From Centipeda felix (lineage in GTDB: Bacteria; Bacillota; Negativicutes; Selenomonadales; Selenomonadaceae), in assembly GCF_900186465.1 (NCBI RefSeq), contig NZ_LT891958.1, positions 1 through 64,000 of the forward strand: a stretch of 64,000 bases of DNA, given 5' to 3'. Numbering within the stretch: position 1 is the first letter of the stretch; each line of letters begins with the position of its first letter. The notes beneath the pieces are model-generated. The model had not been told where the DNA came from, made no database searches, and saw only the letters and a list, made by a program, of their open reading frames with translations. Positions 1-64,000 of this stretch are shown piece after piece. A program made the translations under genes and the position numbers.

Positions 1-320
1 ATAGAGGCCATCTTTCATCAGAGGAGGATGCCCTCCTCTGACTTCATTCGGTATTAGCATTCCTTTCGGAATGTTGTCCCCATCCTGTCGGCAGGTTGTC
101 TACGTGTTACTCACCCGTTTGCCACTAAATTAAAAAATTACCATTCAACCCTTCGACTTGGTGTTGCACTTGTTGAACGCGTGGTGCCCGCTCCGCGGTC
201 ACGACGCTTGGCTCCCATCTCATCGGAGAGCTCAATGATAATTTTTTAATTTCGTTCGACTTGCATGTGTTAAGCACGCCGCCAGCGTTCGTCCTGAGCC
301 AGGATCAAACTCTCCATAAA
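1..320 (-). rRNA. rrs: 16S ribosomal RNA, 5' portion (truncated by window start)
   Basis: Read on the minus strand this is the start of a bacterial 16S gene. The universal 27F site AGAGTTTGATCCTGGCTCAG lies at about 294-313, followed by the conserved GACGAACGCTGGCGGCGTGC block. By alignment to the E. coli numbering the mature 5' end should fall near 320. Only about the first 320 nt are present, covering V1 and part of V2; the rest runs off the left edge. The V1-V2 stem with AT-rich arms is consistent with Selenomonas relatives, but this was judged by eye. Confidence 0.97.
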
Positions 321-546
321 AGACCGTAGTCTACCTGAGAGCCTGTTGGCTCAAAATGTCATTCTTGTAAAAGAATTGTGTTCGTTGACCGAAGGTGTGT
401 CCACCTTCACAACGATGTTGCATCTGGCTTGTTAGAGTTTCCTCTAACTTGTTTTGCATTGTGTAGTTTTCAGGGTACATCCTGCGCCGCTCTAGTGCTG
501 AGGCTTGCTTGCGCTCGCCCGCCGCTCTCATCGGCGCGACTGTCAT

Positions 547-575
547 AATATAACACACGTCACAACTCCCGTCAA
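547..575 (-). promoter_or_regulatory. rrn promoter (-35 TTGACG, 17 nt, -10 TATATT)
   Basis: On the minus strand TTGACG (570-575) is followed after 17 nt by TATATT (547-552), reading towards the 16S gene. The roughly 225 nt between this promoter and the 16S 5' end is leader RNA with no coding sequence. The thiamine operon upstream points the same way and ends at 620, with no clear terminator between it and this promoter. Confidence 0.7.
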
Positions 576-619
576 CCCCTCTTTTTCGTTTTTTTCGCTT
601 TTCGTCAAAAAAGATATGT

Positions 620-1807
620 CTACACTTTTACACACTTATTCAGCCCAACGGATATCGCGAACGTGATGAGGACCGTCGGCAGTGTGTATCCAATGGGCAA
701 ATCAACATCCATAAGCATCCGATAGATGAGGAATCCAACCAACCACGCGAACATGTTTCGCCAATCACACGCCTTGTTCTGAGCATCCGTTTTCAGAACG
801 AAGAACGCTCCGAGCAGAACAGCAACCATGGGGGCAAAAACAGATCCAATCATATACAAAAGCCCAGTAATGTCATCCATAGGAAAGAGAATTGCCGCCA
901 CTGTCCCAATTGTCGCCGCAAATACGGCCATCTGCTTCCCTTTTCCCTCGCCGTCTTGTCCCATAGCCGTCCGCACAGCTTCCGCAGAAATCCCGGCGGA
1001 AAAGGCGTCCAAGAATGCCGTTGTGACCGTGGAAAACACAATAATAAGAAGCCCTGCCGTGCCAAGCCCTGCGCGAACCATGATCTGTGCGATGTCACCG
1101 GCTCCCGCCAAAATTGCCGCGCCCATGCCAATCAAAAACATCCAGCTGCTGACGAGACCGTATACAAGCGTACTGACAAAAGCCGCCCTTGCCGGCTCTT
1201 CGGCGCCCCTTGTGTAATCGCCAACCACAGGCAGCCACGAAAGCGGCATGGAAACCGATAGTTCCAGCGCTGCTCCAAAGGAAATTATCTCGGACGAGAA
1301 AGGTGCCGTGCCGGTCTCCTCCATAATAACAATGCACATGATTACCGTCAGGATGAAGAGTGCCGTCATCGTGATGGTGTTCATCCTGCCTAATTGCGTG
1401 ACCCCCACCACAATCCACAGCACAATGAGTGCGCCTATCACTATGCACCAGACCCAGTTTCCTATCGGCCAGATGCCCGCGGCGGACAAGGCTCCGTCAT
1501 AAATCATAATGCCTGTCCAGCCCACAAGCTGCAATACGTTCAGTATCGCAAAAAACGCGCCGCCATAGCGGCCGTAAGCCATCTTCACCGCTTCCATGGC
1601 GCTTTTTCCACTTCTGGCACTGACCAGCCCGGTCAGGAAAAAAAGGACACCGCCAATCAGATGCCCCAGCACAATTGCTGTCATGCCTGCTTCCCATCCA
1701 AGTGGTGCCAGATAGGTCCCTGTCAAAATTTCCGCAATAGAGACGCCCGCACCGAACCAGAGCAAGCCATGTCCAAACAAATTACGCCTTTTTGCTTTCT
1801 CATTCAT
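620..1807 (-). CDS. cytX: Putative hydroxymethylpyrimidine transporter CytX (NCS1 family)
   Basis: This 395-residue polytopic membrane protein has about twelve hydrophobic segments. It shows the NCS1 purine/cytosine-permease type N-terminus (FGHGLLWFGAGVSIAEILTG) and a conserved LSWLPVVGDYTR loop near residue 190. CytX proteins are the NCS1 members found in thiamine operons and are predicted to import HMP. Here it is the last gene of a thiM-thiE-thiD-cytX operon behind a TPP riboswitch, which supports that role. The gap to thiD is only 3 nt. Substrate is inferred from family and context. Confidence 0.85.
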   Translation of the reverse strand: MNEKAKRRNLFGHGLLWFGAGVSIAEILTGTYLAPLGWEAGMTAIVLGHLIGGVLFFLTGLVSARSGKSAMEAVKMAYGRYGGAFFAILNVLQLVGWTGIMIYDGALSAAGIWPIGNWVWCIVIGALIVLWIVVGVTQLGRMNTITMTALFILTVIMCIVIMEETGTAPFSSEIISFGAALELSVSMPLSWLPVVGDYTRGAEEPARAAFVSTLVYGLVSSWMFLIGMGAAILAGAGDIAQIMVRAGLGTAGLLIIVFSTVTTAFLDAFSAGISAEAVRTAMGQDGEGKGKQMAVFAATIGTVAAILFPMDDITGLLYMIGSVFAPMVAVLLGAFFVLKTDAQNKACDWRNMFAWLVGFLIYRMLMDVDLPIGYTLPTVLITFAISVGLNKCVKV

Positions 1808-1810
1808 CCT

Positions 1811-2614
1811 TTACATCCCCTCTGCAAACCTGCCTTGCAAGTCAAATGCGTGATTCATGGGACCAGAGCCCCTTCCGAGGTCAAGCATAGCTGCCAAGGC
1901 TCCGGAAACATATTCCTTTGCCCGACCTACGGATTCATGCAGGTCAAAGCCCTTGGCGAGGTTTGCGGCAATCGCGCTGGATAGTGTGCAGCCCGTACCG
2001 TGCGTGTTGTGTGTGTCGATTCTTCTTCCCTGAAACCACGTAACCGTCCCTCGCTCATAAAGGAGGTCGTTGGCATCATTGTGACTGTGCCCTCCCTTTA
2101 CGAGAACACTGCAGCCAAAGGTCTTTGCTATGGATGCGGCAGCCTCACGCATATCCGCTTCCGTTGTGATCGCAAGCCCGCTAAGAACCTCTGCCTCCGG
2201 AATGTTCGGCGTAATCACCTCGGCAAGCGGAATCAAAAGATCCGTCAATGTCTCCACCGCCTTCTCCTCAATCAGTCTTGCCCCGCTGGTGGCAACCATG
2301 ACCGGATCCAGCACGATGTGCTCCGCCGCATAACGGGTTAGGCGATCTGCAATGATGCGGATCAGCGCCCCATCAGATACCATGCCGATTTTCACTGCAT
2401 CCGGCCGAATATCTGAAAAAACGGCATCCAGCTCCTGCCCCAGAAACTCCGGGGAAACATTCAAAATGCTGCGCACACCGCATGTGTTCTGGGCGGTGAG
2501 TGCTGTCACGGCACTCATGCCAAACACACCGTTCATCGTCATTGTTTTGAGGTCGGCCTGAATGCCGGCTCCCCCGCTGGAATCACTTCCGGCGATGGTC
2601 AGTACAGTTTTCAT
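1811..2614 (-). CDS. thiD: Bifunctional hydroxymethylpyrimidine kinase/phosphomethylpyrimidine kinase
   Basis: The 267-residue protein has the ribokinase-like ThiD signature. It starts MKTVLTIAGSDSSGGAGIQADLKT, has VLDPVMVATSGARL in the middle, and carries the anion-hole/catalytic motif near residue 210 (THGTGCTLSSAIAANLAKG). It phosphorylates HMP to HMP-PP, the pyrimidine half of thiamine phosphate. Length is normal for the family. It lies 13 nt downstream of thiE and 3 nt upstream of cytX, so it is probably co-transcribed and controlled by the TPP riboswitch. Confidence 0.96.
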   Translation of the reverse strand: MKTVLTIAGSDSSGGAGIQADLKTMTMNGVFGMSAVTALTAQNTCGVRSILNVSPEFLGQELDAVFSDIRPDAVKIGMVSDGALIRIIADRLTRYAAEHIVLDPVMVATSGARLIEEKAVETLTDLLIPLAEVITPNIPEAEVLSGLAITTEADMREAAASIAKTFGCSVLVKGGHSHNDANDLLYERGTVTWFQGRRIDTHNTHGTGCTLSSAIAANLAKGFDLHESVGRAKEYVSGALAAMLDLGRGSGPMNHAFDLQGRFAEGM

Positions 2615-2627
2615 CCCGTTTTCCTCC

Positions 2628-3287
2628 CTATCTGCCCGTTGCTTCTTTTACCTTGTGCAGCAGGCGCTGCGCTGCAAGGCGGATATCCTCCTTGGCAAAG
2701 ATCGCTGAAATAACGGCGACGCCCGCAACACCGCTGCTGGCAAGCTGCATGACGTTTTCATCGTTGATGCCGCCGATTGCGACGACGGGAACTGCTGCTG
2801 CAGCGCATATTTCTTTCAGCGTTTCATAGCGAACGACCGCGGCATCCTCCTTGGAGTTGGTAGGAAATACAGCCCCCACCCCCAAGTAATCGGCACCGCA
2901 CGCTATGGCAATCCGCGCCTCCTTTACCGTCTGTACCGAGACGCCGAGAATTTTGTCCTTCCCTATGCGTTGTCTGGCTGCACCTGCCTCCATATCGCTC
3001 TGTCCCACGTGGACGCCATCGGCGTCGATCGCCATGGCCAGCTCCACATCATCATCAATCACAAAGGGCACACGATAACGCCGGCAAAGCAAGCGAAGCT
3101 CTCGTGCTTCTTGCAGCAAGGAAGCGCGGGGCATTGTCCCTGCGCTTTTCTCACGCAGCTGAAGGAATGTCACACCTCCTTGCAGCGCACGTTCTGCCGC
3201 ATCATACAGTCTTCCTCCATGCAGCCAGCGACGATCGGTCACCGCGTACAGGAGAAGGTCTTCTTTCCTCACAGCCATTTCATTCAT
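2628..3287 (-). CDS. thiE: Thiamine-phosphate synthase
   Basis: This 219-residue TIM-barrel protein joins HMP-PP and HET-P to give thiamine phosphate. Family motifs visible are FLQLREKSA near residue 40, VPFVIDDDVELA, DGVHVGQSDM, LGVSVQT, DYLGVGAVFPTNSKED (phosphate/pyrimidine loop) and VVAIGGI. It sits between thiM and thiD in the TPP-regulated operon. No thiC or thiazole-synthesis gene is present in the window, so the operon as seen is a salvage route. Confidence 0.96.
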   Translation of the reverse strand: MNEMAVRKEDLLLYAVTDRRWLHGGRLYDAAERALQGGVTFLQLREKSAGTMPRASLLQEARELRLLCRRYRVPFVIDDDVELAMAIDADGVHVGQSDMEAGAARQRIGKDKILGVSVQTVKEARIAIACGADYLGVGAVFPTNSKEDAAVVRYETLKEICAAAAVPVVAIGGINDENVMQLASSGVAGVAVISAIFAKEDIRLAAQRLLHKVKEATGR

Positions 3288-3347
3288 CTTCTTTCCTGTC
3301 GTCCCTGCTCGTTTCGCATGGAGCCTTCGTCTGCACGCGCTGCCGTA

Positions 3348-4169
3348 TCATCGGATTTCGATCCTTTCTCCTCGATGCATACGCTCCGCTGTTATATGAT
3401 AGAGCGCGTCGATGATTCGATTCCGATATGTGGCGTTTCCATCACCTTCTGTCATATACTCCATCGCAATCTCGCCGGCGAGTCCCATCGCAGCAACAGC
3501 GGCAGCCGCAGCCGCTAAGGCATGACCGGGATTTGCCGCCAAAAAGGCAGTCATCACGCCGGAGAGCTGACAGCCCGTTCCCGTAATGGTGCTCATTTCC
3601 TTGCGCCCATTGCGGATGACATAGCAAGCATCTGCGTCAGCGACCAAATCAATGGCACCGGTAATGGCGATAACGCTCCCGCAAGATTTGGCACACGTCT
3701 TTGCAAATACGATCATATCCGCCAGATTCGCCTCAGTGACCGCATCCGCTGCATCTGCGTCCACCCCCTTTGTCGTCGTACTGCCAAGACATAGTGCCTT
3801 GATCTCCGATATGTTGCCGCGAATGACCGTAAAGTGCAGTTCCTCTATAAGGCTAGCCGCCGTCTCAGTGCGCAGTTTAGATGCGCCCGCGCCTACCGGA
3901 TCCAAAAGCAGTGCATGCCCTAACTCCATGGCGCGCTTTCCGGCCAGATGCATCGACCGAATGGACTGCTGGTGGAGTGTGCCGATATTGATGTTCAGCC
4001 CGTCACAAATTTGTGTGATATCGGCGGCTTCCTCCGGCTCATCCGACATGATGGGGCTTGCACCAACCGCCAGAACGGCATTCGCCACATCATTTGCGGT
4101 CACATAGTTGGTGATGTTATGCACGAGCGGTGCATTCTCTCTTACATTGTCCAAATAGCTTTCCAGCAT
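3348..4169 (-). CDS. thiM: Hydroxyethylthiazole kinase
   Basis: A 273-residue ThiM: it phosphorylates hydroxyethylthiazole for thiamine salvage. Motifs are LVHNITNYVTANDVANA, the DEPEEAADI loop, LLDPVGAGAS and TGTGCQLSGV with the catalytic cysteine. The frame is open further upstream (to 4226), but the ATG at 4169 has AGGAGG 8 nt before it and matches where the family usually begins (MLESYLDNVREN). It is the first gene after the TPP riboswitch and terminator. Confidence 0.94.
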   Translation of the reverse strand: MLESYLDNVRENAPLVHNITNYVTANDVANAVLAVGASPIMSDEPEEAADITQICDGLNINIGTLHQQSIRSMHLAGKRAMELGHALLLDPVGAGASKLRTETAASLIEELHFTVIRGNISEIKALCLGSTTTKGVDADAADAVTEANLADMIVFAKTCAKSCGSVIAITGAIDLVADADACYVIRNGRKEMSTITGTGCQLSGVMTAFLAANPGHALAAAAAAVAAMGLAGEIAMEYMTEGDGNATYRNRIIDALYHITAERMHRGERIEIR

Positions 4170-4251
4170 GACTGCTTCCTCCTGCTGCATCATTTTCCCA
4201 ACCCGTTCCGTCCGAATCACACACAAGCCGCCTCATGCAGCTTGCCTGCAC

Positions 4252-4290
4252 AAAAAGAGCGCCACCCAAAATGAAATGGATGACGCTCGA
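4252..4290 (-). terminator. Rho-independent terminator forming the TPP riboswitch expression platform
   Basis: On the minus strand GAGCGTCATCC pairs with GGTGGCGCTC across an A/T-rich loop and is followed by TTTTT. It lies between the TPP aptamer and thiM, where a ligand-controlled terminator is expected. Transcription probably stops here when TPP is bound. The antiterminator pairing was not worked out. Confidence 0.8.
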
Positions 4291-4309
4291 ATGCGCTTAA
4301 AAGTAAAGG

Positions 4310-4395
4310 CCTATTTCCCTACGTTGGCATTATCCAAATCAGGTTATGGGTCAGGATCGAATCCACTCTCAGCCTTTCGGCTCCCCTTGTATTTT
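4310..4395 (-). promoter_or_regulatory. TPP (thi-box) riboswitch aptamer
   Basis: The minus strand carries the thi-box consensus in order: ACAAGGGGAGCC, then GGCTGAGAGT, a variable arm, GACCC, AACCTGATTTGGATAATGCC, and GTAGGGAA. These are the conserved pyrimidine- and pyrophosphate-binding helices of the THI element. It controls the thiM-thiE-thiD-cytX operon through the terminator just downstream. Confidence 0.97.
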
Positions 4396-4396
4396 T

Positions 4397-4425
4397 ATTA
4401 TAGTTCTTCTCCTATGAGGTGTCAA
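4397..4425 (-). promoter_or_regulatory. Promoter of the thi operon (TTGACA-17-TATAAT)
   Basis: Minus-strand TTGACA (4420-4425), a 17-nt spacer and TATAAT (4397-4402) form a consensus sigma-70 promoter. Transcription would start within a few nucleotides of the TPP aptamer. Confidence 0.9.
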
Positions 4426-4442
4426 CCTAGGAAATCATTGTT

Positions 4443-5003
4443 CTATGCCTCATAGACGAAATTCAATTCACTGCGCTCCGCGAGGAGCGGCGCGGCGGCG
4501 TCCTTCTCCGAAAGGACGGTCGGTGTGAGCGGCCATGCAATACCGATCGTGGGATCGTCCCATCGAATGTTGCCGTCACAGTCCGGTGCATAGAGATTAT
4601 CTGCCTTATACTGCACCTCCACATCGTCGGTCAGCGTGATAAAGCCATGGGCAAAGCCGCGCGGAATGAAGAGCTGCCGATAGTTCTCCGCAGAGAGTTC
4701 TGCTCCTACCCACTGCGCATAGGTCGGCGAATTGCGGCGGATGTCAACGGCAACGTCGAAGATCACACCGCGCGAGGCGCGCAGGAGTTTCGCTTGTGCC
4801 ATGGGATTCAGCTGATAGTGCAGGCCGCGCAGCGTCCCCTTCTGTGCCGAAAAGGAGTGATTGTCCTGTACGAATGCGGCGTGAATCCCCGCATCCTCCA
4901 TTTTTTTTGCCGACCAGCTCTCCATAAACCAGCCGCGTGCGTCGCCAAACACCTGCGGCTCTATGATCATAACCCCGGGCAGTGCTGTTTCAATGACGTT
5001 CAT
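4443..5003 (-). CDS. rfbC: dTDP-4-dehydrorhamnose 3,5-epimerase
   Basis: The 186-residue protein belongs to the RmlC cupin epimerases. It shows the typical N-terminus (MNVIETALPGVMIIEPQVFGDARGWFMES), the catalytic region FVQDNHSFSAQKGTLRGLHYQ, FDVAVDIRRNSPTYAQWVG and FIPRGFAHGFITL. It epimerises dTDP-4-keto-6-deoxyglucose at C3 and C5 for dTDP-L-rhamnose. It follows rfbA by 8 nt; rfbB and rfbD are not in the window. Confidence 0.96.
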   Translation of the reverse strand: MNVIETALPGVMIIEPQVFGDARGWFMESWSAKKMEDAGIHAAFVQDNHSFSAQKGTLRGLHYQLNPMAQAKLLRASRGVIFDVAVDIRRNSPTYAQWVGAELSAENYRQLFIPRGFAHGFITLTDDVEVQYKADNLYAPDCDGNIRWDDPTIGIAWPLTPTVLSEKDAAAPLLAERSELNFVYEA

Positions 5004-5011
5004 GCTATCCC

Positions 5012-5887
5012 CTACATTTCATCCACGATGCGTTTCAGATACACGCCGTATTCGTTCTTTGCCAGCGGCTCTGCAAGGTGGAGCACCTGCTCGGCATCGA
5101 TATAGCCCATGCGGTAGGCGATCTCCTCGATGCAGGCGATCTTCAGTCCCTGCCGCGCCTGGATGGTCTGGACAAAGGCCGCTGCCGACAGGAGGGACTC
5201 ATGCGTACCCGTATCCAGCCATGCATAACCGCGCCGCAGCCGCTCCACACGGAGTTTCTTTGCCGTAAGATAGGCGATATTCACATCGGTGATCTCGAGT
5301 TCCCCGCGTGCCGACGGGCGTACTGCGCGCGCAATGTCGACAATGTCATGGTCATAGAAGTAAAGTCCTGTCACAGCGTAGTTGGACTTCGGCTGCTTTG
5401 GTTTTTCCTCAAGTGAGAGTGCGCTGCCGTCCGCGTCGAAGGAGACGACGCCGTACCGCTCGGGATCGGACACGTAGTAGGCGAAAACGGTCGCGCCCGT
5501 GTCGTGCTGTACCACCTGCTGCAGCACCTGCGCAAAATCCGAGCCGTAGAAGATATTGTCCCCCAGCACGAGCGCACATCCCTCGCCGCCGATAAAGTCT
5601 GCACCGATGAGAAATGCCTGTGCCAGTCCGTCAGGACTCGGCTGTACAGCGTACGAGATGGCAATACCGAGCTGACTTCCGTCACCGAGGAGGCTCTGAT
5701 AGAGCTCACTGTCGCTCGGCGTCGTGATGATGAGGATGTCCCGTATGCCTGCAAGCATGAGCGTGCTCAGCGGATAGTAGATCATCGGCTTGTCATAGAT
5801 CGGCATGAGCTGCTTCGATACGACCTTCGTCAGCGGATAGAGACGCGTCCCCGAGCCGCCCGCCAGGATAATTCCCTTTCTGATCAT
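5012..5887 (-). CDS. rfbA: Glucose-1-phosphate thymidylyltransferase
   Basis: This 291-residue RmlA nucleotidyltransferase makes dTDP-glucose, the first step to dTDP-rhamnose. The N-terminal [20 protein letters not shown] motif binds nucleotide. Other family blocks are [47 protein letters not shown] and [12 protein letters not shown]. Length is standard. It is upstream of rfbC in a two-gene unit and probably serves cell-surface polysaccharide synthesis. Confidence 0.97.
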
Positions 5888-5955
5888 TCCGTCACCTCTT
5901 CAAAAAGATTCATGATGCTCTAATTCGACAATGCAGGCAGATTTCCTTCATAAAA

Positions 5956-5997
5956 AATAAGGCACGCAGAAAGCGAATCCTTCTGCATGCCTTTGAT
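5956..5997 (-). terminator. Terminator downstream of the DUF819 gene
   Basis: Minus-strand AAAGGCATGCAGAA and TTCTGCGTGCCTT form a stem with a 9-nt loop, followed by ATTTTTTATG. It lies just beyond the DUF819 stop codon and upstream of rfbA. Confidence 0.75.
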
Positions 5998-6011
5998 CAA
6001 TGATACGAGAT

Positions 6012-7178
6012 TTACCCCGCAAACATTTCCATAATATGCGCAACGAGAATGCCGAACGGTGTACCAATCACGTAGCCCATCAGCGCCATGAGGATGCCGA
6101 CGGGAACGAGCGAGCCGGAGTAGGTGCCGGCAAGCACAGGTGCGGACGCCGTCCCGCCGATATTGGCGAGCGAGGCAACACATGCCGTGAACATATCGAG
6201 GCGGAAAAGCCGCGCGAGGAAGAACATGAGCACAAAATGAACGCCGAGGATGATGAACCCGGTCAAAATCCAATACGGCGCGTCGCCCAGTTCCAGCAAA
6301 GAGGCGCGCGATGCGAGGAGGGCAATCACGGAGTAGAGGAGAACATTCGAGATCTCTGCTGAGCCCGCCACACGTCCAAGCGGCGAAACAGCGCCGATCA
6401 GACCAAGCACTGTGATAAAGAGGATTGTCCACGTCGCCTTGTCAAAGAACGGCACAGCGGCATTGAGTATCTTTCCGACGTTCGCACCGACAGCCGAGAC
6501 GACAAGAGCCGCACCAAGCAGGAGGATAATGCTCTGGAATGTGATCTTCCCCGTGTTCAGTTTTGCATCTTCCTCAAGGCTGCGCGAGACAGCATCGAGC
6601 TGTGTCGTGTCTGCCTTGTTCCAGACGTTGAATCGCGATGCGAGCGTGATCAGCCAGAGCAGGAACATGACCCAGATGGAGTAGTCGATAGAGTCCACCA
6701 CGAGGGCATAGCCCATATCCGCCTCCGACACGCCGAGCGCCGCCTGCACCGCGACCATGTTGCCGGAACCTCCAAGCCATGAGCCGCAGAGCGCGCCGAG
6801 CGCCATCCACGAATCGGAGCCGATCAGCCCCTTCATCACGAGAAAGGCGACGATGAAACCGATCATGATTGTGAGTGATGCAGAGAAGAATCCGAGCAGC
6901 ATCCGCGGGCCGAGCTTCAGTACCTTGCGGATATCGCAGCGCAGCAGCATGGTAAAGACCATCGCGTACGTCAGCGAGTTCTTCAGTGCGCCGTAGGCGG
7001 GCTTGGTCGCTGCCATATCCCATGTGCCGAAGGTGCAGAGCAGCATGGAAATGAGGTAGACGAGAACGACAGCGGGAAGATAGCGGAACAGCGCCCAGCC
7101 GGTCCCCTTCTCAAGCGTTACCAGCCCGCCTGCGAGGAGGATGAGCACGGCAACATAGGTAAATCCATCCGTAATCAT
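6012..7178 (-). CDS. DUF819-family polytopic membrane protein
   Basis: This 388-residue protein has about ten to eleven membrane segments and matches the DUF819 (YjcL-like) pattern. That includes the glycine-rich CGSWLGGSGNMVAVQAALG segment near residue 135 and the repeat-like ANIGGTASAPVLAGTY near residue 335. The two motifs resemble each other, which suggests an inverted-repeat transporter fold. It is divergent from the dipeptide epimerase gene, so a transport role linked to cell-wall dipeptides is a reasonable inference, but no substrate is known. Confidence 0.8.
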   Translation of the reverse strand: MITDGFTYVAVLILLAGGLVTLEKGTGWALFRYLPAVVLVYLISMLLCTFGTWDMAATKPAYGALKNSLTYAMVFTMLLRCDIRKVLKLGPRMLLGFFSASLTIMIGFIVAFLVMKGLIGSDSWMALGALCGSWLGGSGNMVAVQAALGVSEADMGYALVVDSIDYSIWVMFLLWLITLASRFNVWNKADTTQLDAVSRSLEEDAKLNTGKITFQSIILLLGAALVVSAVGANVGKILNAAVPFFDKATWTILFITVLGLIGAVSPLGRVAGSAEISNVLLYSVIALLASRASLLELGDAPYWILTGFIILGVHFVLMFFLARLFRLDMFTACVASLANIGGTASAPVLAGTYSGSLVPVGILMALMGYVIGTPFGILVAHIMEMFAG

Positions 7179-7213
7179 GACAATACACTCCTTCGATCAT
7201 AAACGACAATTCC

Positions 7214-7262
7214 TTGAAGAATTATGATTTCGATTATATAATAAATCCATAAAGAGATACAA
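7214..7262. promoter_or_regulatory. Overlapping divergent promoters sharing one -10 region
   Basis: Plus strand: TTGAAG (7214-7219), 17 nt, TATAAT (7237-7242), reading into the epimerase gene. Minus strand: TTGTAT (7257-7262), 18 nt, TATAAT (7233-7238), reading into the DUF819 gene. The two -10 boxes overlap in one TATATAATA stretch, so the promoters should exclude each other or be co-regulated. Confidence 0.6.
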
Positions 7263-7325
7263 TGGACTTCTTTCCTATAGCACTCTCTTTTATGAAAGAA
7301 TTCTGTATACAGAAGGAGAAATCTC

Positions 7326-8414
7326 ATGAAAATTACGAACGTCGAGCTGGGCATGCTTTCTGTCCCCCTGCGTGTTCCGTTCAAAACGGCACGGCGCCGC
7401 GTGGACAGCGTCGAGGATGTCATCGTTCTCATCCGCACCGATACGGGCGCAACGGGCTATGGCGAGGCACCGCCGACGGGCGTCGTGACGGGAGACACGA
7501 CGGGCGGCATCATCGACGCGATCCGCACGCACCTTGCCCCGATGCTGATCGGACGGGACGTAAACGAGTTCGAGGATCTCATCCGTAATGTGCAGACCGC
7601 GCTCATCCACAACACCTCGGCAAAGGCCGCTGTCGACATGGCACTCTACGATCTCTACGGGCAGCTCTGGAACATCCCCGTACACAAACTGCTCGGCGGA
7701 GCAAGGGACGGCATCGTGACCGACATCACGATCAGTGTCAATGCACCCGAGGAGATGGCACGCGACGCACGCGATGCCATCCGCCGCGGCTACGACACGC
7801 TCAAGATCAAGGTAGGAATTGATCCCTCGCTCGATGTCGCCCGACTCGTCGCCGTCCGCGATGCGGTCGGCAAGGACGTGCGCATCCGCATTGACGCCAA
7901 TCAGGCATGGCGTCCGCGCGAGGCCGTCCGCATCCTCGCCCAGATGGCCGAGAAAGGGCTCGATATTGAGCTGGTGGAGCAGCCCGTCGCCGCCGCCGAC
8001 ATTGACGGACTCGCCTACGTCACGCGCGAGAGCGACGTCCCCGTCCTCGCCGACGAGGCCGTCTTCTCCCCCTCCGATGCGCTGCGCATCATGCAGCTCC
8101 ACGCCGCTGACATGGTCAACATCAAACTCATGAAATGCGGCGGGCTTTACCCCGCGCAGCAGATCATCGCTGCTGCAGAGATCTACGGCATGGAGTGTAT
8201 GCTCGGCTGTATGCTCGAGGCAAAGATCTCCGTCAATGCCGCAGTGGCACTCGCCTGCGCCAAAAAAATCGTCACGCGCATTGACCTCGACGGTCCCGTG
8301 CTCTGCCGTGAGGATCCGATCGAGGGCGGTGCACAGTTCAACGAGAAGGACATCACTGCCTCTGCCGCACCGGGGCTTGGCATCAAGGGCGTTGCCGGAC
8401 TGAAGATGCTGTAA
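7326..8414 (+). CDS. L-Ala-D/L-Glu (dipeptide) epimerase, enolase superfamily
   Basis: The 362-residue protein has the muconate-lactonising branch layout: an N-terminal capping domain to about residue 125, then a TIM barrel. Catalytic residues are visible: KIKVG with Lys162, metal ligands Asp190 (RIDAN), Glu218 (LVEQP) and Asp243 (LADE), and Lys267 (NIKLMK). This two-lysine arrangement is typical of dipeptide epimerases that recycle murein L-Ala-D-Glu. It has an AGAAGGAGA ribosome binding site. It is followed after 9 nt by an unknown gene and is divergent from DUF819. Confidence 0.88.
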   Translation: MKITNVELGMLSVPLRVPFKTARRRVDSVEDVIVLIRTDTGATGYGEAPPTGVVTGDTTGGIIDAIRTHLAPMLIGRDVNEFEDLIRNVQTALIHNTSAKAAVDMALYDLYGQLWNIPVHKLLGGARDGIVTDITISVNAPEEMARDARDAIRRGYDTLKIKVGIDPSLDVARLVAVRDAVGKDVRIRIDANQAWRPREAVRILAQMAEKGLDIELVEQPVAAADIDGLAYVTRESDVPVLADEAVFSPSDALRIMQLHAADMVNIKLMKCGGLYPAQQIIAAAEIYGMECMLGCMLEAKISVNAAVALACAKKIVTRIDLDGPVLCREDPIEGGAQFNEKDITASAAPGLGIKGVAGLKML

Positions 8415-8423
8415 GGAGACCGC

Positions 8424-8984
8424 ATGAGTACATCGATCAATTTCGCCGTCGGTGAGCCATTCCCCCTGCCCATCCGTGCCGAAGCAGACGGCGGCATGTT
8501 TCAAGCGGATAAGAACGGCATGATGTTCCTGCTGCAGCTCTCGCGCACGGATGCCATTGCTGTGGAGGCATTTCGCACGGGCGAGATCGAGCTGGCACTC
8601 ACCGAGATGGACGGCATACTCTTTTTCCTCTATCGTATCGACGGCATCTTCAAGGATGGCTGGGGCGACGCACCGCTTTCCCTCGCCCTCGTCAAAGAGG
8701 AACTGATGCCGGACGAGGAGAGCCTCGCCGATCCGACCCTTCATCTCTATCTCGTCGATACGAAGCTCAAGCTGCTCCTCGCACAGAGAACGGCAAGCGT
8801 GCCCGAGGAGTTCGCGGACATCATCCGCCAAAATGTACGCGCACAAAAAAGTGCGCTGCTCTCGATGCTTGCCTTCCAAAAGAAAGTCGCTTCCGTATGG
8901 GCAAAGAAGTCTCCTGCGGACCTTCGTGCTGCGGCGGCAGCATCGTATACGCTGCCGATGACACTTAGCAGTATCGTTCATTAG
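8424..8984 (+). CDS. Hypothetical protein
   Basis: A 186-residue soluble protein that I do not recognise. It begins 9 nt after the epimerase stop, with GGAG before the ATG, so the two are probably one transcript. No signal peptide, membrane segment or catalytic motif is evident. The middle is rich in hydrophobic/acidic alternation (IELALTEMDGILFFLYRIDG) and the C-terminal third looks helical. The stop codon lies at the edge of the fold-back repeat starting at 8984. Confidence 0.75.
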   Translation: MSTSINFAVGEPFPLPIRAEADGGMFQADKNGMMFLLQLSRTDAIAVEAFRTGEIELALTEMDGILFFLYRIDGIFKDGWGDAPLSLALVKEELMPDEESLADPTLHLYLVDTKLKLLLAQRTASVPEEFADIIRQNVRAQKSALLSMLAFQKKVASVWAKKSPADLRAAAAASYTLPMTLSSIVH

Positions 8985-9140
8985 GGAAGCGCTGATGGAT
9001 TTTCTGCTTACACCTCTTAACACATTTTTCCCGTACTCCAGCGGAAAATCCTTGATAAAGCACCACTCCGGATCCGCTTTTCCTCCTTGCCCACGCAAAA
9101 GATCTGCGCCCATCCGAAGGACTGTTTGATCCGTGGTTCC
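8984..9140. repeat. Degenerate fold-back (MITE-like) repeat copy
   Basis: This 157-bp stretch starts GGGAAGCGCTGATGG and ends GATCCGTGGTTCC, an imperfect terminal inverted repeat. Its right part (CAAAAGATCTGCGCCCATC and on to the end) matches the corresponding part of the 163-bp element at 53682-53841 in order and spacing. There is no open reading frame of its own. It directly abuts the stop codon of the preceding gene. It is more diverged than the copy near 53.7 kb, so it was probably inserted earlier. Confidence 0.6.
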
Positions 9141-9144
9141 TAGA

Positions 9145-9190
9145 AAAAATCTCCCCTTTGCCGCAAACGATACGGCAAGGGGGAGATTTT
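9145..9190. terminator. Terminator after the homocysteine methyltransferase/MTHFR gene
   Basis: AAAATCTCCCC(C)TTGCCG pairs with CGGCAAAGGGGAGATTTT around a short loop, with A and T tracts on both sides. It can work in both directions, ending the minus-strand met operon and the plus-strand epimerase transcript. Confidence 0.85.
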
Positions 9191-10977
9191 CACTGTCTCT
9201 TCATCATCGCTGCAGCGATGCGGGCGACAAGTGCCGTCCGTGAAAATGGTGTGATGATGTAGTATCCGTCAATATATGGCTTAATATCACGGGCAATGCC
9301 AAGGGAGAGTTCGACGGCCAACTCCTCCGCCGCCTCTCGATCAAGCCCATGATAGGCATTGATGATGCGCTCCTCGACATGGATGCCCGTGATCTCGCTT
9401 TCCATGAAGCGCGCATTGCGTTCGCTGACAACAGGCATGATGCCGCCAAGGATAAGCGCCCCCGGCAGGGTATCGCGTGCCGTGCGCAGGTTCTCCTTTG
9501 CCTGCGCACTCAGAACGGGCTGTGTGAAAAAGCCCGTCATACCCGCCTCCATTTTCTTTTTTGCAAGCCCGAGCTGCGACGGGAAATGCTTCGCATTCAC
9601 GTTGAGTGCACCAAACACATGGAATGGGATGACATCGCCGCGCTCTCCAAGGCTCTTGATGAATGCGGACAGCTTGCGTGAGTTGAACTGATAGACACTC
9701 TTCACCTCATCACGCTCTGCCGTCGGGATGGGGTCACCCGTAATCGCAATCATGTTGTGGATGCCCTCGGCACTCAGCCCGAGAAGGATGGATTTGATCG
9801 CGTTGAGGTTGCGGTCGCGGCAGGTCATGTGCGGGATCGGCTCAATCCCGAGGCTGCGCCGGACGCGCCCCGCGAGCATCGCTGCATCCATGCGCGCGCG
9901 CGCGATGGGATTGTCAGCAATCGTGATGGCATGAACGCCCGCCGCCTGAAGTTCCCGTGCACCTGCCATGAATTTATCCGCATTGCCGGTATCCGGCGGA
10001 TCGAGTTCAACCGCGATGGGAATTTCCCCTGCCTTCAGCGCCTCAAAGAAAGGGCTGCGCGAGGGCGTGAGTTCCGTGCGTTCCTGCCGCACACGTTCCC
10101 CCTCCGCCGCAGTCCCGCCTTCAAGTGCCTTACACAGCGCTCGGATGTGCTCCGGTGTCGTGCCGCAGCAGCCGCCGGCAATCGAGACACCCTCGCGCAC
10201 GATGGCGGCAAGGCCTTTCCCAAAGTAGTCCGGCGCACTCTCATAGAAGGTGCGCCCATCGATGACGATCGGATGCCCTGCGTTCGGCATAAGAGAAAGC
10301 GGCAGGGGGCATGTGCCGATGAGGTGCACGAGTTCCTTCATTGATTGAACGCCGCTGACGCAGTTAAAGCCGACCGCATCAATATAGCCGCTCTCTGCAG
10401 CAGTACGGATCAGTTCCTCTACAAAGAGACCGTCGCGCGTGTAGCCGCCAGAGAGTGCGGCGAATGATGTCAGGACAAACGCATCCGGCACAATCTGCTT
10501 GATATGTGCCGCGGTCTCAACCAACCCCTCCATGGAGGAGTTGGTCTCAAAGAGAAAATTCTTCGCTCCGAGCGCAAGAAAGGTGTCGGAAAGAAATCGG
10601 TATTCCTCGGCAATGTCCGCAGGCGGCAGCCCCGCAACGGGGCCAATGTCAGCGAATACATATGCACCAAACGGCTCTGCGGCACGTGCGGCAAGCTCCC
10701 AGCCGGTTCGCAGGATCCCCTGCACGAGCGCCTCCTCGCCCTGATAAACGATGCGGTTTGCCGCAAATGTATTTGTCTTGATTGCCTGCGCACCCGCACG
10801 CAGGTATTCCGTATGGATCCCCTCCACAACAATCGGCGTTTCAATGTTGGCAAGCTCTACGCCTTTACCGCGCGTATGCGTCTTTTGGGCGTAATAGGTC
10901 CCCATGCCGCCGTCAAAGATGAGCGGCTCTTTCTTTATATGTCTCCGTATATCCACGCGTTCCTGCGCCATATCCAT
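9190..10977 (-). CDS. Bifunctional homocysteine S-methyltransferase / 5,10-methylenetetrahydrofolate reductase
   Basis: This 595-residue fusion has two domains. Residues 1-290 are a homocysteine methyltransferase barrel (FDGGMGTYYAQK, zinc cysteines in VGFNCVSG and IAGGCCGTTP). Residues 300-595 are a MetF-like reductase barrel (VELDPPDTGNADKF, HMTCRDRN, ITGDP, GFFTQPVL). The architecture matches B. subtilis YitJ. It would reduce methylene-THF and supply methyl groups for methionine. It lies 21 nt downstream of metH in the same operon. The ATG at 10971 is an alternative start with a better spacing to GGGAGG. Confidence 0.93.
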   Translation of the reverse strand: MDMAQERVDIRRHIKKEPLIFDGGMGTYYAQKTHTRGKGVELANIETPIVVEGIHTEYLRAGAQAIKTNTFAANRIVYQGEEALVQGILRTGWELAARAAEPFGAYVFADIGPVAGLPPADIAEEYRFLSDTFLALGAKNFLFETNSSMEGLVETAAHIKQIVPDAFVLTSFAALSGGYTRDGLFVEELIRTAAESGYIDAVGFNCVSGVQSMKELVHLIGTCPLPLSLMPNAGHPIVIDGRTFYESAPDYFGKGLAAIVREGVSIAGGCCGTTPEHIRALCKALEGGTAAEGERVRQERTELTPSRSPFFEALKAGEIPIAVELDPPDTGNADKFMAGARELQAAGVHAITIADNPIARARMDAAMLAGRVRRSLGIEPIPHMTCRDRNLNAIKSILLGLSAEGIHNMIAITGDPIPTAERDEVKSVYQFNSRKLSAFIKSLGERGDVIPFHVFGALNVNAKHFPSQLGLAKKKMEAGMTGFFTQPVLSAQAKENLRTARDTLPGALILGGIMPVVSERNARFMESEITGIHVEERIINAYHGLDREAAEELAVELSLGIARDIKPYIDGYYIITPFSRTALVARIAAAMMKRQ

Positions 10978-10998
10978 AAGCCTCCCTGCCGTCTTTCA

Positions 10999-13407
10999 CT
11001 ATCCCAATACGCGGCGTGCAATCTCGACAATGCTGCGCGCATCGCCCGCATAGTAGTCCGCGCCGATCTCCTTCGCATAGTCCTCGGTCAGCACAGCGCC
11101 GCCGACAACGGTCTCACAGGAAAGCCCTGCCTCGTGCAGAGCTTCGATGGTCTTTTTCATCGCCGTGACCGTCGTCGTCATCAGTGCCGACAGTCCGATC
11201 AGTCCGACCTTCTTTTCGATGGCGACCTCCACAACACGCTGAACGGGCACATCACGGCCGAGATCGATGATCTGGTAGCCATAGTTCTCGAGAACGACCT
11301 TCACAATATTCTTGCCGATGTCGTGAATGTCCCCCTCCACCGTCGCAAGGATGATCTTTCCCTTTGAGACTCCCTGTCCCGCCTCGGCAAGACGCACCTT
11401 GATGAGTTCAAGTCCCGCCGTCGCCGCATTCGCCGCATTGATGAGCTGGGGGAGGAAGATGATTTCTTTTTCGTAGCGGTCGCCCACGATATCAAGCGCA
11501 GGGATGACCTTCTCCTGAATGATGTCCATCGGTGCCATCTCCGTAAGGAGTTTCCGCGTGATGCGCTCCGCATCGTCACTGAGCCCGCGAATGATGGCAT
11601 CCATCAGCGGATCGACAACGTCCGTACGCTCCGCAGAGGCAGTCTGCACTGCCCCTGCTGCCTCCTCGCCCGTAATGCCAAGCTCTTTGCGGCGGCGCAT
11701 CTCCGCTTGCTCGGGGGCAAAGCGCTCGATGTAGGCGGCACAATCCGCATCCTCCCCCGACACAGCACGGAAGGATACAACTGCATCCATCACTCCCTTG
11801 GTGTTCGGATTGATGATCGGGAAATCCAGCCCGACGTGCATCGCCTGTATGAGGAAGTTTTCCGTCATGTGCCCGCGTGCGGGCAGGCCGAAGGAAATAT
11901 TGCTGACACCGAGCGCACAGTGCAGTCCGAGACGCTCGTGCACCTCGCGCACGGCACGCAGCGTCTCCATCGCCTGTGCCTGCTGCGCCGATACAGTGAG
12001 CGTCAGGCAGTCGATGATGATGTCCTCGCGCTCCAGTCCGTACTTCTCCGCCTCCGCCACAATACGCTCGGCGACGGCGACGCGCTGCGCCGCCGTCTCG
12101 GGCAGCCCTTTCTCGTCCATCGCAAGTCCGAGTACTGCCGCCCCGTAATGCTTTGCGAGCGGGAAGACGGCATCCATACGTTCACGTTCACCGCTGACAG
12201 AGTTGATGATGACGCGTCCGTTCGTGACGCGCAGAGCCGCCTCGATTACCTTCGGGTTCGCCGAGTCGATCTGCAGGGGAAGGTCGACAACGCTCTGCAC
12301 CGCCTTGACAACGTACGGGATAATCTTCTCCTCGTCCACGCCCTGTGCGCCGACATTGATGTCAAGCACCTGCGCGCCCGCTTCCTGCTGGGAAATCGCG
12401 AGTTTCTTGATATAGCCGTAGTCCTCCTCGAGGAGCGCCTGTTGGAGGCGCTTCTTGCCCGTCGGATTGATGCGCTCGCCGATAACATTGAGCTTGCCGT
12501 ATTCCGCGACACGCCCCGGTGATGCTATGCCCTTGCGTTTTTTTCGTACAGGACGATCTGCCGCCCCCGCCGCGACTGCCGCTGTAAGCGCGCGGATAAA
12601 ATCGGGGGTTGTGCCGCAGCAGCCCCCCATGATAAGCGCACCACGCTGCGCAAACACCGTCATCTCACGCCCGAAGTCCTCTGCCGTCATCTCGTACGCA
12701 CCCGTGCGCGGATCGGGGAGGCCCGCGTTCGGCTTGACAATGATCGGCAGATCCGTCCACTCCATCAGCTCGTCCACGATCGGCACAAGCTCCACAGGTC
12801 CGAGCGAGCAGTTGACACCGAGCGCGGCGACACCAAGGGCATCGAGCGTAACCGCGACAGATGGGACGGCCGCGCCGAGGAAGGTGCGCCCATTCTGCTC
12901 GAATGTCATCGTCACCCAGATCGGCAGCTTGGTATGTTCCTTCGCTGCGAGCACCGCTGCCTTGACCTCGTAGAGGTCGGTCAGCGTCTCAAAGATGACG
13001 AGATCCGCCCCAGCCTCCTCTCCCGCGGCCACCATCTCACGAAAGAGCTCGTATGCAGCCTCAAACGAAAGCGTTCCAAGCGGCTCGACCAGTTCCCCGA
13101 TCGGACCGATATCGAGTGCGACACGCACTCCCTGCGTGCCGGAGTTCTTGGCTGCGCGGCGCGCCGTGCGGACGTTCTCCCCGATGACCTCGGCGACCGT
13201 CTTGCCCGTCCCCTCGAGCTTATGCGCATTCGCGCCGAAGGTGTTGCTGTAGATGACACGGCTGCCCGCTGCGATGTAGTTCCGATGAATCTCCTCGATC
13301 ACATCAGGATGCGTGAGTCCAAAAAGCTCGGGACGTTCCCCCGGCGCAAGTCCACGCGCCTGCAGCTCCGTGCCCATACCTCCGTCCAAAATAATAATAT
13401 CGTTCAT
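10999..13407 (-). CDS. metH: Cobalamin-dependent methionine synthase, catalytic and B12-binding domains
   Basis: About 802 residues in three parts. A homocysteine-binding barrel spans 1-300 (LDGGMGTELQARG, cysteines in LGVNCSLGP and MGGCCGTTP). A pterin-binding barrel spans about 310-580 (NVIGERINPTGKK, DINVGAQGVDE). A cobalamin-binding module spans about 600-802, with the DxHxxG motif in EGDIHDIGKNIV and LIGLSALMTTT. The C-terminal reactivation domain of long MetH is absent and is encoded by the preceding gene. I chose the ATG at 13407, which precedes MNDIIILDGGMG; an upstream ATG at 13425 is possible. Confidence 0.95.
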   Translation of the reverse strand: MNDIIILDGGMGTELQARGLAPGERPELFGLTHPDVIEEIHRNYIAAGSRVIYSNTFGANAHKLEGTGKTVAEVIGENVRTARRAAKNSGTQGVRVALDIGPIGELVEPLGTLSFEAAYELFREMVAAGEEAGADLVIFETLTDLYEVKAAVLAAKEHTKLPIWVTMTFEQNGRTFLGAAVPSVAVTLDALGVAALGVNCSLGPVELVPIVDELMEWTDLPIIVKPNAGLPDPRTGAYEMTAEDFGREMTVFAQRGALIMGGCCGTTPDFIRALTAAVAAGAADRPVRKKRKGIASPGRVAEYGKLNVIGERINPTGKKRLQQALLEEDYGYIKKLAISQQEAGAQVLDINVGAQGVDEEKIIPYVVKAVQSVVDLPLQIDSANPKVIEAALRVTNGRVIINSVSGERERMDAVFPLAKHYGAAVLGLAMDEKGLPETAAQRVAVAERIVAEAEKYGLEREDIIIDCLTLTVSAQQAQAMETLRAVREVHERLGLHCALGVSNISFGLPARGHMTENFLIQAMHVGLDFPIINPNTKGVMDAVVSFRAVSGEDADCAAYIERFAPEQAEMRRRKELGITGEEAAGAVQTASAERTDVVDPLMDAIIRGLSDDAERITRKLLTEMAPMDIIQEKVIPALDIVGDRYEKEIIFLPQLINAANAATAGLELIKVRLAEAGQGVSKGKIILATVEGDIHDIGKNIVKVVLENYGYQIIDLGRDVPVQRVVEVAIEKKVGLIGLSALMTTTVTAMKKTIEALHEAGLSCETVVGGAVLTEDYAKEIGADYYAGDARSIVEIARRVLG

Positions 13408-13425
13408 TTTTCTATTTACTCCCAT

Positions 13426-14112
13426 CTATTTTCCCGTCTTTGCCCCTTCGCGGCATCTGCGTCCCGCCTTGCGGAACGGGCAGGTGCGGAACATGAGACA
13501 GTGCTCACAGTCCGGCGGGCGGTGCGGCTGTGGTGTGCGTGCAATCCCCATGATCGCCGTCACCGATTTGCGCGGCACCATGATCGTCGTCGGCGTCAGC
13601 GAGACACCGATGCGCCGCGTCATATCGAGCAGTGCAAAGAATTTCGGCTGCTCCGCAATCGGCAGATCGCCGTAGCCGGGACTGAAGCGATCCGTCAGAT
13701 AGCGCCCCTCTGCCTCTACGGCTCGGCGCATATCACTCTCGAAGTTGTTGCAGATATTCTCGATCGCCGTACTCGCACACGCATCCATGATGACAGAGTC
13801 CGCCGCATTGACGACTTCACAGCGCATCATCAGACGCTCGACGCCGGGGCCGAGGGTCGCACCAAAGAGCACAACCTCCTCACACGGCTCAAGCATTCGT
13901 GGGATATCATTTCCTGCAAACGTCACGCCGAGCACAGCCCCATTGTCAAGAGGAGCGAGCCGATACGTCAGGCGGGGGGTCGCCGCCGCCAGCACCTCAT
14001 CGCTGCAGCGACGAATCTGTGCCGCAATCTCCTCCGTCAGCTCCTGTCCGCGAAAGCCGAGATACTTTAGTATTTCATTCATATTCAGCGTTGTAAAACG
14101 CGGTTCAAACAT
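13426..14112 (-). CDS. Methionine synthase activation-domain protein (stand-alone MetH reactivation domain)
   Basis: A 228-residue protein like the MetH C-terminal activation domain, which binds AdoMet for reductive remethylation of cob(II)alamin. Visible features are LFGATLGPGVERLMMR, DACASTAIENICNNFE, the AdoMet-site RFSPGYGDLPIAEQPKFF and LTPTTIMVPRKSVTAIMG. A cysteine cluster near the end (CEHCLMFRTCPF) is extra and could bind a metal. The start at 14112 has AGGAGAG before it. It abuts metH, so the split enzyme is encoded in order activation-catalytic. Confidence 0.9.
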   Translation of the reverse strand: MFEPRFTTLNMNEILKYLGFRGQELTEEIAAQIRRCSDEVLAAATPRLTYRLAPLDNGAVLGVTFAGNDIPRMLEPCEEVVLFGATLGPGVERLMMRCEVVNAADSVIMDACASTAIENICNNFESDMRRAVEAEGRYLTDRFSPGYGDLPIAEQPKFFALLDMTRRIGVSLTPTTIMVPRKSVTAIMGIARTPQPHRPPDCEHCLMFRTCPFRKAGRRCREGAKTGK

Positions 14113-14196
14113 GTTCTCTCCTAATTTCTGTGATCCTCTATAACACACGAGATTAAGAGATTATAGCACATTCCGCACCTCCTCACAAATATACTT

Positions 14197-14225
14197 TTGT
14201 CATGTCATGATATGTATGCTATAAT
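14197..14225 (+). promoter_or_regulatory. Promoter of the trpD-like gene (TTGTCA-17-TATAAT)
   Basis: TTGTCA (14197-14202) and TATAAT (14220-14225) are separated by 17 nt and sit about 50 nt before the start codon. The rest of the 14113-14275 interval shows no riboswitch or gene. Confidence 0.8.
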
Positions 14226-14275
14226 ACTGCCCTGTCTTTCTATAAAGCAGAATTCTTGTTCAAGGGGGAAACAGA

Positions 14276-15292
14276 ATGATAAAAGAAGCGATCAAAAAGG
14301 TCGTAGCCAAGGAAGATCTGACCTACGACGAAGCATATACGGTCATGAACGAGATCATGTCGGGCGAGACCTCTGCGGTCGAAAACGCCGCCTACCTTGC
14401 TGCGCTCTCCACGAAGAGCAGCGGCATGGAGACGATTGACGAGATCTCCGGATCGGCGGCGGCAATGCGTGAACACGCACAGCCCGTCACGCACGAGATG
14501 GATGTCATCGACATCGTCGGCACGGGCGGAGACCACTCGGGCAGTATTAACGTGTCCACCACCGCCTCGTTTCTCGCAGCGGCGGCAGGGCTCAAGGTCT
14601 GCAAGCACGGCAACCGTGCCGCGTCCTCGAAGAGCGGTACGGCGGACTGTCTGGAGGCACTCGGGGTCAACATCGACCAGCCGCCCGAGAAGGTGCGTGA
14701 GGAACTGGGAAGCATCGGGCTTGCCTTTCTCTTTGCCCAGCGTTATCATCAGTCGATGAAGCACGTCGGTGCGATCCGCCGTGAGCTCGGCATCCGTACG
14801 GTATTCAACATTCTGGGCCCGCTGACGAATCCCGCCCGTCCCGCATACATGCTGCTCGGTGTCTACGGAGAGCATCTCCTCCGCCCGCTCGCACGTGTGC
14901 TGCCGGGACTCGGCGTCAAGCGCGCACTCATTGTCCACGGAACAGACGGGATGGATGAGATCTCCGTCGGTGCACCGACCAAGGTGTATGAGATCGAGAA
15001 TGCAGCAGAGCGTGCCTATGAGATCCGTCCCGAAGATTTCGGCATCACGCCTGCGTCAAAAGAAGCGATCCGCGGCGGCACACCTGCCGAGAATGCTGCC
15101 GTGACGCGCGGGATTCTGGCGGGAGAGATCACCGATGCACGGGCGGATATCTGCCTGATGAACGCGGGGGCTGCGATCTATATCGGGGGAAAAGCAGACT
15201 CGATTGCGGAGGGCATCGATACAGCACGCCGCGTCATTGCCGACGGCAGTGCTCTGCAGAAGCTGGAGGACTTTATTCGCATCTCTCAATGA
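14276..15292 (+). CDS. trpD: Anthranilate phosphoribosyltransferase
   Basis: This 338-residue protein transfers phosphoribose to anthranilate in tryptophan synthesis. Motifs are [17 protein letters not shown] (PRPP loop) near 80, [35 protein letters not shown] and [11 protein letters not shown]. Length is normal. No other trp gene is adjacent, so it is an orphan here; the usual anthranilate function is still most likely given the intact GTGGD and KHGNR motifs. It has AAGGGGGAAAC before the ATG. Confidence 0.9.
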
Positions 15293-15323
15293 TGCACAGG
15301 GGAAATGGAAGGACTTGAAGTAA

Positions 15324-16259
15324 ATGAACGCACTTGAACAACTCAGTAATTTTGTCTCACGCTATATGGCGGTCTTTGTTGTCGTCATCGCAGGCGTTGC
15401 TCTCTTTCAGCCGTGGACGTTCCTCTGGAGCGTTCCATGGATCACCATCCTGCTCGGCATCGTCATGTTCGGTATGGGAATGACGCTGCGGTTTGCCGAC
15501 TTTAAGCTTGTTCTGCAGCGTCCGCGCGACGTCTTTATCGGAACGGTTGCCCAGTTCGGCATCATGCCCTTCCTTGCATGGGTCTTGGCACAGGCATTCT
15601 CCCTTCCGCCGGAGCTTGCCGCCGGCGTCATTCTCGTCGGCACCTGCCCCGGCGGAACGTCCTCGAACGTCATGACCTACCTCGCGCGCGGTGATGTCGC
15701 TCTTTCCGTCAGCATGACCATGGCGTCCACCATCCTCGCACCGATCATGACGCCGCTCCTCACACTCTGGCTCGCAGGACAGTGGATCGACATTCCTGCG
15801 GGAAAGATGATGATCTCCATCGCACAGGTCGTCATTGCCCCGATTCTCCTCGGTCTCGTCATCAACCACTTCTTTGAGCGTCCCGTCCAAAAGGCAGTCA
15901 AGGTTCTCCCGCTCATCTCCGTGACCGCGATTGTTCTCATTGTCGGCGGTGTTGTATCGGCGAACGCGAGCCGCATCATCGAGACAGGTGCTCTCATCAT
16001 GGTCGTCGTTATGTGCCACAACCTTTTTGGTTATACTCTCGGCTTCCTCGTTGCAAAGGCACTCCACATGGATATGGCAAAGGTCAAGGCGGTTTCCATC
16101 GAGGTCGGCATGCAGAACTCCGGGCTTGCCACATCGCTTGCCCTGCTCCATTTCGGTGCAGCTGCTGCCATTCCCGGTGCACTCTTCAGCGTCTGGCATA
16201 ATATCTCAGGATCACTGGCCGCAAACTACCTATCCAGTCGAATGAAAAAAACCGACTAA
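15324..16259 (+). CDS. Bile acid:sodium symporter (BASS) family transporter
   Basis: A 311-residue integral membrane protein with nine to ten segments. It has BASS hallmarks: MGMTLRFADFKLVLQRPRDVFIG near 50, VGTCPGGTSSNVMTYLARGDVALSVSMT near 105, and EVGMQNSGLATSLALLHFGAAAAIPGALFS near 260, the Na+-binding crossover. Bacterial members carry varied organic anions (for example ketopantoate), so substrate is not assigned. It lies 31 nt after trpD and shares the terminator that follows. Confidence 0.88.
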   Translation: MNALEQLSNFVSRYMAVFVVVIAGVALFQPWTFLWSVPWITILLGIVMFGMGMTLRFADFKLVLQRPRDVFIGTVAQFGIMPFLAWVLAQAFSLPPELAAGVILVGTCPGGTSSNVMTYLARGDVALSVSMTMASTILAPIMTPLLTLWLAGQWIDIPAGKMMISIAQVVIAPILLGLVINHFFERPVQKAVKVLPLISVTAIVLIVGGVVSANASRIIETGALIMVVVMCHNLFGYTLGFLVAKALHMDMAKVKAVSIEVGMQNSGLATSLALLHFGAAAAIPGALFSVWHNISGSLAANYLSSRMKKTD

Positions 16260-16272
16260 CGAAAATTTTTTC

Positions 16273-16316
16273 AAATAAACCCTCCAAAAGCTTAGGACTT
16301 TTGGAGGATTTATTTT
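16273..16316. terminator. Strong stem-loop terminator after the BASS transporter
   Basis: AAATAAACCCTCCAAAAG and CTTTTGGAGGATTTATTT form a nearly perfect 18-bp stem with a 7-nt loop, flanked by A and T tracts. Confidence 0.9.
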
Positions 16317-16405
16317 ATTTGCGTTGAATTTTACTTTTGTTGGATTATATTTATCTGAAAGAAGCGTTCTGCGCTTCCCATGATTATTGCTAAAGAGGTG
16401 ATCGG

Positions 16406-18376
16406 ATGAAACTAAAGTCAAAGATGCTGCTGTGGATTGGAGCGCCGCTTGTCGTGATTTTTACTGCGATGGCAGTGTTTTCCTACTGGGAAGCGAGCAA
16501 CATGATCGAAGAGGCAACGGAACGCGAGATGCGCGCGCTCTCGGAGTTCCATGCCGAGGAGGTCAACCGCGTGGTCGAGGCACCGAAGGGGATCCTCGAG
16601 GGTATCGGTCGCGTATGGTCGACAAATATACCGACGGATGAGCGTTTCCTTGAAACAGCCAGGGACTTCACTGCACGCCCGGACATTGATTCCATCTATA
16701 TGGGTTTCCCACGCGAGACAAACCGCCCCTTCCTCTACAGCGAGGAGGGTGTCGTACCGCTGAATGAGTTCGACGCAACGAGCCGTCCGTGGTATAAACT
16801 CGCAGAATCCAAGGAGGGCGTACAGCTCAACGAGGTTTCCACGAACGAGCGCACTGGAAAGCTAACACTTGCCATGAGCCGCGCCATTCGTCACGAAGGG
16901 CAGCTGCTCGCCGTGATGGGGCTCGAGACCAATTTCTCCGACATTCAGAATATCGTCGCAAAGATTAAGATCCGGGAGCATGGCGCTGCATTCCTTCTCG
17001 ATGAACAGGGACGCTTCATCTACCACTCTGCGCTCGGACTCGACGACAATGTGCACGCACAGGGCGAGGAAGATGCACGCCGCCTCCTCTCAAAGGAGCC
17101 TATTTTCTTTACCAACACATACGCAGGTGTTGAGAACTACTACGCTGTCCATCCGGTCGGCACAACGGGCTGGTCCCTTGTTCTCTTTGTGCCGAAGGAT
17201 GAGGTGCTCGCCGATGTAAACAATCTCAAGTGGACGATGATTGTGGGGCTTCTCGTCTCCCTCGCCCTCATCGGCGGTCTGCTCTATAAGATTGCTGACT
17301 CGATTGCAGGTCCCCTTGAGAATATGGCAGGTGCGGCACAGGAGGTGGCAAAGGGCAATCTCGCCATCGTCCCGCCCCAGATGGATCGCGACGATGAGAT
17401 CGGACAGCTCCACAACTCCCTGCTCACGATGGTCAAGAATCTGCGTGAACTGATTCAAAAAACGGCGCAGACCTCCGAACAGCTCGCCGCCTCCTCTGAG
17501 GAGCTGACTGCCTCGGCAGACCAGTCGGCACAGGGCGCACAGAGTGCGGCCGAAGCGATCGTAAAAATCACGGGCAGCACCATCGAGCAGAATGAGGTTG
17601 TCGATCAGTCCTTTAAGACAGTAGACGGCATCACCCACGCGATCAACGAGATCACAATGGGAATCTCGGATGTCTCTGCCGCAACCCATCGCGCTGAAAC
17701 AGCAACCGTTGAGGGACAGCAGGGACTCGGTGTCGCCGTCAAGGGGATGGATGTGCTCAATCAGAGTGCACAGGATGTCTCCGATGCCGTCACTGCACTC
17801 TATGAAAGTTCCAAGCGCATCTCCGAGATCGTCGAGATGATCACCGAGATCGCCGGACAAACAAACCTGCTTGCTCTCAACGCCGCCATCGAAGCGGCAC
17901 GCGCAGGCGAACAGGGACGCGGCTTTGCCGTCGTCGCCGAGGAGGTGCGCAAGCTCGCTGAGCAGTCCGAGACAGCAGCGCAGGAGATCACAGAGCTCAT
18001 CACCGAGAACGCAAACCGCATTGAGGACACGTTCAAGGTCATGCAGGAGCAGAGAGAACACGTCGGCGAAGGCGTCAAGCATGTCAATCAGGCAGGCGAA
18101 CAGTTCGACCGCATCGCGGGGGTTGTGAGCGAGCTCACCGAAAAGGTGGATGCAATCCTGAAGAGTACCGAGGGAATCAAAGTGGGCAGCGAGCACATGA
18201 TGAGCTCGGTCGAAGCTGTTCAGAAGGTCTCGAATGCTGTCCACACGGAAGCAGAGAATGTCTCTGCCGTCTCTGAAGAGCAGGCAGCCTCCATGCAGGA
18301 AATTGCGGCATCCAGCCAGACGCTGGCACAGCTTGCACAGGATCTGCAGCGAATTGTCGGAGGTTTTAAGCTCTAA
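16406..18376 (+). CDS. Methyl-accepting chemotaxis protein (dCache-HAMP-MCP signal)
   Basis: This 656-residue receptor has an N-terminal membrane segment (about 7-27) and a periplasmic dCache-type sensor to about residue 275, including [17 protein letters not shown] and [12 protein letters not shown] second membrane segment lies at about 275-297, then HAMP to about 350. The cytoplasmic signalling hairpin has the invariant tip [21 protein letters not shown] followed by [18 protein letters not shown]. It is a monocistronic gene between two strong terminators. Ligand cannot be read from sequence; dCache sensors often bind amino acids or organic acids. Confidence 0.96.
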
Positions 18377-18396
18377 GGCCATCAGAATACACTTCA

Positions 18397-18447
18397 GGGG
18401 CTGTTGTACGATACAATGCAGTATTTCGTACAACAGCCCCTTCTTTG
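18397..18447 (+). terminator. Terminator after the chemoreceptor gene
   Basis: GGGGCTGTTGTACGA pairs with TCGTACAACAGCCCC, followed by TTCTTT. A related stem (GCTGCTGTACGATG) ends the amino-acid binding-protein gene at 49.9 kb. Confidence 0.88.
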
Positions 18448-18482
18448 TCCTCCTGCCGCGCCGGCACGATACATTCCCACAC

Positions 18483-18515
18483 AAAAGGGGCTGCCCGGAA
18501 ATGGGGCAGCCCCTT
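18483..18515 (-). terminator. Terminator of the fum-sdh operon
   Basis: Minus-strand GGGGCTGCCCC and GGGCAGCCCC pair around ATTTCC and are followed by TTTT. It lies about 30 nt beyond the sdhB stop codon. Confidence 0.85.
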
Positions 18516-18545
18516 CTATGTTCCGATCCCTTTGGGGGTATCGGA

Positions 18546-19298
18546 TTAATGGTTGAACATATTGCGCAGTGCCTGCTTGTTGACCTCGCGGTTCAGCTGG
18601 GCAAGATGCTGCGTAAGCTTGATGCTCTTTGGGCAGACGCGCTCGCAGTTCTGGCTGTTGCCGCAGCTCGTGATGCCGCCCTTTTCCATCAACGCGTTGA
18701 GGCGCTTCGGTGCATCGAACTTTCCAAGCGGGTGCATATTGAAGAGGAGCGTCTGCGCCGTCGGCGCAGGTCCAATAAAGTCGGACTGCGGTCCAACATT
18801 TGGGCACGCTTCGAGGCAGCAGCCGCAGGTCATGCAGTGCGACAGCTCATAGCAGGTCTCAGCCGTGTATGGGTTCTGAATTGGAGCGTCCTTGACATCC
18901 CACGTACCATCAACCTCGATCCAGCCATGAATGCGTTTGAGGCTCTCGAACATAACCGAGCGGTCAATGAGAAGATCACGAATGACTGGGAACGTACGCG
19001 CCGGCTGAACACGGATTGGCTGCGTAAGGTTGTCGATCAGGGCACAGCACGCCTGCTGTGCCCGGCCATTGATGACCATCATGCACGCACCGCAAACCTT
19101 CTCCAGGCAGTTGCATTCCCAAACAGGGGGCGGAACACGCTTGCCGTCAACCGTCACAGGATTCTTCTGGATCTCCATAAGAGATGCAACAACATTGAGA
19201 CCGGGACGATAGTCAACTTCGAACTCCTGCGTATACGGGCTCTCATTCGGTCCATCCTGACGCTCGATGATAAAACGAACTTTTTTCTGTTCTGCCAT
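18546..19298 (-). CDS. sdhB: Succinate dehydrogenase/fumarate reductase iron-sulfur subunit
   Basis: A 250-residue electron-transfer subunit. The N-terminal 2Fe-2S cysteines lie in WECNCLEKVCGACMMVINGRAQQAC. The C-terminal CMTCGCCLEACPNVGPQ and CGNSQNCERVCPKSIKL motifs hold the 4Fe-4S and 3Fe-4S clusters. It is last in the fumA-fumB-sdhC-sdhA-sdhB operon, 15 nt after sdhA. In Negativicutes the complex normally works as fumarate reductase. Confidence 0.96.
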   Translation of the reverse strand: MAEQKKVRFIIERQDGPNESPYTQEFEVDYRPGLNVVASLMEIQKNPVTVDGKRVPPPVWECNCLEKVCGACMMVINGRAQQACCALIDNLTQPIRVQPARTFPVIRDLLIDRSVMFESLKRIHGWIEVDGTWDVKDAPIQNPYTAETCYELSHCMTCGCCLEACPNVGPQSDFIGPAPTAQTLLFNMHPLGKFDAPKRLNALMEKGGITSCGNSQNCERVCPKSIKLTQHLAQLNREVNKQALRNMFNH

Positions 19299-19313
19299 GA
19301 CTTCTATCCTCCC

Positions 19314-21125
19314 TTACTCTTTCTTAGCAACGGCGTAATTACGCGCACGTGCTTTGATGAGCGAATGCTCGAACTCCATGTAGCTGACCTGCGGCTCTTC
19401 CGTATTCGGATCATAGTCCACAATGGAGGTCTTCATGAAGCGCTCATCATCACGGCCGTAGAACATGAGCTCACCGTCGGCATCCGTCATGCGCTCGCCC
19501 TTGTCATCAAGAAGGATCTTGGCATGTGCACCGCGGCTCTCATCACGGCAGCGTGCTGCCTTTGTCACGGCCATTGCATAGAGGATCATGTTGCGGAGCT
19601 GACGGACAAACATAGCTTCCTGGTTTGCCCATGTGCCGTGATCCGTCACGCCGATGTCATCCCAACGCTTCAGAATCCCCTTGAGCTTCTCAAGGCAGAT
19701 GTCGAGTCCCTTGTTGTCACGCTCGATCGAGACGTAGTCATACATGATCTCGCCCATCTCCTGATGGAGCTTGTGGGCATTCTCAGAGCCTGTCATGTTG
19801 CGGATCTTATCGAACTCCGCCACAGCCTCCTTGCGTGCACTCTCAAGTTCTTCCTCGGTGAGTGCCGTGCCGAGCTCACCGCTGCGTGCCCAGCGCAGTG
19901 CCTCGGGACCAGCGATAAAGCCGGAATACGCTGCAGAGAGGAGCGAGTTTGCACCAAGACGATTTGCGCCGTGATACTGATGATCGCACTCACCCGCAGC
20001 CATGAGACCGGGAATATTTGTGTGATGCTTGCGATCGACCCAGATGCCGCCCATCGAGTAATGCACGGACGGGAAGATCTCCATCGGCACCTTGCGCGGA
20101 TCCTGTCCGACGAACTCTGAATACATCTCAAGAATACCGCCGAGTTTGCGCTCGAGGTAAGCCGCAGGGATATGGGAGAGGTCGAGGTAAACACGACGCT
20201 CATTGTTGATACCAAGTCCCATGTGGACGCAGACCTTGAAGATCGCACGCGATGCGACGTCGCGCGGGACGAGGTTGCCGTATGCTGGATACATCTCCTC
20301 GAGGAAGTACCAGGGCTTGCCGTCCTTGTACGTCCAGACGCGTCCGCCCTCACCGCGGCAGGCCTCGGACATCAGGCGGTTCTTATCCGACCCCGGAATC
20401 GCCGTCGGATGAATCTGAATGAACTCAGGATTGCCGATGTGAGCGCCCTGCTGATAGGCGGAGGAAACAGCCGAGCCGTTGCAGATCGTCGATGCCGTGC
20501 AGCGGCCGAACACCTGACCGGGGCCGCCCGTAGCGAGCATGACCACATCAGCCGGGAATGCCTTGATCTCATTCGAGTTCATGTTCTGCGCAACAATGCC
20601 GCGGACGATGCCGTCCTTGTTTTTGATCGCACGGATGTATTCCCAGAACTCATACTTCGTGACCTTGCCCTTGACTTCCCAGCGGCGCACCTGCTCATCC
20701 AGCGCGTAGAGGAGCTGCTGGCCCGTTGTCGAGCCTGCGAACACAGTGCGCTTATTCTTCTGTCCGCCGAAATTGCGCAGATCAAGCACGCCCTCCGCCG
20801 TACGCGTAAACGGAACGCCCATGCGGTCAAACATCTTGACGAGCTTCGGCGCTGCCTCAACCATGCCCTTAACGGCAAGCTGGTCAGCGAGGAAGTCGCC
20901 GCCGTAGACCGTATCGTCAAAGTGCTCGTAGACACTGTCATGCTCGCCCTTGGTGTCCATGCAGGCATTCATGCCGCCCTGTGCGCAGAGCGAATGCGAG
21001 CGCTTCACCGGGCAATAGGAAAAGAGGTCGACGGTACCGCCCCCCTCGCAAACCTTCATCGTTGCGAGAAGGCCCGCCAAACCGCCGCCGACGATGATAA
21101 CCTTATTCTGTGGTACTTTAGCCAT
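19314..21125 (-). CDS. sdhA: Succinate dehydrogenase/fumarate reductase flavoprotein subunit
   Basis: A 603-residue FAD subunit. The start at 21125 (MAKVPQNKVIIVGGGLAGLLAT) has AAAGGAGAG before it; the open frame further upstream has no ribosome site. The flavin-linking histidine region reads SHSLCAQGGMNAC, and active-site blocks HPTAIPG, SEACRGEGGRVW, FPSVHYSMGGIWVDR and GANRLGANSLLSA are present. It carries the catalytic interconversion of fumarate and succinate on the cytoplasmic face of the membrane. Confidence 0.96.
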   Translation of the reverse strand: MAKVPQNKVIIVGGGLAGLLATMKVCEGGGTVDLFSYCPVKRSHSLCAQGGMNACMDTKGEHDSVYEHFDDTVYGGDFLADQLAVKGMVEAAPKLVKMFDRMGVPFTRTAEGVLDLRNFGGQKNKRTVFAGSTTGQQLLYALDEQVRRWEVKGKVTKYEFWEYIRAIKNKDGIVRGIVAQNMNSNEIKAFPADVVMLATGGPGQVFGRCTASTICNGSAVSSAYQQGAHIGNPEFIQIHPTAIPGSDKNRLMSEACRGEGGRVWTYKDGKPWYFLEEMYPAYGNLVPRDVASRAIFKVCVHMGLGINNERRVYLDLSHIPAAYLERKLGGILEMYSEFVGQDPRKVPMEIFPSVHYSMGGIWVDRKHHTNIPGLMAAGECDHQYHGANRLGANSLLSAAYSGFIAGPEALRWARSGELGTALTEEELESARKEAVAEFDKIRNMTGSENAHKLHQEMGEIMYDYVSIERDNKGLDICLEKLKGILKRWDDIGVTDHGTWANQEAMFVRQLRNMILYAMAVTKAARCRDESRGAHAKILLDDKGERMTDADGELMFYGRDDERFMKTSIVDYDPNTEEPQVSYMEFEHSLIKARARNYAVAKKE

Positions 21126-21150
21126 TCTTAGCTCTCCTTTGCTGCAGTTC

Positions 21151-21783
21151 TCACATGAAGTAGCTGCCCATGAAGGCAAGCGTAACAAGCGACATCAGCA
21201 CGCAGAGTGCCATGGACAACGCGTTGATCACCGACTGTGCGCGCGGTCCCTTTGCGATGCCCCACGTCATGCAGAACGTCGAAATTCCGTTGCAGAAGTG
21301 GAAGATCGCCGCAATCATGCCGATCGTGTAAAGCACCGTGTGCAGAATCGCATAATCGCCGGTAACGAAGTAGGTGTAGAGCAGGTCATAGTTGATGTGC
21401 GATCCCATGACTCCCTTCTCCCACACGCGCATAAAGCCAACATGCCAGATGAGGAACGGAATGAGCAGCCAAGCCGTATAGCGCTGCAGCGCAAACTGCC
21501 AGTTGCGGACATAGCCATAATTGCCGGGGTTGTTCTTCGCCTGCGCAGCGATGTAAATACCGTAAATCGCGTGGAAGAGGATCGGAACAGCGATGGCGAA
21601 CACCTCAAGCCCATAGAACACGGGGCGCGGGATGAGATCCATCATAGCCAGCGCATCATTAAAGGCCTTTGCTCCATGGAGCACCGTCGAGTTCGTAAAG
21701 ACATGCTCGAAGAGGAACACGCCGATAACGACGAGTCCGACCAGTGAATGAAGGCGCCGCATGTAAAAGGTTGTGTGGAACAT
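21151..21783 (-). CDS. sdhC: Succinate dehydrogenase/fumarate reductase cytochrome b subunit
   Basis: A 210-residue single anchor subunit of the B type with five membrane segments. Histidines suitable for two b hemes are in MRRLHSLVG, FEHVFTN, LFHAIYG, WHVGFM and IFHFCNG. The start at 21783 has AGGAGGTATGAA before it. It is 25 nt upstream of sdhA. It passes electrons between menaquinone and the iron-sulfur subunit. Confidence 0.93.
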   Translation of the reverse strand: MFHTTFYMRRLHSLVGLVVIGVFLFEHVFTNSTVLHGAKAFNDALAMMDLIPRPVFYGLEVFAIAVPILFHAIYGIYIAAQAKNNPGNYGYVRNWQFALQRYTAWLLIPFLIWHVGFMRVWEKGVMGSHINYDLLYTYFVTGDYAILHTVLYTIGMIAAIFHFCNGISTFCMTWGIAKGPRAQSVINALSMALCVLMSLVTLAFMGSYFM

Positions 21784-21811
21784 TTCATACCTCCTGAAAT
21801 ATGTTGACCTT

Positions 21812-21873
21812 AAGGAAACATGAATCACTTCAGCACTTCAGATTGACAAACTTCTTTTGATTCGTGATTCCTT
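21812..21873. repeat. Imperfect inverted repeat between fumB and sdhC
   Basis: AAGGAAACATGAATCA (21812-21827) and TGATTCGTGATTCCTT (21858-21873) are complementary at 14 of 16 positions around a 30-nt loop. The arms resemble the ends of the fold-back repeats elsewhere in the window (GGAATCACTGATAAA type). It could be a processing hairpin in the operon mRNA or a remnant of such an element. Confidence 0.5.
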
Positions 21874-21958
21874 AGGAGCCGCAGCTCCAGCACCGTGTGC
21901 AGGAGCCGCGCCCCCGAATGATTTGTCATGCGCCAAACCATCGGCATGAACACCTACA

Positions 21959-22516
21959 TTAGAGTCTGCGATAGGGCTTCTGTCCCATTTCATAGAAGTT
22001 ATTCCCCTCGGAGTCGATGACAACGATACAGGGGAAATCCTCAACCGTCAGCTTTGCAACGGCCTCGGGACCAAGCTCTGGGTAGCCCACAACTTCATAC
22101 TTCTTGACGGACTTTGCGATGAGAGCTGCGGCGCCGCCGACAGCAGCAAAGTAGGTCACGCCGTACTTCTTCATCGCCTCGACGACCTCGGGCGAACGCG
22201 AGCCCTTGCCGACCATGCCCTTGATGCCCTGCGCGAGCATCGTCGGCGTGTAGGCGTCCATACGGCCGCTCGTCGTCGGCCCCGCCGAGCCGATCGGATC
22301 ACCCGGCTTTGCCGGCGTCGGTCCAAGGTAGTAAACAATCTGGTCGTGCCAGTCCACGGGCAGCGGCTCGCCCTTCGCGAGGGCTTCCGTCATCGCCTTG
22401 TGCGCCGCATCGCGGGCACTGATGATCGTCCCCGTAATCAGGACGCTGTCGCCGGCCTTAAGCTTACGGGACATCTCCTCCGTAAACGGAGTCGTAATAC
22501 GGATACTTTCCGCCAT
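21959..22516 (-). CDS. fumB: Class I fumarate hydratase, beta subunit (C-terminal part)
   Basis: A 185-residue protein matching the C-terminal domain of class I fumarase/tartrate dehydratase: ITTPFTEEMSRKLKAGD, GTIISARDAAHK, YLGPTPAKPGDPIGSAGPTTSGRMD, GKGSRS and YFAAVGGAAAL. With the alpha subunit it dehydrates malate to fumarate. The start at 22516 has GGAGG before it. The reading stops at KPYRRL, but a one-base shift near 21969 would continue for about 40 residues of Ala/Gly-rich sequence, so the C-terminus is uncertain. Confidence 0.92.
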   Translation of the reverse strand: MAESIRITTPFTEEMSRKLKAGDSVLITGTIISARDAAHKAMTEALAKGEPLPVDWHDQIVYYLGPTPAKPGDPIGSAGPTTSGRMDAYTPTMLAQGIKGMVGKGSRSPEVVEAMKKYGVTYFAAVGGAAALIAKSVKKYEVVGYPELGPEAVAKLTVEDFPCIVVIDSEGNNFYEMGQKPYRRL

Positions 22517-22555
22517 TGAGTATTCCTCCCTAATGATAATACACAAGAACCGCTC

Positions 22556-23398
22556 CTAGAGAATGCGGTGCGCATGCCGGAGGGCATGGCAGCAGATCGT
22601 CACCGCAACCGGCAGACCTGCAATGTGCGTCGCACCCCACTCAATGTTTACGGCAAGTGCCGTCGTCGTCCCGCCAAGCTGAGGGCCGATGCCGGTCTTG
22701 TTGATCATTTCGAGAAGCTCCTCCTCGAGCTTCGCATACTCAGGCATGGGATGACGCTGGTTGATGGGGCGCGTGAGCGCCTTTTTCGAGAGCAGCGCCG
22801 CGCGGTCCATCGTGCCGCCGATACCGATGCCGACGACCTCCGGCGGACATGGATTCGGACCGGCGTGCTGGATGATCTCCATAACGGCCTTCTTCACGCC
22901 CTCGACACCATCGGCCGGAACGAGCATTTTCACGCCGGACTTATTCTCCGAGCCAAAGCCCTTCGGCGCAATCGTAATGCTGAGACGGTCACCGGGGACG
23001 ATCCTCGTGTAGATGACACCCGGCGTATTATTCTGTGTGTTCTTACGATTAAAAAGAGGCTCCGCAACAACGGACTTGCGCAGATAGCCTTCCGTGTAGC
23101 CCTTTGCGATCCCCTCGTTAATCGCATCCTCCAGAAGTCCTCCCGTGATGTGAAGATCCTGTCCGACTTCGACAAACACGATGGTCATCCCCGTATCCTG
23201 GCAATACGGACGATCCTCCTCGCGCGCAATCTCAGCATTGCGGATGATCTGATCCAGAACGACCTGACCGACAGGCGACTCCTCTGTCTCCCGGCCCTTC
23301 TTGAGGCCTTCATAGACGTCGTCGGGGAGATAGTACGCCGCTTCTTTGCACATCTCGGCGACGTTCTCCGTGATTTCTTTTGCGGTTAGCTCTCGCAA
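22556..23398 (-). CDS. fumA: Class I fumarate hydratase, alpha subunit
   Basis: This 280-residue N-terminal-type class I fumarase subunit has cluster and active-site signatures: PYCQDTGMTIVFVEVGQD, NTPGVIYTRIVPGDRL, APKGFGSENKSG, PNPCPPEVVGIGIGGTMDRA and GIGPQLGGTTTALAVNIEW. Three cysteines for the oxygen-labile 4Fe-4S cluster are present. The start is TTG at 23398 with AGGAGGG six nt before it. It is first in the fum-sdh operon. Confidence 0.94.
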   Translation of the reverse strand: MRELTAKEITENVAEMCKEAAYYLPDDVYEGLKKGRETEESPVGQVVLDQIIRNAEIAREEDRPYCQDTGMTIVFVEVGQDLHITGGLLEDAINEGIAKGYTEGYLRKSVVAEPLFNRKNTQNNTPGVIYTRIVPGDRLSITIAPKGFGSENKSGVKMLVPADGVEGVKKAVMEIIQHAGPNPCPPEVVGIGIGGTMDRAALLSKKALTRPINQRHPMPEYAKLEEELLEMINKTGIGPQLGGTTTALAVNIEWGATHIAGLPVAVTICCHALRHAHRIL

Positions 23399-23441
23399 AA
23401 TAATCCCTCCTATAAATATAACTTATACACAGGTTAATTAA

Positions 23442-23470
23442 ACTATATCATATTTTTTTCTTGCTTTCAA
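23442..23470 (-). promoter_or_regulatory. Promoter of the fum-sdh operon (TTGAAA-17-TATAGT)
   Basis: Minus-strand TTGAAA (23465-23470), 17 nt and TATAGT (23442-23447) preceded by TGA (extended -10). The 23399-23640 interval is very AT-rich and holds no gene; operators for fumarate or redox control could lie there, but I see no recognisable one. Confidence 0.65.
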
Positions 23471-23643
23471 GTCTTTCAGACTTCTTGTAACCCCTTGAAA
23501 AAAGTGAATCTCATTCAATTTCAAGTTGTTGATTTTCACGTAGAATAAGAGCGTATTTTCTTATTTTATATCATTGTTTTTCTTTATTGTTTTATTGTTT
23601 AATTTCAACCAATATATTATTATTAACAATATTTTTATCGCAT

Positions 23644-23679
23644 ATATAAATCCCATATCGTACGATATGGGATTTATAT
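23644..23679. terminator. 36-bp perfect palindrome, likely terminator of the phosphodiesterase gene
   Basis: An uninterrupted palindrome centred on CGTACG (arms ATATAAATCCCATATCG). It starts 22 nt past the end of the minus-strand phosphodiesterase gene. There is only a short U-rich tail, so either a terminator or an operator-like palindrome is possible. Confidence 0.6.
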
Positions 23680-23700
23680 GATAAAATTTTTGAAAGATTT

Positions 23701-24189
23701 TTATTTAAGGCGAATGAGATTCATCTTTGGTTCTTCCCCTGCTGTGAGATTTATCATCATAAAGGAGCCCTGCACCGCATCACGCGGACGAGCCACACTC
23801 CCGGGGTTGAATACGGTCACATCCCCCTGCCGCTCATAGAGGGCGATGTGCGTATGTCCATAAACAGCAATATCTGCCCCTGCCTCACGCGCAGCCGCGG
23901 CGAGTATCGCTGTATCAAACCGCACATGGAAGAGATGCCCATGCGTGAGAAAGATACGATGCCCGCCGGCCTCGACGACGGTCTCGCCATACGTTCCATC
24001 CAGAGGCAGATCGCAGTTGCCGAGGACGCACACAACGCTCTTCCCCGTCAGCTGTTCCAGTGCATCTGCATCGGCGGCATAATCTCCTGCATGAAGCCAC
24101 ATCTCTGCCTCTGCCGCCTCAGGATACTGCAGCATCGCTTTCAGGCTCTCAATATCTCCATGACTGTCGCTGACAATTCCAATATTCAT
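23701..24189 (-). CDS. YfcE/MJ0936-type metallophosphoesterase
   Basis: A 162-residue calcineurin-like phosphodiesterase with the complete metal-binding set: GIVSDSHGD, LHAGDYAADAD, VLGNCDL, LTHGHLF and YGHTHIALYE. Family members hydrolyse simple phosphodiesters. The gene is in line with rdgB (95-nt gap), rph and murI, a common housekeeping neighbourhood. Confidence 0.92.
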   Translation of the reverse strand: MNIGIVSDSHGDIESLKAMLQYPEAAEAEMWLHAGDYAADADALEQLTGKSVVCVLGNCDLPLDGTYGETVVEAGGHRIFLTHGHLFHVRFDTAILAAAAREAGADIAVYGHTHIALYERQGDVTVFNPGSVARPRDAVQGSFMMINLTAGEEPKMNLIRLK

Positions 24190-24284
24190 GCTTCACCTCA
24201 CGCCTAGGAAAGATTGGGCAAAAGACGCCCTATGACGATATCTTCCGCTGCGGCACAGAAAGCTCGATGATCGATCAACATGCG

Positions 24285-24911
24285 TCATGCGCGGCCAAGG
24301 AGTGCACGCAGCTCCTCCCTCATCTGATCGAGTGCTGCACCGCGATGACTGATGGCGTGTTTTTCCTCACGTGAGAGCTCTGCCATCGTCCGCCCATCCG
24401 CACGATAAAAATAGGGGTCGTAGCCAAAGCCCTGTGTGCCGCGTGCTTCGTGGCGAATAAAGCCCGTACACGTTCCCTCTGCCGACAGTTCCCGTCCGTC
24501 CCGAAGTGCGAGCACGAGGGCGCAGTGATAGGCGGCGCGGGCATTCTCCTCCCCGCGTGAGCGAAGTTCCGCGATCAGCTTCCGATTGTTCGCCGCATCG
24601 TCGCCATGCACCCCCGCATAGCGCGCGGAGCAGACACCGGGGGCACCGTCCAGTGCCTCCACCGAGAGCCCCGAATCGTCGGCAAGCGCCGAAAGCCCCG
24701 TCTTTTCACGATAGTACTGAGCCTTGATGTGCGCATTCTCCATGAATGTCGCACCATCTTCGACCGGCTCTTCGATCGCACCGAGCTCCGGCTTCAGCTC
24801 ATAAAGACGTGACAGTGGAACAAGGCGCACGGGCAGCCCGAGAAATGCCGTCTCCATCTCCCGCACCTTCCCTGCGTTTGATGTGGCAATCAGTATCGTC
24901 TTTTCCTTCAT
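24285..24911 (-). CDS. rdgB: XTP/dITP diphosphatase (non-canonical purine NTP pyrophosphatase)
   Basis: A 208-residue Ham1/RdgB protein: ILIATSNAGKVREME at the start, VEDGATFMENAHIKAQYYREKTG, ALADDSGLSVEALDGAPGVCSARYAG, GFGYDPYFYR and SHRGAALDQM. It removes ITP and XTP from the nucleotide pool. The ATG at 24911 has GGGAGGG before it and is one nt beyond the rph stop, so the two are translationally coupled. Confidence 0.95.
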   Translation of the reverse strand: MKEKTILIATSNAGKVREMETAFLGLPVRLVPLSRLYELKPELGAIEEPVEDGATFMENAHIKAQYYREKTGLSALADDSGLSVEALDGAPGVCSARYAGVHGDDAANNRKLIAELRSRGEENARAAYHCALVLALRDGRELSAEGTCTGFIRHEARGTQGFGYDPYFYRADGRTMAELSREEKHAISHRGAALDQMREELRALLGRA

Positions 24912-24912
24912 A

Positions 24913-25659
24913 TTATCCCTCCCGTCCCGGCAGCCACGAGAGCACATCACCGAGGGCAACCTTCTGCTGATCGATCAGCGTGCGAATGCCTTGCTCACCG
25001 AGATCCAGCAGAGCATTCAGCTCCTTCCGTGCAAAAGCACGGCCTTCGCCTGTCCCCTGCACCTCGACAAAGGTACCTGCGCCCGTCATGACGATGTTCA
25101 TATCGACCATTGCCGCAGAGTCCTCCTCATAGCACAAGTCAAGAAGCGGCTCATTTTCCGCATTGATGCCGACGCTGACCGCCGCCGCATAGTCACGTAC
25201 GGGGAAGATACCGCGCTTCGCATAAAACGACGCACACGCCTCGACAAGGGCAACAAATGCTCCCGTCACTGATGCCGTCCGCGTCCCGCCGTCCGCTTGG
25301 AGAACATCGCAGTCAATGTGAATCGTACGCTCACCGAGTGCCTTCGTATCCACTACCGCACGCAGAGCACGTCCGATGAGACGCTGGATCTCCTGTGTCC
25401 GCCCCGACTGATGGCCGCGCACCGCCTCGCGCGCCGTACGTTCCGCCCCTGCACCCGGAAGCATGGAGTACTCAGCCGTCACCCAGCCCGTGCCCGTTCC
25501 CTTCAAAAAGAACGGCACGCGCTCCTCCACCGTCGCCGCACAGACGACGCGCGTATGACCGGTCTCAATGAGTGCGGAGCCATCCGCATAGCGCTGATAG
25601 CCGCGTTCGATCCGAACGGGGCGCAACTGGTCGGCACGCCGCAGATCTCTTCTTGGCAT
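24913..25659 (-). CDS. rph: Ribonuclease PH
   Basis: A 248-residue phosphorolytic 3'-5' exonuclease that trims tRNA ends. Motifs are [58 protein letters not shown] (phosphate and RNA-binding region), [19 protein letters not shown] and [10 protein letters not shown]. The start at 25659 (MPRRDLRR) has AAAGGAGAT before it; the longer open frame upstream has no ribosome site. Confidence 0.95.
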
Positions 25660-25749
25660 GAAATAATATCTCCTTTGGAAGTAATTCTCCCCTCCGGCTC
25701 GCGCTGTCCGTCGCACCGTGCCGCAGCAAGGCAAAATCCGCAACATAAA

Positions 25750-25774
25750 GCCTCCCCCGTCATGCGGGGGAGGG
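25750..25774 (-). terminator. GC-rich hairpin after the F420-ligase-like gene
   Basis: CCTCCCCCG and CGGGGGAGG pair around a 5-nt loop, followed on the minus strand by CTTTATG. The T tract is short. Confidence 0.6.
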
Positions 25775-25807
25775 GAACCGCACAAGCGGGAAAGGGTACT
25801 GTATCAT

Positions 25808-26470
25808 TTATGCCGTATGGCTCTCCTGATATTGACGATAATTCTTGATGACGCAGATCGGGGTCTTCTGTGATGCGTTGCCGAACGGATTGTCGAGCAG
25901 CAGCTTAGCGGCAAGTTCCCCATTTAATCCATCCGATACGCCGACCACACGTGAACGCTTGAGATCGTTGACATCCGCCACCATCGCGCCGAATGCTCCC
26001 ACACGCGTCCGTATACGGTCTGCCACCTGGTCTGCATCCGCAGGACCATAGACAATCGCCTTGTCAAACGGCGGCATCGTTCCGGTCACATCGTCAATCA
26101 GCGCCGTTTCTCTGCCGCCCCAGCGGTAGAACATACCGCCTTTGCCGACGAGCTTTGCGAGAAAACCGGCAAAGAGGGCAAAGAGAACACGCCCCGTTCC
26201 CTCTACATCCATCAGGGACTGCATCCCATGCGGGCTGGCAAGGCTGCCGTAGTCCGGGATAAAGCGGCAGGCAAAACGTGCTGCGCGGGAAATGTGCAGC
26301 TGCTCCGGGAAGACAAACCGTCCCTGTGTAATCGCCACCACACTCTCAGCGCAGCAGACCAGATCGTCCGCCGTCACCTGCTCTCCTGCATAGTACTCAA
26401 TCGCATCCACAATGTCATCCGCATCTGTCAGAATACGTGTCGGCACAGGAAGAATCTTCAGTTCAGCCAT
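25808..26470 (-). CDS. F420-0:gamma-glutamyl ligase-like protein (CofE fold)
   Basis: A 220-residue protein resembling the CofE-type ligase domain: an N-terminal substrate loop (DDIVDAIEYYAGEQVTADDLVCCAESVVAITQG), GKGGMFYRWGGRE, VYGPADADQVADRIR, VADVNDLKRSRVVGVSDGLN and LLDNPFGNASQKTPI. True CofE adds glutamates to coenzyme F420; no F420 synthesis gene is in the window, so the acceptor here is unknown. The start at 26470 overlaps the preceding gene by 8 nt, implying translational coupling. Confidence 0.7.
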   Translation of the reverse strand: MAELKILPVPTRILTDADDIVDAIEYYAGEQVTADDLVCCAESVVAITQGRFVFPEQLHISRAARFACRFIPDYGSLASPHGMQSLMDVEGTGRVLFALFAGFLAKLVGKGGMFYRWGGRETALIDDVTGTMPPFDKAIVYGPADADQVADRIRTRVGAFGAMVADVNDLKRSRVVGVSDGLNGELAAKLLLDNPFGNASQKTPICVIKNYRQYQESHTA

Positions 26471-27035
26471 TCTGCACCTTCCCTTCCCGTACAAGCGCAA
26501 TCCCGGCGAGCGCGGCAATCTCCGCCGCTGTCATCTTCATCAGTACCTTGGAATAATGCGCTGGCATGCGCCCCGTCTCCAGATAGATCAGATCCATGCG
26601 AAAATCCACCATGTGGGCAATCGCATCATCGAGTGTATGTCCGTTTCGTCCCTCAATGGAGAGCTTGAGGGCAAGATTTATGCGCTGCTTCTTCTCTATC
26701 AGTGCCGCCTCGAAGTAGTCATCCTCGCGCGGTGTCCCCTCACACTCCACCTTGCCGTGCACCAATGCGCCGTCGTACTGCTCATAGGGCAGCTGAACAC
26801 GCAGGATCGCATCCATGATTGTCCCGCACTGCTTCCCCTCATTGGCAAAGGGAATCGTCGCACCGATCACCAGACGCTCGGGCGTCCGTTCCACGACAGA
26901 AAAGGGCGTCATCTCCTCCGTCTTCGGCACGATCACCTCCGTACCAAGATAAGCAAAGAGTATCTTCACGCCCGCATACACAATAAAAACGACTGCGATC
27001 AGCAGATGCAGCCACCACGAAAATTCAGATCCCAA
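26463..27035 (-). CDS. Hypothetical protein with N-terminal membrane anchor
   Basis: A 190-residue protein that I do not recognise. Residues 7-30 form one hydrophobic segment (WLHLLIAVVFIVYAGVKILF); the rest is soluble. It overlaps the thioesterase gene by 11 nt upstream and the F420-ligase-like gene by 8 nt downstream, so the three are made together. The body starts with a beta-rich part (VVERTPERLVIGATIPFAN). Confidence 0.75.
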   Translation of the reverse strand: MGSEFSWWLHLLIAVVFIVYAGVKILFAYLGTEVIVPKTEEMTPFSVVERTPERLVIGATIPFANEGKQCGTIMDAILRVQLPYEQYDGALVHGKVECEGTPREDDYFEAALIEKKQRINLALKLSIEGRNGHTLDDAIAHMVDFRMDLIYLETGRMPAHYSKVLMKMTAAEIAALAGIALVREGKVQNG

Positions 27036-27459
27036 TGTCCCGTCCTTCTTTCTCCGCCGTCATCGCCGCTTCCATCGGCACATAGAACTCCTTGGGCAGG
27101 CGCGTTATATGTCCCGTATCGCGATGCGTAAATACATTTTCTGAGAAGCCGCTCACCAGCAGTGTCCCCGCCTGATTGAGAATGCGGTAGGAGAACACCA
27201 TCTTGGCCTTTGTGAGCGCCGTCGCCGTGGTCTCGATCACCAGCTCATCATCAAAATGACCTGGTGCATGGTACTCCGCACCGACCTTCGTGATTGGGAA
27301 TACGTACCCCGCCTCCATCAATGCGCCCAACGTGATGCCGATGCGCCGCAGATACGCGACGCGTCCGATCTCAAACCAGCGGATGTAGTTCGCATGATGC
27401 ACGACCGCCATCGCATCCGTATCGTAAAAATTCACCCGATGTGTTACCTCAACCGGCAT
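27025..27459 (-). CDS. Acyl-CoA thioesterase, YbgC/4-hydroxybenzoyl-CoA thioesterase family
   Basis: A 144-residue hot-dog fold protein. The signature FYDTDAMAVVHHANYIRWFEIGRVAYLR holds the catalytic Asp. Next come GYVFPITKVGAEYHAPGHFDDELVIETT and SYRILNQAGTLLVSG. The ATG at 27459 has AAGGAG before it, lying over the murI stop codon. Substrate is unknown. Confidence 0.9.
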   Translation of the reverse strand: MPVEVTHRVNFYDTDAMAVVHHANYIRWFEIGRVAYLRRIGITLGALMEAGYVFPITKVGAEYHAPGHFDDELVIETTATALTKAKMVFSYRILNQAGTLLVSGFSENVFTHRDTGHITRLPKEFYVPMEAAMTAEKEGRDIGI

Positions 27460-27470
27460 GAAAACTCCTT

Positions 27471-28259
27471 TCAAACAATCTCTTCCATTCGCGCGGCACG
27501 CGCGAGATCCGCCTCCATGTGCGCCAACTCCTCTGCACGCACAACGGGACGCCCCGACTCAAAAAACGTGCAGTGTGCGGTCTGCGCACCGATTGGCTGC
27601 GTTCGCAGCCCCGCTCGCCGCGCGAGCTCCTCCACCGTTCCCTCATTCCCATCCACGAGGCGCACATTCTGCGGCAAAAGCTGCCGCATCGTATCCTTGA
27701 AATAGTTGAAATGCGTACAGCCGAGCACGATCGCAGAATAATTCGCAAAATGATACGGGGCAAACGCATCCCGCAGGTACGCCTCCACCGCCGATGAGAC
27801 GAACTCCTGCCGCTCGGCGAACTCCACCAGCTGCGGCAGTGCCAGGAGATCCACCAATCCGTTCGGGTCGCAGGAGGAAATCAGCCGTTTCAGCTTCTCC
27901 CCATGCACCGTGATCGGCGTCGCCGTAACGAGCACACGATGTTCCGCATCGCGCGTGAGCGCCTTCTTGACCGCAGGCTCCATCCCGATGATCGGCACAT
28001 CGTAGAGACGGCGCATCTCATCTACGGCCACGGAGGTCGCCGTGTTGCATGCGACGACCACAGCATCGGCGCGCTGCTGCTCAATGAGAAAGCGAAACGC
28101 GGTACGAACAAAGCCGCGCACGGCGGGAACAGATTTCGTCCCATACGGCACATGATCGCGGTCAGCATAGAAGATAAACTCCTCCGACGGCAGCACACGG
28201 CGAGCATGACTAAGCACCGTCAGACCGCCATAGCCTGAATCAAACAGCGCAATGCGCAT
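27471..28259 (-). CDS. murI: Glutamate racemase
   Basis: A 262-residue racemase making D-glutamate for peptidoglycan. Motifs: FDSGYGGLTVL, ADRDHVPYGTKS, VVACNTATSVAVDEMR with the first catalytic Cys, and IVLGCTHFNYF with the second Cys and His. It is the first gene of a run murI-thioesterase-unknown-F420-ligase-like. Confidence 0.96.
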   Translation of the reverse strand: MRIALFDSGYGGLTVLSHARRVLPSEEFIFYADRDHVPYGTKSVPAVRGFVRTAFRFLIEQQRADAVVVACNTATSVAVDEMRRLYDVPIIGMEPAVKKALTRDAEHRVLVTATPITVHGEKLKRLISSCDPNGLVDLLALPQLVEFAERQEFVSSAVEAYLRDAFAPYHFANYSAIVLGCTHFNYFKDTMRQLLPQNVRLVDGNEGTVEELARRAGLRTQPIGAQTAHCTFFESGRPVVRAEELAHMEADLARAARMEEIV

Positions 28260-28396
28260 CTGTCCATCTCCTCTTCCTGATCGAAACCGACGGCTCTATT
28301 ATAGCAACTTCTTCCTTCTTTTGCCATATTTGTCACAAAAAAGCCATAATAAGGCAACGGCGATGCACATAGATGCGATTAACAGAACTGTCTGCC

Positions 28397-28425
28397 TTGA
28401 CAGAACAGATAGGATACGCTACACT
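28397..28425 (+). promoter_or_regulatory. Promoter of the polysaccharide deacetylase gene (TTGACA-17-TACACT)
   Basis: TTGACA (28397-28402) and TACACT (28420-28425) with a 17-nt spacer. The 28260-28464 interval otherwise holds no gene; the murI promoter should also lie in it. Confidence 0.6.
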
Positions 28426-28464
28426 TAACGCGTTGTTAATTTCTATTAAAAAGAAGGTATTTTA

Positions 28465-29304
28465 GTGAAATTCCCACGTTGGCTGCTCATTCCGATCGTT
28501 CTGATTCTCCTGTGTTTCGCTGCTGCGGTGCTGCTCATGTGCACATCCCCCGGCGTGCCCGTGCTCAACTACCATCAGGTCGAGGACAAGGACGGCAACC
28601 CACTCACACTGTACTGCGACCAGTTTGACCAGCAGATGGCATACCTTGCAGAAGAGGGCTACCATACGATCACGCTGGACGAGATGATGGACGCGGCGGA
28701 AAGCGGTGCACCGCTCCCTGCAAAGCCTGTCGTCATTACCCTCGATGACGGGTACGTTGACAACTACGAGTATGCCTATCCAATCCTGAAAAAATATGGA
28801 TTCAAGGCAACGATCTTCCTCATCAACGATTTCACGGGCGTCTATCCAAACTATCTGACGTGGGAACAGATCCATGAGATGCAGGACTCCGGGCTGATCA
28901 ACTTTGAGAGTCACACGATGACGCACGCGAATCTCTCGGAGCTAACCTCGCGCGACGAGCTGCGCCATGAGATCGCCGACTCCCGCGTCGCTCTCTCAGA
29001 GAAGCTGGGCAGAGAGATCAGCTACATTGCCTACCCGGGCGGACGCGTCACCAATGACGTCGAGGAGATCACACGCGCAGCCGGATACCGCGGCGGCTTC
29101 ACCGTTCACTATGGTCTTTCTACACCTGCAGAGGGCGCATACCAAATGGACCGCATCCCCATCTTCGGCTGCAATACGCATACAATGACGCGCTTTAAGC
29201 TGCGGGTGGCATTCGCTCCGCTCATCGCACCATTTGAGGATCTGCGCCTGACCCTGCGTGCATGGGGACTGGCACTGATTGGAAACTATCTCCCGATCCC
29301 CTAA
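28465..29304 (+). CDS. Polysaccharide deacetylase family protein, membrane-anchored
   Basis: A 279-residue NodB-homology protein. Residues 8-28 form a signal anchor. The catalytic region has TLDDGYVDNYEYAYPIL (metal and catalytic Asp pair, about residue 92), SHTMTHANLSEL (metal histidines, about 152) and AYPGGRVTNDVEE. It resembles the deacetylase domain of PgaB-like and peptidoglycan deacetylases; the substrate is unknown. The start codon is GTG at 28465, preceded by AAGAAGG. Confidence 0.9.
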   Translation: MKFPRWLLIPIVLILLCFAAAVLLMCTSPGVPVLNYHQVEDKDGNPLTLYCDQFDQQMAYLAEEGYHTITLDEMMDAAESGAPLPAKPVVITLDDGYVDNYEYAYPILKKYGFKATIFLINDFTGVYPNYLTWEQIHEMQDSGLINFESHTMTHANLSELTSRDELRHEIADSRVALSEKLGREISYIAYPGGRVTNDVEEITRAAGYRGGFTVHYGLSTPAEGAYQMDRIPIFGCNTHTMTRFKLRVAFAPLIAPFEDLRLTLRAWGLALIGNYLPIP

Positions 29305-29341
29305 GAACGCGGTAAACGCGATGGTACTTAAACACAAGAAC

Positions 29342-29374
29342 AGCCCCCGAGATTGCAGCTCGGAGGCTATTTTG
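29342..29374 (+). terminator. Terminator after the deacetylase gene
   Basis: AGCCCCCGAG pairs with CTCGGAGGCT around ATTGCAG, then ATTTTG. Confidence 0.7.
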
Positions 29375-29395
29375 TTTCCATTGTGCAGGCAGGGA

Positions 29396-29590
29396 CTAGC
29401 ACCTAGGCTCGTCGCCGTCAGTCTCACTCATCGAGCCATTTGCTGATATATCGTTGGCGATTTCATTTGTCAGCACTTCTGCCGTATTCTCTGTCGGCTC
29501 GTTCGAGGCTTCGCTAAAAACGTACTCCAGTAAGGAAGCCTCGATCTCCTCTCTGCTGTAAGGCGGCTTCTTTGTAGATAAATCCACCAT
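29396..29590 (-). CDS. Small acidic hypothetical protein
   Basis: A 64-residue acidic polypeptide (MVDLSTKKPPYSREEIEAS and on) with no known domain. AAGGAG lies 10 nt before the ATG at 29590 (4 nt before an in-frame TTG at 29596). A TTGACA-17-GATAAT promoter lies upstream at 29722-29750. Coding status is plausible but unproven. Confidence 0.4.
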   Translation of the reverse strand: MVDLSTKKPPYSREEIEASLLEYVFSEASNEPTENTAEVLTNEIANDISANGSMSETDGDEPRC

Positions 29591-29721
29591 CGTCAAGCAT
29601 CTCCTTCATTGTTGATTCGCAACAATCAAACAGCCATCGTTTCCTTATCTTTGAATTCGGCACATTCGAGAATCTCCCTGCAATCCGTGCCTTGCGAGCT
29701 TCAGCGGTCTCTTCTGCCTCG

Positions 29722-29750
29722 ATTATCGCCAACCGCCCCTTGGTTGTCAA
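29722..29750 (-). promoter_or_regulatory. Candidate promoter (TTGACA-17-GATAAT)
   Basis: Minus-strand TTGACA (29745-29750) and GATAAT (29722-29727) with exactly 17 nt between. It would give a roughly 120-nt leader before the small acidic ORF. The TTGACA sequence also serves as an apparent TTG start for a 78-codon frame, which I think is spurious. Confidence 0.45.
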
Positions 29751-29863
29751 GGAGATTCTACTCAGCAGAATATTTTTGTGAAAAATCTGTAAAAGATTGA
29801 GACAGGATTCAAAAAATATGCTATAATTCCGGTATTGGTTATTGTGTTTAAGGAGGGCTTTTC

Positions 29864-30064
29864 ATGGATTTTGAAGCACTGGTGAAAGCGAAGTTTGACG
29901 AGGCTTATGCGGCGACGGAGCATCCGAAGAAATTCTTCCTCACAGAGAACGGTCGTGGTGTTGTCGACGGCGGTGATATGTATAACGCCCTGCTCCACGA
30001 TGTGCTCGATGTCGTTCAGCGTGCTGTTGTTGGTATCCTGAAGGACAGCCATCACAATCACTAA
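29864..30064 (+). CDS. Small conserved-looking hypothetical protein
   Basis: A 66-residue protein starting MDFEALVKAKFDEAYAATEH and ending HHNH. It has a strong AAGGAGGG ribosome site, an extended -10 box (TGCTATAAT at about 29819-29827) and its own terminator at 30082-30112, so it is a self-contained monocistronic gene. No family recognised. The central DGGDMYNALLHDVLDVVQRAVVG is helix-like and hydrophobic on one face. The histidine-rich tail could bind metal. Confidence 0.75.
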   Translation: MDFEALVKAKFDEAYAATEHPKKFFLTENGRGVVDGGDMYNALLHDVLDVVQRAVVGILKDSHHNH

Positions 30065-30081
30065 GAACCGAAAGAATGTGG

Positions 30082-30112
30082 CCGCCGCACAGTTTAGTGC
30101 GGCGGTTTTCTT
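30082..30112 (+). terminator. Terminator after the 66-residue protein gene
   Basis: CCGCCGCAC and GTGCGGCGG pair perfectly around a short loop, followed by TTTTCTTT. Confidence 0.92.
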
Positions 30113-30117
30113 TATAC

Positions 30118-30160
30118 AAAAAGACTGCATACGGAGCTGCAGCTCCGTACGCAGTCTTTT
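30118..30160. terminator. Bidirectional terminator at the end of the ABC operon
   Basis: A nearly perfect palindrome (AAAAAGACTGC...GCAGTCTTTTTT, centred on CTGCAG) flush with the stop codon of the last ABC gene. Confidence 0.88.
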
Positions 30161-30934
30161 TTATGTGCAATCATGCGGCAGCTGTGCTGCAATCAGCCGT
30201 CGTGTGAAGGGGTGTACTGCCTCCCTCAGTGCCGTTGACGGCAGTTCTTCGACAATTTCACCATGCTCCATGACAAGAACGCGTGTGGTCATCTTCTGCA
30301 CAACCGCAAGGTCATGCGTGACAAAAAGCCTTGTAAACCCATACTCAGAATGCAATTCGCGGATAAAATCCAGAAGAGCTGCCTGTGTAACAACATCCAA
30401 TGCGCTGGTCGGTTCATCAAAGAGCAGCAGACTGGGACGAACAAAAAGTGCTCGGATCATCACTGCACGCTGAAGCTGCCCCCCGCTGAGCTGATGCGGC
30501 AGACGCTCTGCCGTATCGGGCGGCAGGTGTGCGCGCTCGAGCATCATATGCAGGGTACTGCGCTCCTCCCTGTCGGTGACAAGACCGAAACGGCGCAGCG
30601 GCTCAAGCAGAAACTGCCCGACCGTCATACGCGGACTGAATGCCTCGAGCGGATTTTGAAAAATCAGTTGGAGATGTCGGTAGACATCGCGCGGCCATCC
30701 TCTCTGCGCCGTTGTCAATGTCTGTCCCAAAAAGGAAATACATCCGTCAGACGGCGTTTCAAGTCCCGCAATCATCTGCAGGAGCGTGGACTTCCCACAG
30801 CCGCTTGCACCGACGATTCCGGTGATCTCTCCTGCATACAGGTCAAAGGACACCCCCCTGATCGCCTCGACGAGGCGCGTTCCCTCACGATAGGTTTTCT
30901 TTAGATCCTGAACGCGAAGAACATTTTCTTTCAT
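30161..30934 (-). CDS. ABC transporter ATP-binding protein (DppF/OppF/NikE type)
   Basis: A 257-residue ATPase with Walker A GASGCGKSTLL, signature LSGGQLQRAVMIRALF, Walker [13 protein letters not shown] and the switch His in FVTHDLAVV. It is the second ATPase of a peptide/nickel-type importer. I use the ATG at 30934 (MKENVLRVQDL); a GTG at 30952 overlapping the upstream stop is the alternative. Last gene of the scr-ABC operon. Confidence 0.9.
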   Translation of the reverse strand: MKENVLRVQDLKKTYREGTRLVEAIRGVSFDLYAGEITGIVGASGCGKSTLLQMIAGLETPSDGCISFLGQTLTTAQRGWPRDVYRHLQLIFQNPLEAFSPRMTVGQFLLEPLRRFGLVTDREERSTLHMMLERAHLPPDTAERLPHQLSGGQLQRAVMIRALFVRPSLLLFDEPTSALDVVTQAALLDFIRELHSEYGFTRLFVTHDLAVVQKMTTRVLVMEHGEIVEELPSTALREAVHPFTRRLIAAQLPHDCT

Positions 30935-30948
30935 ACGCACCCCGATCC

Positions 30949-31743
30949 TCACGTCAAATACGGAACAGCATCCAGCAAGATCCTCGTATAGGGATGCGAC
31001 GGACGGTGCAGGACATCCTCTGCCCTGCCATGTTCAACAAATCTGCCGCTCTGCATGATGTAGATCGTATCCGCTACATAGGCTGCTGCGTCCATATTAT
31101 GTGTCACAAAGACGATGGAGCAGCCCTGCTCCCCCGCCATACGTTTTAGCCGATCGAGCAGACTGCGGCTCGCAATGACATCGAGTGCGCTTGTCGGCTC
31201 ATCGACCAAGAGGAGTTTCGGCGCGAGCGAGAGTGTCATTGCCGTGGCAGCGCGCTGACGCATACCGCCGCTGAGCTGGAACGGATACGCCTCCATGATC
31301 TTTTCGGGATCCTCCAGACTCTCACGGCGCAGAGCGGCAATCGCGGTCTCCCGCCAATCGCGCCCTGCACCGTGCGCCTTCAGATAGTCGGAAAACTGTG
31401 CACCGATGCGGCGTATGGGATTCAGATAGGCACCGGGATCCTGGAAAAGAACGGCGATGTCCCGCCCCATCAGGTCGCTGCGCACGTACGCGGCAGCATC
31501 GAGCAGCTCCGTGCCGCAAAAGGAGATCGCGCCGCCGTCGATGATGCCGCCGTCCGGCAGAACGCCGATGACGGCGCGCAGGAGAGTTGATTTCCCGCAG
31601 CCGCTCTCACCGACGACAGCTGCAATCTCACCGCGCCTGACCGCCATCGTCACATCACGCAGCACACACTGTGCATGAATGCGCAGTGTCAGGCGCGCAA
31701 TCGAGAGCAGGGAGACTGATCCGTCCGCCTTACTTCCCGCCAA
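30949..31743 (-). CDS. ABC transporter ATP-binding protein (DppD/OppD/NikD type)
   Basis: A 264-residue ATPase: Walker A GESGCGKSTLL, Q-loop VLFQDPGAYLNPIRRIGAQ, signature LSGGMRQRAATAMTLS, Walker [13 protein letters not shown] and FVTHNMDAA. It starts with TTG at 31743, 14 nt inside the end of the binding-protein gene, with AAGGA upstream. It pairs with the following ATPase to drive the importer. Confidence 0.9.
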   Translation of the reverse strand: MAGSKADGSVSLLSIARLTLRIHAQCVLRDVTMAVRRGEIAAVVGESGCGKSTLLRAVIGVLPDGGIIDGGAISFCGTELLDAAAYVRSDLMGRDIAVLFQDPGAYLNPIRRIGAQFSDYLKAHGAGRDWRETAIAALRRESLEDPEKIMEAYPFQLSGGMRQRAATAMTLSLAPKLLLVDEPTSALDVIASRSLLDRLKRMAGEQGCSIVFVTHNMDAAAYVADTIYIMQSGRFVEHGRAEDVLHRPSHPYTRILLDAVPYLT

Positions 31744-33247
31744 TCGTCAGATCCTTCGTGATGAGGTAGTAGTCGATCGGGTGCATATAGACGCCCGACA
31801 CCTTGCTCGTCGCAACAACCTGGTTCGCCACGCTGAACAAGAAGAGGCTCGGCGTATCCTGCAGCACGAGGTTCTCAATCTGACCGGCGAGTGCAAGGCG
31901 TTCCTTGGCATCCGCAGAGTCGCCCATCCGCTTCAGGAGGCTGTCAACCTCGGGGTTGCTGTAGTGGCCGACGTTCTCCTCACTGGTCGAGCGGAGCGTC
32001 TGATCCAGATACCAGAACGGATCGTTTGTGCCGAGCGTGATCCAGTTACTCTCCGTCAAGTCGAAGTCACGCTTCGTTTTTGCCTCCTCGGAGTTCTGGA
32101 TGCGGCGGATCGTCGCCTTGATGCCCGCCTGCTTGAGCTGGTTCTGCAGAGCCTCGTAGATCTCGGACTTGCTGCCCCACGCATTGATCGTCAGCTCGAG
32201 TTCCTTGCCGTCCTTCGTCACATAGCCATCTGCATTCTTCGCGGTATAACCTGCGGCGGCAAGCTCCTCCGCAGCCTTCGCGAGATCCGTATGCTGACGC
32301 AGCGACTCCTGATACGAGGGTCCGAGGTGCGGCGGGAATACCGCCCCAGCGACAGCTGTGCCGTTCCCCTCGATCTTCACCAGATCATCGTAATTAACCG
32401 CATAGCTGAGTGCACGGCGCAGATGTGCATCCGCAAGCACACGCTCGAGATTCATGCGGAACATATAGACACGCACACCCGTGATCTCATGGATCTTGTA
32501 TTTGTCATTCTCAAAGAGACTGCGGCTCGCACTGTTGCACCGCTGGATGTAATCCACATCGCCCGCCTGCAGTGCCATCGCGCGCTTGTTGTCATCCTCG
32601 ATGTTCTTGACCGTAAGCGTGTCAAGCCCGGGGGTGCCGTCCCAATAGTGCTCATTCTTCTTGAGCTGAATCTCCTCGTTCTTCTTGAAGCCGACAATCT
32701 GATAGGGCCCCGTCAGCACAGGTGCGGAATCCGCTTTCGAGAGATCCGCCTTCGTGTTGATGATAACAAAGGCCGGCTCCGTCAGTGCCGCCACGAGCGC
32801 ACCGTACGGCTCCGTCGTCTCGATGAGGAGGTTCTGTCCGTCCACCTTGATCTCCTTGATCTTCGAGGACTTCTGCGAGCGCGGGCTCTCCTTCAGCGTA
32901 CGCTCGAGCGATGCCTTGACGAGCTCCGGCGTCATCGCCTCACCATCCTGGAACTTCACATTCTCGCGGATGTGGAACCGCCACGTCGTCGGATTGACCG
33001 CCTCCCACTTGTCGGCAAGCTGCGGTGTAAACTCCATCTTGTCCGAGACTGTGACAAGCGTCTCACCTGCGCCGATGCGCGTCACCGTCCAGCCGTCCCA
33101 CTCATGCGCCGGATCGACGGACTCACCGAACCAATACAGGGCAGCATTCAGATGCTTGCCCGCAGCCTCCTGTTTCTCCGAGCCGCAGCCCGCGAGAAGC
33201 CCCATCATCAGGAGCATCAGAGTCATGAGCACATACAGTTTTTTCAT
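31730..33247 (-). CDS. ABC transporter substrate-binding lipoprotein, peptide/nickel (SBP_bac_5) family
   Basis: A 505-residue extracytoplasmic binding protein with a lipobox (LLMMGLLAGC, Cys about residue 20). The mature part has SBP_bac_5 blocks: DPAHEWDGWTVTRIGAGETL, LADKWEAVNPTTWRFHIRENVKFQDG, VLTGPYQIVGFKKNE, LRRALSYAVNYDDLV and HYSNPEVDSLLKRM. It looks closest to the NikA/opine-type branch, but peptide, nickel-chelate or other ligands cannot be separated by eye. The start at 33247 (MKKLYVLM) has AGGAGAAAA before it. Confidence 0.88.
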   Translation of the reverse strand: MKKLYVLMTLMLLMMGLLAGCGSEKQEAAGKHLNAALYWFGESVDPAHEWDGWTVTRIGAGETLVTVSDKMEFTPQLADKWEAVNPTTWRFHIRENVKFQDGEAMTPELVKASLERTLKESPRSQKSSKIKEIKVDGQNLLIETTEPYGALVAALTEPAFVIINTKADLSKADSAPVLTGPYQIVGFKKNEEIQLKKNEHYWDGTPGLDTLTVKNIEDDNKRAMALQAGDVDYIQRCNSASRSLFENDKYKIHEITGVRVYMFRMNLERVLADAHLRRALSYAVNYDDLVKIEGNGTAVAGAVFPPHLGPSYQESLRQHTDLAKAAEELAAAGYTAKNADGYVTKDGKELELTINAWGSKSEIYEALQNQLKQAGIKATIRRIQNSEEAKTKRDFDLTESNWITLGTNDPFWYLDQTLRSTSEENVGHYSNPEVDSLLKRMGDSADAKERLALAGQIENLVLQDTPSLFLFSVANQVVATSKVSGVYMHPIDYYLITKDLTIGGK

Positions 33248-33306
33248 AGATTTTCTCCTTCTTTCGCCCAAAAACTACGCTAAGATACGATTCCCTGTCA
33301 TACACA

Positions 33307-34134
33307 TCACCCCCCGGACGGATCCATTACGTCGCGCAGTATATCCCCCATATAGTTGAACAGAAAGATCGTCACAAAGATCGCTGCCCCGGGGTAAATC
33401 ATGAGCTGCGGGGCGGTCTGCAAATAGTCGCGCGCTCCCATGAGCATCGTTCCCCACTCCGGATAGGGCAGAGGCACGCCGATGCCAATGAGAGAAAGTC
33501 CCGCAACCGTGAGCAGAATCTCTCCGATATTTTGAAAAATGAGCACCAAGAGGCGCGGCAGAACATTCGGCAGGAGGTAGGAGGACAGTGCGCCCCAAAG
33601 CCCTGCCCCACTGAACACCGCATACCGTGCGTAGGGTTTCTCCCGCTCGGACTGCACGAGTGTGCGTGCAACGCGGGCATACTCCGCCCAATGCGTGAAC
33701 GAGAGCGCGAGAATGAGATGCGGGATGCTCGGCCCGAGTACGCCGATCAGAGCGATGGAGACGACGAGCGACGGCATTCCCAAAAAGAAGTCCAGCAGTG
33801 CCGTCATGACGCGATCCGCCGTCCCCCGCAGGAATCCTGCGACCATCCCGACAGCGATGCCAAAAAATGCTGTGACTGCGACAATGAGCAGCGTGACCGA
33901 CAGGCTGATCTGCCCGCCGTACAGGATGCGCGAAAGAATGTCGCGCCCGAGCTGATCCGTTCCGAAGAAATGCCCCGCCGTATTGCCCGTCAGACGCATC
34001 GTCAGATCCTGTTCATAGGGATCGTAGGGAGCGATATAGGGTGCAAGCACTGCGAGCAGCGCCCATACGATGAGCAGCATGCCGATGATGCAGAAATCCC
34101 GACGGCGCAGCAGTCTGCCCCACAGATAACTCAT
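33307..34134 (-). CDS. ABC transporter permease (DppC/NikC type)
   Basis: A 275-residue permease with six membrane segments and the EAA-type loop (FTHWAEYARVARTLVQSEREKPYARYAVFSGA, about residues 160-190). The N-terminus shows the OppC motif FFGTDQLGRDILSRILYGGQISL. The ATG at 34134 overlaps the stop of the upstream permease as ATGA. Confidence 0.92.
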   Translation of the reverse strand: MSYLWGRLLRRRDFCIIGMLLIVWALLAVLAPYIAPYDPYEQDLTMRLTGNTAGHFFGTDQLGRDILSRILYGGQISLSVTLLIVAVTAFFGIAVGMVAGFLRGTADRVMTALLDFFLGMPSLVVSIALIGVLGPSIPHLILALSFTHWAEYARVARTLVQSEREKPYARYAVFSGAGLWGALSSYLLPNVLPRLLVLIFQNIGEILLTVAGLSLIGIGVPLPYPEWGTMLMGARDYLQTAPQLMIYPGAAIFVTIFLFNYMGDILRDVMDPSGG

Positions 34135-35074
34135 AGCTGACGCGCCCCCCCTTCCTGCATGCGGCGCGGATCCAAACGGAGACAGATGAGATCGGCGATG
34201 AAATTCATCACCACAAAAATCCCCGTCCCCCACAGGATATACGCCTGCATCAATTGATAGTCCTGCGCGAGGATTGCCGTCGTCATCAGCTGCCCCATGC
34301 CGCGCCATCCAAAAATCGTCTCAATGACGGCAGAGCCGCCGAGAATATTCCCGAGCGTAAGCCCGAGCATCGGGACAAGCCCCGTCAGGGCATTCGGCAT
34401 GATATAACGCCATAGGACAACATGAGCCGGCAGTCCGAGCGCATGCGCCCCAACCACATAGTTTTTCCCATGCTCCTCGAGCAGAGCATTGCGAAGGCGA
34501 CGAATATAGAGCCCCGCAATCCAGATGGCGAGAGCCGCAGCCGGCAGGATCATCCCGCGCAGGCCATCCGTCGCCGTCACAGGAACGAGACGCAGATGAA
34601 CGGAGAATAGCAAAATCAGCAAAAGACCGACCCAGAAAGTCGGCAGAGAGATTCCTAGAAATGACAGGATGCGCGCAGCATGATCGATCCAGGTTCCATG
34701 CCGATAAAAGGCAAACAGACCGAGCGGAATCGCAGCCACTGCAGCAAACAGAACAGAGAGTCCCGCAAGCGCAAGCGTCCGTGGCAGTGCCTCACGCACC
34801 AAGTCCGCAACGGGAACTCCATAGGCGATGGAGTAGCCGAGATCGCCGGACAGTATCCCGCACAGCCAGTGCGCATATTGAACGATCAGCGGCTGATCCA
34901 GTCCCAGCTCCGCACGAAACTCCGCGACAAGCTGCGGGTCGGCGGGAACGCCCATCATGACAAAATGAAGCGCGACAGGGTCGACGGGCGAGAGCTGCAT
35001 GAGCACGAATGTCCCGCCGGTCATGGCGAACAGCACGACCAGCATACTGACGAACCGCCGTAAGATGATGCCGC

Positions 35075-35078
<4 letters not shown>
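34131..35078 (-). CDS. ABC transporter permease (DppB/NikB type)
   Basis: A 315-residue permease with six membrane segments. It has the OppB N-terminus (IILRRFVSMLVVLFAMTGGTFVLM), LGLDQPLIVQYAHWLCGILSGDLGYS, and the EAA loop (YIRRLRNALLEEHGKNYVVGAHALGL). It overlaps sucrose-6-phosphate hydrolase by 4 nt (ATGA) upstream and the second permease by 4 nt downstream. Confidence 0.92.
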
Positions 35079-38418
<3,340 letters not shown>

Positions 38419-38485
38419 TTATGGAAACGCCGATACATTCGGCACTTCCTTAGAACCCCACGCCCCATGCGCATATCCTTCTAAA

Positions 38486-38514
38486 ATTTTACTAATTTTT
38501 CTTTTCATTGTCAA
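38486..38514 (-). promoter_or_regulatory. Promoter of the sucrose PTS operon (TTGACA-17-TAAAAT)
   Basis: Minus-strand TTGACA (38509-38514), 17 nt and TAAAAT (38486-38491). It is divergent from the EIIA gene promoter. A short GCCG/CGGC hairpin lies in the leader at about 38430-38441. Confidence 0.75.
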
Positions 38515-38553
38515 CGGAGACCGCCTATATCACGGCATAATCGGCAAAATCAT

Positions 38554-38582
38554 TTTACAACCCAAAGCCCATGTGATAGAAT
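38554..38582 (+). promoter_or_regulatory. Promoter of the sorbitol-type EIIA gene (TTTACA-17-TAGAAT)
   Basis: TTTACA (38554-38559) and TAGAAT (38577-38582) with 17-nt spacing, about 45 nt before the start codon. Confidence 0.6.
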
Positions 38583-38626
38583 AACTGTGGAAGGTTTTAT
38601 TGTATACCATGGGGAGGGCATAAGAG

Positions 38627-38989
38627 ATGGCTGTAAAGTATGAAGTCAGTGTGACTGCCATCGGCAAACTGGCGCGCAAATTCCTCGAGACCAACAGCAG
38701 CATTATCCTGCTGGACGAGGGAGCACACCCCAATCTCGCCGAGATGGTCATTGAGCACACATCAGGCGATCTGAAGAGCGACATCACCGTCGGAGATACG
38801 CTGACGTTTGGAAAGCAGAAATATAAGGTCACACGCGTCGGTGAGAACGCAAATGACACGATCCGCGACAGCGGGCACTGCACGCTGCTCTTTAACACAA
38901 CAGGCTCTATGCCAGGGCAGATCGAACTGGAGGGCGGTCCCGTACCTCCGATCTCAGTGGGACTGAAGTTTTCCTTCTCCGGGAAATAA
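38627..38989 (+). CDS. Glucitol/sorbitol-type PTS EIIA component (SrlB family), orphan
   Basis: A 120-residue single-domain protein matching the Gut-type EIIA fold: a central ILLDEGAHPNLAEMVIEHT containing candidate phosphoryl His residues, then GDTLTFGKQKYKVTRVGENANDTI and TTGSMPGQIELEGGP. No EIIBC for sorbitol is present; its neighbour is the divergent sucrose PTS. Orphan EIIA-Gut proteins may phosphorylate partners encoded elsewhere or act in regulation. It has its own promoter and terminator. Confidence 0.82.
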   Translation: MAVKYEVSVTAIGKLARKFLETNSSIILLDEGAHPNLAEMVIEHTSGDLKSDITVGDTLTFGKQKYKVTRVGENANDTIRDSGHCTLLFNTTGSMPGQIELEGGPVPPISVGLKFSFSGK

Positions 38990-39004
38990 AACCAAAGAAA
39001 CTGT

Positions 39005-39041
39005 GAGAGCCAGATCAACTGTAATGCACTCTGGCTCTTTT
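39005..39041 (+). terminator. Terminator after the orphan EIIA gene
   Basis: AGAGCCAGA and TCTGGCTCT pair around a loop and are followed by TTTTCTG. Confidence 0.85.
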
Positions 39042-39068
39042 CTGTACGCACAATGAAAGAGAATATCC

Positions 39069-39746
39069 ATGAAAAAAATTCTCGCCGTATTGCTTGCCGC
39101 GCTGCTTCTTCTCACGCTCGGCTGCGGGAGTAAAAATACGGCAGCCGACGACGCAGAGGAAGATCATGCTGCCCTCGACCTCTCTCAACCGCTGAAGCCC
39201 CCTGCTTCCTTTGAAGGAAAACGCGTGCTCGTTGCATTCTTCTCGCGCGCAGGGGAAAACCACGAAGTTGGCTACGTCGAAAAGGGAAACACGGCGCTCC
39301 TTGCTGAGCAGCTTGCAGAGCTTATCCATGCGGATGCCACGTTCGAGATACAGACTGTCATCCCCTACCCGATCGACCTCAAGGAGATGACAGAGGTGGC
39401 AAAAGAGGAGCAATCCAAACAGGCGCGCCCGCTGCTCGCATCAAAATTCGATGATATGGCGCAGTACGACATCATCTTCCTCGGCTATCCGATCTGGTAC
39501 CAGGATCTACCGATGCCGATCTACACCTTCCTTGAGAGCTATGACTTCGCAGATAAGGTCATCATCCCATTCTCCACCGGATCGGGCAATGCAATGAGCG
39601 GCAAAGAGGCGGATATCCCGAACTATGCCAAGGGCGCGGCGGCGTTTCCGGGGATGTGCATCCGCGGCAAGACGGTGCGTGACAATGCGACAGAGACAAA
39701 TAAGCACATTGCCGTCTGGCTGGAGGGATTGGGGTACCACAACTGA
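39069..39746 (+). CDS. Flavodoxin-like lipoprotein
   Basis: A 225-residue protein with a lipoprotein signal (lipobox LLTLGC, Cys about residue 19) followed by a flavodoxin domain. FMN-loop candidates are VAFFSRAGENHEVGYVEKGNTALLAEQLAE, IIFLGYPIWYQDLPMPIYTFLESYDF and IPFSTGSGNAMSG. A flavodoxin on the outer side of the membrane is unusual since most are cytoplasmic. Its stop overlaps the start of a DUF4405 membrane gene (TGATG), which suggests that the two proteins act together in electron transfer. Function is inferred. Confidence 0.88.
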   Translation: MKKILAVLLAALLLLTLGCGSKNTAADDAEEDHAALDLSQPLKPPASFEGKRVLVAFFSRAGENHEVGYVEKGNTALLAEQLAELIHADATFEIQTVIPYPIDLKEMTEVAKEEQSKQARPLLASKFDDMAQYDIIFLGYPIWYQDLPMPIYTFLESYDFADKVIIPFSTGSGNAMSGKEADIPNYAKGAAAFPGMCIRGKTVRDNATETNKHIAVWLEGLGYHN

Positions 39747-40384
39747 TGCGCCCCCTGCTCTTTGTCCTCATCACGCTCCTCATGTTCTTTCTGCCAAACC
39801 GTTTGCTGACGACGGAGCCCGTGCATGAGTATCTGGGCTGTGCCCTTCTCATCCTCGGCGGCATCCACCTGTGGCTCGAGCGCGCCTATCTTCGCGCGCT
39901 CTTTTGGCGGCGCCTGCCGATGACGGCACTCAACACGGTGAACATCATCATGCTCCTGCTCCTTGCCGTGACCTTGGTATCGGGCATACTCATCTCCCTC
40001 TACGCTCTTCCCATTGTGCGTCTGCGCGGGCTCGCATCCATCTACGTCCACGCAGTCCACCTCTCTGCCGGTGTGCTGCTCTTTCTCGTCGTTGGCGTGC
40101 ATGTCGGTCTGCATGCCCGCATGCTGTGGAGAGCTCTGCTGCGCCGTATCCCGCTGCGTATCCCACGGACGATGCCACGCGTTCTATATGTCGTCGGTAT
40201 TCTTTTGACGGCAGCAGGCATTCACCGCTTTATCACGACGCGCATCTACGACAAGATCCTCTTTGAACATCTATCATTTGGCGGACTTACGGGAACATGG
40301 ACATACCAGTGCGACCTGCTCCTCATGTTCCTTGCCTGCGCATGCCTCGCCATCTTCTATCAGTCATGGCGCATGCGGAAATAA
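39746..40384 (+). CDS. DUF4405-like membrane protein, possible b-type heme carrier
   Basis: A 212-residue protein with about six membrane segments and a set of histidines within or near them (27, 41, 102, 105, 119, 123, 160, 175), as expected for bis-His heme binding. The pattern GILISLYALPIVRLRGLASIY followed by VHAVHLSAG resembles DUF4405. Translational coupling with the lipoprotein flavodoxin points to a quinone/heme-to-flavin electron path across the membrane. A part of this gene recurs, slightly altered, within pilT near 42.75 kb. Confidence 0.75.
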   Translation: MRPLLFVLITLLMFFLPNRLLTTEPVHEYLGCALLILGGIHLWLERAYLRALFWRRLPMTALNTVNIIMLLLLAVTLVSGILISLYALPIVRLRGLASIYVHAVHLSAGVLLFLVVGVHVGLHARMLWRALLRRIPLRIPRTMPRVLYVVGILLTAAGIHRFITTRIYDKILFEHLSFGGLTGTWTYQCDLLLMFLACACLAIFYQSWRMRK

Positions 40385-40388
40385 AAAT

Positions 40389-40429
40389 AAAAAGACGCTT
40401 TTCACTATACTGTGAGAAGCGTCTTTTTG
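40389..40429. terminator. Terminator after the DUF4405 gene
   Basis: AAAAAGACGCTTTTCAC and GTGAGAAGCGTCTTTTT form a long stem around TATACT with A/T tracts on both sides. Confidence 0.92.
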
Positions 40430-40495
40430 TATAAAGAAAACCACGCGATAGTCGCGTGGTTGGAAAGAGCTTAAGCGGTGAACAGAAAATCCCCA

Positions 40496-40604
40496 GTGTG
40501 CTAAACTATGCGTAAGCCTGCCAGCCTAAAAATAGTGAAGACACTAGGGAGGAAACAGCACTATGTCGAAACAACAAAATGCCGATACGCATAGTTTAGC
40601 ACAC
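40496..40604 (+). promoter_or_regulatory. Perfect 19-bp stem enclosing the tnpA ribosome site and start codon
   Basis: GTGTGCTAAACTATGCGTA (40496-40514) is exactly complementary to TACGCATAGTTTAGCACAC (40586-40604). The loop contains GGGAGG and the tnpA ATG. Such a structure in the mRNA should limit translation of the transposase, as is known for IS200 elements. Confidence 0.8.
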
Positions 40605-41036
40605 ACAAAGTGGAATTGTAAGTATCACGTTGTGTTTGCACCGAAGTATCGGCGAAAAGTATTCTACGAAGGGAAACGGCTGGAAATCCGGGAGATCCTA
40701 AGAAAGCTGTGCGCGTGGAAGGGGGTAGAGATCATTGAAGGGGAGATCTGTCCGGATCATATCCACCTGCTGTTAAGTATCCCGCCGAAGATCAGCATAT
40801 CGAGCTTTATGGGATACCTAAAGGGCAAGAGCAGCTTAATGATATTCCAGAAGTATGGGAACATGAAGTTTGCATACCGTAATCGAGAGTTTTGGTGCAA
40901 AGGGTATTATGTCGATACCGTAGGAAAGAACACCAAGGCGATTAAGGAGTACATAGCTGACCAGCTGAAGAAGGATCGGGAGCAGGATCAACTGAGCTTG
41001 TTTGACCCAAGAGACCCATTTATGGGTGGCAAGTAA
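40563..41036 (+). CDS. tnpA: IS200-type Y1 transposase
   Basis: A 157-residue HUH/Y1 transposase. The HUH motif reads CPDHIHLLLSIPP (about residue 63) and the catalytic tyrosine is in WCKGYYVDTVGKN (about 120). The N-terminus (TKWNCKYHVVFAPKYRRKVFY) is the family hallmark. It is of full length with GGGAGG before the ATG and appears intact. It cuts and joins single-stranded DNA at the element's hairpins. Confidence 0.96.
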   Translation: MSKQQNADTHSLAHTKWNCKYHVVFAPKYRRKVFYEGKRLEIREILRKLCAWKGVEIIEGEICPDHIHLLLSIPPKISISSFMGYLKGKSSLMIFQKYGNMKFAYRNREFWCKGYYVDTVGKNTKAIKEYIADQLKKDREQDQLSLFDPRDPFMGGK

Positions 41037-41173
41037 TCTGTGCATGGCTGGCAGGCCAATAAAAGGCGTACTTGTACGCTGCCAATTACATAAGGGCTAT
41101 GCCCGAAAATGAAAAACCACCCGCTATGCGGGTGGATATTTATTTCGTAAGTATTGCGTTTATCCCATCGCCA

Positions 41174-42397
41174 TTACATCATCGCATCCATCGCGTCGAA
41201 GATCGGTAGGAGAAAGGAGAGTACGGCAAAGAAGATGAGCCCCGCGACAACGACGATCATCATCGGCTCGGCGAGTGCCGTCACACGTTGTCCAATGGTT
41301 TCCGCCCGGCGTGCGCAATACTCGGCTGCCTGCGGAAGAATGCGTTCCAATTCCCCCGCCTCCTCGCCTGCGGCTAGCATACCACGCACGAGAGACGGCA
41401 GATAGGGGTCATCTGCCATGATCTGTGTGAGGCTGCGTCCCTCGGTAAGTCGCTGTTCTATGCTGCTCAGCTGACGGCGAAGCGCACGATTTCCCGTTGC
41501 CGTGCATGCCAGTGCAATGGCGCGGTCGAGGCGAATCCCACTGCGCAGGAGAACGGCGAGAACGCATAGGATCATCTGCCACGCACGACAGCGGATGAAT
41601 ACGCCCACAACGGGCAGCCGCAGGATGCAGCGGTCACAGAGAAAGCGCGCCGTCGGAATGCGCAGGAGCAGCCCGATACCGAGGGGCACGGCGAGAAGGA
41701 GACATACCGTCGCCACAGGCGCATCGGCGATCTGTGCCGACACCGTGACGAGCAGCTGTGTCGGCAGTGGAAGATCGGCATGCAGATCCGCGAGGAGTGC
41801 CGCGAAGATGGGCAGAATAAAGACGGTCATGAGGACGATGGAGAGCACGACTGCCGCCAGTAAAAAAAGCGGATAGAGGAGCGCGCTCCACAGTGCCTCG
41901 CGCATACGGTACTCCTCTGTGAGAAACGACGCTGCCGCTCCGAGCACGACATCGAGCGAGCCGCTCTCCTCCCCCGCGCGTACCATGCCGATGAGAACAG
42001 GGGAAAAGATCTGCCTCTTCGTCTCCATCGCCTGTGAAAGCGGCATCCCCTGCATGGCCGCATGATGCAGAGCATGGAGCAGCCGTCCCGACGATGATGT
42101 TTCTCCCACGCCGTCGCGCAGGCGTTCCAGTGCGCGGTGCAGGGGAAGTCCCACGGCGAGAAGGGCAGATAGCTCCTGAAAGAAGGCGATTCTCTCCTCG
42201 TCCGTCACGCCGCCACGGCGCGACAGCCACTGCTGTGTATGCTGCGGCAGGCGCAGCGTCCGTCGCTCCTCGATGCGCACGGCCGTCTCACCGCGCTCCA
42301 TGAGCATCCGTGCCGCTGCCGGCGCGCTCTCGGCTTCAATGATGCCGTGTATCTTTCGCCCCTCTGCCGTGCACGCCGTATAAGAAAATATCGTCAT
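41174..42397 (-). CDS. pilC: Type II secretion/type IV pilus inner-membrane platform protein (PilC/GspF family)
   Basis: A 407-residue protein with an N-terminal cytoplasmic region and two GspF domains: about 65-185 (FFQELSALLAVGLPLHRALERL, GMVRAGEESGSLDVVL) and about 265-385 (MILCVLAVLLRSGIRLDRAI, GMLAAGEEAGELERILP). Three membrane segments lie at about 165-190, 205-235 and 375-405. It is the platform for the PilB and PilT motors; the operon order pilB-pilT-pilC matches pilus or competence pseudopilus loci. It overlaps the pilT end by 4 nt. Confidence 0.93.
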   Translation of the reverse strand: MTIFSYTACTAEGRKIHGIIEAESAPAAARMLMERGETAVRIEERRTLRLPQHTQQWLSRRGGVTDEERIAFFQELSALLAVGLPLHRALERLRDGVGETSSSGRLLHALHHAAMQGMPLSQAMETKRQIFSPVLIGMVRAGEESGSLDVVLGAAASFLTEEYRMREALWSALLYPLFLLAAVVLSIVLMTVFILPIFAALLADLHADLPLPTQLLVTVSAQIADAPVATVCLLLAVPLGIGLLLRIPTARFLCDRCILRLPVVGVFIRCRAWQMILCVLAVLLRSGIRLDRAIALACTATGNRALRRQLSSIEQRLTEGRSLTQIMADDPYLPSLVRGMLAAGEEAGELERILPQAAEYCARRAETIGQRVTALAEPMMIVVVAGLIFFAVLSFLLPIFDAMDAMM

Positions 42398-43508
42398 GCG
42401 AGGACGCCCCGTGCACGAAGCTCGGCCTCTGCCATCTCCGCCGTCTGCATCCCCTGCGCAGCACCGCTCATCATGAGCGTCTCAAGCTGATCATAGCGTC
42501 CCTGCCGCAGGACATTTCGCACGGCGGAGGTACCAACCAGCGTCTCAAACGCGGCAATACGGCCGCCGCCCCGCCGCGGCAGAAGGCGCTGAGCAAAGAT
42601 GCCGCGGACGACATCGGCAAACTGTGCGCGCACCGCATCCCGCGCATCCGCCGGAAAGAAACTCTCCACGCGGCGCGCCGCCTGCGCGGCCGTCCCCGCG
42701 TGGATTGTAGATGGGGATAAGAGACAGCCTCTACGCACTTCCCATTGTGCGTCTGCGCGGGCTCGCATCCATCTACGTGCCCGCTGTACACGACAGGACG
42801 ACCAAAGAGAGCAGCCGGTCTCATGAGCTCAAAGAGATGTTTCGCCGCGAGGAGTGTCGCCTCAATGGTTGCACGGTCACGGATCTCACCCACGAGCAGG
42901 AGGTCGGGATCCTCACGCAGCGCACTGCGCACAGCATCGGGAAAGGAAGCAAAATCCCGCCCCTCTTCCCGCTGACTGAAAAAGGCACGATCTGCGGCAA
43001 AAACATATTCGACGGGATCCTCAAGTGTGATGATATGGAGGGAACGCGTATGGTTGACCGCATCAATGAGCGCGGCAAGCGTTGTCGTCTTGCCTGCCCC
43101 CGTCGCTCCGCAGAGCAGTACGAGTCCATCCCTCATCTCAAGAGCCGTACGCACGGCAGACGGCATACCGACCTCATCGGGCGTCATGATGCGCTCAGGC
43201 AGGAGACGCAGGGAAAGAGCCATCCCCTCCTGCGTTCGATAAAAGTTTCCTCGAAACCGCCGTCCCTCCCAGTTCCACGCGGCATCGACATCCTGCACAG
43301 AAAGAAGAGCGCGCTGCGCATCCGAGAGCATTTGACAGGCACACGCCTCCATCAGTGCCGCTGTGGGAATGAGATCCTCCGCCATCAGCATGCCGTCACG
43401 GCGCAGCTGTATCTGCTGATGCGGTGCCGCATGGAGATCCGAGGCATTCACTGTCATCATGCGGCGCAGCAGTTCCTGCCACGCGTCCGTTTCATCCATA
43501 GAGTGCAC
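42394..43508 (-). pseudogene. pilT: Type IV pilus retraction ATPase PilT, interrupted (probably by an assembly chimera)
   Basis: Residues from 43508 to about 42839 give a normal PilT N-part: SDLHAAPHQQIQLRRDG, Walker A LLCGATGAGKTTTLAAL, ITLEDPVEYVFA, and VGEIRDRATIEATLLAAK (Walker B side). The frame then reads nonsense for about 130 nt. The C-terminal part resumes in another frame at about 42708 with TIHAGTAAQAARRVESFFPADARD and runs to 42394. About eight family residues between AAK and TIHAG are missing, so the block replaces a short true segment. It overlaps pilB by 17 nt. Confidence 0.85.
42709..42838. other. Foreign block in pilT: mosaic-end-like 19-mer plus copied DUF4405 sequence
   Basis: 42709-42727 reads AGATGGGGATAAGAGACAG, differing from the Tn5/Nextera mosaic end AGATGTGTATAAGAGACAG at two positions. 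From 42728 for about 55 nt the sequence nearly repeats 40000-40054 in the DUF4405 gene, with about three differences. The remaining piece to about 42838 is of unknown origin. I interpret it as library or assembly chimerism. Confidence 0.8.
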
Positions 43509-44733
43509 GCTCCACCTCCCCTAACGTCGTCTCCCCTTCGATAGCCTTTGCCGCGCCGTCCTGCCAGAGAGAGCGCATCCCCTCCGCCCCTGCCGCGCGC
43601 CGCAGATCATCTCGCGATCTCGCTCCGAGGATCGCCGTGCGGATATGCTCGGAGATGGGCAGCATCTCATGTATCGCCATGCGTCCATGATAACCGCTCC
43701 CGCGACAGTGCGGGCAGCCGCGCCCGCGCACGAGCGTCATCCCTTCATGATAGAGCGATCCGAGGAGAAGAGCCTCATCTGAGCCTGCAGCGACGGTGTA
43801 CGTCTCACGACAATGAACGCAAACACGGCGCACAAGCCGCTGGGCTACGACCCCCGAGAGCGTCGCTGCGAGCAGATAGGGCGGCGTCCCCATCTCGATC
43901 ATGCGAAAAATCGCGGCGACACAGTCCTCCGTATGGAGCGTCGAGAACAGCGCGTGTCCCGTGAGGGCAATACGCACCGCCATCTCCGCCGTCTCACGGT
44001 CGCGGATCTCGCCCAAGAGGATCTTCTGGACATCCTGCCGCAGTGCTGCCCGCAGTCCCGCGACAAAGGTCAGCCCCGCCTCTGGACATACGGCAAACTG
44101 ACTGATTCCGTCAATACGCCGCTCCACGGGATCTTCGAGCGTCATAATGTGACAGTTTGGGTCATTGAGCTCGGCGAGTGCCGCATAGAGCGTCGTTGTC
44201 TTGCCCGAGTTCATCGGTCCACAGACGAGGAGGAGCCCCGTCGGTCGATGGATGAGTCGTTCAAAAATCGCTTCGTTTTCCGGCGTGAAACCGAGCTCCC
44301 TGCAGTGAAGGAATCGCTCCGTCCCGTCCATAATGCGCACAACCATGCGCTCACCGCCCACGACAGGAAGAACCGCCACGCGCATATCGACGCTGCGCTC
44401 CCTGTGTGGATAGCGAATCTGCCCATCCTGCGGACGGTTGCGCTTCGCCGTGTCGATGCCCGCCATCACCTTTAGACGTGCAATAACTACCGGAGCGATT
44501 GCCGCCGGCAGCAGGATCGGATACGCGCGCAGCAGCCCATCGACGCGGACGCGGATGCGCAGTCCTTCCTCCATCGGCTCAAGATGGATGTCCGTTGCCT
44601 CTTCATCCAGTGCTGCATCGAGGACGGCATCCACGAGCGTCAGTACATGACTGCCGCGTCCCTCCGGACGAGACGGCAAGCGCATTTCACGTACGGCATT
44701 TGTCACAAGACGCTGCAGCATTTCCTGCTCCAT
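43492..44733 (-). CDS. pilB: Type IV pilus assembly/type II secretion ATPase (PilB/GspE family)
   Basis: A 413-residue hexameric ATPase for pilus or pseudopilus extension. Motifs: ATDIHLEPMEEGLRIRVRVDG, Walker A VCGPMNSGKTTTLYAAL, Asp box ITLEDPVERRIDGI, Walker B ILLGEIRDRETAEMAVRIALTGH, and a zinc tetracysteine (CVHCRETY and CPHCRGSGYHGR). It is shorter than typical PilB since the N-terminal GspE-N domain is mostly absent. The ATG at 44733 has AAGGAG before it and lies within the truA 3' end, giving a 47-nt overlap. Confidence 0.93.
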   Translation of the reverse strand: MEQEMLQRLVTNAVREMRLPSRPEGRGSHVLTLVDAVLDAALDEEATDIHLEPMEEGLRIRVRVDGLLRAYPILLPAAIAPVVIARLKVMAGIDTAKRNRPQDGQIRYPHRERSVDMRVAVLPVVGGERMVVRIMDGTERFLHCRELGFTPENEAIFERLIHRPTGLLLVCGPMNSGKTTTLYAALAELNDPNCHIMTLEDPVERRIDGISQFAVCPEAGLTFVAGLRAALRQDVQKILLGEIRDRETAEMAVRIALTGHALFSTLHTEDCVAAIFRMIEMGTPPYLLAATLSGVVAQRLVRRVCVHCRETYTVAAGSDEALLLGSLYHEGMTLVRGRGCPHCRGSGYHGRMAIHEMLPISEHIRTAILGARSRDDLRRAAGAEGMRSLWQDGAAKAIEGETTLGEVERALYG

Positions 44734-45535
44734 CGGTATGGCTCCTTTCCGATGTGCCGTCATAATCCACCGCGAGTAGATACAGCCCGCCGGCCGGAGC
44801 CGTGGGCGGCGCGAGCCGACGATCCCGTGCCGCAAAGATCTCCGCAAAGCGATCCTTGGAGATACGCCCCGTACCGACCGCCACAGCCGTACTGACGATA
44901 TTGCGCACCATGTGATAGAGAAAGCCCGTGCCGTGGATATAGAGCGAGAGACGCCCCTCCCCCTCCGCCGTCAGACGGATCGTATCGAGCGTACGGACGG
45001 GCGACATCGGCGCACCACCCGACGCACGAAATGAGGAGTAGTCATGCGTCCCCTCAAGGAGATGCAGCGCCGCCCGCATCGCATCGTAATCGAGCGGCTG
45101 AAAAATCTGCCATGCATAGCTGCGTGTGAAGGGATCCGGCACGCGGCACTCCTTCATGCGATAGACGTATGCCTTGCCCGTCGCACTGTGCCGTGCGCTG
45201 AAATCCCGCGCTGCCTCCCACGCCTCCGACACGACAATATCCGGCGGCAGGAGGCCGTTCACCGCACGCGGCAGGCGCTCCGTCGGGATGCGTCCGTCCG
45301 TGAAGAAATTCACCACCTGACCATAGGCATGAACCCCCGCATCCGTGCGCCCCGCCGACGCAAGCTCCACCGTCTCACCGCAGACCTGGGCGAGCGCCGC
45401 CTCAAGAACATTCTGCACGGCACGGATGGGCGGCGTCTGCCGCTGAAAGCCGTGATAGTTCGTCCCATCGTAGGCGACCTTCAGCGCGATATTTCGCGCA
45501 CGCGCCTTCATCATCGCCACATGCTCAGGGCGCAA
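44687..45535 (-). CDS. truA: tRNA pseudouridine(38-40) synthase
   Basis: A 282-residue TruA: VAYDGTNYHGFQRQ, SAGRTDAGVHAYGQVVNF with catalytic Asp, FSARHSATGKAYVYRM, TRSYAW and GTGFLYHMVRNIVSTAVAVGTGR. The start is probably TTG at 45535, since GGGAGGG lies 7 nt before it while the ATGs at 45514/45511 have no good site. It overlaps ecfT by 11 nt and pilB by 47 nt. Confidence 0.94.
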   Translation of the reverse strand: MRPEHVAMMKARARNIALKVAYDGTNYHGFQRQTPPIRAVQNVLEAALAQVCGETVELASAGRTDAGVHAYGQVVNFFTDGRIPTERLPRAVNGLLPPDIVVSEAWEAARDFSARHSATGKAYVYRMKECRVPDPFTRSYAWQIFQPLDYDAMRAALHLLEGTHDYSSFRASGGAPMSPVRTLDTIRLTAEGEGRLSLYIHGTGFLYHMVRNIVSTAVAVGTGRISKDRFAEIFAARDRRLAPPTAPAGGLYLLAVDYDGTSERSHTDGAGNAAASCDKCRT

Positions 45536-46340
45536 AGCTCAGCCCTCCCACACTCACGGCACAGATGCCCGCCGCACCGAGGATAAAGACGACGACAGCC
45601 GCATAGTCGACACGCCCGATGTACAGCTCCTTCATCTGCGTACGTCCTTCACCGCCGCGGTAGCAGCGTGCCTCCATCGCCATTGCAAGCTCATCGGCAC
45701 GGCGAAACGCAGAGAGAAAGAGCGGCACGAGCACGGGTACAATGGCACGCATCCGCCGCACGATACTGCCATGCTCAAAATCCGCCCCACGTGCCTTCTG
45801 CGCCTTCATGATGCGATCCAGCTCCTCCAGCAGTGTTGGGATAAAGCGTAAGGCGATCGTCATCATCATCGACAGCTCATGCACGGGAACCCCCACATGG
45901 CGCAGCGGAGAGAGAAGTGCCTCCAGCCCGTCGGTCAGGCGCAGCGGACTCGTCGTTAGTGTCAGCAGCGTACTCAACAGGATGAGCAGGATTAGGCGCA
46001 GCCCGATATACACGCCGCGTGTCAGCCCCTCCCACGTCGCCGACAGGGGGCCGACGGCAAACAGTTCCGTCCCCGGCGTCATAAAGAGGTGCACGCCGAA
46101 CGTAAAGAGTACGATCCAGAGAATCGGCCGAATCGAGCGCAGCTGCATTCCAAGCGGAACCTGAGAAACGATCATGAGCAGCGCAATGCTGATGCCAAGC
46201 GCAAGAAAGCCTGCTACGTTCTCGACGAAGAAAACGAGCAGCAGGTAGAAGAACAGGAGAACAATCTTGACGCGTGGATCCATGCGGTGCAGGAAGGAAT
46301 CTCCGGGCATATAGCGTCCGATTTGTATGTCATTCAACAA
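45525..46340 (-). CDS. ecfT: Energy-coupling factor transporter transmembrane protein EcfT
   Basis: A 271-residue EcfT with five or six membrane segments: the N-terminus GRYMPGDSFLHRMDPRVKI, and the two coupling-helix motifs RAMKAQKARGADFEHG-like (KAQKARGADFE, about residue 180) and AMAMEARCYRGGEGRT (about 220), each with the Ala-Arg-Gly type signature. It scaffolds S-components and the EcfA ATPases for vitamin uptake. The EcfA genes are not adjacent upstream, where instead a promoter and the EAL gene lie. The start is TTG at 46340, without a clear ribosome site. Confidence 0.88.
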   Translation of the reverse strand: MLNDIQIGRYMPGDSFLHRMDPRVKIVLLFFYLLLVFFVENVAGFLALGISIALLMIVSQVPLGMQLRSIRPILWIVLFTFGVHLFMTPGTELFAVGPLSATWEGLTRGVYIGLRLILLILLSTLLTLTTSPLRLTDGLEALLSPLRHVGVPVHELSMMMTIALRFIPTLLEELDRIMKAQKARGADFEHGSIVRRMRAIVPVLVPLFLSAFRRADELAMAMEARCYRGGEGRTQMKELYIGRVDYAAVVVFILGAAGICAVSVGGLSFAP

Positions 46341-46374
46341 ATTACCACATCCATTTTTTCATTCTTCCTATTAT

Positions 46375-46383
46375 ATTATACCA
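46375..46383 (-). promoter_or_regulatory. Extended -10 promoter of the ecfT-truA-pil operon
   Basis: Minus-strand TGGTATAAT forms an extended -10 with no good -35. Genes from ecfT through pilC overlap or abut, so this may serve the whole run. Confidence 0.45.
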
Positions 46384-46510
46384 TCTGGTCTACTGTTTTT
46401 CATTTATTTTTCGAGAAAGCTATGATATATTTTCATAAAATGTCGATATAATATGTATACGAGAATGATAATTTACCGCGATCGTATACAAGATGAAGGA
46501 AGGTTCCCTT

Positions 46511-47734
46511 ATGGAAGATGCATTCATCGGGCGTCAGGCGATTCTCGATCTGCAAAAGAATGTCTACGCATACGAGATTCTTTTTCGCAGTGGTCTGAAA
46601 AACGCCTTTGACCCCAATCTCGACGGAAATGTGGCAACACAGAGCGTCATGGTCAACGCCATGCTCAATTTTGGCATGAAAAAACTCGTCTCCAACCGAA
46701 AGGCTTTCATCAACTTCACAGAGAAGAATCTCCTGTCGCGTGCACCGAAACTCCTGCCCTCCGACAGCATCGTCGTGGAGGTACTCGAGACGGTGCAGCC
46801 GACTCCTGAAATTCTCGAAGCCGTACGTGATCTAAAGGATGCAGGCTACAAGATCGCTCTCGACGACTTTGTCCTGCTCCCTGGCTACGAGCCGCTCATC
46901 AACATGGCGGACATCATCAAGGTGGACTTTCGCATCACGACAGCTCCCGAGGAGCGTGCCAACCTGCGCAAGGTGCTCCCCCCGCAGGTGCGGCTTCTCG
47001 CCGAGAAGATTGAGACAGAGGACGAATTCCGTCAGGCAGTGGAGGATGGCTATGTCCTCTTCCAGGGCTATTTTTTCTGCAAACCCGTCGTCCTGCACCA
47101 AAAGAGACTCACCAACAACGAGCTATCGCGTATTCGCCTTCTCAAGGAGGTCAACCGTCCGAACGTTGACTTTAACGCCATCACGGAAGTGATCGGGGCG
47201 GATACGAATCTCGTGTACAAACTCCTCACCTATATCAACTCGGTCGGCATCGGACTGACCAACCACGTCTCCAACCTACGGCAGGCTGCTGTGCTCCTTG
47301 GCTTCAGCGGGATCCGCAGCTGGGTGACACTCATCAGTCTCCAAACCTTCTCCGAGGACAAACCGAGCGAACTCTTCACCCTCTCGCTCCTGCGTGCAAA
47401 ATTCTGCGAGCTGATTGCCCGCAGTCTGAACCGGCATGACCTCACGCCGGACACGGGCTTCCTGCTTGGCATGTTCTCCCTAATTGACGTACTGCTCAAC
47501 CAGCCGATGGCGGAGATACTCAAGGAGCTCACTCTCTCCGACGAGTTGAATGCTGCTCTGCTTGGTGAGGACAACGCTCTGCGCCGTCTGCTCGACCTCG
47601 TCATCTCCTACGAACAGGGCAACTGGTCGTCAGTTGTTGCGTGCTGTGCGCATGAACACATCCCATTGGAGGAGATCAGCACGATCTATGACGAGGTTCT
47701 CGAATGGTATAACAAACTCCAGGCTGTCTGCTGA
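46511..47734 (+). CDS. EAL-HDOD signalling protein (YuxH-like)
   Basis: A 407-residue protein with an N-terminal EAL-type fold (FIGRQAILDLQKNVYAYEILFRSG, about 5-200) and a C-terminal HDOD domain (about 200-395, with LLKEVNRPNVDFNAITEVI, LLTYINSVGIGL and AVLLGFSGIRSWVTLISL). The EAL domain lacks several catalytic acidic residues typical of active c-di-GMP phosphodiesterases, so it may only bind or interact. The ATG at 46511 has AAGGAAGG before it. It converges with an HD-GYP gene. Confidence 0.9.
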   Translation: MEDAFIGRQAILDLQKNVYAYEILFRSGLKNAFDPNLDGNVATQSVMVNAMLNFGMKKLVSNRKAFINFTEKNLLSRAPKLLPSDSIVVEVLETVQPTPEILEAVRDLKDAGYKIALDDFVLLPGYEPLINMADIIKVDFRITTAPEERANLRKVLPPQVRLLAEKIETEDEFRQAVEDGYVLFQGYFFCKPVVLHQKRLTNNELSRIRLLKEVNRPNVDFNAITEVIGADTNLVYKLLTYINSVGIGLTNHVSNLRQAAVLLGFSGIRSWVTLISLQTFSEDKPSELFTLSLLRAKFCELIARSLNRHDLTPDTGFLLGMFSLIDVLLNQPMAEILKELTLSDELNAALLGEDNALRRLLDLVISYEQGNWSSVVACCAHEHIPLEEISTIYDEVLEWYNKLQAVC

Positions 47735-47745
47735 CAGCGGACACC

Positions 47746-47780
47746 AAAAAAGCCCATTGGTTCACGCCGATGGGCTTTTC
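47746..47780. terminator. Shared terminator between convergent EAL-HDOD and HD-GYP genes
   Basis: AAAAAAGCCCAT and ATGGGCTTTT form a stem around a loop, with A and T tracts on both sides so it can end both transcripts. Confidence 0.88.
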
Positions 47781-47791
47781 TATGTTCTTTA

Positions 47792-48847
47792 TTATTTCGG
47801 GTTGTACTCCAGAATCTTAATCTTCTTCTCCTCATTGAGATCGATGACCTCATCCTCCGAAATCGTCACGATCGGGAGCGGCACAACACCGTGCGGATAT
47901 GCCGTGATCGTTCCCTCGCGATGATTGCTGAGGAGCACACGCGAGCCGAGGAAGGCATTCTTGATATTCATCAGGACGGGCAGGCAAACCTGCGGATCGA
48001 GCGTCGTATACATCTGCCGCGCAATCTCCGTCACCGCATCGAACGGCGTGCGGCGCGGGTAGCCCTCGCGTTCGACCGTGATATTGTCATAGAGATCCGC
48101 CACAGCGATGATGCGAGCATAGAGATGAATGTCGTCGCCCTTGCTGTTGAACGGGAAGCCGCTGCCGTCCATGCGCTCATGATGCTGCATCGCCGCAAGG
48201 CGCACGCCCTCCGTCAGTCCCGCCACATTGTTGAGGATATGCGCTCCATCTACCGTATGCTGGATGTAGTTCTCATAGTCCTCGCCCTCAAGCGTTTCTA
48301 CATTCTTTTCGAGCAGACGCTGATCAAAACGCGACTTGCCGACATCGTGGAGGAATCCCGCAAGAACAACATCCTTTGCCGTCTCACGGTCGAGCTTCAT
48401 CCACTTGGCAATGACCCCCGCGAGGATCGACACACGCAACGAGTGGTTATAGATGTCGCTCGCGAGATGGTTGACCTCATTGAGATAGTCAATCGTTCCG
48501 CTGCGGCGTGAGAGCGGCAGCAGATCCTCCTGCACCATCTCATTCGTCTCTTCCACGGGAACCGTGCCCGTCTTCTTTGTCTCCTCAAAGATCGACTTCG
48601 CCGTACCGATGACATTCTCATACTGCTTGATGAAGAGATTGCTGCGCGAGAAGATCGGCGAACGCTCCTCCTTCAGCTCCGATTCGTCCTTGATGTAGAC
48701 AACGGGGATCTTCAGAAACTTCAGGCGCGTGATGTGCGCCTTCGTCAGCTCCGTATTCTCCGACACCACCACCACGCGCTTGGCGTTGACGATCGTCCGC
48801 GCTAGGATCATCCCATTCTCAAGATCGTCTACGGATATTGCACGCAA
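47792..48847 (-). CDS. HD-GYP domain protein (putative c-di-GMP phosphodiesterase)
   Basis: A 351-residue protein. Residues 1-110 form an N-terminal domain common to Firmicute HD-GYP proteins (DLENGMILARTIVNAKRVVV). The HD-GYP domain shows GFLHDVGKSRFD, HTVDGAHIL, MQHHERMDGSGFPFNSKGDDIHLYARIIAVADLYD. The GYP loop reads GFP, a tolerated variant. The start is TTG at 48847 with GGAGGGG before it. The gene neighbours another c-di-GMP-type protein. Confidence 0.92.
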   Translation of the reverse strand: MRAISVDDLENGMILARTIVNAKRVVVVSENTELTKAHITRLKFLKIPVVYIKDESELKEERSPIFSRSNLFIKQYENVIGTAKSIFEETKKTGTVPVEETNEMVQEDLLPLSRRSGTIDYLNEVNHLASDIYNHSLRVSILAGVIAKWMKLDRETAKDVVLAGFLHDVGKSRFDQRLLEKNVETLEGEDYENYIQHTVDGAHILNNVAGLTEGVRLAAMQHHERMDGSGFPFNSKGDDIHLYARIIAVADLYDNITVEREGYPRRTPFDAVTEIARQMYTTLDPQVCLPVLMNIKNAFLGSRVLLSNHREGTITAYPHGVVPLPIVTISEDEVIDLNEEKKIKILEYNPK

Positions 48848-48949
48848 AGCAAGCCCCTCCCTCGGTTTACGTCATTCTTCCTTACGAAATTCTCATGTCT
48901 ATAAATATTTCGACCTGAAAAGAAAAAAACCTGCTTAATTAAAAAAAAC

Positions 48950-48979
48950 TTGACATATTTTCTTCACCTATCGTATAAT
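48950..48979 (+). promoter_or_regulatory. Promoter of the amino-acid ABC operon (TTGACA-18-TATAAT)
   Basis: TTGACA (48950-48955) and TATAAT (48974-48979) with 18 nt between, about 57 nt before the binding-protein ATG. Confidence 0.85.
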
Positions 48980-49036
48980 ACACACACATCAGTACTTTAT
49001 TGTGTTAAAGCAGTAGAAGGATAAGGAGAAACGAAG

Positions 49037-49843
49037 ATGAACTGGAAAGCGATTCTGACCGGAGCAACGGTACTCGCCTGCTCGGCAGCACTCCTCGCAG
49101 GGTGCGGCAGCACTGAGAAAGCCCCCTCGACGGATAATGCGGCAGAGATGGGAAAGATCATCGTCGGACTTGACGACAATTTCCCGCCGATGGGCTTTAA
49201 GGACGAGAACAACAAGATCGTCGGTTTCGACGTTGATCTCGCAGAGGAAGCAGCAAAACGTCTCGGTCGTGAGGTTGAGTTCAAGGCGATCGACTGGTCG
49301 AGTAAGGAAGCCGAGCTCAAGAGCGGCCGCGTGCAGGTGCTCTGGAACGGTCTCGACATCACCGAAAAGCGCAAGGAGAGCATGCTCTTCTCGAAGCCCT
49401 ATATGGACAACCACCAGATCATCTTCGTGAAGAAGGGCAACACCGCCGTCACGGATGAGAAGAGCCTCGCGGGCAAGACCGTCGGCACGCAGAGTGCGGG
49501 CACGGCGGAGGAGTACATGGACGCCTCAGATTTCTATAAGAAGGAAGTCAAGGAGGTCAAGAAGTACCCCGACTACGTTGCGGCATTCATGGATCTTGAG
49601 AATGGCCGTCTCGATGCCGTCATCGGCGACGAGATCGTCGGCCGCTACTACATGAGCAAGCATCCCGACACACTGGATGCGCTCGACGTGGTCGTCGGTC
49701 CTGTGAGCGAGTTCGGCATCGCATTCGCGAAGGACAACACGAAGCTGCGCGACGAGGTGCAGAAGGTCCTCGACGAGATGAAGGCAGACGGCACGATCGC
49801 CAAGATCTCGACGAAGTGGTTCGCCAAGGACATCACGAAGTAA
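49037..49843 (+). CDS. Polar amino acid ABC transporter substrate-binding lipoprotein
   Basis: A 268-residue family-3 solute-binding protein with a lipobox (SAALLAGC, Cys about residue 23). Blocks IIVGLDDNFPPMGFKDENNKIVGFDVDLAEEAAKRLG, LWNGLDITEKRKESMLFSKPYM and LAGKTVGTQSAGTAEEYM are characteristic. It captures a polar amino acid for the permease and ATPase that follow. A hairpin terminator after the gene probably makes it the most expressed member. Confidence 0.93.
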   Translation: MNWKAILTGATVLACSAALLAGCGSTEKAPSTDNAAEMGKIIVGLDDNFPPMGFKDENNKIVGFDVDLAEEAAKRLGREVEFKAIDWSSKEAELKSGRVQVLWNGLDITEKRKESMLFSKPYMDNHQIIFVKKGNTAVTDEKSLAGKTVGTQSAGTAEEYMDASDFYKKEVKEVKKYPDYVAAFMDLENGRLDAVIGDEIVGRYYMSKHPDTLDALDVVVGPVSEFGIAFAKDNTKLRDEVQKVLDEMKADGTIAKISTKWFAKDITK

Positions 49844-49884
49844 ATGGTTGCCCTTCTGCCGCACGTGGCAGAGGCACAAAGAAA

Positions 49885-49929
49885 GAGCTGCTGTACGATG
49901 TCGAATCATCGTGCGGCAGCCCCTTTTTC
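49885..49929 (+). terminator. Intra-operon terminator between binding protein and permease
   Basis: GCTGCTGTACGATG pairs with CATCGTGCGGCAGC around TCGAAT, then CCCTTTTT. It should attenuate read-through into the permease and ATPase genes. Confidence 0.85.
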
Positions 49930-49946
49930 TGTAAGGAATATCATTC

Positions 49947-50591
49947 ATGGACAAAACACTGGATACCATCCGTCTCATGCTCGAGGGCTCAGGCATCACC
50001 CTCGAGATTTTCTGTGTCACGCTCGCGCTTTCCCTGCCGCTGGGGCTCTTTGTCGCGCTCGGACGACTCTCTCGCTTTCGGCCGCTCAGCCGCATCCTCG
50101 AAATCTACATCTGGATTATGCGCGGTACGCCGCTCATGCTGCAGCTGCTCTTCGTCTACTTCGCCCTGCCGATGGTCGGCATCCTGCTCCCCGACATTGC
50201 AGCGGCACTGCTCGCCTTCGTCCTCAACTACGCCGCCTACTTCGCCGAGATCTTCCGTGCGGGCATACAGGCGGTGCCGCGCGGTCAATTCGAGGCGGCG
50301 CGCGTCCTCGGCATGAGCGGCCCGCTCACCATGCGCCGCATCATCCTGCCGCAGGTACTGCGCATCACCCTGCCGCCCGTCAGCAACGAGACCATCAACC
50401 TCGTCAAGGACACATCCCTCGTCTACATCCTCGCCATGAACGACCTCCTGCGCGTCGCGCGCACCATCGTACAGCGCGAGTTTGACATGACCCCCTTCCT
50501 CATCGCAGGCATCTTCTACCTTGCCATGACCGCTGTACTCACCTATGGATTCAAAAAACTGGAGGCGCACTATGGCAGATACGGAAACTAA
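49947..50591 (+). CDS. Amino acid ABC transporter permease
   Basis: A 214-residue permease (HisM/GlnP family) with five membrane segments: LEIYIWIMRGTPLMLQLLFVYFALP near 55 and the EAA loop FRAGIQAVPRGQFEAARVLGMSG near 115. It lies between the binding protein and the ATPase, overlapping the latter by 20 nt. Confidence 0.94.
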   Translation: MDKTLDTIRLMLEGSGITLEIFCVTLALSLPLGLFVALGRLSRFRPLSRILEIYIWIMRGTPLMLQLLFVYFALPMVGILLPDIAAALLAFVLNYAAYFAEIFRAGIQAVPRGQFEAARVLGMSGPLTMRRIILPQVLRITLPPVSNETINLVKDTSLVYILAMNDLLRVARTIVQREFDMTPFLIAGIFYLAMTAVLTYGFKKLEAHYGRYGN

Positions 50592-51354
50592 AGACACGAT
50601 GCTCAGGATGCGCGGCATCCACAAATCCTTTGGTGAGCTCAGCGTTCTCCGCGGGATCGACCTCACCCTCGCGCGCGGCGAGGTGCTCGCCATCATCGGC
50701 TCCTCCGGCTCCGGCAAGTCAACGCTCCTGCGCTGCATCAACCGATTGGAGACCATCGACCGCGGCGACATCACGATCGGCGGAGAGGTACTCTGCCATA
50801 CGCCGGACGGTGCGGCATCGGCGACCTACGCAGACGCTGCCGACGTGCGTCGCATCCTCATGGCGACGGGCATGGTCTTTCAGCAGTTCAACCTCTTCCC
50901 CCACATGACCGTGATCGAGAACCTCATCGAGGCACCAATTCACGTCAAGGGGATGAAACGCGACGAGATCCTCCCCTACGCCCGCGACCTCCTCAAAAAA
51001 ATTGGACTCTCCGACCGTGAGAACTACTACCCGAGCCAACTCTCGGGCGGACAGCAGCAGCGCGTCGCCATCGCGCGCGCCCTCGCCATGAAGCCGGACA
51101 TCATGCTCTTTGACGAGCCGACCTCCGCCCTCGACCCTGAGCTCACCGGCGAGGTGCTGCACACCATGCGTGACCTCGCTGCCGAGCACATGACCATGAT
51201 CGTCGTCACACACGAAATGGCATTCGCACGCGAGGCCGCCACCAACGTCGTCTTTATGGAGAACGGTGTCATCGTCGAGCAAGGCGCACCGCAGACATTC
51301 TTCCGTGCGCCGAAGGAAGAACGCACACGAGAGTTCCTGCGGAATATGCTATGA
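50572..51354 (+). CDS. Amino acid ABC transporter ATP-binding protein
   Basis: A 260-residue GlnQ-type ATPase. Walker A is [20 protein letters not shown]-loop [19 protein letters not shown], signature [17 protein letters not shown], Walker [21 protein letters not shown] and the His switch [13 protein letters not shown]. The start at 50572 has GGAGG before it; an earlier open frame is inside the permease and unlikely. Confidence 0.95.
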
Positions 51355-51420
51355 TACTTGGTATAATAGAGATGATAGGAGAGATATGTGGCCCTCCTCT
51401 GCAATAAAGGAGTACATATC

Positions 51421-51663
51421 ATGCTACGGCCTAAAGTACTCGATGTAAAGCCGCTTCCTGATTATAAATTACTGCTGCTCTTTGATACAGGTGAGAAGAA
51501 AATTTTTGATGTAATGCCGTACATCAAAGGGTCATGGTACGAAAAGCTAAAAATTCCCGCTGTTTTTCAAACAGTTCATGTATCAGGTGCTACAGTTGCA
51601 TGGGCAGATGGGCAGGACATTGCCCCACACGAGCTCTATGACGATTCTGTACCCGCTGTTTGA
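51421..51663 (+). CDS. DUF2442 domain protein
   Basis: An 80-residue single-domain protein resembling DUF2442 ([27 protein letters not shown] ... [16 protein letters not shown]). Such proteins often lie beside DUF4160 or toxin-antitoxin-like genes; none is seen here. AAAGGAG precedes the ATG at 51421. A small palindrome (GCGGTAAAAACTTTTACCGC) lies downstream at 51711-51730. Confidence 0.8.
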
Positions 51664-51723
51664 TGGAAAATTCCAAGGGAAATACCCTTGTATCCTTAGG
51701 ACACTGTGCAGCGGTAAAAACTT

Positions 51724-52374
51724 TTACCGCACGCCCACGACTGCGATCCAATACTCGCCTTCCTTGAGGTGAATCTGTACCTCGCGGAATCCCGCTGCGC
51801 GGAAGAGTTGCTCAAACTCTGTGGGGGTCGGGTTCGTCAGCTGATACTCCGCGACCTTGGCACGCGTGCTCTTCGGCAGGTCGTCCCGCCCGCAGATCTC
51901 CGCCAGCAGGAGGAACGATCCGCCCTCACGCACAACGCGTGCAACCTCCCGCAGGCTCTCCTCGGGAGTCGGCCAGAAGTAAAAACTCTCCACCGTCACG
52001 ACGGCATCAAAATGCCCGTCCGCAAACGGGAGTGCCTCAACCGAGCCATGGAGGATCTCCATTCGTCCACGCTCGACCAATGCCGCATTGAAGGCGCGCG
52101 ACGCCTCCACCGAGGTCTCGGCGTAGTCGATGCCGACGAGGTGCCCCTCCGTCACACGCTCTGCCACGCGCGCGAGCGTATTGCCGCCGCCGCAGCCAAT
52201 GTCGAGTACCGTATCCGCTGGGTGCAGGGCGAGATACCCAAGTCCCCAGTCCACGAGATGCGCATGGCTTTCGTTCATCCGTGCGAGCATCGTACGCCCC
52301 GCATCCCCCTCGGGATGGCGTGGATTCCCCTCTGCCGTTACCTGATCGGTATGCTGCCAATCTGTCTCTGCCAT
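51724..52374 (-). CDS. Class I SAM-dependent methyltransferase
   Basis: A 216-residue methyltransferase with motif I VLDIGCGGGNTLARVAE (about residue 55), motif II acidic GIDYAETSVEA, and VTVESFYFWPTPEESLREVARVVREGGSFLLLAE. The substrate is unknown; the Methyltransf_11 type covers quinones, lipids and small molecules. It stands alone on the minus strand with GGAG before its ATG. Confidence 0.9.
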   Translation of the reverse strand: MAETDWQHTDQVTAEGNPRHPEGDAGRTMLARMNESHAHLVDWGLGYLALHPADTVLDIGCGGGNTLARVAERVTEGHLVGIDYAETSVEASRAFNAALVERGRMEILHGSVEALPFADGHFDAVVTVESFYFWPTPEESLREVARVVREGGSFLLLAEICGRDDLPKSTRAKVAEYQLTNPTPTEFEQLFRAAGFREVQIHLKEGEYWIAVVGVR

Positions 52375-52415
52375 ATTGATGCTCCTCTCTATTGTGTATA
52401 TCCACGAGAGTTTAC

Positions 52416-52452
52416 GGCTTCCCCTTCCACCACAAGCGGGGGAGGCTTTTTT
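52416..52452 (+). terminator. GC-rich stem with T tract, orientation plus
   Basis: GGCTTCCCC and GGGGGAGGC pair around a loop and are followed by TTTTTT on the plus strand. It lies between two minus-strand genes, so the gene it serves is unclear. Confidence 0.45.
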
Positions 52453-52469
52453 CGCAGGTGTTGGGACGC

Positions 52470-53102
52470 CTACTCTACGCCCATGGTCTGCTTCGACAGG
52501 TCAAAACCGAACTGCACAGGGTCGGCGGGATCCCAGATGCGTGTCTTTTCGTTGTAGCGGACAGGGACGTAGAACGTCGCCATCCCCATCGGCTGGAGTT
52601 CCCGATAGGCATCTGCCGTCGCATCGACGGCTGTCTTACGCAGCTCCTCGGGTGCCCCGTTCAGCTTCATACGGGAACGCATGAGAGATGTCGCCTTCTC
52701 GCGTGCTGCCATCATATTAAACCGCGTCACCGTCACCTCAACCGTCGCCTGCCCTTCCCCCTGATTTGAGACAGAGGTCTCGATCGATGCGTTTTTCAGT
52801 GACTCCATATAGGCATCACCGATCTCCGCTGCCTCCTCGGGCGAGAGATTCGCTCCCGCCGTCTGGAGGGCATTCGCGAACGCCGCCTTCATGTTGAACG
52901 CATCCGTCGGTGCACCGTAGGACGTGAGTTTCTTCTGCGCCTCCTCATCCTGCCGTACAAAAGCATCGCAGTAGAGCTGGATGCTCTCGGCAGGGTCTGC
53001 CTTTGCCATGCGCCCAAAGGTCGCAAAGTAGAGTGCCGCAAGAATCGCGGCGACAAAGATCCCCACAAAGATGACGGGGAATCGAATCTTAGATGAAATC
53101 AC
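52470..53102 (-). CDS. Membrane-anchored DUF5105-like protein
   Basis: A 210-residue protein with one N-terminal membrane anchor (about 8-30) and an exported alpha/beta domain: ADPAESIQLYCDAFVRQDEEAQKKLTSYG, then a coiled stretch and VRYNEKTRIWDPADPVQFGFDL at the end. The layout resembles DUF5105 or DUF4878 lipoproteins, but this is only an impression. The start is GTG at 53102 with GGAG before it; it overlaps the stop of the upstream gene remnant. Confidence 0.7.
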   Translation of the reverse strand: MISSKIRFPVIFVGIFVAAILAALYFATFGRMAKADPAESIQLYCDAFVRQDEEAQKKLTSYGAPTDAFNMKAAFANALQTAGANLSPEEAAEIGDAYMESLKNASIETSVSNQGEGQATVEVTVTRFNMMAAREKATSLMRSRMKLNGAPEELRKTAVDATADAYRELQPMGMATFYVPVRYNEKTRIWDPADPVQFGFDLSKQTMGVE

Positions 53103-53230
53103 TTTTTCTCCTCTATTCCTCTCTGTACCAATTCCTCATATCGCTTCATCAGCTCCGCCACGCACGCCGACTCCGTGAGCTTCGTCGAGAAGCCGTATGC
53201 GCGCATCACGGCGCGGTCATTCGCACATTC
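53099..53230 (-). pseudogene. 3' remnant of a class I DNA methyltransferase / MmeI-like restriction-modification gene
   Basis: The minus-strand frame reads ECANDRAVMRAYGFSTKLTE followed by SACVAELMKRYEELVQRG and stops with TGA at 53099-53101. Wording of this type (DRAVM.AYGF ... ESACVAELMK.Y) is what I associate with the C-terminus of type IIL/MmeI-like enzymes and related DNA methylases. A stop codon (TAG) lies immediately upstream, so only about 43 codons survive and no N-terminal part is present. Identification is by recall and moderate. Confidence 0.55.
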
Positions 53231-53285
53231 CTATATTTTATCGTATAAAGTCCCACTCTGTCTAAAGAAAATTTTTCACATTGAC

Positions 53286-53315
53286 TTGAAACCAGAAGAA
53301 CAAACAGTATATGAT
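53286..53315 (+). promoter_or_regulatory. Promoter of the MNT nucleotidyltransferase gene
   Basis: TTGAAA (53286-53291), 18 nt, TATGAT (53310-53315), followed by GGGAGGTG and the ATG at 53334. Confidence 0.55.
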
Positions 53316-53333
53316 ATATAGGGAGGTGTCATC

Positions 53334-53621
53334 ATGCTGTCTATTGCCGCCATCAGGAAACGCGTTGCCCCTATTTGCGAAAAATATCCAATACGTAAAG
53401 CCTATCTCTTCGGCTCGTACGCACGTGGAAATGCAACAGAAAGCAGTGATGTCGATCTGCGCATCGAGGGGGATATCAAAAGTTTTTTTATGCTAAGCGG
53501 TATCTATTCAGATCTCAAAGATGCCCTCGGCACGGAACTCGATCTTCTGAACAAACTCCCTGACTCCGACCTGTTCAAAGAAAATCTCAAACGTGACGAG
53601 GTGTTGCTCTATGAACGATAG
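53334..53621 (+). CDS. MNT-type nucleotidyltransferase domain protein (MntA-like antitoxin)
   Basis: A 95-residue minimal nucleotidyltransferase with the catalytic motif LFGSYARGNATESSDVDLRIEG (GS...DxD) and a third acidic strand TELDLLNK. MntA proteins normally act with a HEPN toxin (HepT), modifying it by AMPylation. Here the following HEPN frame breaks after a few codons, so this is an orphan. A good GGGAGG site precedes the ATG. Confidence 0.88.
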   Translation: MLSIAAIRKRVAPICEKYPIRKAYLFGSYARGNATESSDVDLRIEGDIKSFFMLSGIYSDLKDALGTELDLLNKLPDSDLFKENLKRDEVLLYER

Positions 53622-53654
53622 GGATAAGCGGAATAAGAAATCTCTTTGCCCATG
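53610..53654 (+). pseudogene. Truncated hepT (HEPN toxin) start
   Basis: A frame beginning ATG within the last codons of mntA reads MNDRDKR, the usual beginning of HEPN toxins of the HepT family, then NKKSLCP and a stop. The overlap with mntA is the usual arrangement of such pairs. The rest of the HEPN domain (with RX4-6H) is gone. A fold-back repeat lies 27 nt further on. Confidence 0.55.
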
Positions 53655-53679
53655 AGTACGAGTCCGCAGATAAGGACTT

Positions 53680-53842
53680 AGGAAGCACTGATAAATTCGG
53701 CACGACCATCTTGACGCATCTTTTTCGCCCGCTTTTCGTTAGCAAATCCTCCACATAGCCTTTGCTATGCGTCCGGTTTGCTGCCTCAATCGGACAAAAA
53801 ATCTACGCCAATCTGGCAGACCTCATTTTATCAGTGATTCCT
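53680..53842. repeat. Fold-back MITE-like element with terminal inverted repeats
   Basis: About 163 bp. The left end AGGAAGCACTGATAAA (53680-53695) and right end TTTATCAGTGATTCCT (53827-53842) are complementary at 15 of 16 positions. The flanks carry a TTA on both sides (53678-53680 and 53842-53844 depending on where the ends are drawn), a possible target duplication. The two halves match imperfectly along most of the length, including an inner stem (CATAGC...GCTATG), so the whole can fold into one long hairpin. It has no ORF; a second diverged copy lies at 8984-9140. Confidence 0.75.
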
Positions 53843-53924
53843 TACTATGGGAAACGATCCCAAATGATATCTCAGCACTATACGCACAACTTCAAAAGAT
53901 CGCCTCATGTTAATGAAGCCACGT

Positions 53925-53965
53925 AAAAACACGACTGCCGTGCAACGACGACAATCGTGTTTTTC
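53925..53965. terminator. Terminator after the cytoplasmic flavodoxin gene
   Basis: AAAAACACGA and TCGTGTTTTT form the stem, flanked by A and T tracts, just past the flavodoxin stop codon. Confidence 0.75.
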
Positions 53966-53969
53966 TATG

Positions 53970-54458
53970 TCAGATCCCAAGCGCCGCGACCCATGAGTTG
54001 ATCGCCATCGGGGTCTCGCCCATCTCAAAGCGGCGGCCTTCCTTGACGAGTGCGCCCTGCGCTGAGGGGCGCAGATGCGTCACCGTCTGCCCGAGGGAGC
54101 TGCCGCCCGAGGTAGCAAACGGCACAATGGTTTTCCCCGTAAGGTCGTAGCTTTCGAGAAATGTATTGATGATGTGCGGCGCAGCGAACCACCAGAGCGG
54201 GAACCCGACGAAGATGGTCTCATACGGCGCGAGATCGGGAAGCTCTCCCTCGATCTGGGGGCGGCAGGCTGGGTCGTGCATCTCAACGTTGACGCGGCTC
54301 GTCTTATCGTCCCAGTCGAGATCGTCCTCGGTATAGGGGATGACCGGGCGGATCTCGTAAAGGTCTGCGCCGATGACGTCGGCGATCTTATGGGCAACCG
54401 TTGCCGTGCGCCGCGAAGGTGATGCAGAAAAGAAGGCGATCATCCGTTTTCCGTACAT
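53970..54458 (-). CDS. Flavodoxin family protein
   Basis: A 162-residue flavodoxin without a signal peptide: IAFFSASPSRRTATVAHKIADVI (phosphate loop), YETIFVGFPLWWFAAPHIINTFLESYD and VPFATSGGSSLGQT. It is similar to the flavodoxin part of the lipoprotein at 39 kb but cytoplasmic. The start at 54458 has GGAAGGAAGG before it. It follows the DUF4127 gene by one nt. Confidence 0.92.
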   Translation of the reverse strand: MYGKRMIAFFSASPSRRTATVAHKIADVIGADLYEIRPVIPYTEDDLDWDDKTSRVNVEMHDPACRPQIEGELPDLAPYETIFVGFPLWWFAAPHIINTFLESYDLTGKTIVPFATSGGSSLGQTVTHLRPSAQGALVKEGRRFEMGETPMAINSWVAALGI

Positions 54459-54459
54459 A

Positions 54460-56100
54460 TTATTTCCTTCCTTCCAAATAATCATGGGCAAAGCCCTGCT
54501 GCTCGGGCTGAATGTCCGCCTCAAACATACGGTTCCACGGGAATGTCACGACGACACTGTTCATCTCCGCCATGGGCGGCAGATTGTTCTCGATGAAGCG
54601 GTTCATCATGCGCGTGGAGCGCACGGAGACGGCATCCATCTTTGAGCCGAGACTGCCGTAGAATCCGTCACCGCGCAGCCACGTGAGCTGCCGTGCAATC
54701 GTATTGCGCACATTCGCCTGATACGCCCAGTCGTCGAGGTAGCGCGTCGTCAGCAGCTGGTCGACGGCGTCCGCATTCATGTGACGGACGAGCATCCCCT
54801 CGCCGAGCGCATAGCCCGAGCTGTTCGTCGGGGTGTTCCACCCTGCATAGGCACGAATCTTGTAGAGCAGACCGCGCCGCTGCAGCTCCGCCATGAGCGC
54901 GTTGTCCGCGCCGTTGGCAAAGGCAACGTCGGCAATCGAGACGGGATAGCCTCGTGCCACATAGTCCGACACGATATCGGCAAAATACGCCGTCCCCTCG
55001 CGCAGCGTTCCGTCATTGACGGGCATATTCGCCTCGTAGGTGCGCCCGTCGGGGTTCGTATTCACCGTGAGGACGACATCCGCCTTCTCCGGCGCGCGCA
55101 CATTCATCCCACCGGCGGCGAGAATCGCATCGTTGATCGAGGTGCCGATCTTCTCATCCGAGTACGCAGGCACAGTGTCCGCGCCGCGTCCCCAGTTGTA
55201 GCGGACGAAGACAAACGGCACCTCATGACGCTGCTCGTTCACTGCGCGCGTCAGCATGAGGAGGGCGATCTCGTCGATGCCTGCCATCGTCTGAAACCGA
55301 GTCTTGCCGAGCTCTGCGCCTACTGCCGCGAGATGCCGGCTCTCAAGATGGGTCTGGGAGAACGGCGCATTATCATCACGCCCGAGCGCGAGGTAGTGGA
55401 ACGTCCCATTCTTGCGCATGAGATTGATGAGGAACTCGTTGACCGCATAGTTCTTCTCGCGTCGTCCCATCCAGTCCGTGAGGGCTTCCTTCGGGATGAG
55501 GCGCGTGAGGAACTCATACTCCTTGCGCTCACGGCGCGAGAGCCCCTCGACCTCCTCCTTGTCACGCAGGAGGGTGTAGCGGAAGATATCCGCCCCATAG
55601 CGGCGGTAGTACTCCGGCTCCTCATGTCCCGATGCCTCGCCCGTACGCGGCGTGCGCATGATCGAGCCAAAGACGTAGAGCGGCACCTTGGGATTCGCAC
55701 GGTGCAGCTCCGTAAAGCGCGACGCGCGTGCGAGGATCTGTGCACGCGACTCGTTGTGCTTGCGCGAGCCGACGAGGCTGCCGTAGACCATCGCATCCGA
55801 GGAGATAACCGCTGCCTTGACACCGGGCTGTGCGATATTCTCGTGCACCCATGTCCAGAGCTGATCGGGATGTCCCAGATTCTCACGGCTGCCGAGCAGC
55901 TCGGTCGGCGGAACGACGACCTCGTAGCCTGCCTTGGTTACGACATCCGCCGTCTGCGTACTCGAGATCGGGCGGCTGTCATGCGGGATGAAGATGATCT
56001 TCTCCGTCACGGGTTCCGCCTTTGCCGCGTCCGCCGCCTGCGGCTGGATCCATACGGTGAGCATCGCGATACAGAGCAGCTGAATCAATCGCCTCATCAA
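54460..56100 (-). CDS. DUF4127 family protein, exported
   Basis: A 546-residue protein with an N-terminal signal peptide (MMRRLIQLLCIAMLTVWIQ, cleavage near AADAA). It has the DUF4127 layout, opening with IIFIPHDSRPISSTQTADVV and continuing KAAVISSDAMVYGSLVGSRKHNES and FVRYNWGRGADTVPAYSDEKIG. The function of the family is not known; the fold is thought to be phosphoesterase or glycosidase-like. It overlaps the preceding unknown gene by 4 nt (ATGA). Confidence 0.85.
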   Translation of the reverse strand: MMRRLIQLLCIAMLTVWIQPQAADAAKAEPVTEKIIFIPHDSRPISSTQTADVVTKAGYEVVVPPTELLGSRENLGHPDQLWTWVHENIAQPGVKAAVISSDAMVYGSLVGSRKHNESRAQILARASRFTELHRANPKVPLYVFGSIMRTPRTGEASGHEEPEYYRRYGADIFRYTLLRDKEEVEGLSRRERKEYEFLTRLIPKEALTDWMGRREKNYAVNEFLINLMRKNGTFHYLALGRDDNAPFSQTHLESRHLAAVGAELGKTRFQTMAGIDEIALLMLTRAVNEQRHEVPFVFVRYNWGRGADTVPAYSDEKIGTSINDAILAAGGMNVRAPEKADVVLTVNTNPDGRTYEANMPVNDGTLREGTAYFADIVSDYVARGYPVSIADVAFANGADNALMAELQRRGLLYKIRAYAGWNTPTNSSGYALGEGMLVRHMNADAVDQLLTTRYLDDWAYQANVRNTIARQLTWLRGDGFYGSLGSKMDAVSVRSTRMMNRFIENNLPPMAEMNSVVVTFPWNRMFEADIQPEQQGFAHDYLEGRK

Positions 56101-56825
56101 TGTCCGTCTCCTTCTCCTGTGCTGCTTTGCAGCGCAGCCGATTTTTCCTTCAAAATTGCGCGCAGCGCATCCTTCACATCGTCGGGCACGTTCAGATGTG
56201 TATCAAACATGATGCCGCCTTCCTTCACCGTCGCGCCCTCGATCTCCACCATGCTCAGCAGCGAATGCCCGCGGAACGCTGTCGTGCCGAGACGCGACGC
56301 CGCGAGGACATCGTGAAAGTCCACCGTGACATTGTTTCCCTTGATATCCACGGGGATGCGATCTGACACATCGAGCCGTCCGACCATGCGCTCGACCATC
56401 GACAGCGACAGCCGTGAAAAGAGCCATGAGACGAGTCCGTGATTGGGCAGTTTCTTCTTGTCCACATGGTAGACTGCATAGGACTTCTCCCCCGTATGGA
56501 CAAACTCCTTGATCGTTCCCGAGAGCTCGATCCGCTTGTATTTCTTATCGGTCGTGCAGACGATGCCGAGATGTCCATCCTCATGCGAGGTGAGCTCTAC
56601 GGAGCGGATCGTGCTGTCCGTACCGAGGTTATGCGCTATCGCCTCGTTCAGCACCGCGTCGCGGACGAAGAGATGCCCGTCCGCGATCTCGCTGATCGTC
56701 TCGCGATCCCACGTATCGCGCAGCACTGTGAGCACGGGACCATAGTCCGCCACTGCGGCACGGACACTTCCCCAGTCGATGCGCTGTACCTGCTCCACCC
56801 ACTGCGGAGGAATATCAATCGCCAT
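56097..56825 (-). CDS. Hypothetical protein
   Basis: A 242-residue protein that I do not recognise. No signal peptide or clear membrane segment. The body is beta-rich with a paired pattern, DGHLGIVCTTDKKYKRIELSG and KGNNVTVDFHDVLAASRLG, reminiscent of lipid-binding LmeA/DUF2993-type sequences, but the match is weak. It directly follows the DUF2225 gene and overlaps the DUF4127 gene, so the three form an operon. Confidence 0.75.
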   Translation of the reverse strand: MAIDIPPQWVEQVQRIDWGSVRAAVADYGPVLTVLRDTWDRETISEIADGHLFVRDAVLNEAIAHNLGTDSTIRSVELTSHEDGHLGIVCTTDKKYKRIELSGTIKEFVHTGEKSYAVYHVDKKKLPNHGLVSWLFSRLSLSMVERMVGRLDVSDRIPVDIKGNNVTVDFHDVLAASRLGTTAFRGHSLLSMVEIEGATVKEGGIMFDTHLNVPDDVKDALRAILKEKSAALQSSTGEGDGH

Positions 56826-57521
56826 TTAGTTTTCCTTCTCTGCCTCAGCTTTTTTCTCACGCAGATCCATCCAGAGATTCTGTGCACGCTCAAAGAGCTT
56901 TGCATCGGACTTGCGAATCTCCTGATCGCTCATGATGCGCGAGAGCATCTGCGTCGCTTTCTCAAAATCGCCGATACGGTAGTACGCCGCACCCGCGATA
57001 TACATTGCCATATTGTCACTCATGCCGTTGATCGGATAGTGCTCCGTCATGACGGACTTTTCATAGAGCTCCGCCGCACGCCGCAGGCACTCCTCCTCCT
57101 TCTCGTGCTCCTCCGTGTCACGGTAGACCCACGCCATGCCCATGCGGTAGCCCGCCTGCTTCTGCAGCGGCCAGCCCAGCTTTTCGGCGAAGTAGAGCCC
57201 GAGCTTGTAGGCGCGGATCGCCTCCTCTGTCGTGCGCTCTTCCGTGTACGGGAGGTTGATCGTGCGCCCTTCGAGGAGTTCCTTTGCCTTTCCCTTGTCA
57301 CGTGCGCTGAGTGCCGCGGGATCAAAATGCTTCTCGTCCGCCGCAAAACCGCAGTGCTCGCACAGCCAGACACGATAGAGGTACGGGTTGACGTCCTTGT
57401 AGTGAACGCAGAAATCCTCATCCGTGCTGAGCGTGATGAGGCGCGCCTTCATCTTTGTCACGTGCGTCTTTTCCCCACAGACCGGACAAACTTTCTCCAC
57501 GGTGTACGTGTACTCTGCCAT
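56826..57521 (-). CDS. DUF2225 domain protein
   Basis: A 231-residue protein starting with a zinc-ribbon-like region (VCPVCGEKTHVTKMKARLITLSTDEDFCVHYKDVNPYLYRVWLCEHCGFAA), the DUF2225 hallmark. The C-terminal two thirds are TPR-like helices (AYKLGLYFAEKLGWPLQKQAG, AGAAYYRIGDFEKATQMLS). Such proteins are common in Firmicutes and of unknown function. First gene of the DUF2225-unknown-DUF4127-flavodoxin run. Confidence 0.9.
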   Translation of the reverse strand: MAEYTYTVEKVCPVCGEKTHVTKMKARLITLSTDEDFCVHYKDVNPYLYRVWLCEHCGFAADEKHFDPAALSARDKGKAKELLEGRTINLPYTEERTTEEAIRAYKLGLYFAEKLGWPLQKQAGYRMGMAWVYRDTEEHEKEEECLRRAAELYEKSVMTEHYPINGMSDNMAMYIAGAAYYRIGDFEKATQMLSRIMSDQEIRKSDAKLFERAQNLWMDLREKKAEAEKEN

Positions 57522-57580
57522 GATTGCTTCCTCCCCTGAAAACAGTGATTGCTTCCTCTCTAGGATACCATAAAATGCAG

Positions 57581-57636
57581 AAAAAAGAAAGAAAGGGCAG
57601 CGGCACGAAGACCATGTCGGTCACATGCCGCTGCCC
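57581..57636 (-). terminator. Terminator of the iron ABC operon
   Basis: Minus-strand GGGCAGCGGCA and TGCCGCTGCCC pair around a loop and are followed by TTTCTTTCTTTTTT. Confidence 0.88.
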
Positions 57637-57656
57637 CTGAGGGATCACTAGTATGA

Positions 57657-58472
57657 TCAACGATTCCCTCGACCCGCACAGTGCTCCGCCGATCCCATGG
57701 GCGGGAGCGGGACACAGGTGCGTGTTTCGGGAATGTTCTCATAGCCGACAATCTTTGCCGTGACCCCGTACAGTCTTTCAAGGCGCTCCTCCGTGATCAC
57801 ATCGTTCGTCCGCCCGACGAAGAACACGCCATCGCGCCCCATGACCGACGTATGGTCGGCACAGTAGAAGGCATGACTCGGCGCGTGTGTCGTCATCATC
57901 ACCGTGACGCCCTCTGCGCCGAGAGCGCGGATGCGGTTCATCACGAGCACCTGATTGCCAAAGTCAAGACTCGCCGTCGGCTCATCCATGCACAGGAGCT
58001 GCGGCTGCTGTGCGATGGCGCGCGCGAGGAGGACGAGCTGACGCTCACCGCCGCTGATCTTCGTGTAGATCTTTTGGGCAAGATGTCCGATGCCGAGCAT
58101 CTCGATCGCATCGTCTGCAATCCTGCGATCCTTTTTCCCCGGAATGCCGAAACTGCTGATGTGGGCAGCCCGCCCCAGCACGACGACATCGTGCACGGTG
58201 AAGGGAAACGGCGGCGTATGCATCTGCGGGACATACGCGATACGCCGCGCACGCTCCTCCACCGTCCACGCGGAGATGTTCTCGCCCGACAGGAGAATCT
58301 CTCCTGCCATCGGCGGCAGCAGTCCGAGGATGGTCTTAAGGAGCGTTGTCTTGCCGACACCGTTCGGACCGAGCAGGCAGAGCGTCTCCCCGCGCGCGAC
58401 GGAGAACGAGATGTCCTGAAAAATCGCCTTTTCCCCATAGCCGCAGGACACGGATTTCAGTTCGAGTAACAT
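57657..58472 (-). CDS. Iron-siderophore ABC transporter ATP-binding protein (FecE/FepC type)
   Basis: A 271-residue ATPase: Walker A LLGPNGVGKTTLLKTILGLLPP, Q-loop YVPQMHTPPFPFTVHDVVVLG, signature ISGGERQLVLLARAIA, Walker B LLCMDEPTASLDFGNQ and MTTHAPSHA. It energises siderophore, heme or cobalamin uptake with the permease and binding protein upstream. It is last in the operon. Confidence 0.93.
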   Translation of the reverse strand: MLLELKSVSCGYGEKAIFQDISFSVARGETLCLLGPNGVGKTTLLKTILGLLPPMAGEILLSGENISAWTVEERARRIAYVPQMHTPPFPFTVHDVVVLGRAAHISSFGIPGKKDRRIADDAIEMLGIGHLAQKIYTKISGGERQLVLLARAIAQQPQLLCMDEPTASLDFGNQVLVMNRIRALGAEGVTVMMTTHAPSHAFYCADHTSVMGRDGVFFVGRTNDVITEERLERLYGVTAKIVGYENIPETRTCVPLPPMGSAEHCAGRGNR

Positions 58473-58489
58473 CGCATCCCTCCTCAGTC

Positions 58490-59498
58490 TCAGCTATGAT
58501 GATATTTGATCAGCAGATAGAGAAAGAACGGCACGCCAAAGAGTGAGGTGAGGATCCCGAGCGGGATCTCCATCGTCCACAGCGTCCGTGCGAGGTTATC
58601 CGAGGCGAGCAGGAACAGCCCGCCCATGAGTGCTGAGCCCGGCAGGAGAAAGCGGAAATCGGGTCCAACGATAAACCGCACGAGATGCGGTACGACGAGC
58701 CCGACGAGCCCGATGATCCCCGAGATCGCCACTGCTGCCGCTGTCATGAGCGTCGCACAGATGATCACTGTCAGGCGGAGCCGCTCGACGGGGATGCCGA
58801 GCGACTTCGCCTCCTCATCGCCGAACGAGAGCAGGTTGATCTTCCACTGCAGGAAATAGAGCAACAGGAACGCCGCTGCCATCAGGAGGAGCGGCAGGAT
58901 GAGATTGTCACGTGTGATCGACGCGAGGCTCCCCATCAGCCAGTAGACAATGACGGGCAGCTTGTCATAGGGGTCGGCGACGTATTTGATCATCGAGAGC
59001 AGCGACGTGAAGAGTGTGCTCACGATGATGCCCGAGAGGATGATCGCGAGCGTCGTGTTCCCGCCACGGCAGAATTTCACCCCGACCACATAGGTGATTG
59101 CTACGGCGAGCAGTCCGCCGCCAAACGTCGTAAGGTGCACGACAAGGACGGGCAGGCTCCAGCAGAATGGCAATCGCCGCGCCGAACGCCGCGCCTGCCG
59201 AGACCCCGAGGATGGTCGGCGAGACCATTGGGTTGCGGAACATGACCTGATATGCCGCCCCCGAGACAGAGAGCGCTGCGCCGACGAGAACCGCGCCGAC
59301 GATGCGCGGCAGACGCAGCTCCATCACGACCTGAGCACCGCCATGCACCGTCGGTGCAAGCCCCATCCAGCCTAGGCACGCCGCGAGCACATCGGAGGCA
59401 CGAACGGCGTAGCGTCCGAGGAGGGAGGACACGCAGATGAGCGCGACGAGCAGGAGCAGCAGGACGGTGAGCTTATACTGCGGTGAAATGCGGCTCAT
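58490..59498 (-). pseudogene. FecCD-type iron-siderophore ABC permease, frameshifted
   Basis: Two frames together make a normal permease of about 335 residues. The first (from 59498) reads MSRISPQYKLTVLLLLLV to GAAFGAAIAILL; the second resumes SLPVLVVHLTTFGGGLL and runs to 58490. The break is a single extra base at about 59156-59162, in a run of GG next to AGCC. Both halves carry family motifs (ELRLPRIVGAVLVGAALSVSGAAYQ; SLGIPVERLRL; GFVGLVVPHL-like GLVGLVVPHLVRFIVG). It overlaps the binding protein by 4 nt (ATGA). It may be a sequencing error. Confidence 0.85.
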
Positions 59499-60556
59499 GG
59501 TACGACATGATCCTGTGCCAGCAATGCATCGCACTCGGCATCACTGAGGTCATAGTGATAGAACAGATGATAGTACATCTTCATCTCCTCATGCAGATTG
59601 ACGCCGGACTCCTGCGGATAGAGACGCGCAGCAAGCCACGACAGCCCCATAAAGCGGTTGACCGAGGGCGGCCGCCCCATCCAGTCATAGGGTTTTGCCG
59701 GCACGCGCAGGATGCGTTTTTCCTGAACAGCGCGCATCTCCCGCCACGGAAGCATCGTAAGATCCGGCTCCGACTCCGCGCCGAGAATCAGCACGTCGGG
59801 ATTCCACGTGAGCACCTGCTCCATCGACACCTGCGTCATCGCGCCCTCGGCAGGTGAGGGGACAACAGCAACATTGTCCGCGAGCAGATCGAGAACCTGT
59901 GCATGGAACGAGCCATGTGCGACCGCCATGTTCCCGAGTGGTCCGCCGAGATAGAGCACGCGGGGCTTATCTTTTATCTTCGCGGCGAGCGCTGCACTGC
60001 GTGCATACGTTTTCTGACAGTAGTCGTCTATGGCATTCCCCTCTGCCTCGCGGCCGAGGATTTTACCGAGCGTACGGTACGCCTCATCGGTATTGTCGAG
60101 ACGTGCCTCGATAAAGATCACGGGGATGCCGAGCGACTCCTGAATCTGATCCATATCCTCAACGATGGTCGACTTCTTCTCGCCGACGTCGATGATGATC
60201 TGCGGATTGACTGAGAGCACGGCCTCTTTGTTAAAATTCTTCATCCCGTAGAATTGGCCGAGGACGGGCAGGTCACGATACTGATCCCCTACGAAGGGGA
60301 GGACGGTGTCCTTCCACTGCCCCGAGACGCCGACGAGCCTATCAGGGGCAATCGCAAAGAGTGCCATCTGCGCGAGCCCGCCCGACGGGGCAATGCGGTC
60401 GATCTGCTTTGGAATCATCACCGTGCGCCCCGCCGAATCCGTGAACGCGTATGTCTCTGCATCCGGTGCACTCTCCTCCTTTGCCTCCTGTCCGCAGCCG
60501 ACGAGCAGGACGAGGAGCAGGAGCAGTAGGGCGAGCAGCATATTTCTTTTCTTCAT
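59495..60556 (-). CDS. Iron-siderophore ABC transporter substrate-binding lipoprotein
   Basis: A 353-residue periplasmic-binding-fold lipoprotein (lipobox LLVLLVGC, Cys about residue 21). Blocks: DSAGRTVMIPKQIDRIAPSGG, VLSVNPQIIIDVGEK, LVGVSGQW and TYGIP-like segments with MEQVLTWNPDVLILGAES. It delivers a ferric siderophore or a related ligand to the permease. The start at 60556 has GGAG before it. Confidence 0.9.
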   Translation of the reverse strand: MKKRNMLLALLLLLLVLLVGCGQEAKEESAPDAETYAFTDSAGRTVMIPKQIDRIAPSGGLAQMALFAIAPDRLVGVSGQWKDTVLPFVGDQYRDLPVLGQFYGMKNFNKEAVLSVNPQIIIDVGEKKSTIVEDMDQIQESLGIPVIFIEARLDNTDEAYRTLGKILGREAEGNAIDDYCQKTYARSAALAAKIKDKPRVLYLGGPLGNMAVAHGSFHAQVLDLLADNVAVVPSPAEGAMTQVSMEQVLTWNPDVLILGAESEPDLTMLPWREMRAVQEKRILRVPAKPYDWMGRPPSVNRFMGLSWLAARLYPQESGVNLHEEMKMYYHLFYHYDLSDAECDALLAQDHVVP

Positions 60557-60635
60557 CAGCATCTCCTTTCGCATTGAAACCTCCGCATCCCTGTGCTATC
60601 CTATGAACACAGAGACATCGAATGGAGGTATTTTT

Positions 60636-61421
60636 TTGAACTATTGGAATCTGTACGATGAGATCATCAACGGTCTGCCTGACGATATCTACATCGAGGA
60701 CTACGCCGTCAGCCGTCCGTGGACATTCGTGCGCGCGGGCGATCTGGTCGGCGTCTGCATGACGATCCCCGCCTACAGCCGCCCGCGCCTGCGCAAGGAG
60801 AGCTTTCTCGGCTGCTCCCTGCGTGAGGCGGGCGAATACGTCCGCTCGTGGCAGGGGCAGGAGGCGGCCATCGCCGCCGCCGCCATCAACGCCTACTACA
60901 ATCAGCCGTCAAAAGTGGCGGCGATGCAGGGGTTTCACGGTGACGATGCATCTGCTGCGACACCGGAGGAGCGCAAGAAGCTCGAGGCGTTCACCCTCTA
61001 TACGGAGCAGATTCGCGGGAAGAAGGTTGCTGTCATCGGACACTTCCCGAACTTTCAAAAGAGATGGGAGTCCATCTGCGACCTCTCCATCCTCGAGATG
61101 CAGCCTGAGTGGGGCGACTACCCCGCCGAGGCGGCAGAGTTCCTCCTGCCGCAGCAGGACTACGTCTTTATGACGGGGGCGACGTTCGCGAACAAGACCA
61201 TGCCGCGCCTGTTGGAGCTCTCAGCGAACGCTGTGACCGTCATCGTCGGCCCGTCCGTGCCGATGCACCCGTGCCTCTTTGACTACGGAGCAGACGGGCT
61301 TTCGGGGTTCACCGTGACGGATGCCGCACTCGCTGCCGACCTCGTCCACTTCGGCTATGAGACCGACATCGCATGCTGCGGGAAAATGGCGGACGTTCTG
61401 CCGCATTCGGGCGGACGATAA
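60636..61421 (+). CDS. DUF364 / DUF4213 putative heavy-metal chelation protein
   Basis: A 261-residue protein: an N-terminal DUF4213-like part (LYDEIINGLPDDIYIEDYAV ... TRVRAGDLVGVCMTI), then the DUF364 Rossmann-like domain (KKVAVIGHFPNFQKR, LSILEMQPEWGDYPAEAAEFLLPQQDYVFMTGATFANKTMPRLLEL). These proteins are predicted to handle iron or other metals and commonly lie near siderophore genes. The start is TTG at 60636 with GGAGG before it. It is divergent from the binding-protein gene. Confidence 0.85.
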   Translation: MNYWNLYDEIINGLPDDIYIEDYAVSRPWTFVRAGDLVGVCMTIPAYSRPRLRKESFLGCSLREAGEYVRSWQGQEAAIAAAAINAYYNQPSKVAAMQGFHGDDASAATPEERKKLEAFTLYTEQIRGKKVAVIGHFPNFQKRWESICDLSILEMQPEWGDYPAEAAEFLLPQQDYVFMTGATFANKTMPRLLELSANAVTVIVGPSVPMHPCLFDYGADGLSGFTVTDAALAADLVHFGYETDIACCGKMADVLPHSGGR

Positions 61422-61451
61422 ACAGACCGATCAGCGATTCCAAACAACACA

Positions 61452-61493
61452 ACAGAGTTGCCGTACGCTATCCGTATGGCAACTCTGTTTTTC
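61452..61493. terminator. Bidirectional terminator between DUF364 and TonB receptor genes
   Basis: ACAGAGTTGCCGTACG pairs with the CGTATGGCAACTCTGT side, followed by TTTTC; A tracts on the other strand. Confidence 0.88.
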
Positions 61494-61502
61494 ATTGAAC
61501 AA

Positions 61503-63519
61503 TCAGAAGGTCATATCCATGCCAAGCAGGAAGTTCGTTCCATCGGCAGGGCTTCCCCAGCTATACTGGTAATCCGTATCAAAGAGATTATTGACGCGCA
61601 GGAATACACCCATATCCGCGATAGGCTCATAGCGCAGATCAAGATCCGCTGCAAAGTATCCGGCACTGGTCGGTCTGCCGAGCGTATCCAGACGTGCACG
61701 CATCGCACGTCCAAGGAGCGTCGAGCGCAGCTTTCCCTCGCGGTAGGTTACACCAAAGTTGAACATCCGCGTCGGGAGTCCCGAAGCAATCGTTGTCCTC
61801 CCCTTGCTCTCATCCTCGGCACGAATCCACGAATAGTTGGCAAATCCCGAGAACTTCGGGCTGAATGTCTGCCGGTAGGCAAGTTCCAGTCCACGGATAT
61901 GGGTCTTATCGACATTTCCTAAGACACGGTCATTCCCAAAAGTCACAAAAGTAAGGCGATCCCTCACCTCTGTACGGAAATAGGAAACATCGAGGTCAGA
62001 TTTTGGACTAAATTTATGCTTCCAGCCAAGTTCATAGCTGCTGTTGCGCTCCGGCTTTGGAACGGGATAACCATTACGGATATTTCCTGCCGCATCTTTG
62101 GAACCGACGAACACATGCGAGCGCCCTGCCGAGAAACGAACGGTATCGCGTTTCGTTGCATCATGCGTGATGTTAAAGACGGGGTCTGTCGCATGCGCAT
62201 AGGAGCTTGTCTTCGGCGTCGATTTATTGTCCATATAATCCTGCCTTACCCCCTCATAGCGAACGCCAAGTGTCAGGCGTGTCCTGCTCTGCTCGGGCTC
62301 CATGCATTCTCAACATAGAAACTCCTACGTGCATCATTGCCATCACGGCGGTAGGAGGTATTGTTTTCATCCGTATTCCAACTGAGCTTTATATACTTCG
62401 CACCAAAACTCAGTACGTTTCTGCTGTTATACGCAACAGATGCATTCGCCTCGACGCCGTTGCCGCGCAAGAACCATCCACTGCGATACCACTGCGGTGC
62501 CCCATGCGTAAAGAATGGAAGAGAACCGCCCTCCGTCGCGAGCAGATTACGCACCCAAAGATTGTTCTCATCGATCATGTGGTAATACTTAACATCATAC
62601 TGCCATATATCATTCGGTCTGCTTTCATACCGCAGGGCAATATTGGATTGACGGAACCCCTTAAAGTGCCAATCCGTCGCATTGTTATTCTTTACATGAT
62701 TAGGGGTTATATTATTTCCTGCCTGCACCGACCATCTGGGTCCACGTGGCGCAACATACTGGCCTGTCGCTGGATCAACAGACTCCGGAACTTCTCTGTC
62801 CATATCGGAGTAGTAGCCGTTCAATGTCAATGAGGATTTATTGCTCGTCTTGAACCGAATCTTGCCGTCAAAATATAGTTTCTTATCTGTCTGATTCTCC
62901 AGATAGCCCGCAGAATAATGCCTTGACAGATTGACGGCATAACTGATGTTCTTATCGCTGCTGCTGTAGCCGAGCTTCGTGTCGAAGGTGTGATTCGACC
63001 CACCTGCGACACTCACGCGGAACTTGCCGGGCCCCCTGCCGTCCTTCGTCGTAACGAGGATGACGCCGCCCTTGTAGTCCGTGCCGTACTGCACCGGTCC
63101 CGGTCCTTTGATGATCTCAACCTTCGCGATGCTGTCCGCCGGGATGGTCGAGAGATCAGATGCGGCATTCGATACAATACCGTTGAGTGGGAATGCCGGA
63201 ATGCCGTCGATATAGACCTTTGTCTGGTCAGAACTCGCACCGCGAACGCGCACCATCTTGCTGTCCTTTGCCGCAGGTGCCATATAGAGCCCCGGTACCT
63301 GCGAGAGGATGTCGGAGAGGTCGCGTAGCCGCGCTCCTTGATCTCCTGCTCCGTGATTGTGTTCGTTGTCACGAGATACTTGTCGACGCCGTCTGCGTCG
63401 ACATTGACCGTATCCGTCGTGTAGTCCGCACCCGCTGCATACGCATGCGGGAGGAAGACAAATCCTGCCGCGACCGCTGCTGCAAATACCGTCGAATGTT
63501 TCCTGCTGTGCTTCATGAA
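61503..63519 (-). pseudogene. TonB-dependent outer-membrane receptor with two frame breaks
   Basis: Together the pieces give a receptor of about 670 residues. It starts at 63519 (MKHSRKHSTVFAAAVAAGFV signal peptide ending AYAAG), then the plug: NVDADGVDKYLVTTNTITEQ, DLSDILSQVPGLYMAP, VRVRGASSDQTKVYIDGIP, VEIIKGPGPVQYGTDYKGGVILVTTK. The barrel follows and ends in the C-terminal beta-signal FLLGMDMTF. Breaks lie at about 63320-63330 and 62295; each is repaired by one added base. It probably takes up the siderophore for the neighbouring ABC system. Confidence 0.85.
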
Positions 63520-63539
63520 TACCTCTCCTATTCCTGCAC

Positions 63540-63662
63540 AAAAAAGACTGTTCCCCGTACTGACCGCACGAAGAACAGTTTCTGCAAGAACACACTCAGA
63601 GTCATCCTGTTTCATCGTTCTCCTTTTCAATATGGGAAGGTCGCCGCATTTCTGCGACGGCC
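63540..63662 (-). promoter_or_regulatory. Structured leader of the TonB receptor with terminator and short ORF
   Basis: Upstream of the receptor ATG at 63519 the minus strand carries a GGTCGCCGC/GCGACGGCC-type hairpin (63639-63662), then AAAAGGAGAACG and an ATG at 63615 that opens a frame in phase with the receptor (MKQDDSECVLAETVL and on). A terminator follows inside it (63540-63580: ACTGTTCTTCGTGC with GTACGGGGAACAGT, then CTTTTTTG). This is the layout of a transcription attenuator; the ligand or signal is unknown. No cobalamin or other known aptamer was recognised. Confidence 0.55.
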
Positions 63663-63880
63663 CTGTGAACAGACACACAGCCATGTATCTGCTCAGGCGC
63701 AATACCATAGGCATAAGCCCTTAGGATATTTTTGCTCGGAAAACGTATGTAATTTCTGTTTAATTCTACTAAAATTCTTTTATCCTGTCAATCCGTTTCT
63801 AACAGTCCCCTATTCTCACCGCCGATAGCGCACGCAGAGTGCCTGGATCCGCTATGTAGCTCGCATCTTTGGAGGCTCCC

Positions 63881-64000
63881 TTATACGCCCATCTCCGCCG
63901 GCCAGGCGTAGAGTACCGTTTCTGCGAAAGAGTATGCGTGGTGTCGTACAGCAAAACGGTATTCCGTAAGTTCCTGCCGCAAATAGGCGAAAATGCGATA
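63881..64000 (-). CDS. C-terminal end of a partial CDS, product unknown
   Basis: The last 120 bases read on the minus strand as an open frame ending VLYAWPAEMGV and a TAA at 63881-63883. It begins beyond the window edge (YRIFAYLRQELTEYRFA at the left of the frame as seen). Composition fits coding; the product is not recognised. Confidence 0.5.
   Translation of the reverse strand, partial: YRIFAYLRQELTEYRFAVRHHAYSFAETVLYAWPAEMGV

Follow-up and report, generated by a model that had tools for sequence, protein, structure and literature searches.

A lipoprotein flavodoxin encoded with a DUF4405 membrane protein in Centipeda felix: a candidate ApbE-independent electron relay across the cytoplasmic membrane

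The closest described relatives of the gene pair considered here are the clusters reported by Huang, Meheust, Barquera and Light (2024; PMC11334425). In the available sections of that paper, DUF4405 is a heme-b cytochrome that is clustered with apbE and with an ApbE-flavinylated Flavodoxin_4 protein. A heme-b spectrum is published there for the DUF4405 protein of an Oscillospiraceae relative, and covalent FMN is reported in other members of Flavodoxin_4. ApbE flavinylation is proposed mainly to prevent the loss of flavin outside the cell, and the Discussion sets flavinylated extracytosolic flavodoxins against unflavinylated cytosolic ones. The same sections liken DUF4405 to MsrQ and PepSY-type cytochromes, which share with the present locus a heme membrane protein tied to an extracytoplasmic redox partner; here that partner is a flavodoxin. 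In archaea, arCOG04002/DUF4405 is predicted to be a member of the cytochrome b family in the available part of PMC5898192 where, unlike the present locus, no flavodoxin pairing is mentioned.

The pair lies within the first 64,000 nucleotides of contig NZ_LT891958.1 of the Centipeda felix assembly GCF_900186465.1, a stretch referred to below as the window. As the first-pass annotation had described, two open reading frames share a TGATG overlap of stop and start codons. In common with the clusters of PMC11334425, as far as these are described in the sections available, the locus has both Pfam families, an extracytosolic flavodoxin, and a six-helix DUF4405 protein with four central histidines; it differs in having neither a flavinylation motif nor a neighbouring apbE. 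The features of the locus are collected in Table 1.

Table 1. Features of the flavodoxin/DUF4405 locus, with positions in the window and the evidence for each assignment.
Feature	Position	Strand	Basis
Lipoprotein Flavodoxin_4 gene, 225 aa, no flavinylation motif	39069..39746	+	ORF and Pfam
DUF4405 membrane protein gene, 212 aa, six predicted helices, N-in/C-in	39746..40384	+	ORF, Pfam, model, positive-inside rule
TGATG stop/start overlap of the flavodoxin and DUF4405 genes	39744..39748	+	Sequence
Signal peptide with lipobox, acceptor Cys19 (codon 39123-39125)	39069..39125	+	Sequence, lipobox test
beta1-alpha1 loop S59-T75 (SRAGENHEVGYVEKGNT), short hairpin	39243..39293	+	Alignment A5, model strands 62-64 and 68-70
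His27 codon, predicted outer-heme ligand (with H105)	39824..39826	+	Invariant; side predicted from topology
His41 codon, predicted inner-heme ligand (with H119)	39866..39868	+	Invariant; predicted side
His105 codon, predicted outer-heme ligand	40058..40060	+	Invariant; predicted side
His119 codon, predicted inner-heme ligand	40100..40102	+	Invariant; predicted side
Terminator-like hairpin between the upstream PTSIIA_gutA gene and the pair	38995..39048	+	Fold z -2.4
Strong hairpin 3' of the pair, probable transcription terminator	40384..40432	+	Fold -27.3 kcal/mol, z -10.6
Cytosolic Flavodoxin_4 paralogue, possible redox partner on the cytosolic side	53970..54524	-	Partnership suggested by gene order elsewhere

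The pair is preceded by a PTSIIA_gutA gene (38627-38989) and followed by an IS200-like transposase gene at 40563. A consensus terminator scan lists neither of the hairpins in Table 1, and the upstream one is therefore graded as weak; 6 of 200 shuffled sequences fold equally well. Flanked by a weak 5' hairpin and a strong 3' hairpin, the pair may form its own transcription unit. A separate oddity is found at 42709-42791, where 19 bases match the Nextera transposon end (2 mismatches; 0.01 expected) and a 64-base segment after them repeats positions 39997-40060 of the DUF4405 gene at 92%. Both pieces lie inside a truncated T2SSE/pilT-like open reading frame (42471-43508), and the arrangement is most likely a library or assembly chimera and not biology.

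The membrane protein belongs to DUF4405 (PF14358) with a score of 30.1 bits against a cut-off of 26.7. Its AlphaFold model (pLDDT = 78.5) and its loop charges fit six helices with both ends inside: lysine and arginine number 4 and 5 in the cytosolic loops and 3 at the C-terminus, and 0, 2 and 2 in the outer loops. Simple hydropathy gave five helices, and it also undercounts in several separately encoded DUF4405 proteins. The first-pass annotation had counted eight histidines placed for heme binding. There are exactly eight (27, 41, 102, 105, 119, 123, 160 and 175); however, only H27, H41, H105 and H119 are invariant in both of two alignments (24/24 and 15/15 rows, with the window sequence in each), so that these four are the likely ligands and the proposal that all eight bind heme was rejected. 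Helix 2 carries H27 and H41 and helix 4 carries H105 and H119, the two members of each pair being 14 residues apart. This is the spacing found in di-heme cytochromes b. The DUF4405 protein of the window is thus, from its conserved residues, a probable heme membrane protein.

Comparison of the model with the PDB placed two cytochromes b highest, hydrogenase-1 cytochrome b (4gd3_A, Z 9.2, rmsd 3.5, 117 residues aligned) at the top and formate dehydrogenase N (1kqf_C, Z 9.1, rmsd 2.6, 125 residues aligned), with TRP channels scoring close to them at Z 8.0-8.6. Foldseek returned no match at E 0.001 or better, an absence that is uninformative. Neither the fold searches nor the sequence searches produced a decisive solved relative.

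The flavodoxin is a member of Flavodoxin_4 (PF12682; E 9.8e-25, 87.3 bits against a cut-off of 24) with an AlphaFold model of pLDDT = 87.7. Its amino terminus, MKKILAVLLAALLLLTLGC, passes a lipobox test for which a pattern was written on the model of the lipobox rule as generally known. The signal ends in LTLGC, where the threonine at position -3 is unusual; the corresponding lipobox reads AIGC in an orthologue of the same genus and FSAC in the orthologue of G040. The signal peptide and the acceptor Cys19 are retained by the two closest orthologues, which are 60% and 46% identical. Among named records, the test was passed by 52 of the 80 best relatives compared with 28 of 847 other open reading frames at the same loci.

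Export was then read at 31 loci where the two genes are not fused, one per genome, within 61 genomes of the same family. An export signal is present at 28: by script, 14 have a lipobox, six a Tat signal with a lipobox (for example MNRREFLK...GGC) and six a signal peptide or anchor, and to these 26 the window and G017 were added by eye. The 28 include a DUF4405 remnant (G037), a flavodoxin frame split in two (G054) and a short DUF4405 form of 133 residues (G040). The other three flavodoxins (L039, L041 and L047) look cytosolic or have no readable signal and were scored as not exported. Fused proteins from the same family bear on the same point. They share both domains with the window pair, and since the flavodoxin is placed after the region of the fifth DUF4405 helix it is probably outside. 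A five-helix DUF4405 is likely in these fusions, although the hydropathy count is five in six of the nine and four in the remaining three. Based on the orthologue export signals and the position of the flavodoxin in the fusions, a cytosolic location was rejected; the exported lipobox flavodoxin of the first-pass annotation is supported, with lipidation as a prediction.

Co-occurrence of the two genes, which the same annotation had proposed as a check, is extensive, contrary to the absent conservation that it had named as a ground for refutation. Of the 61 family genomes, Flavodoxin_4 is found in 53 and PF14358 in 55, 44 of them over the cut-off; matches below it probably include other cytochrome b families, and a table in the available part of PMC12727194 lists proteins that match both PF14358 and such families. 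A pair on the same strand and no more than 3 kb apart occurs in 36 of the 61, a count that takes in the G037 remnant and eight extra DUF4405-like places. Narrowing the distance to 1 kb leaves 44 rows, spread over 34 genomes and with some pairs counted twice, where a rough calculation from approximate counts gives about 0.2 by chance. The separate, exported form with no flavinylation motif accounts for 28 of the 61 genomes.

The pair also recurs in other families. Among 299 genomes of the same phylum, 25 match the DUF4405 alignment (A3), at 27 places in all; 10 of these, counting the window's own, have a flavodoxin reading frame within about 1.5 kb on either side. The three best-scoring genomes outside the family (G122, G151 and G350) each have Flavodoxin_4 genes in the DUF4405 cluster; two flavodoxins lie near the DUF4405 gene of G122 on a wider read, and the DUF4405 of G350 scores 25.9 bits, just below the Pfam cut-off. 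In named records, DUF4405 lies within 3 kb of 15 of the 80 best flavodoxin relatives, a count affected by truncated loci and by a family-biased search profile. The pair is found in Ruminococcus albus, two Eggerthellaceae, an Erysipelotrichaceae MAG and Treponema parvum, where the genes are 2.8 kb apart.

An obligate partnership was rejected since either gene stands alone in some relatives, as the 15 of 80 also indicates. The same-genus G037 locus has the TGATG overlap and, by eye, the neighbours of the window, with an intact lipoprotein flavodoxin and only the two ends of DUF4405 left by an internal deletion (L040, 4000-4270), which may be genuine or an assembly error. Two other genomes of the genus (G008 and G056) have lipoprotein flavodoxins and no DUF4405 over the cut-off. 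Conversely, the good DUF4405 of G007, in the same family (175 bits against A3), has no flavodoxin in the 11 kb read around it. The Centipeda felix genome encodes lipoprotein flavodoxins at two further places, and the 7 kb read around each contains no DUF4405; other partners are thus possible. Lipoprotein flavodoxins at L072 (3125-3790, C17) and L073 (3249-3914, C15) of this genome are identical at all but one of the 130 residues compared, and the same type is present in G056 (L078). By eye, the neighbours of L072 are aldo/keto reductase-like and exported hydrolase-like frames, without DUF4405.

A set of twelve larger and lower-scoring DUF4405 proteins may be considered apart. In their open frames of 256-420 aa (L169, L170, L172-L177 and L179-L182), the outer loop leading into the last helix is long, with a cysteine-rich CxGCxxxC in five, and no flavodoxin was found within about 1.5 kb on either side. 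On their sequences, these are assigned to a different DUF4405 subfamily.

Taken together, the data favor, with a probability of roughly 0.6, a reading of the pair as an electron relay across the membrane that works without ApbE, with two b hemes and a non-covalent FMN outside. Helices 2 and 4 of DUF4405 would hold two b-type hemes between them, one close to either face of the cytoplasmic membrane, and electrons would cross by way of these hemes. The outer heme would exchange electrons with a non-covalent FMN in the lipid-anchored flavodoxin, which would in turn serve one or more extracytoplasmic acceptors. Selenomonadaceae have an outer membrane; if Centipeda felix is a diderm Selenomonad, the flavodoxin would sit in the periplasm. 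On the cytosolic side, a cytosolic flavodoxin is at least as plausible a donor as menaquinol. The number and sides of the hemes, the FMN in this protein, the contact between the two proteins and the direction of the electrons are all inferred from sequence and models.

The related cytoplasmic flavodoxin noted in the first-pass annotation was confirmed, its product being 34% identical to the exported one over 177 residues. It lies 14 kb from the pair and might be a donor as well as a relative, since a few other genomes have such a gene directly beside the pair. In two genomes of the family (G053 and G060, which have apbE elsewhere) and in G151 of another family, genes for a lipoprotein flavodoxin, DUF4405 and a cytosolic flavodoxin are adjacent in that order; in G051 a stretch of about 4 kb contains all three, and the DUF4405 gene of G002 has only a cytosolic flavodoxin gene next to it. 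With three adjacent cases and one loose one, the gene order is suggestive of a flavodoxin-to-flavodoxin relay. Directly upstream of the three-gene set of G151, a lipobox-like DUF362 protein and an ArsP-type permease are encoded (L189, 2759-4808).

In G350, two lipoprotein flavodoxins, an SLH-flavodoxin and DUF4405 are arranged in tandem. In the SLH-flavodoxin (L188, 4823-5950), Flavodoxin_4 is fused to three SLH domains and the N-terminus is signal-like; judging by these domains, the protein is probably wall-bound. Its flavodoxin domain shares 144 of 145 residues with the domain of one of the neighbouring lipoproteins, and so represents a recent copy on a wall-binding module. A full ApbE-free route, from a cytosolic flavodoxin through a di-heme DUF4405 to the lipid-anchored flavodoxin, continued in one or more genomes to an SLH wall flavodoxin, is a tentative extension that is put forward with less than even confidence. 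If true, flavodoxins would shuttle electrons to one another across the membrane via one cytochrome, and FMN would be held outside by tight non-covalent binding or, for the Tat-lipobox variants, alternatively be carried out by Tat export of the folded holoprotein.

The first-pass annotation had named menaquinol as the electron source, and in one alternative DUF4405 oxidises menaquinol while the flavodoxin reduces extracytoplasmic substrates, as in MsrPQ. The Centipeda felix genome has both MqnC and a PF02621 gene, and MsrQ-like structures are likened to DUF4405 in the available sections of PMC11334425. Across the 61 family genomes, MqnC is over the cut-off in 35 and PF02621 is present in 37; MenD is over it in none, with G014, G016 and G043 coming near. 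Scavenging of quinones is conceivable. MqnA and MqnD are both presumed to match PF02621, and as it occurs once per genome, the menaquinone call is a marker count and not a reconstructed pathway. The pair is present in 15 of the 24 genomes that lack both markers compared with 19 of the 35 that have both, and in each of the two with PF02621 only. Since it is about equally common with and without futalosine genes, menaquinol is seemingly not required generally. As a general donor it is thus unsupported, and as the donor in this organism, where both markers are present, it is possible; the menaquinol-driven reading as a whole is doubtful.

About as doubtful is the reading of the exported flavodoxin as an enzyme, a quinone, azo or electrophile reductase of a detoxification cluster, to which DUF4405 would feed electrons in some species. 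Neighbours read by eye at 121 clustered loci include aldo/keto reductase-like frames in 35, LysR in 24, short-chain dehydrogenases in 19 and exported DUF362 proteins in 13, one of the last being confirmed by Pfam; the window pair, however, has no such neighbours.

The reading closest to the published system is that flavin is attached at a non-canonical site by a distant ApbE. In motif-bearing relatives, SGAS or AGAS lies in the beta1-alpha1 loop; at this place the window flavodoxin has a short GENHEVGYVEK hairpin and no flavinylation motif, even with a relaxed pattern, which was used because a stricter one misses the AGAS form of G122. Hidden flavinylation was rejected on this search and on the loop alignment (A5). 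The relaxed pattern also found the loop motif in none of the unfused flavodoxins among 48 flavodoxin frames of the family regions, and in only one of 129 from named records (the second flavodoxin of L144), a biased count since those records were found with motif-free queries. Further matches off the fold, in L038 and L050 of the family and in four named records, are in linkers that precede it. In contrast, all nine intact DUF4405-flavodoxin fusions carry DAVSGAS in the loop.

A match to apbE is present in 32 of the 61 family genomes. All nine with the fused form are positive (hypergeometric p 0.0016); the fusions differ from the window pair in being fused, in bearing the motif and in occurring in apbE-positive genomes only. 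Of the 28 genomes with the separate exported form, 15 have apbE and 13 lack a match (Fisher p 1.0), and completeness is 99% or more for nine of these 13. In six genomes with this form, apbE is missing together with both futalosine markers, and three of these (G006, G009 and G035) are listed as 100% complete. Within the 61 genomes, the separate exported form is therefore associated neither with apbE nor with futalosine-pathway genes.

In a tree, the fused form is one clade with support of 100/100 and a long stem; the window is on a long branch (1.77) with a warning of long-branch joining, and positions are unsure. The tree was calculated without rows for L040, L059 and L069, the last a degenerate fusion copy outside the nine, and with fused rows cut to their first 185 residues. 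Alignment A4 took 40 of the 80 named-record loci and omitted L101, which has a stop codon in the stretch.

Beside the window pair there is no apbE. The only matches in the genome (C16:482875-484036) are about 440 kb away on the contig and broken in the assembly, and neither G151 nor G350 has a match. A distant ApbE acting here is accordingly improbable, even though the genome has apbE matches and G122 combines motif-bearing lipoprotein flavodoxins, DUF4405 and an adjacent apbE in one cluster. With no motif and no neighbouring apbE, non-covalent FMN is expected in the window flavodoxin. As for the broken gene itself (L075 2834-4229, G000:C16, about 482.8-484.2 kb), its N-terminus is lipobox-like, and it is interrupted by a run with an unknown base and a piece that by eye resembles a prepilin. 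The split is probably another misassembly.

The solved folds nearest to the flavodoxin model are 4ici, 3klb and 4j8p. Across 41 aligned rows, there is no variation at S59 or G73 and almost none at N74 and T75, residues that are assumed to bind the FMN phosphate as in flavodoxins generally. From these loop residues and the FMN-bound relative 3klb, FMN binding is predicted for the window protein. That the fold binds heme instead and the pair handles heme at the membrane is very improbable, since heme-bound FldH of Fusobacterium nucleatum (8g64) is a structural match at rank 13 only, the closest solved relatives score far better and include the FMN complex, and the FMN-loop residues are conserved.

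The first-pass annotation had presented the pair as a two-gene module not previously seen described. That claim holds in part: the ApbE-flavinylated form is in print in the available sections of PMC11334425, and the motif-free form lacking apbE differs from it. No description of an unflavinylated exported flavodoxin/DUF4405 pair was found in the accessible portion of the open-licence literature. Judged by its sequence, the window type is classed as an unflavinylated branch of extracytosolic flavodoxins. What is apparently new is a motif-free and seemingly ApbE-independent exported flavodoxin together with a DUF4405 cytochrome. As this form is common in the family, the published contrast between extracytosolic and cytosolic flavodoxins is too broad. 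The motif-free exported flavodoxins, some of them in near-complete genomes without apbE, offer a natural control for the flavin-loss idea: either FMN can stay bound outside without a covalent link, or these flavodoxins have another means of being loaded and protected. One relay now has matched flavinylated and unflavinylated versions that may be compared.
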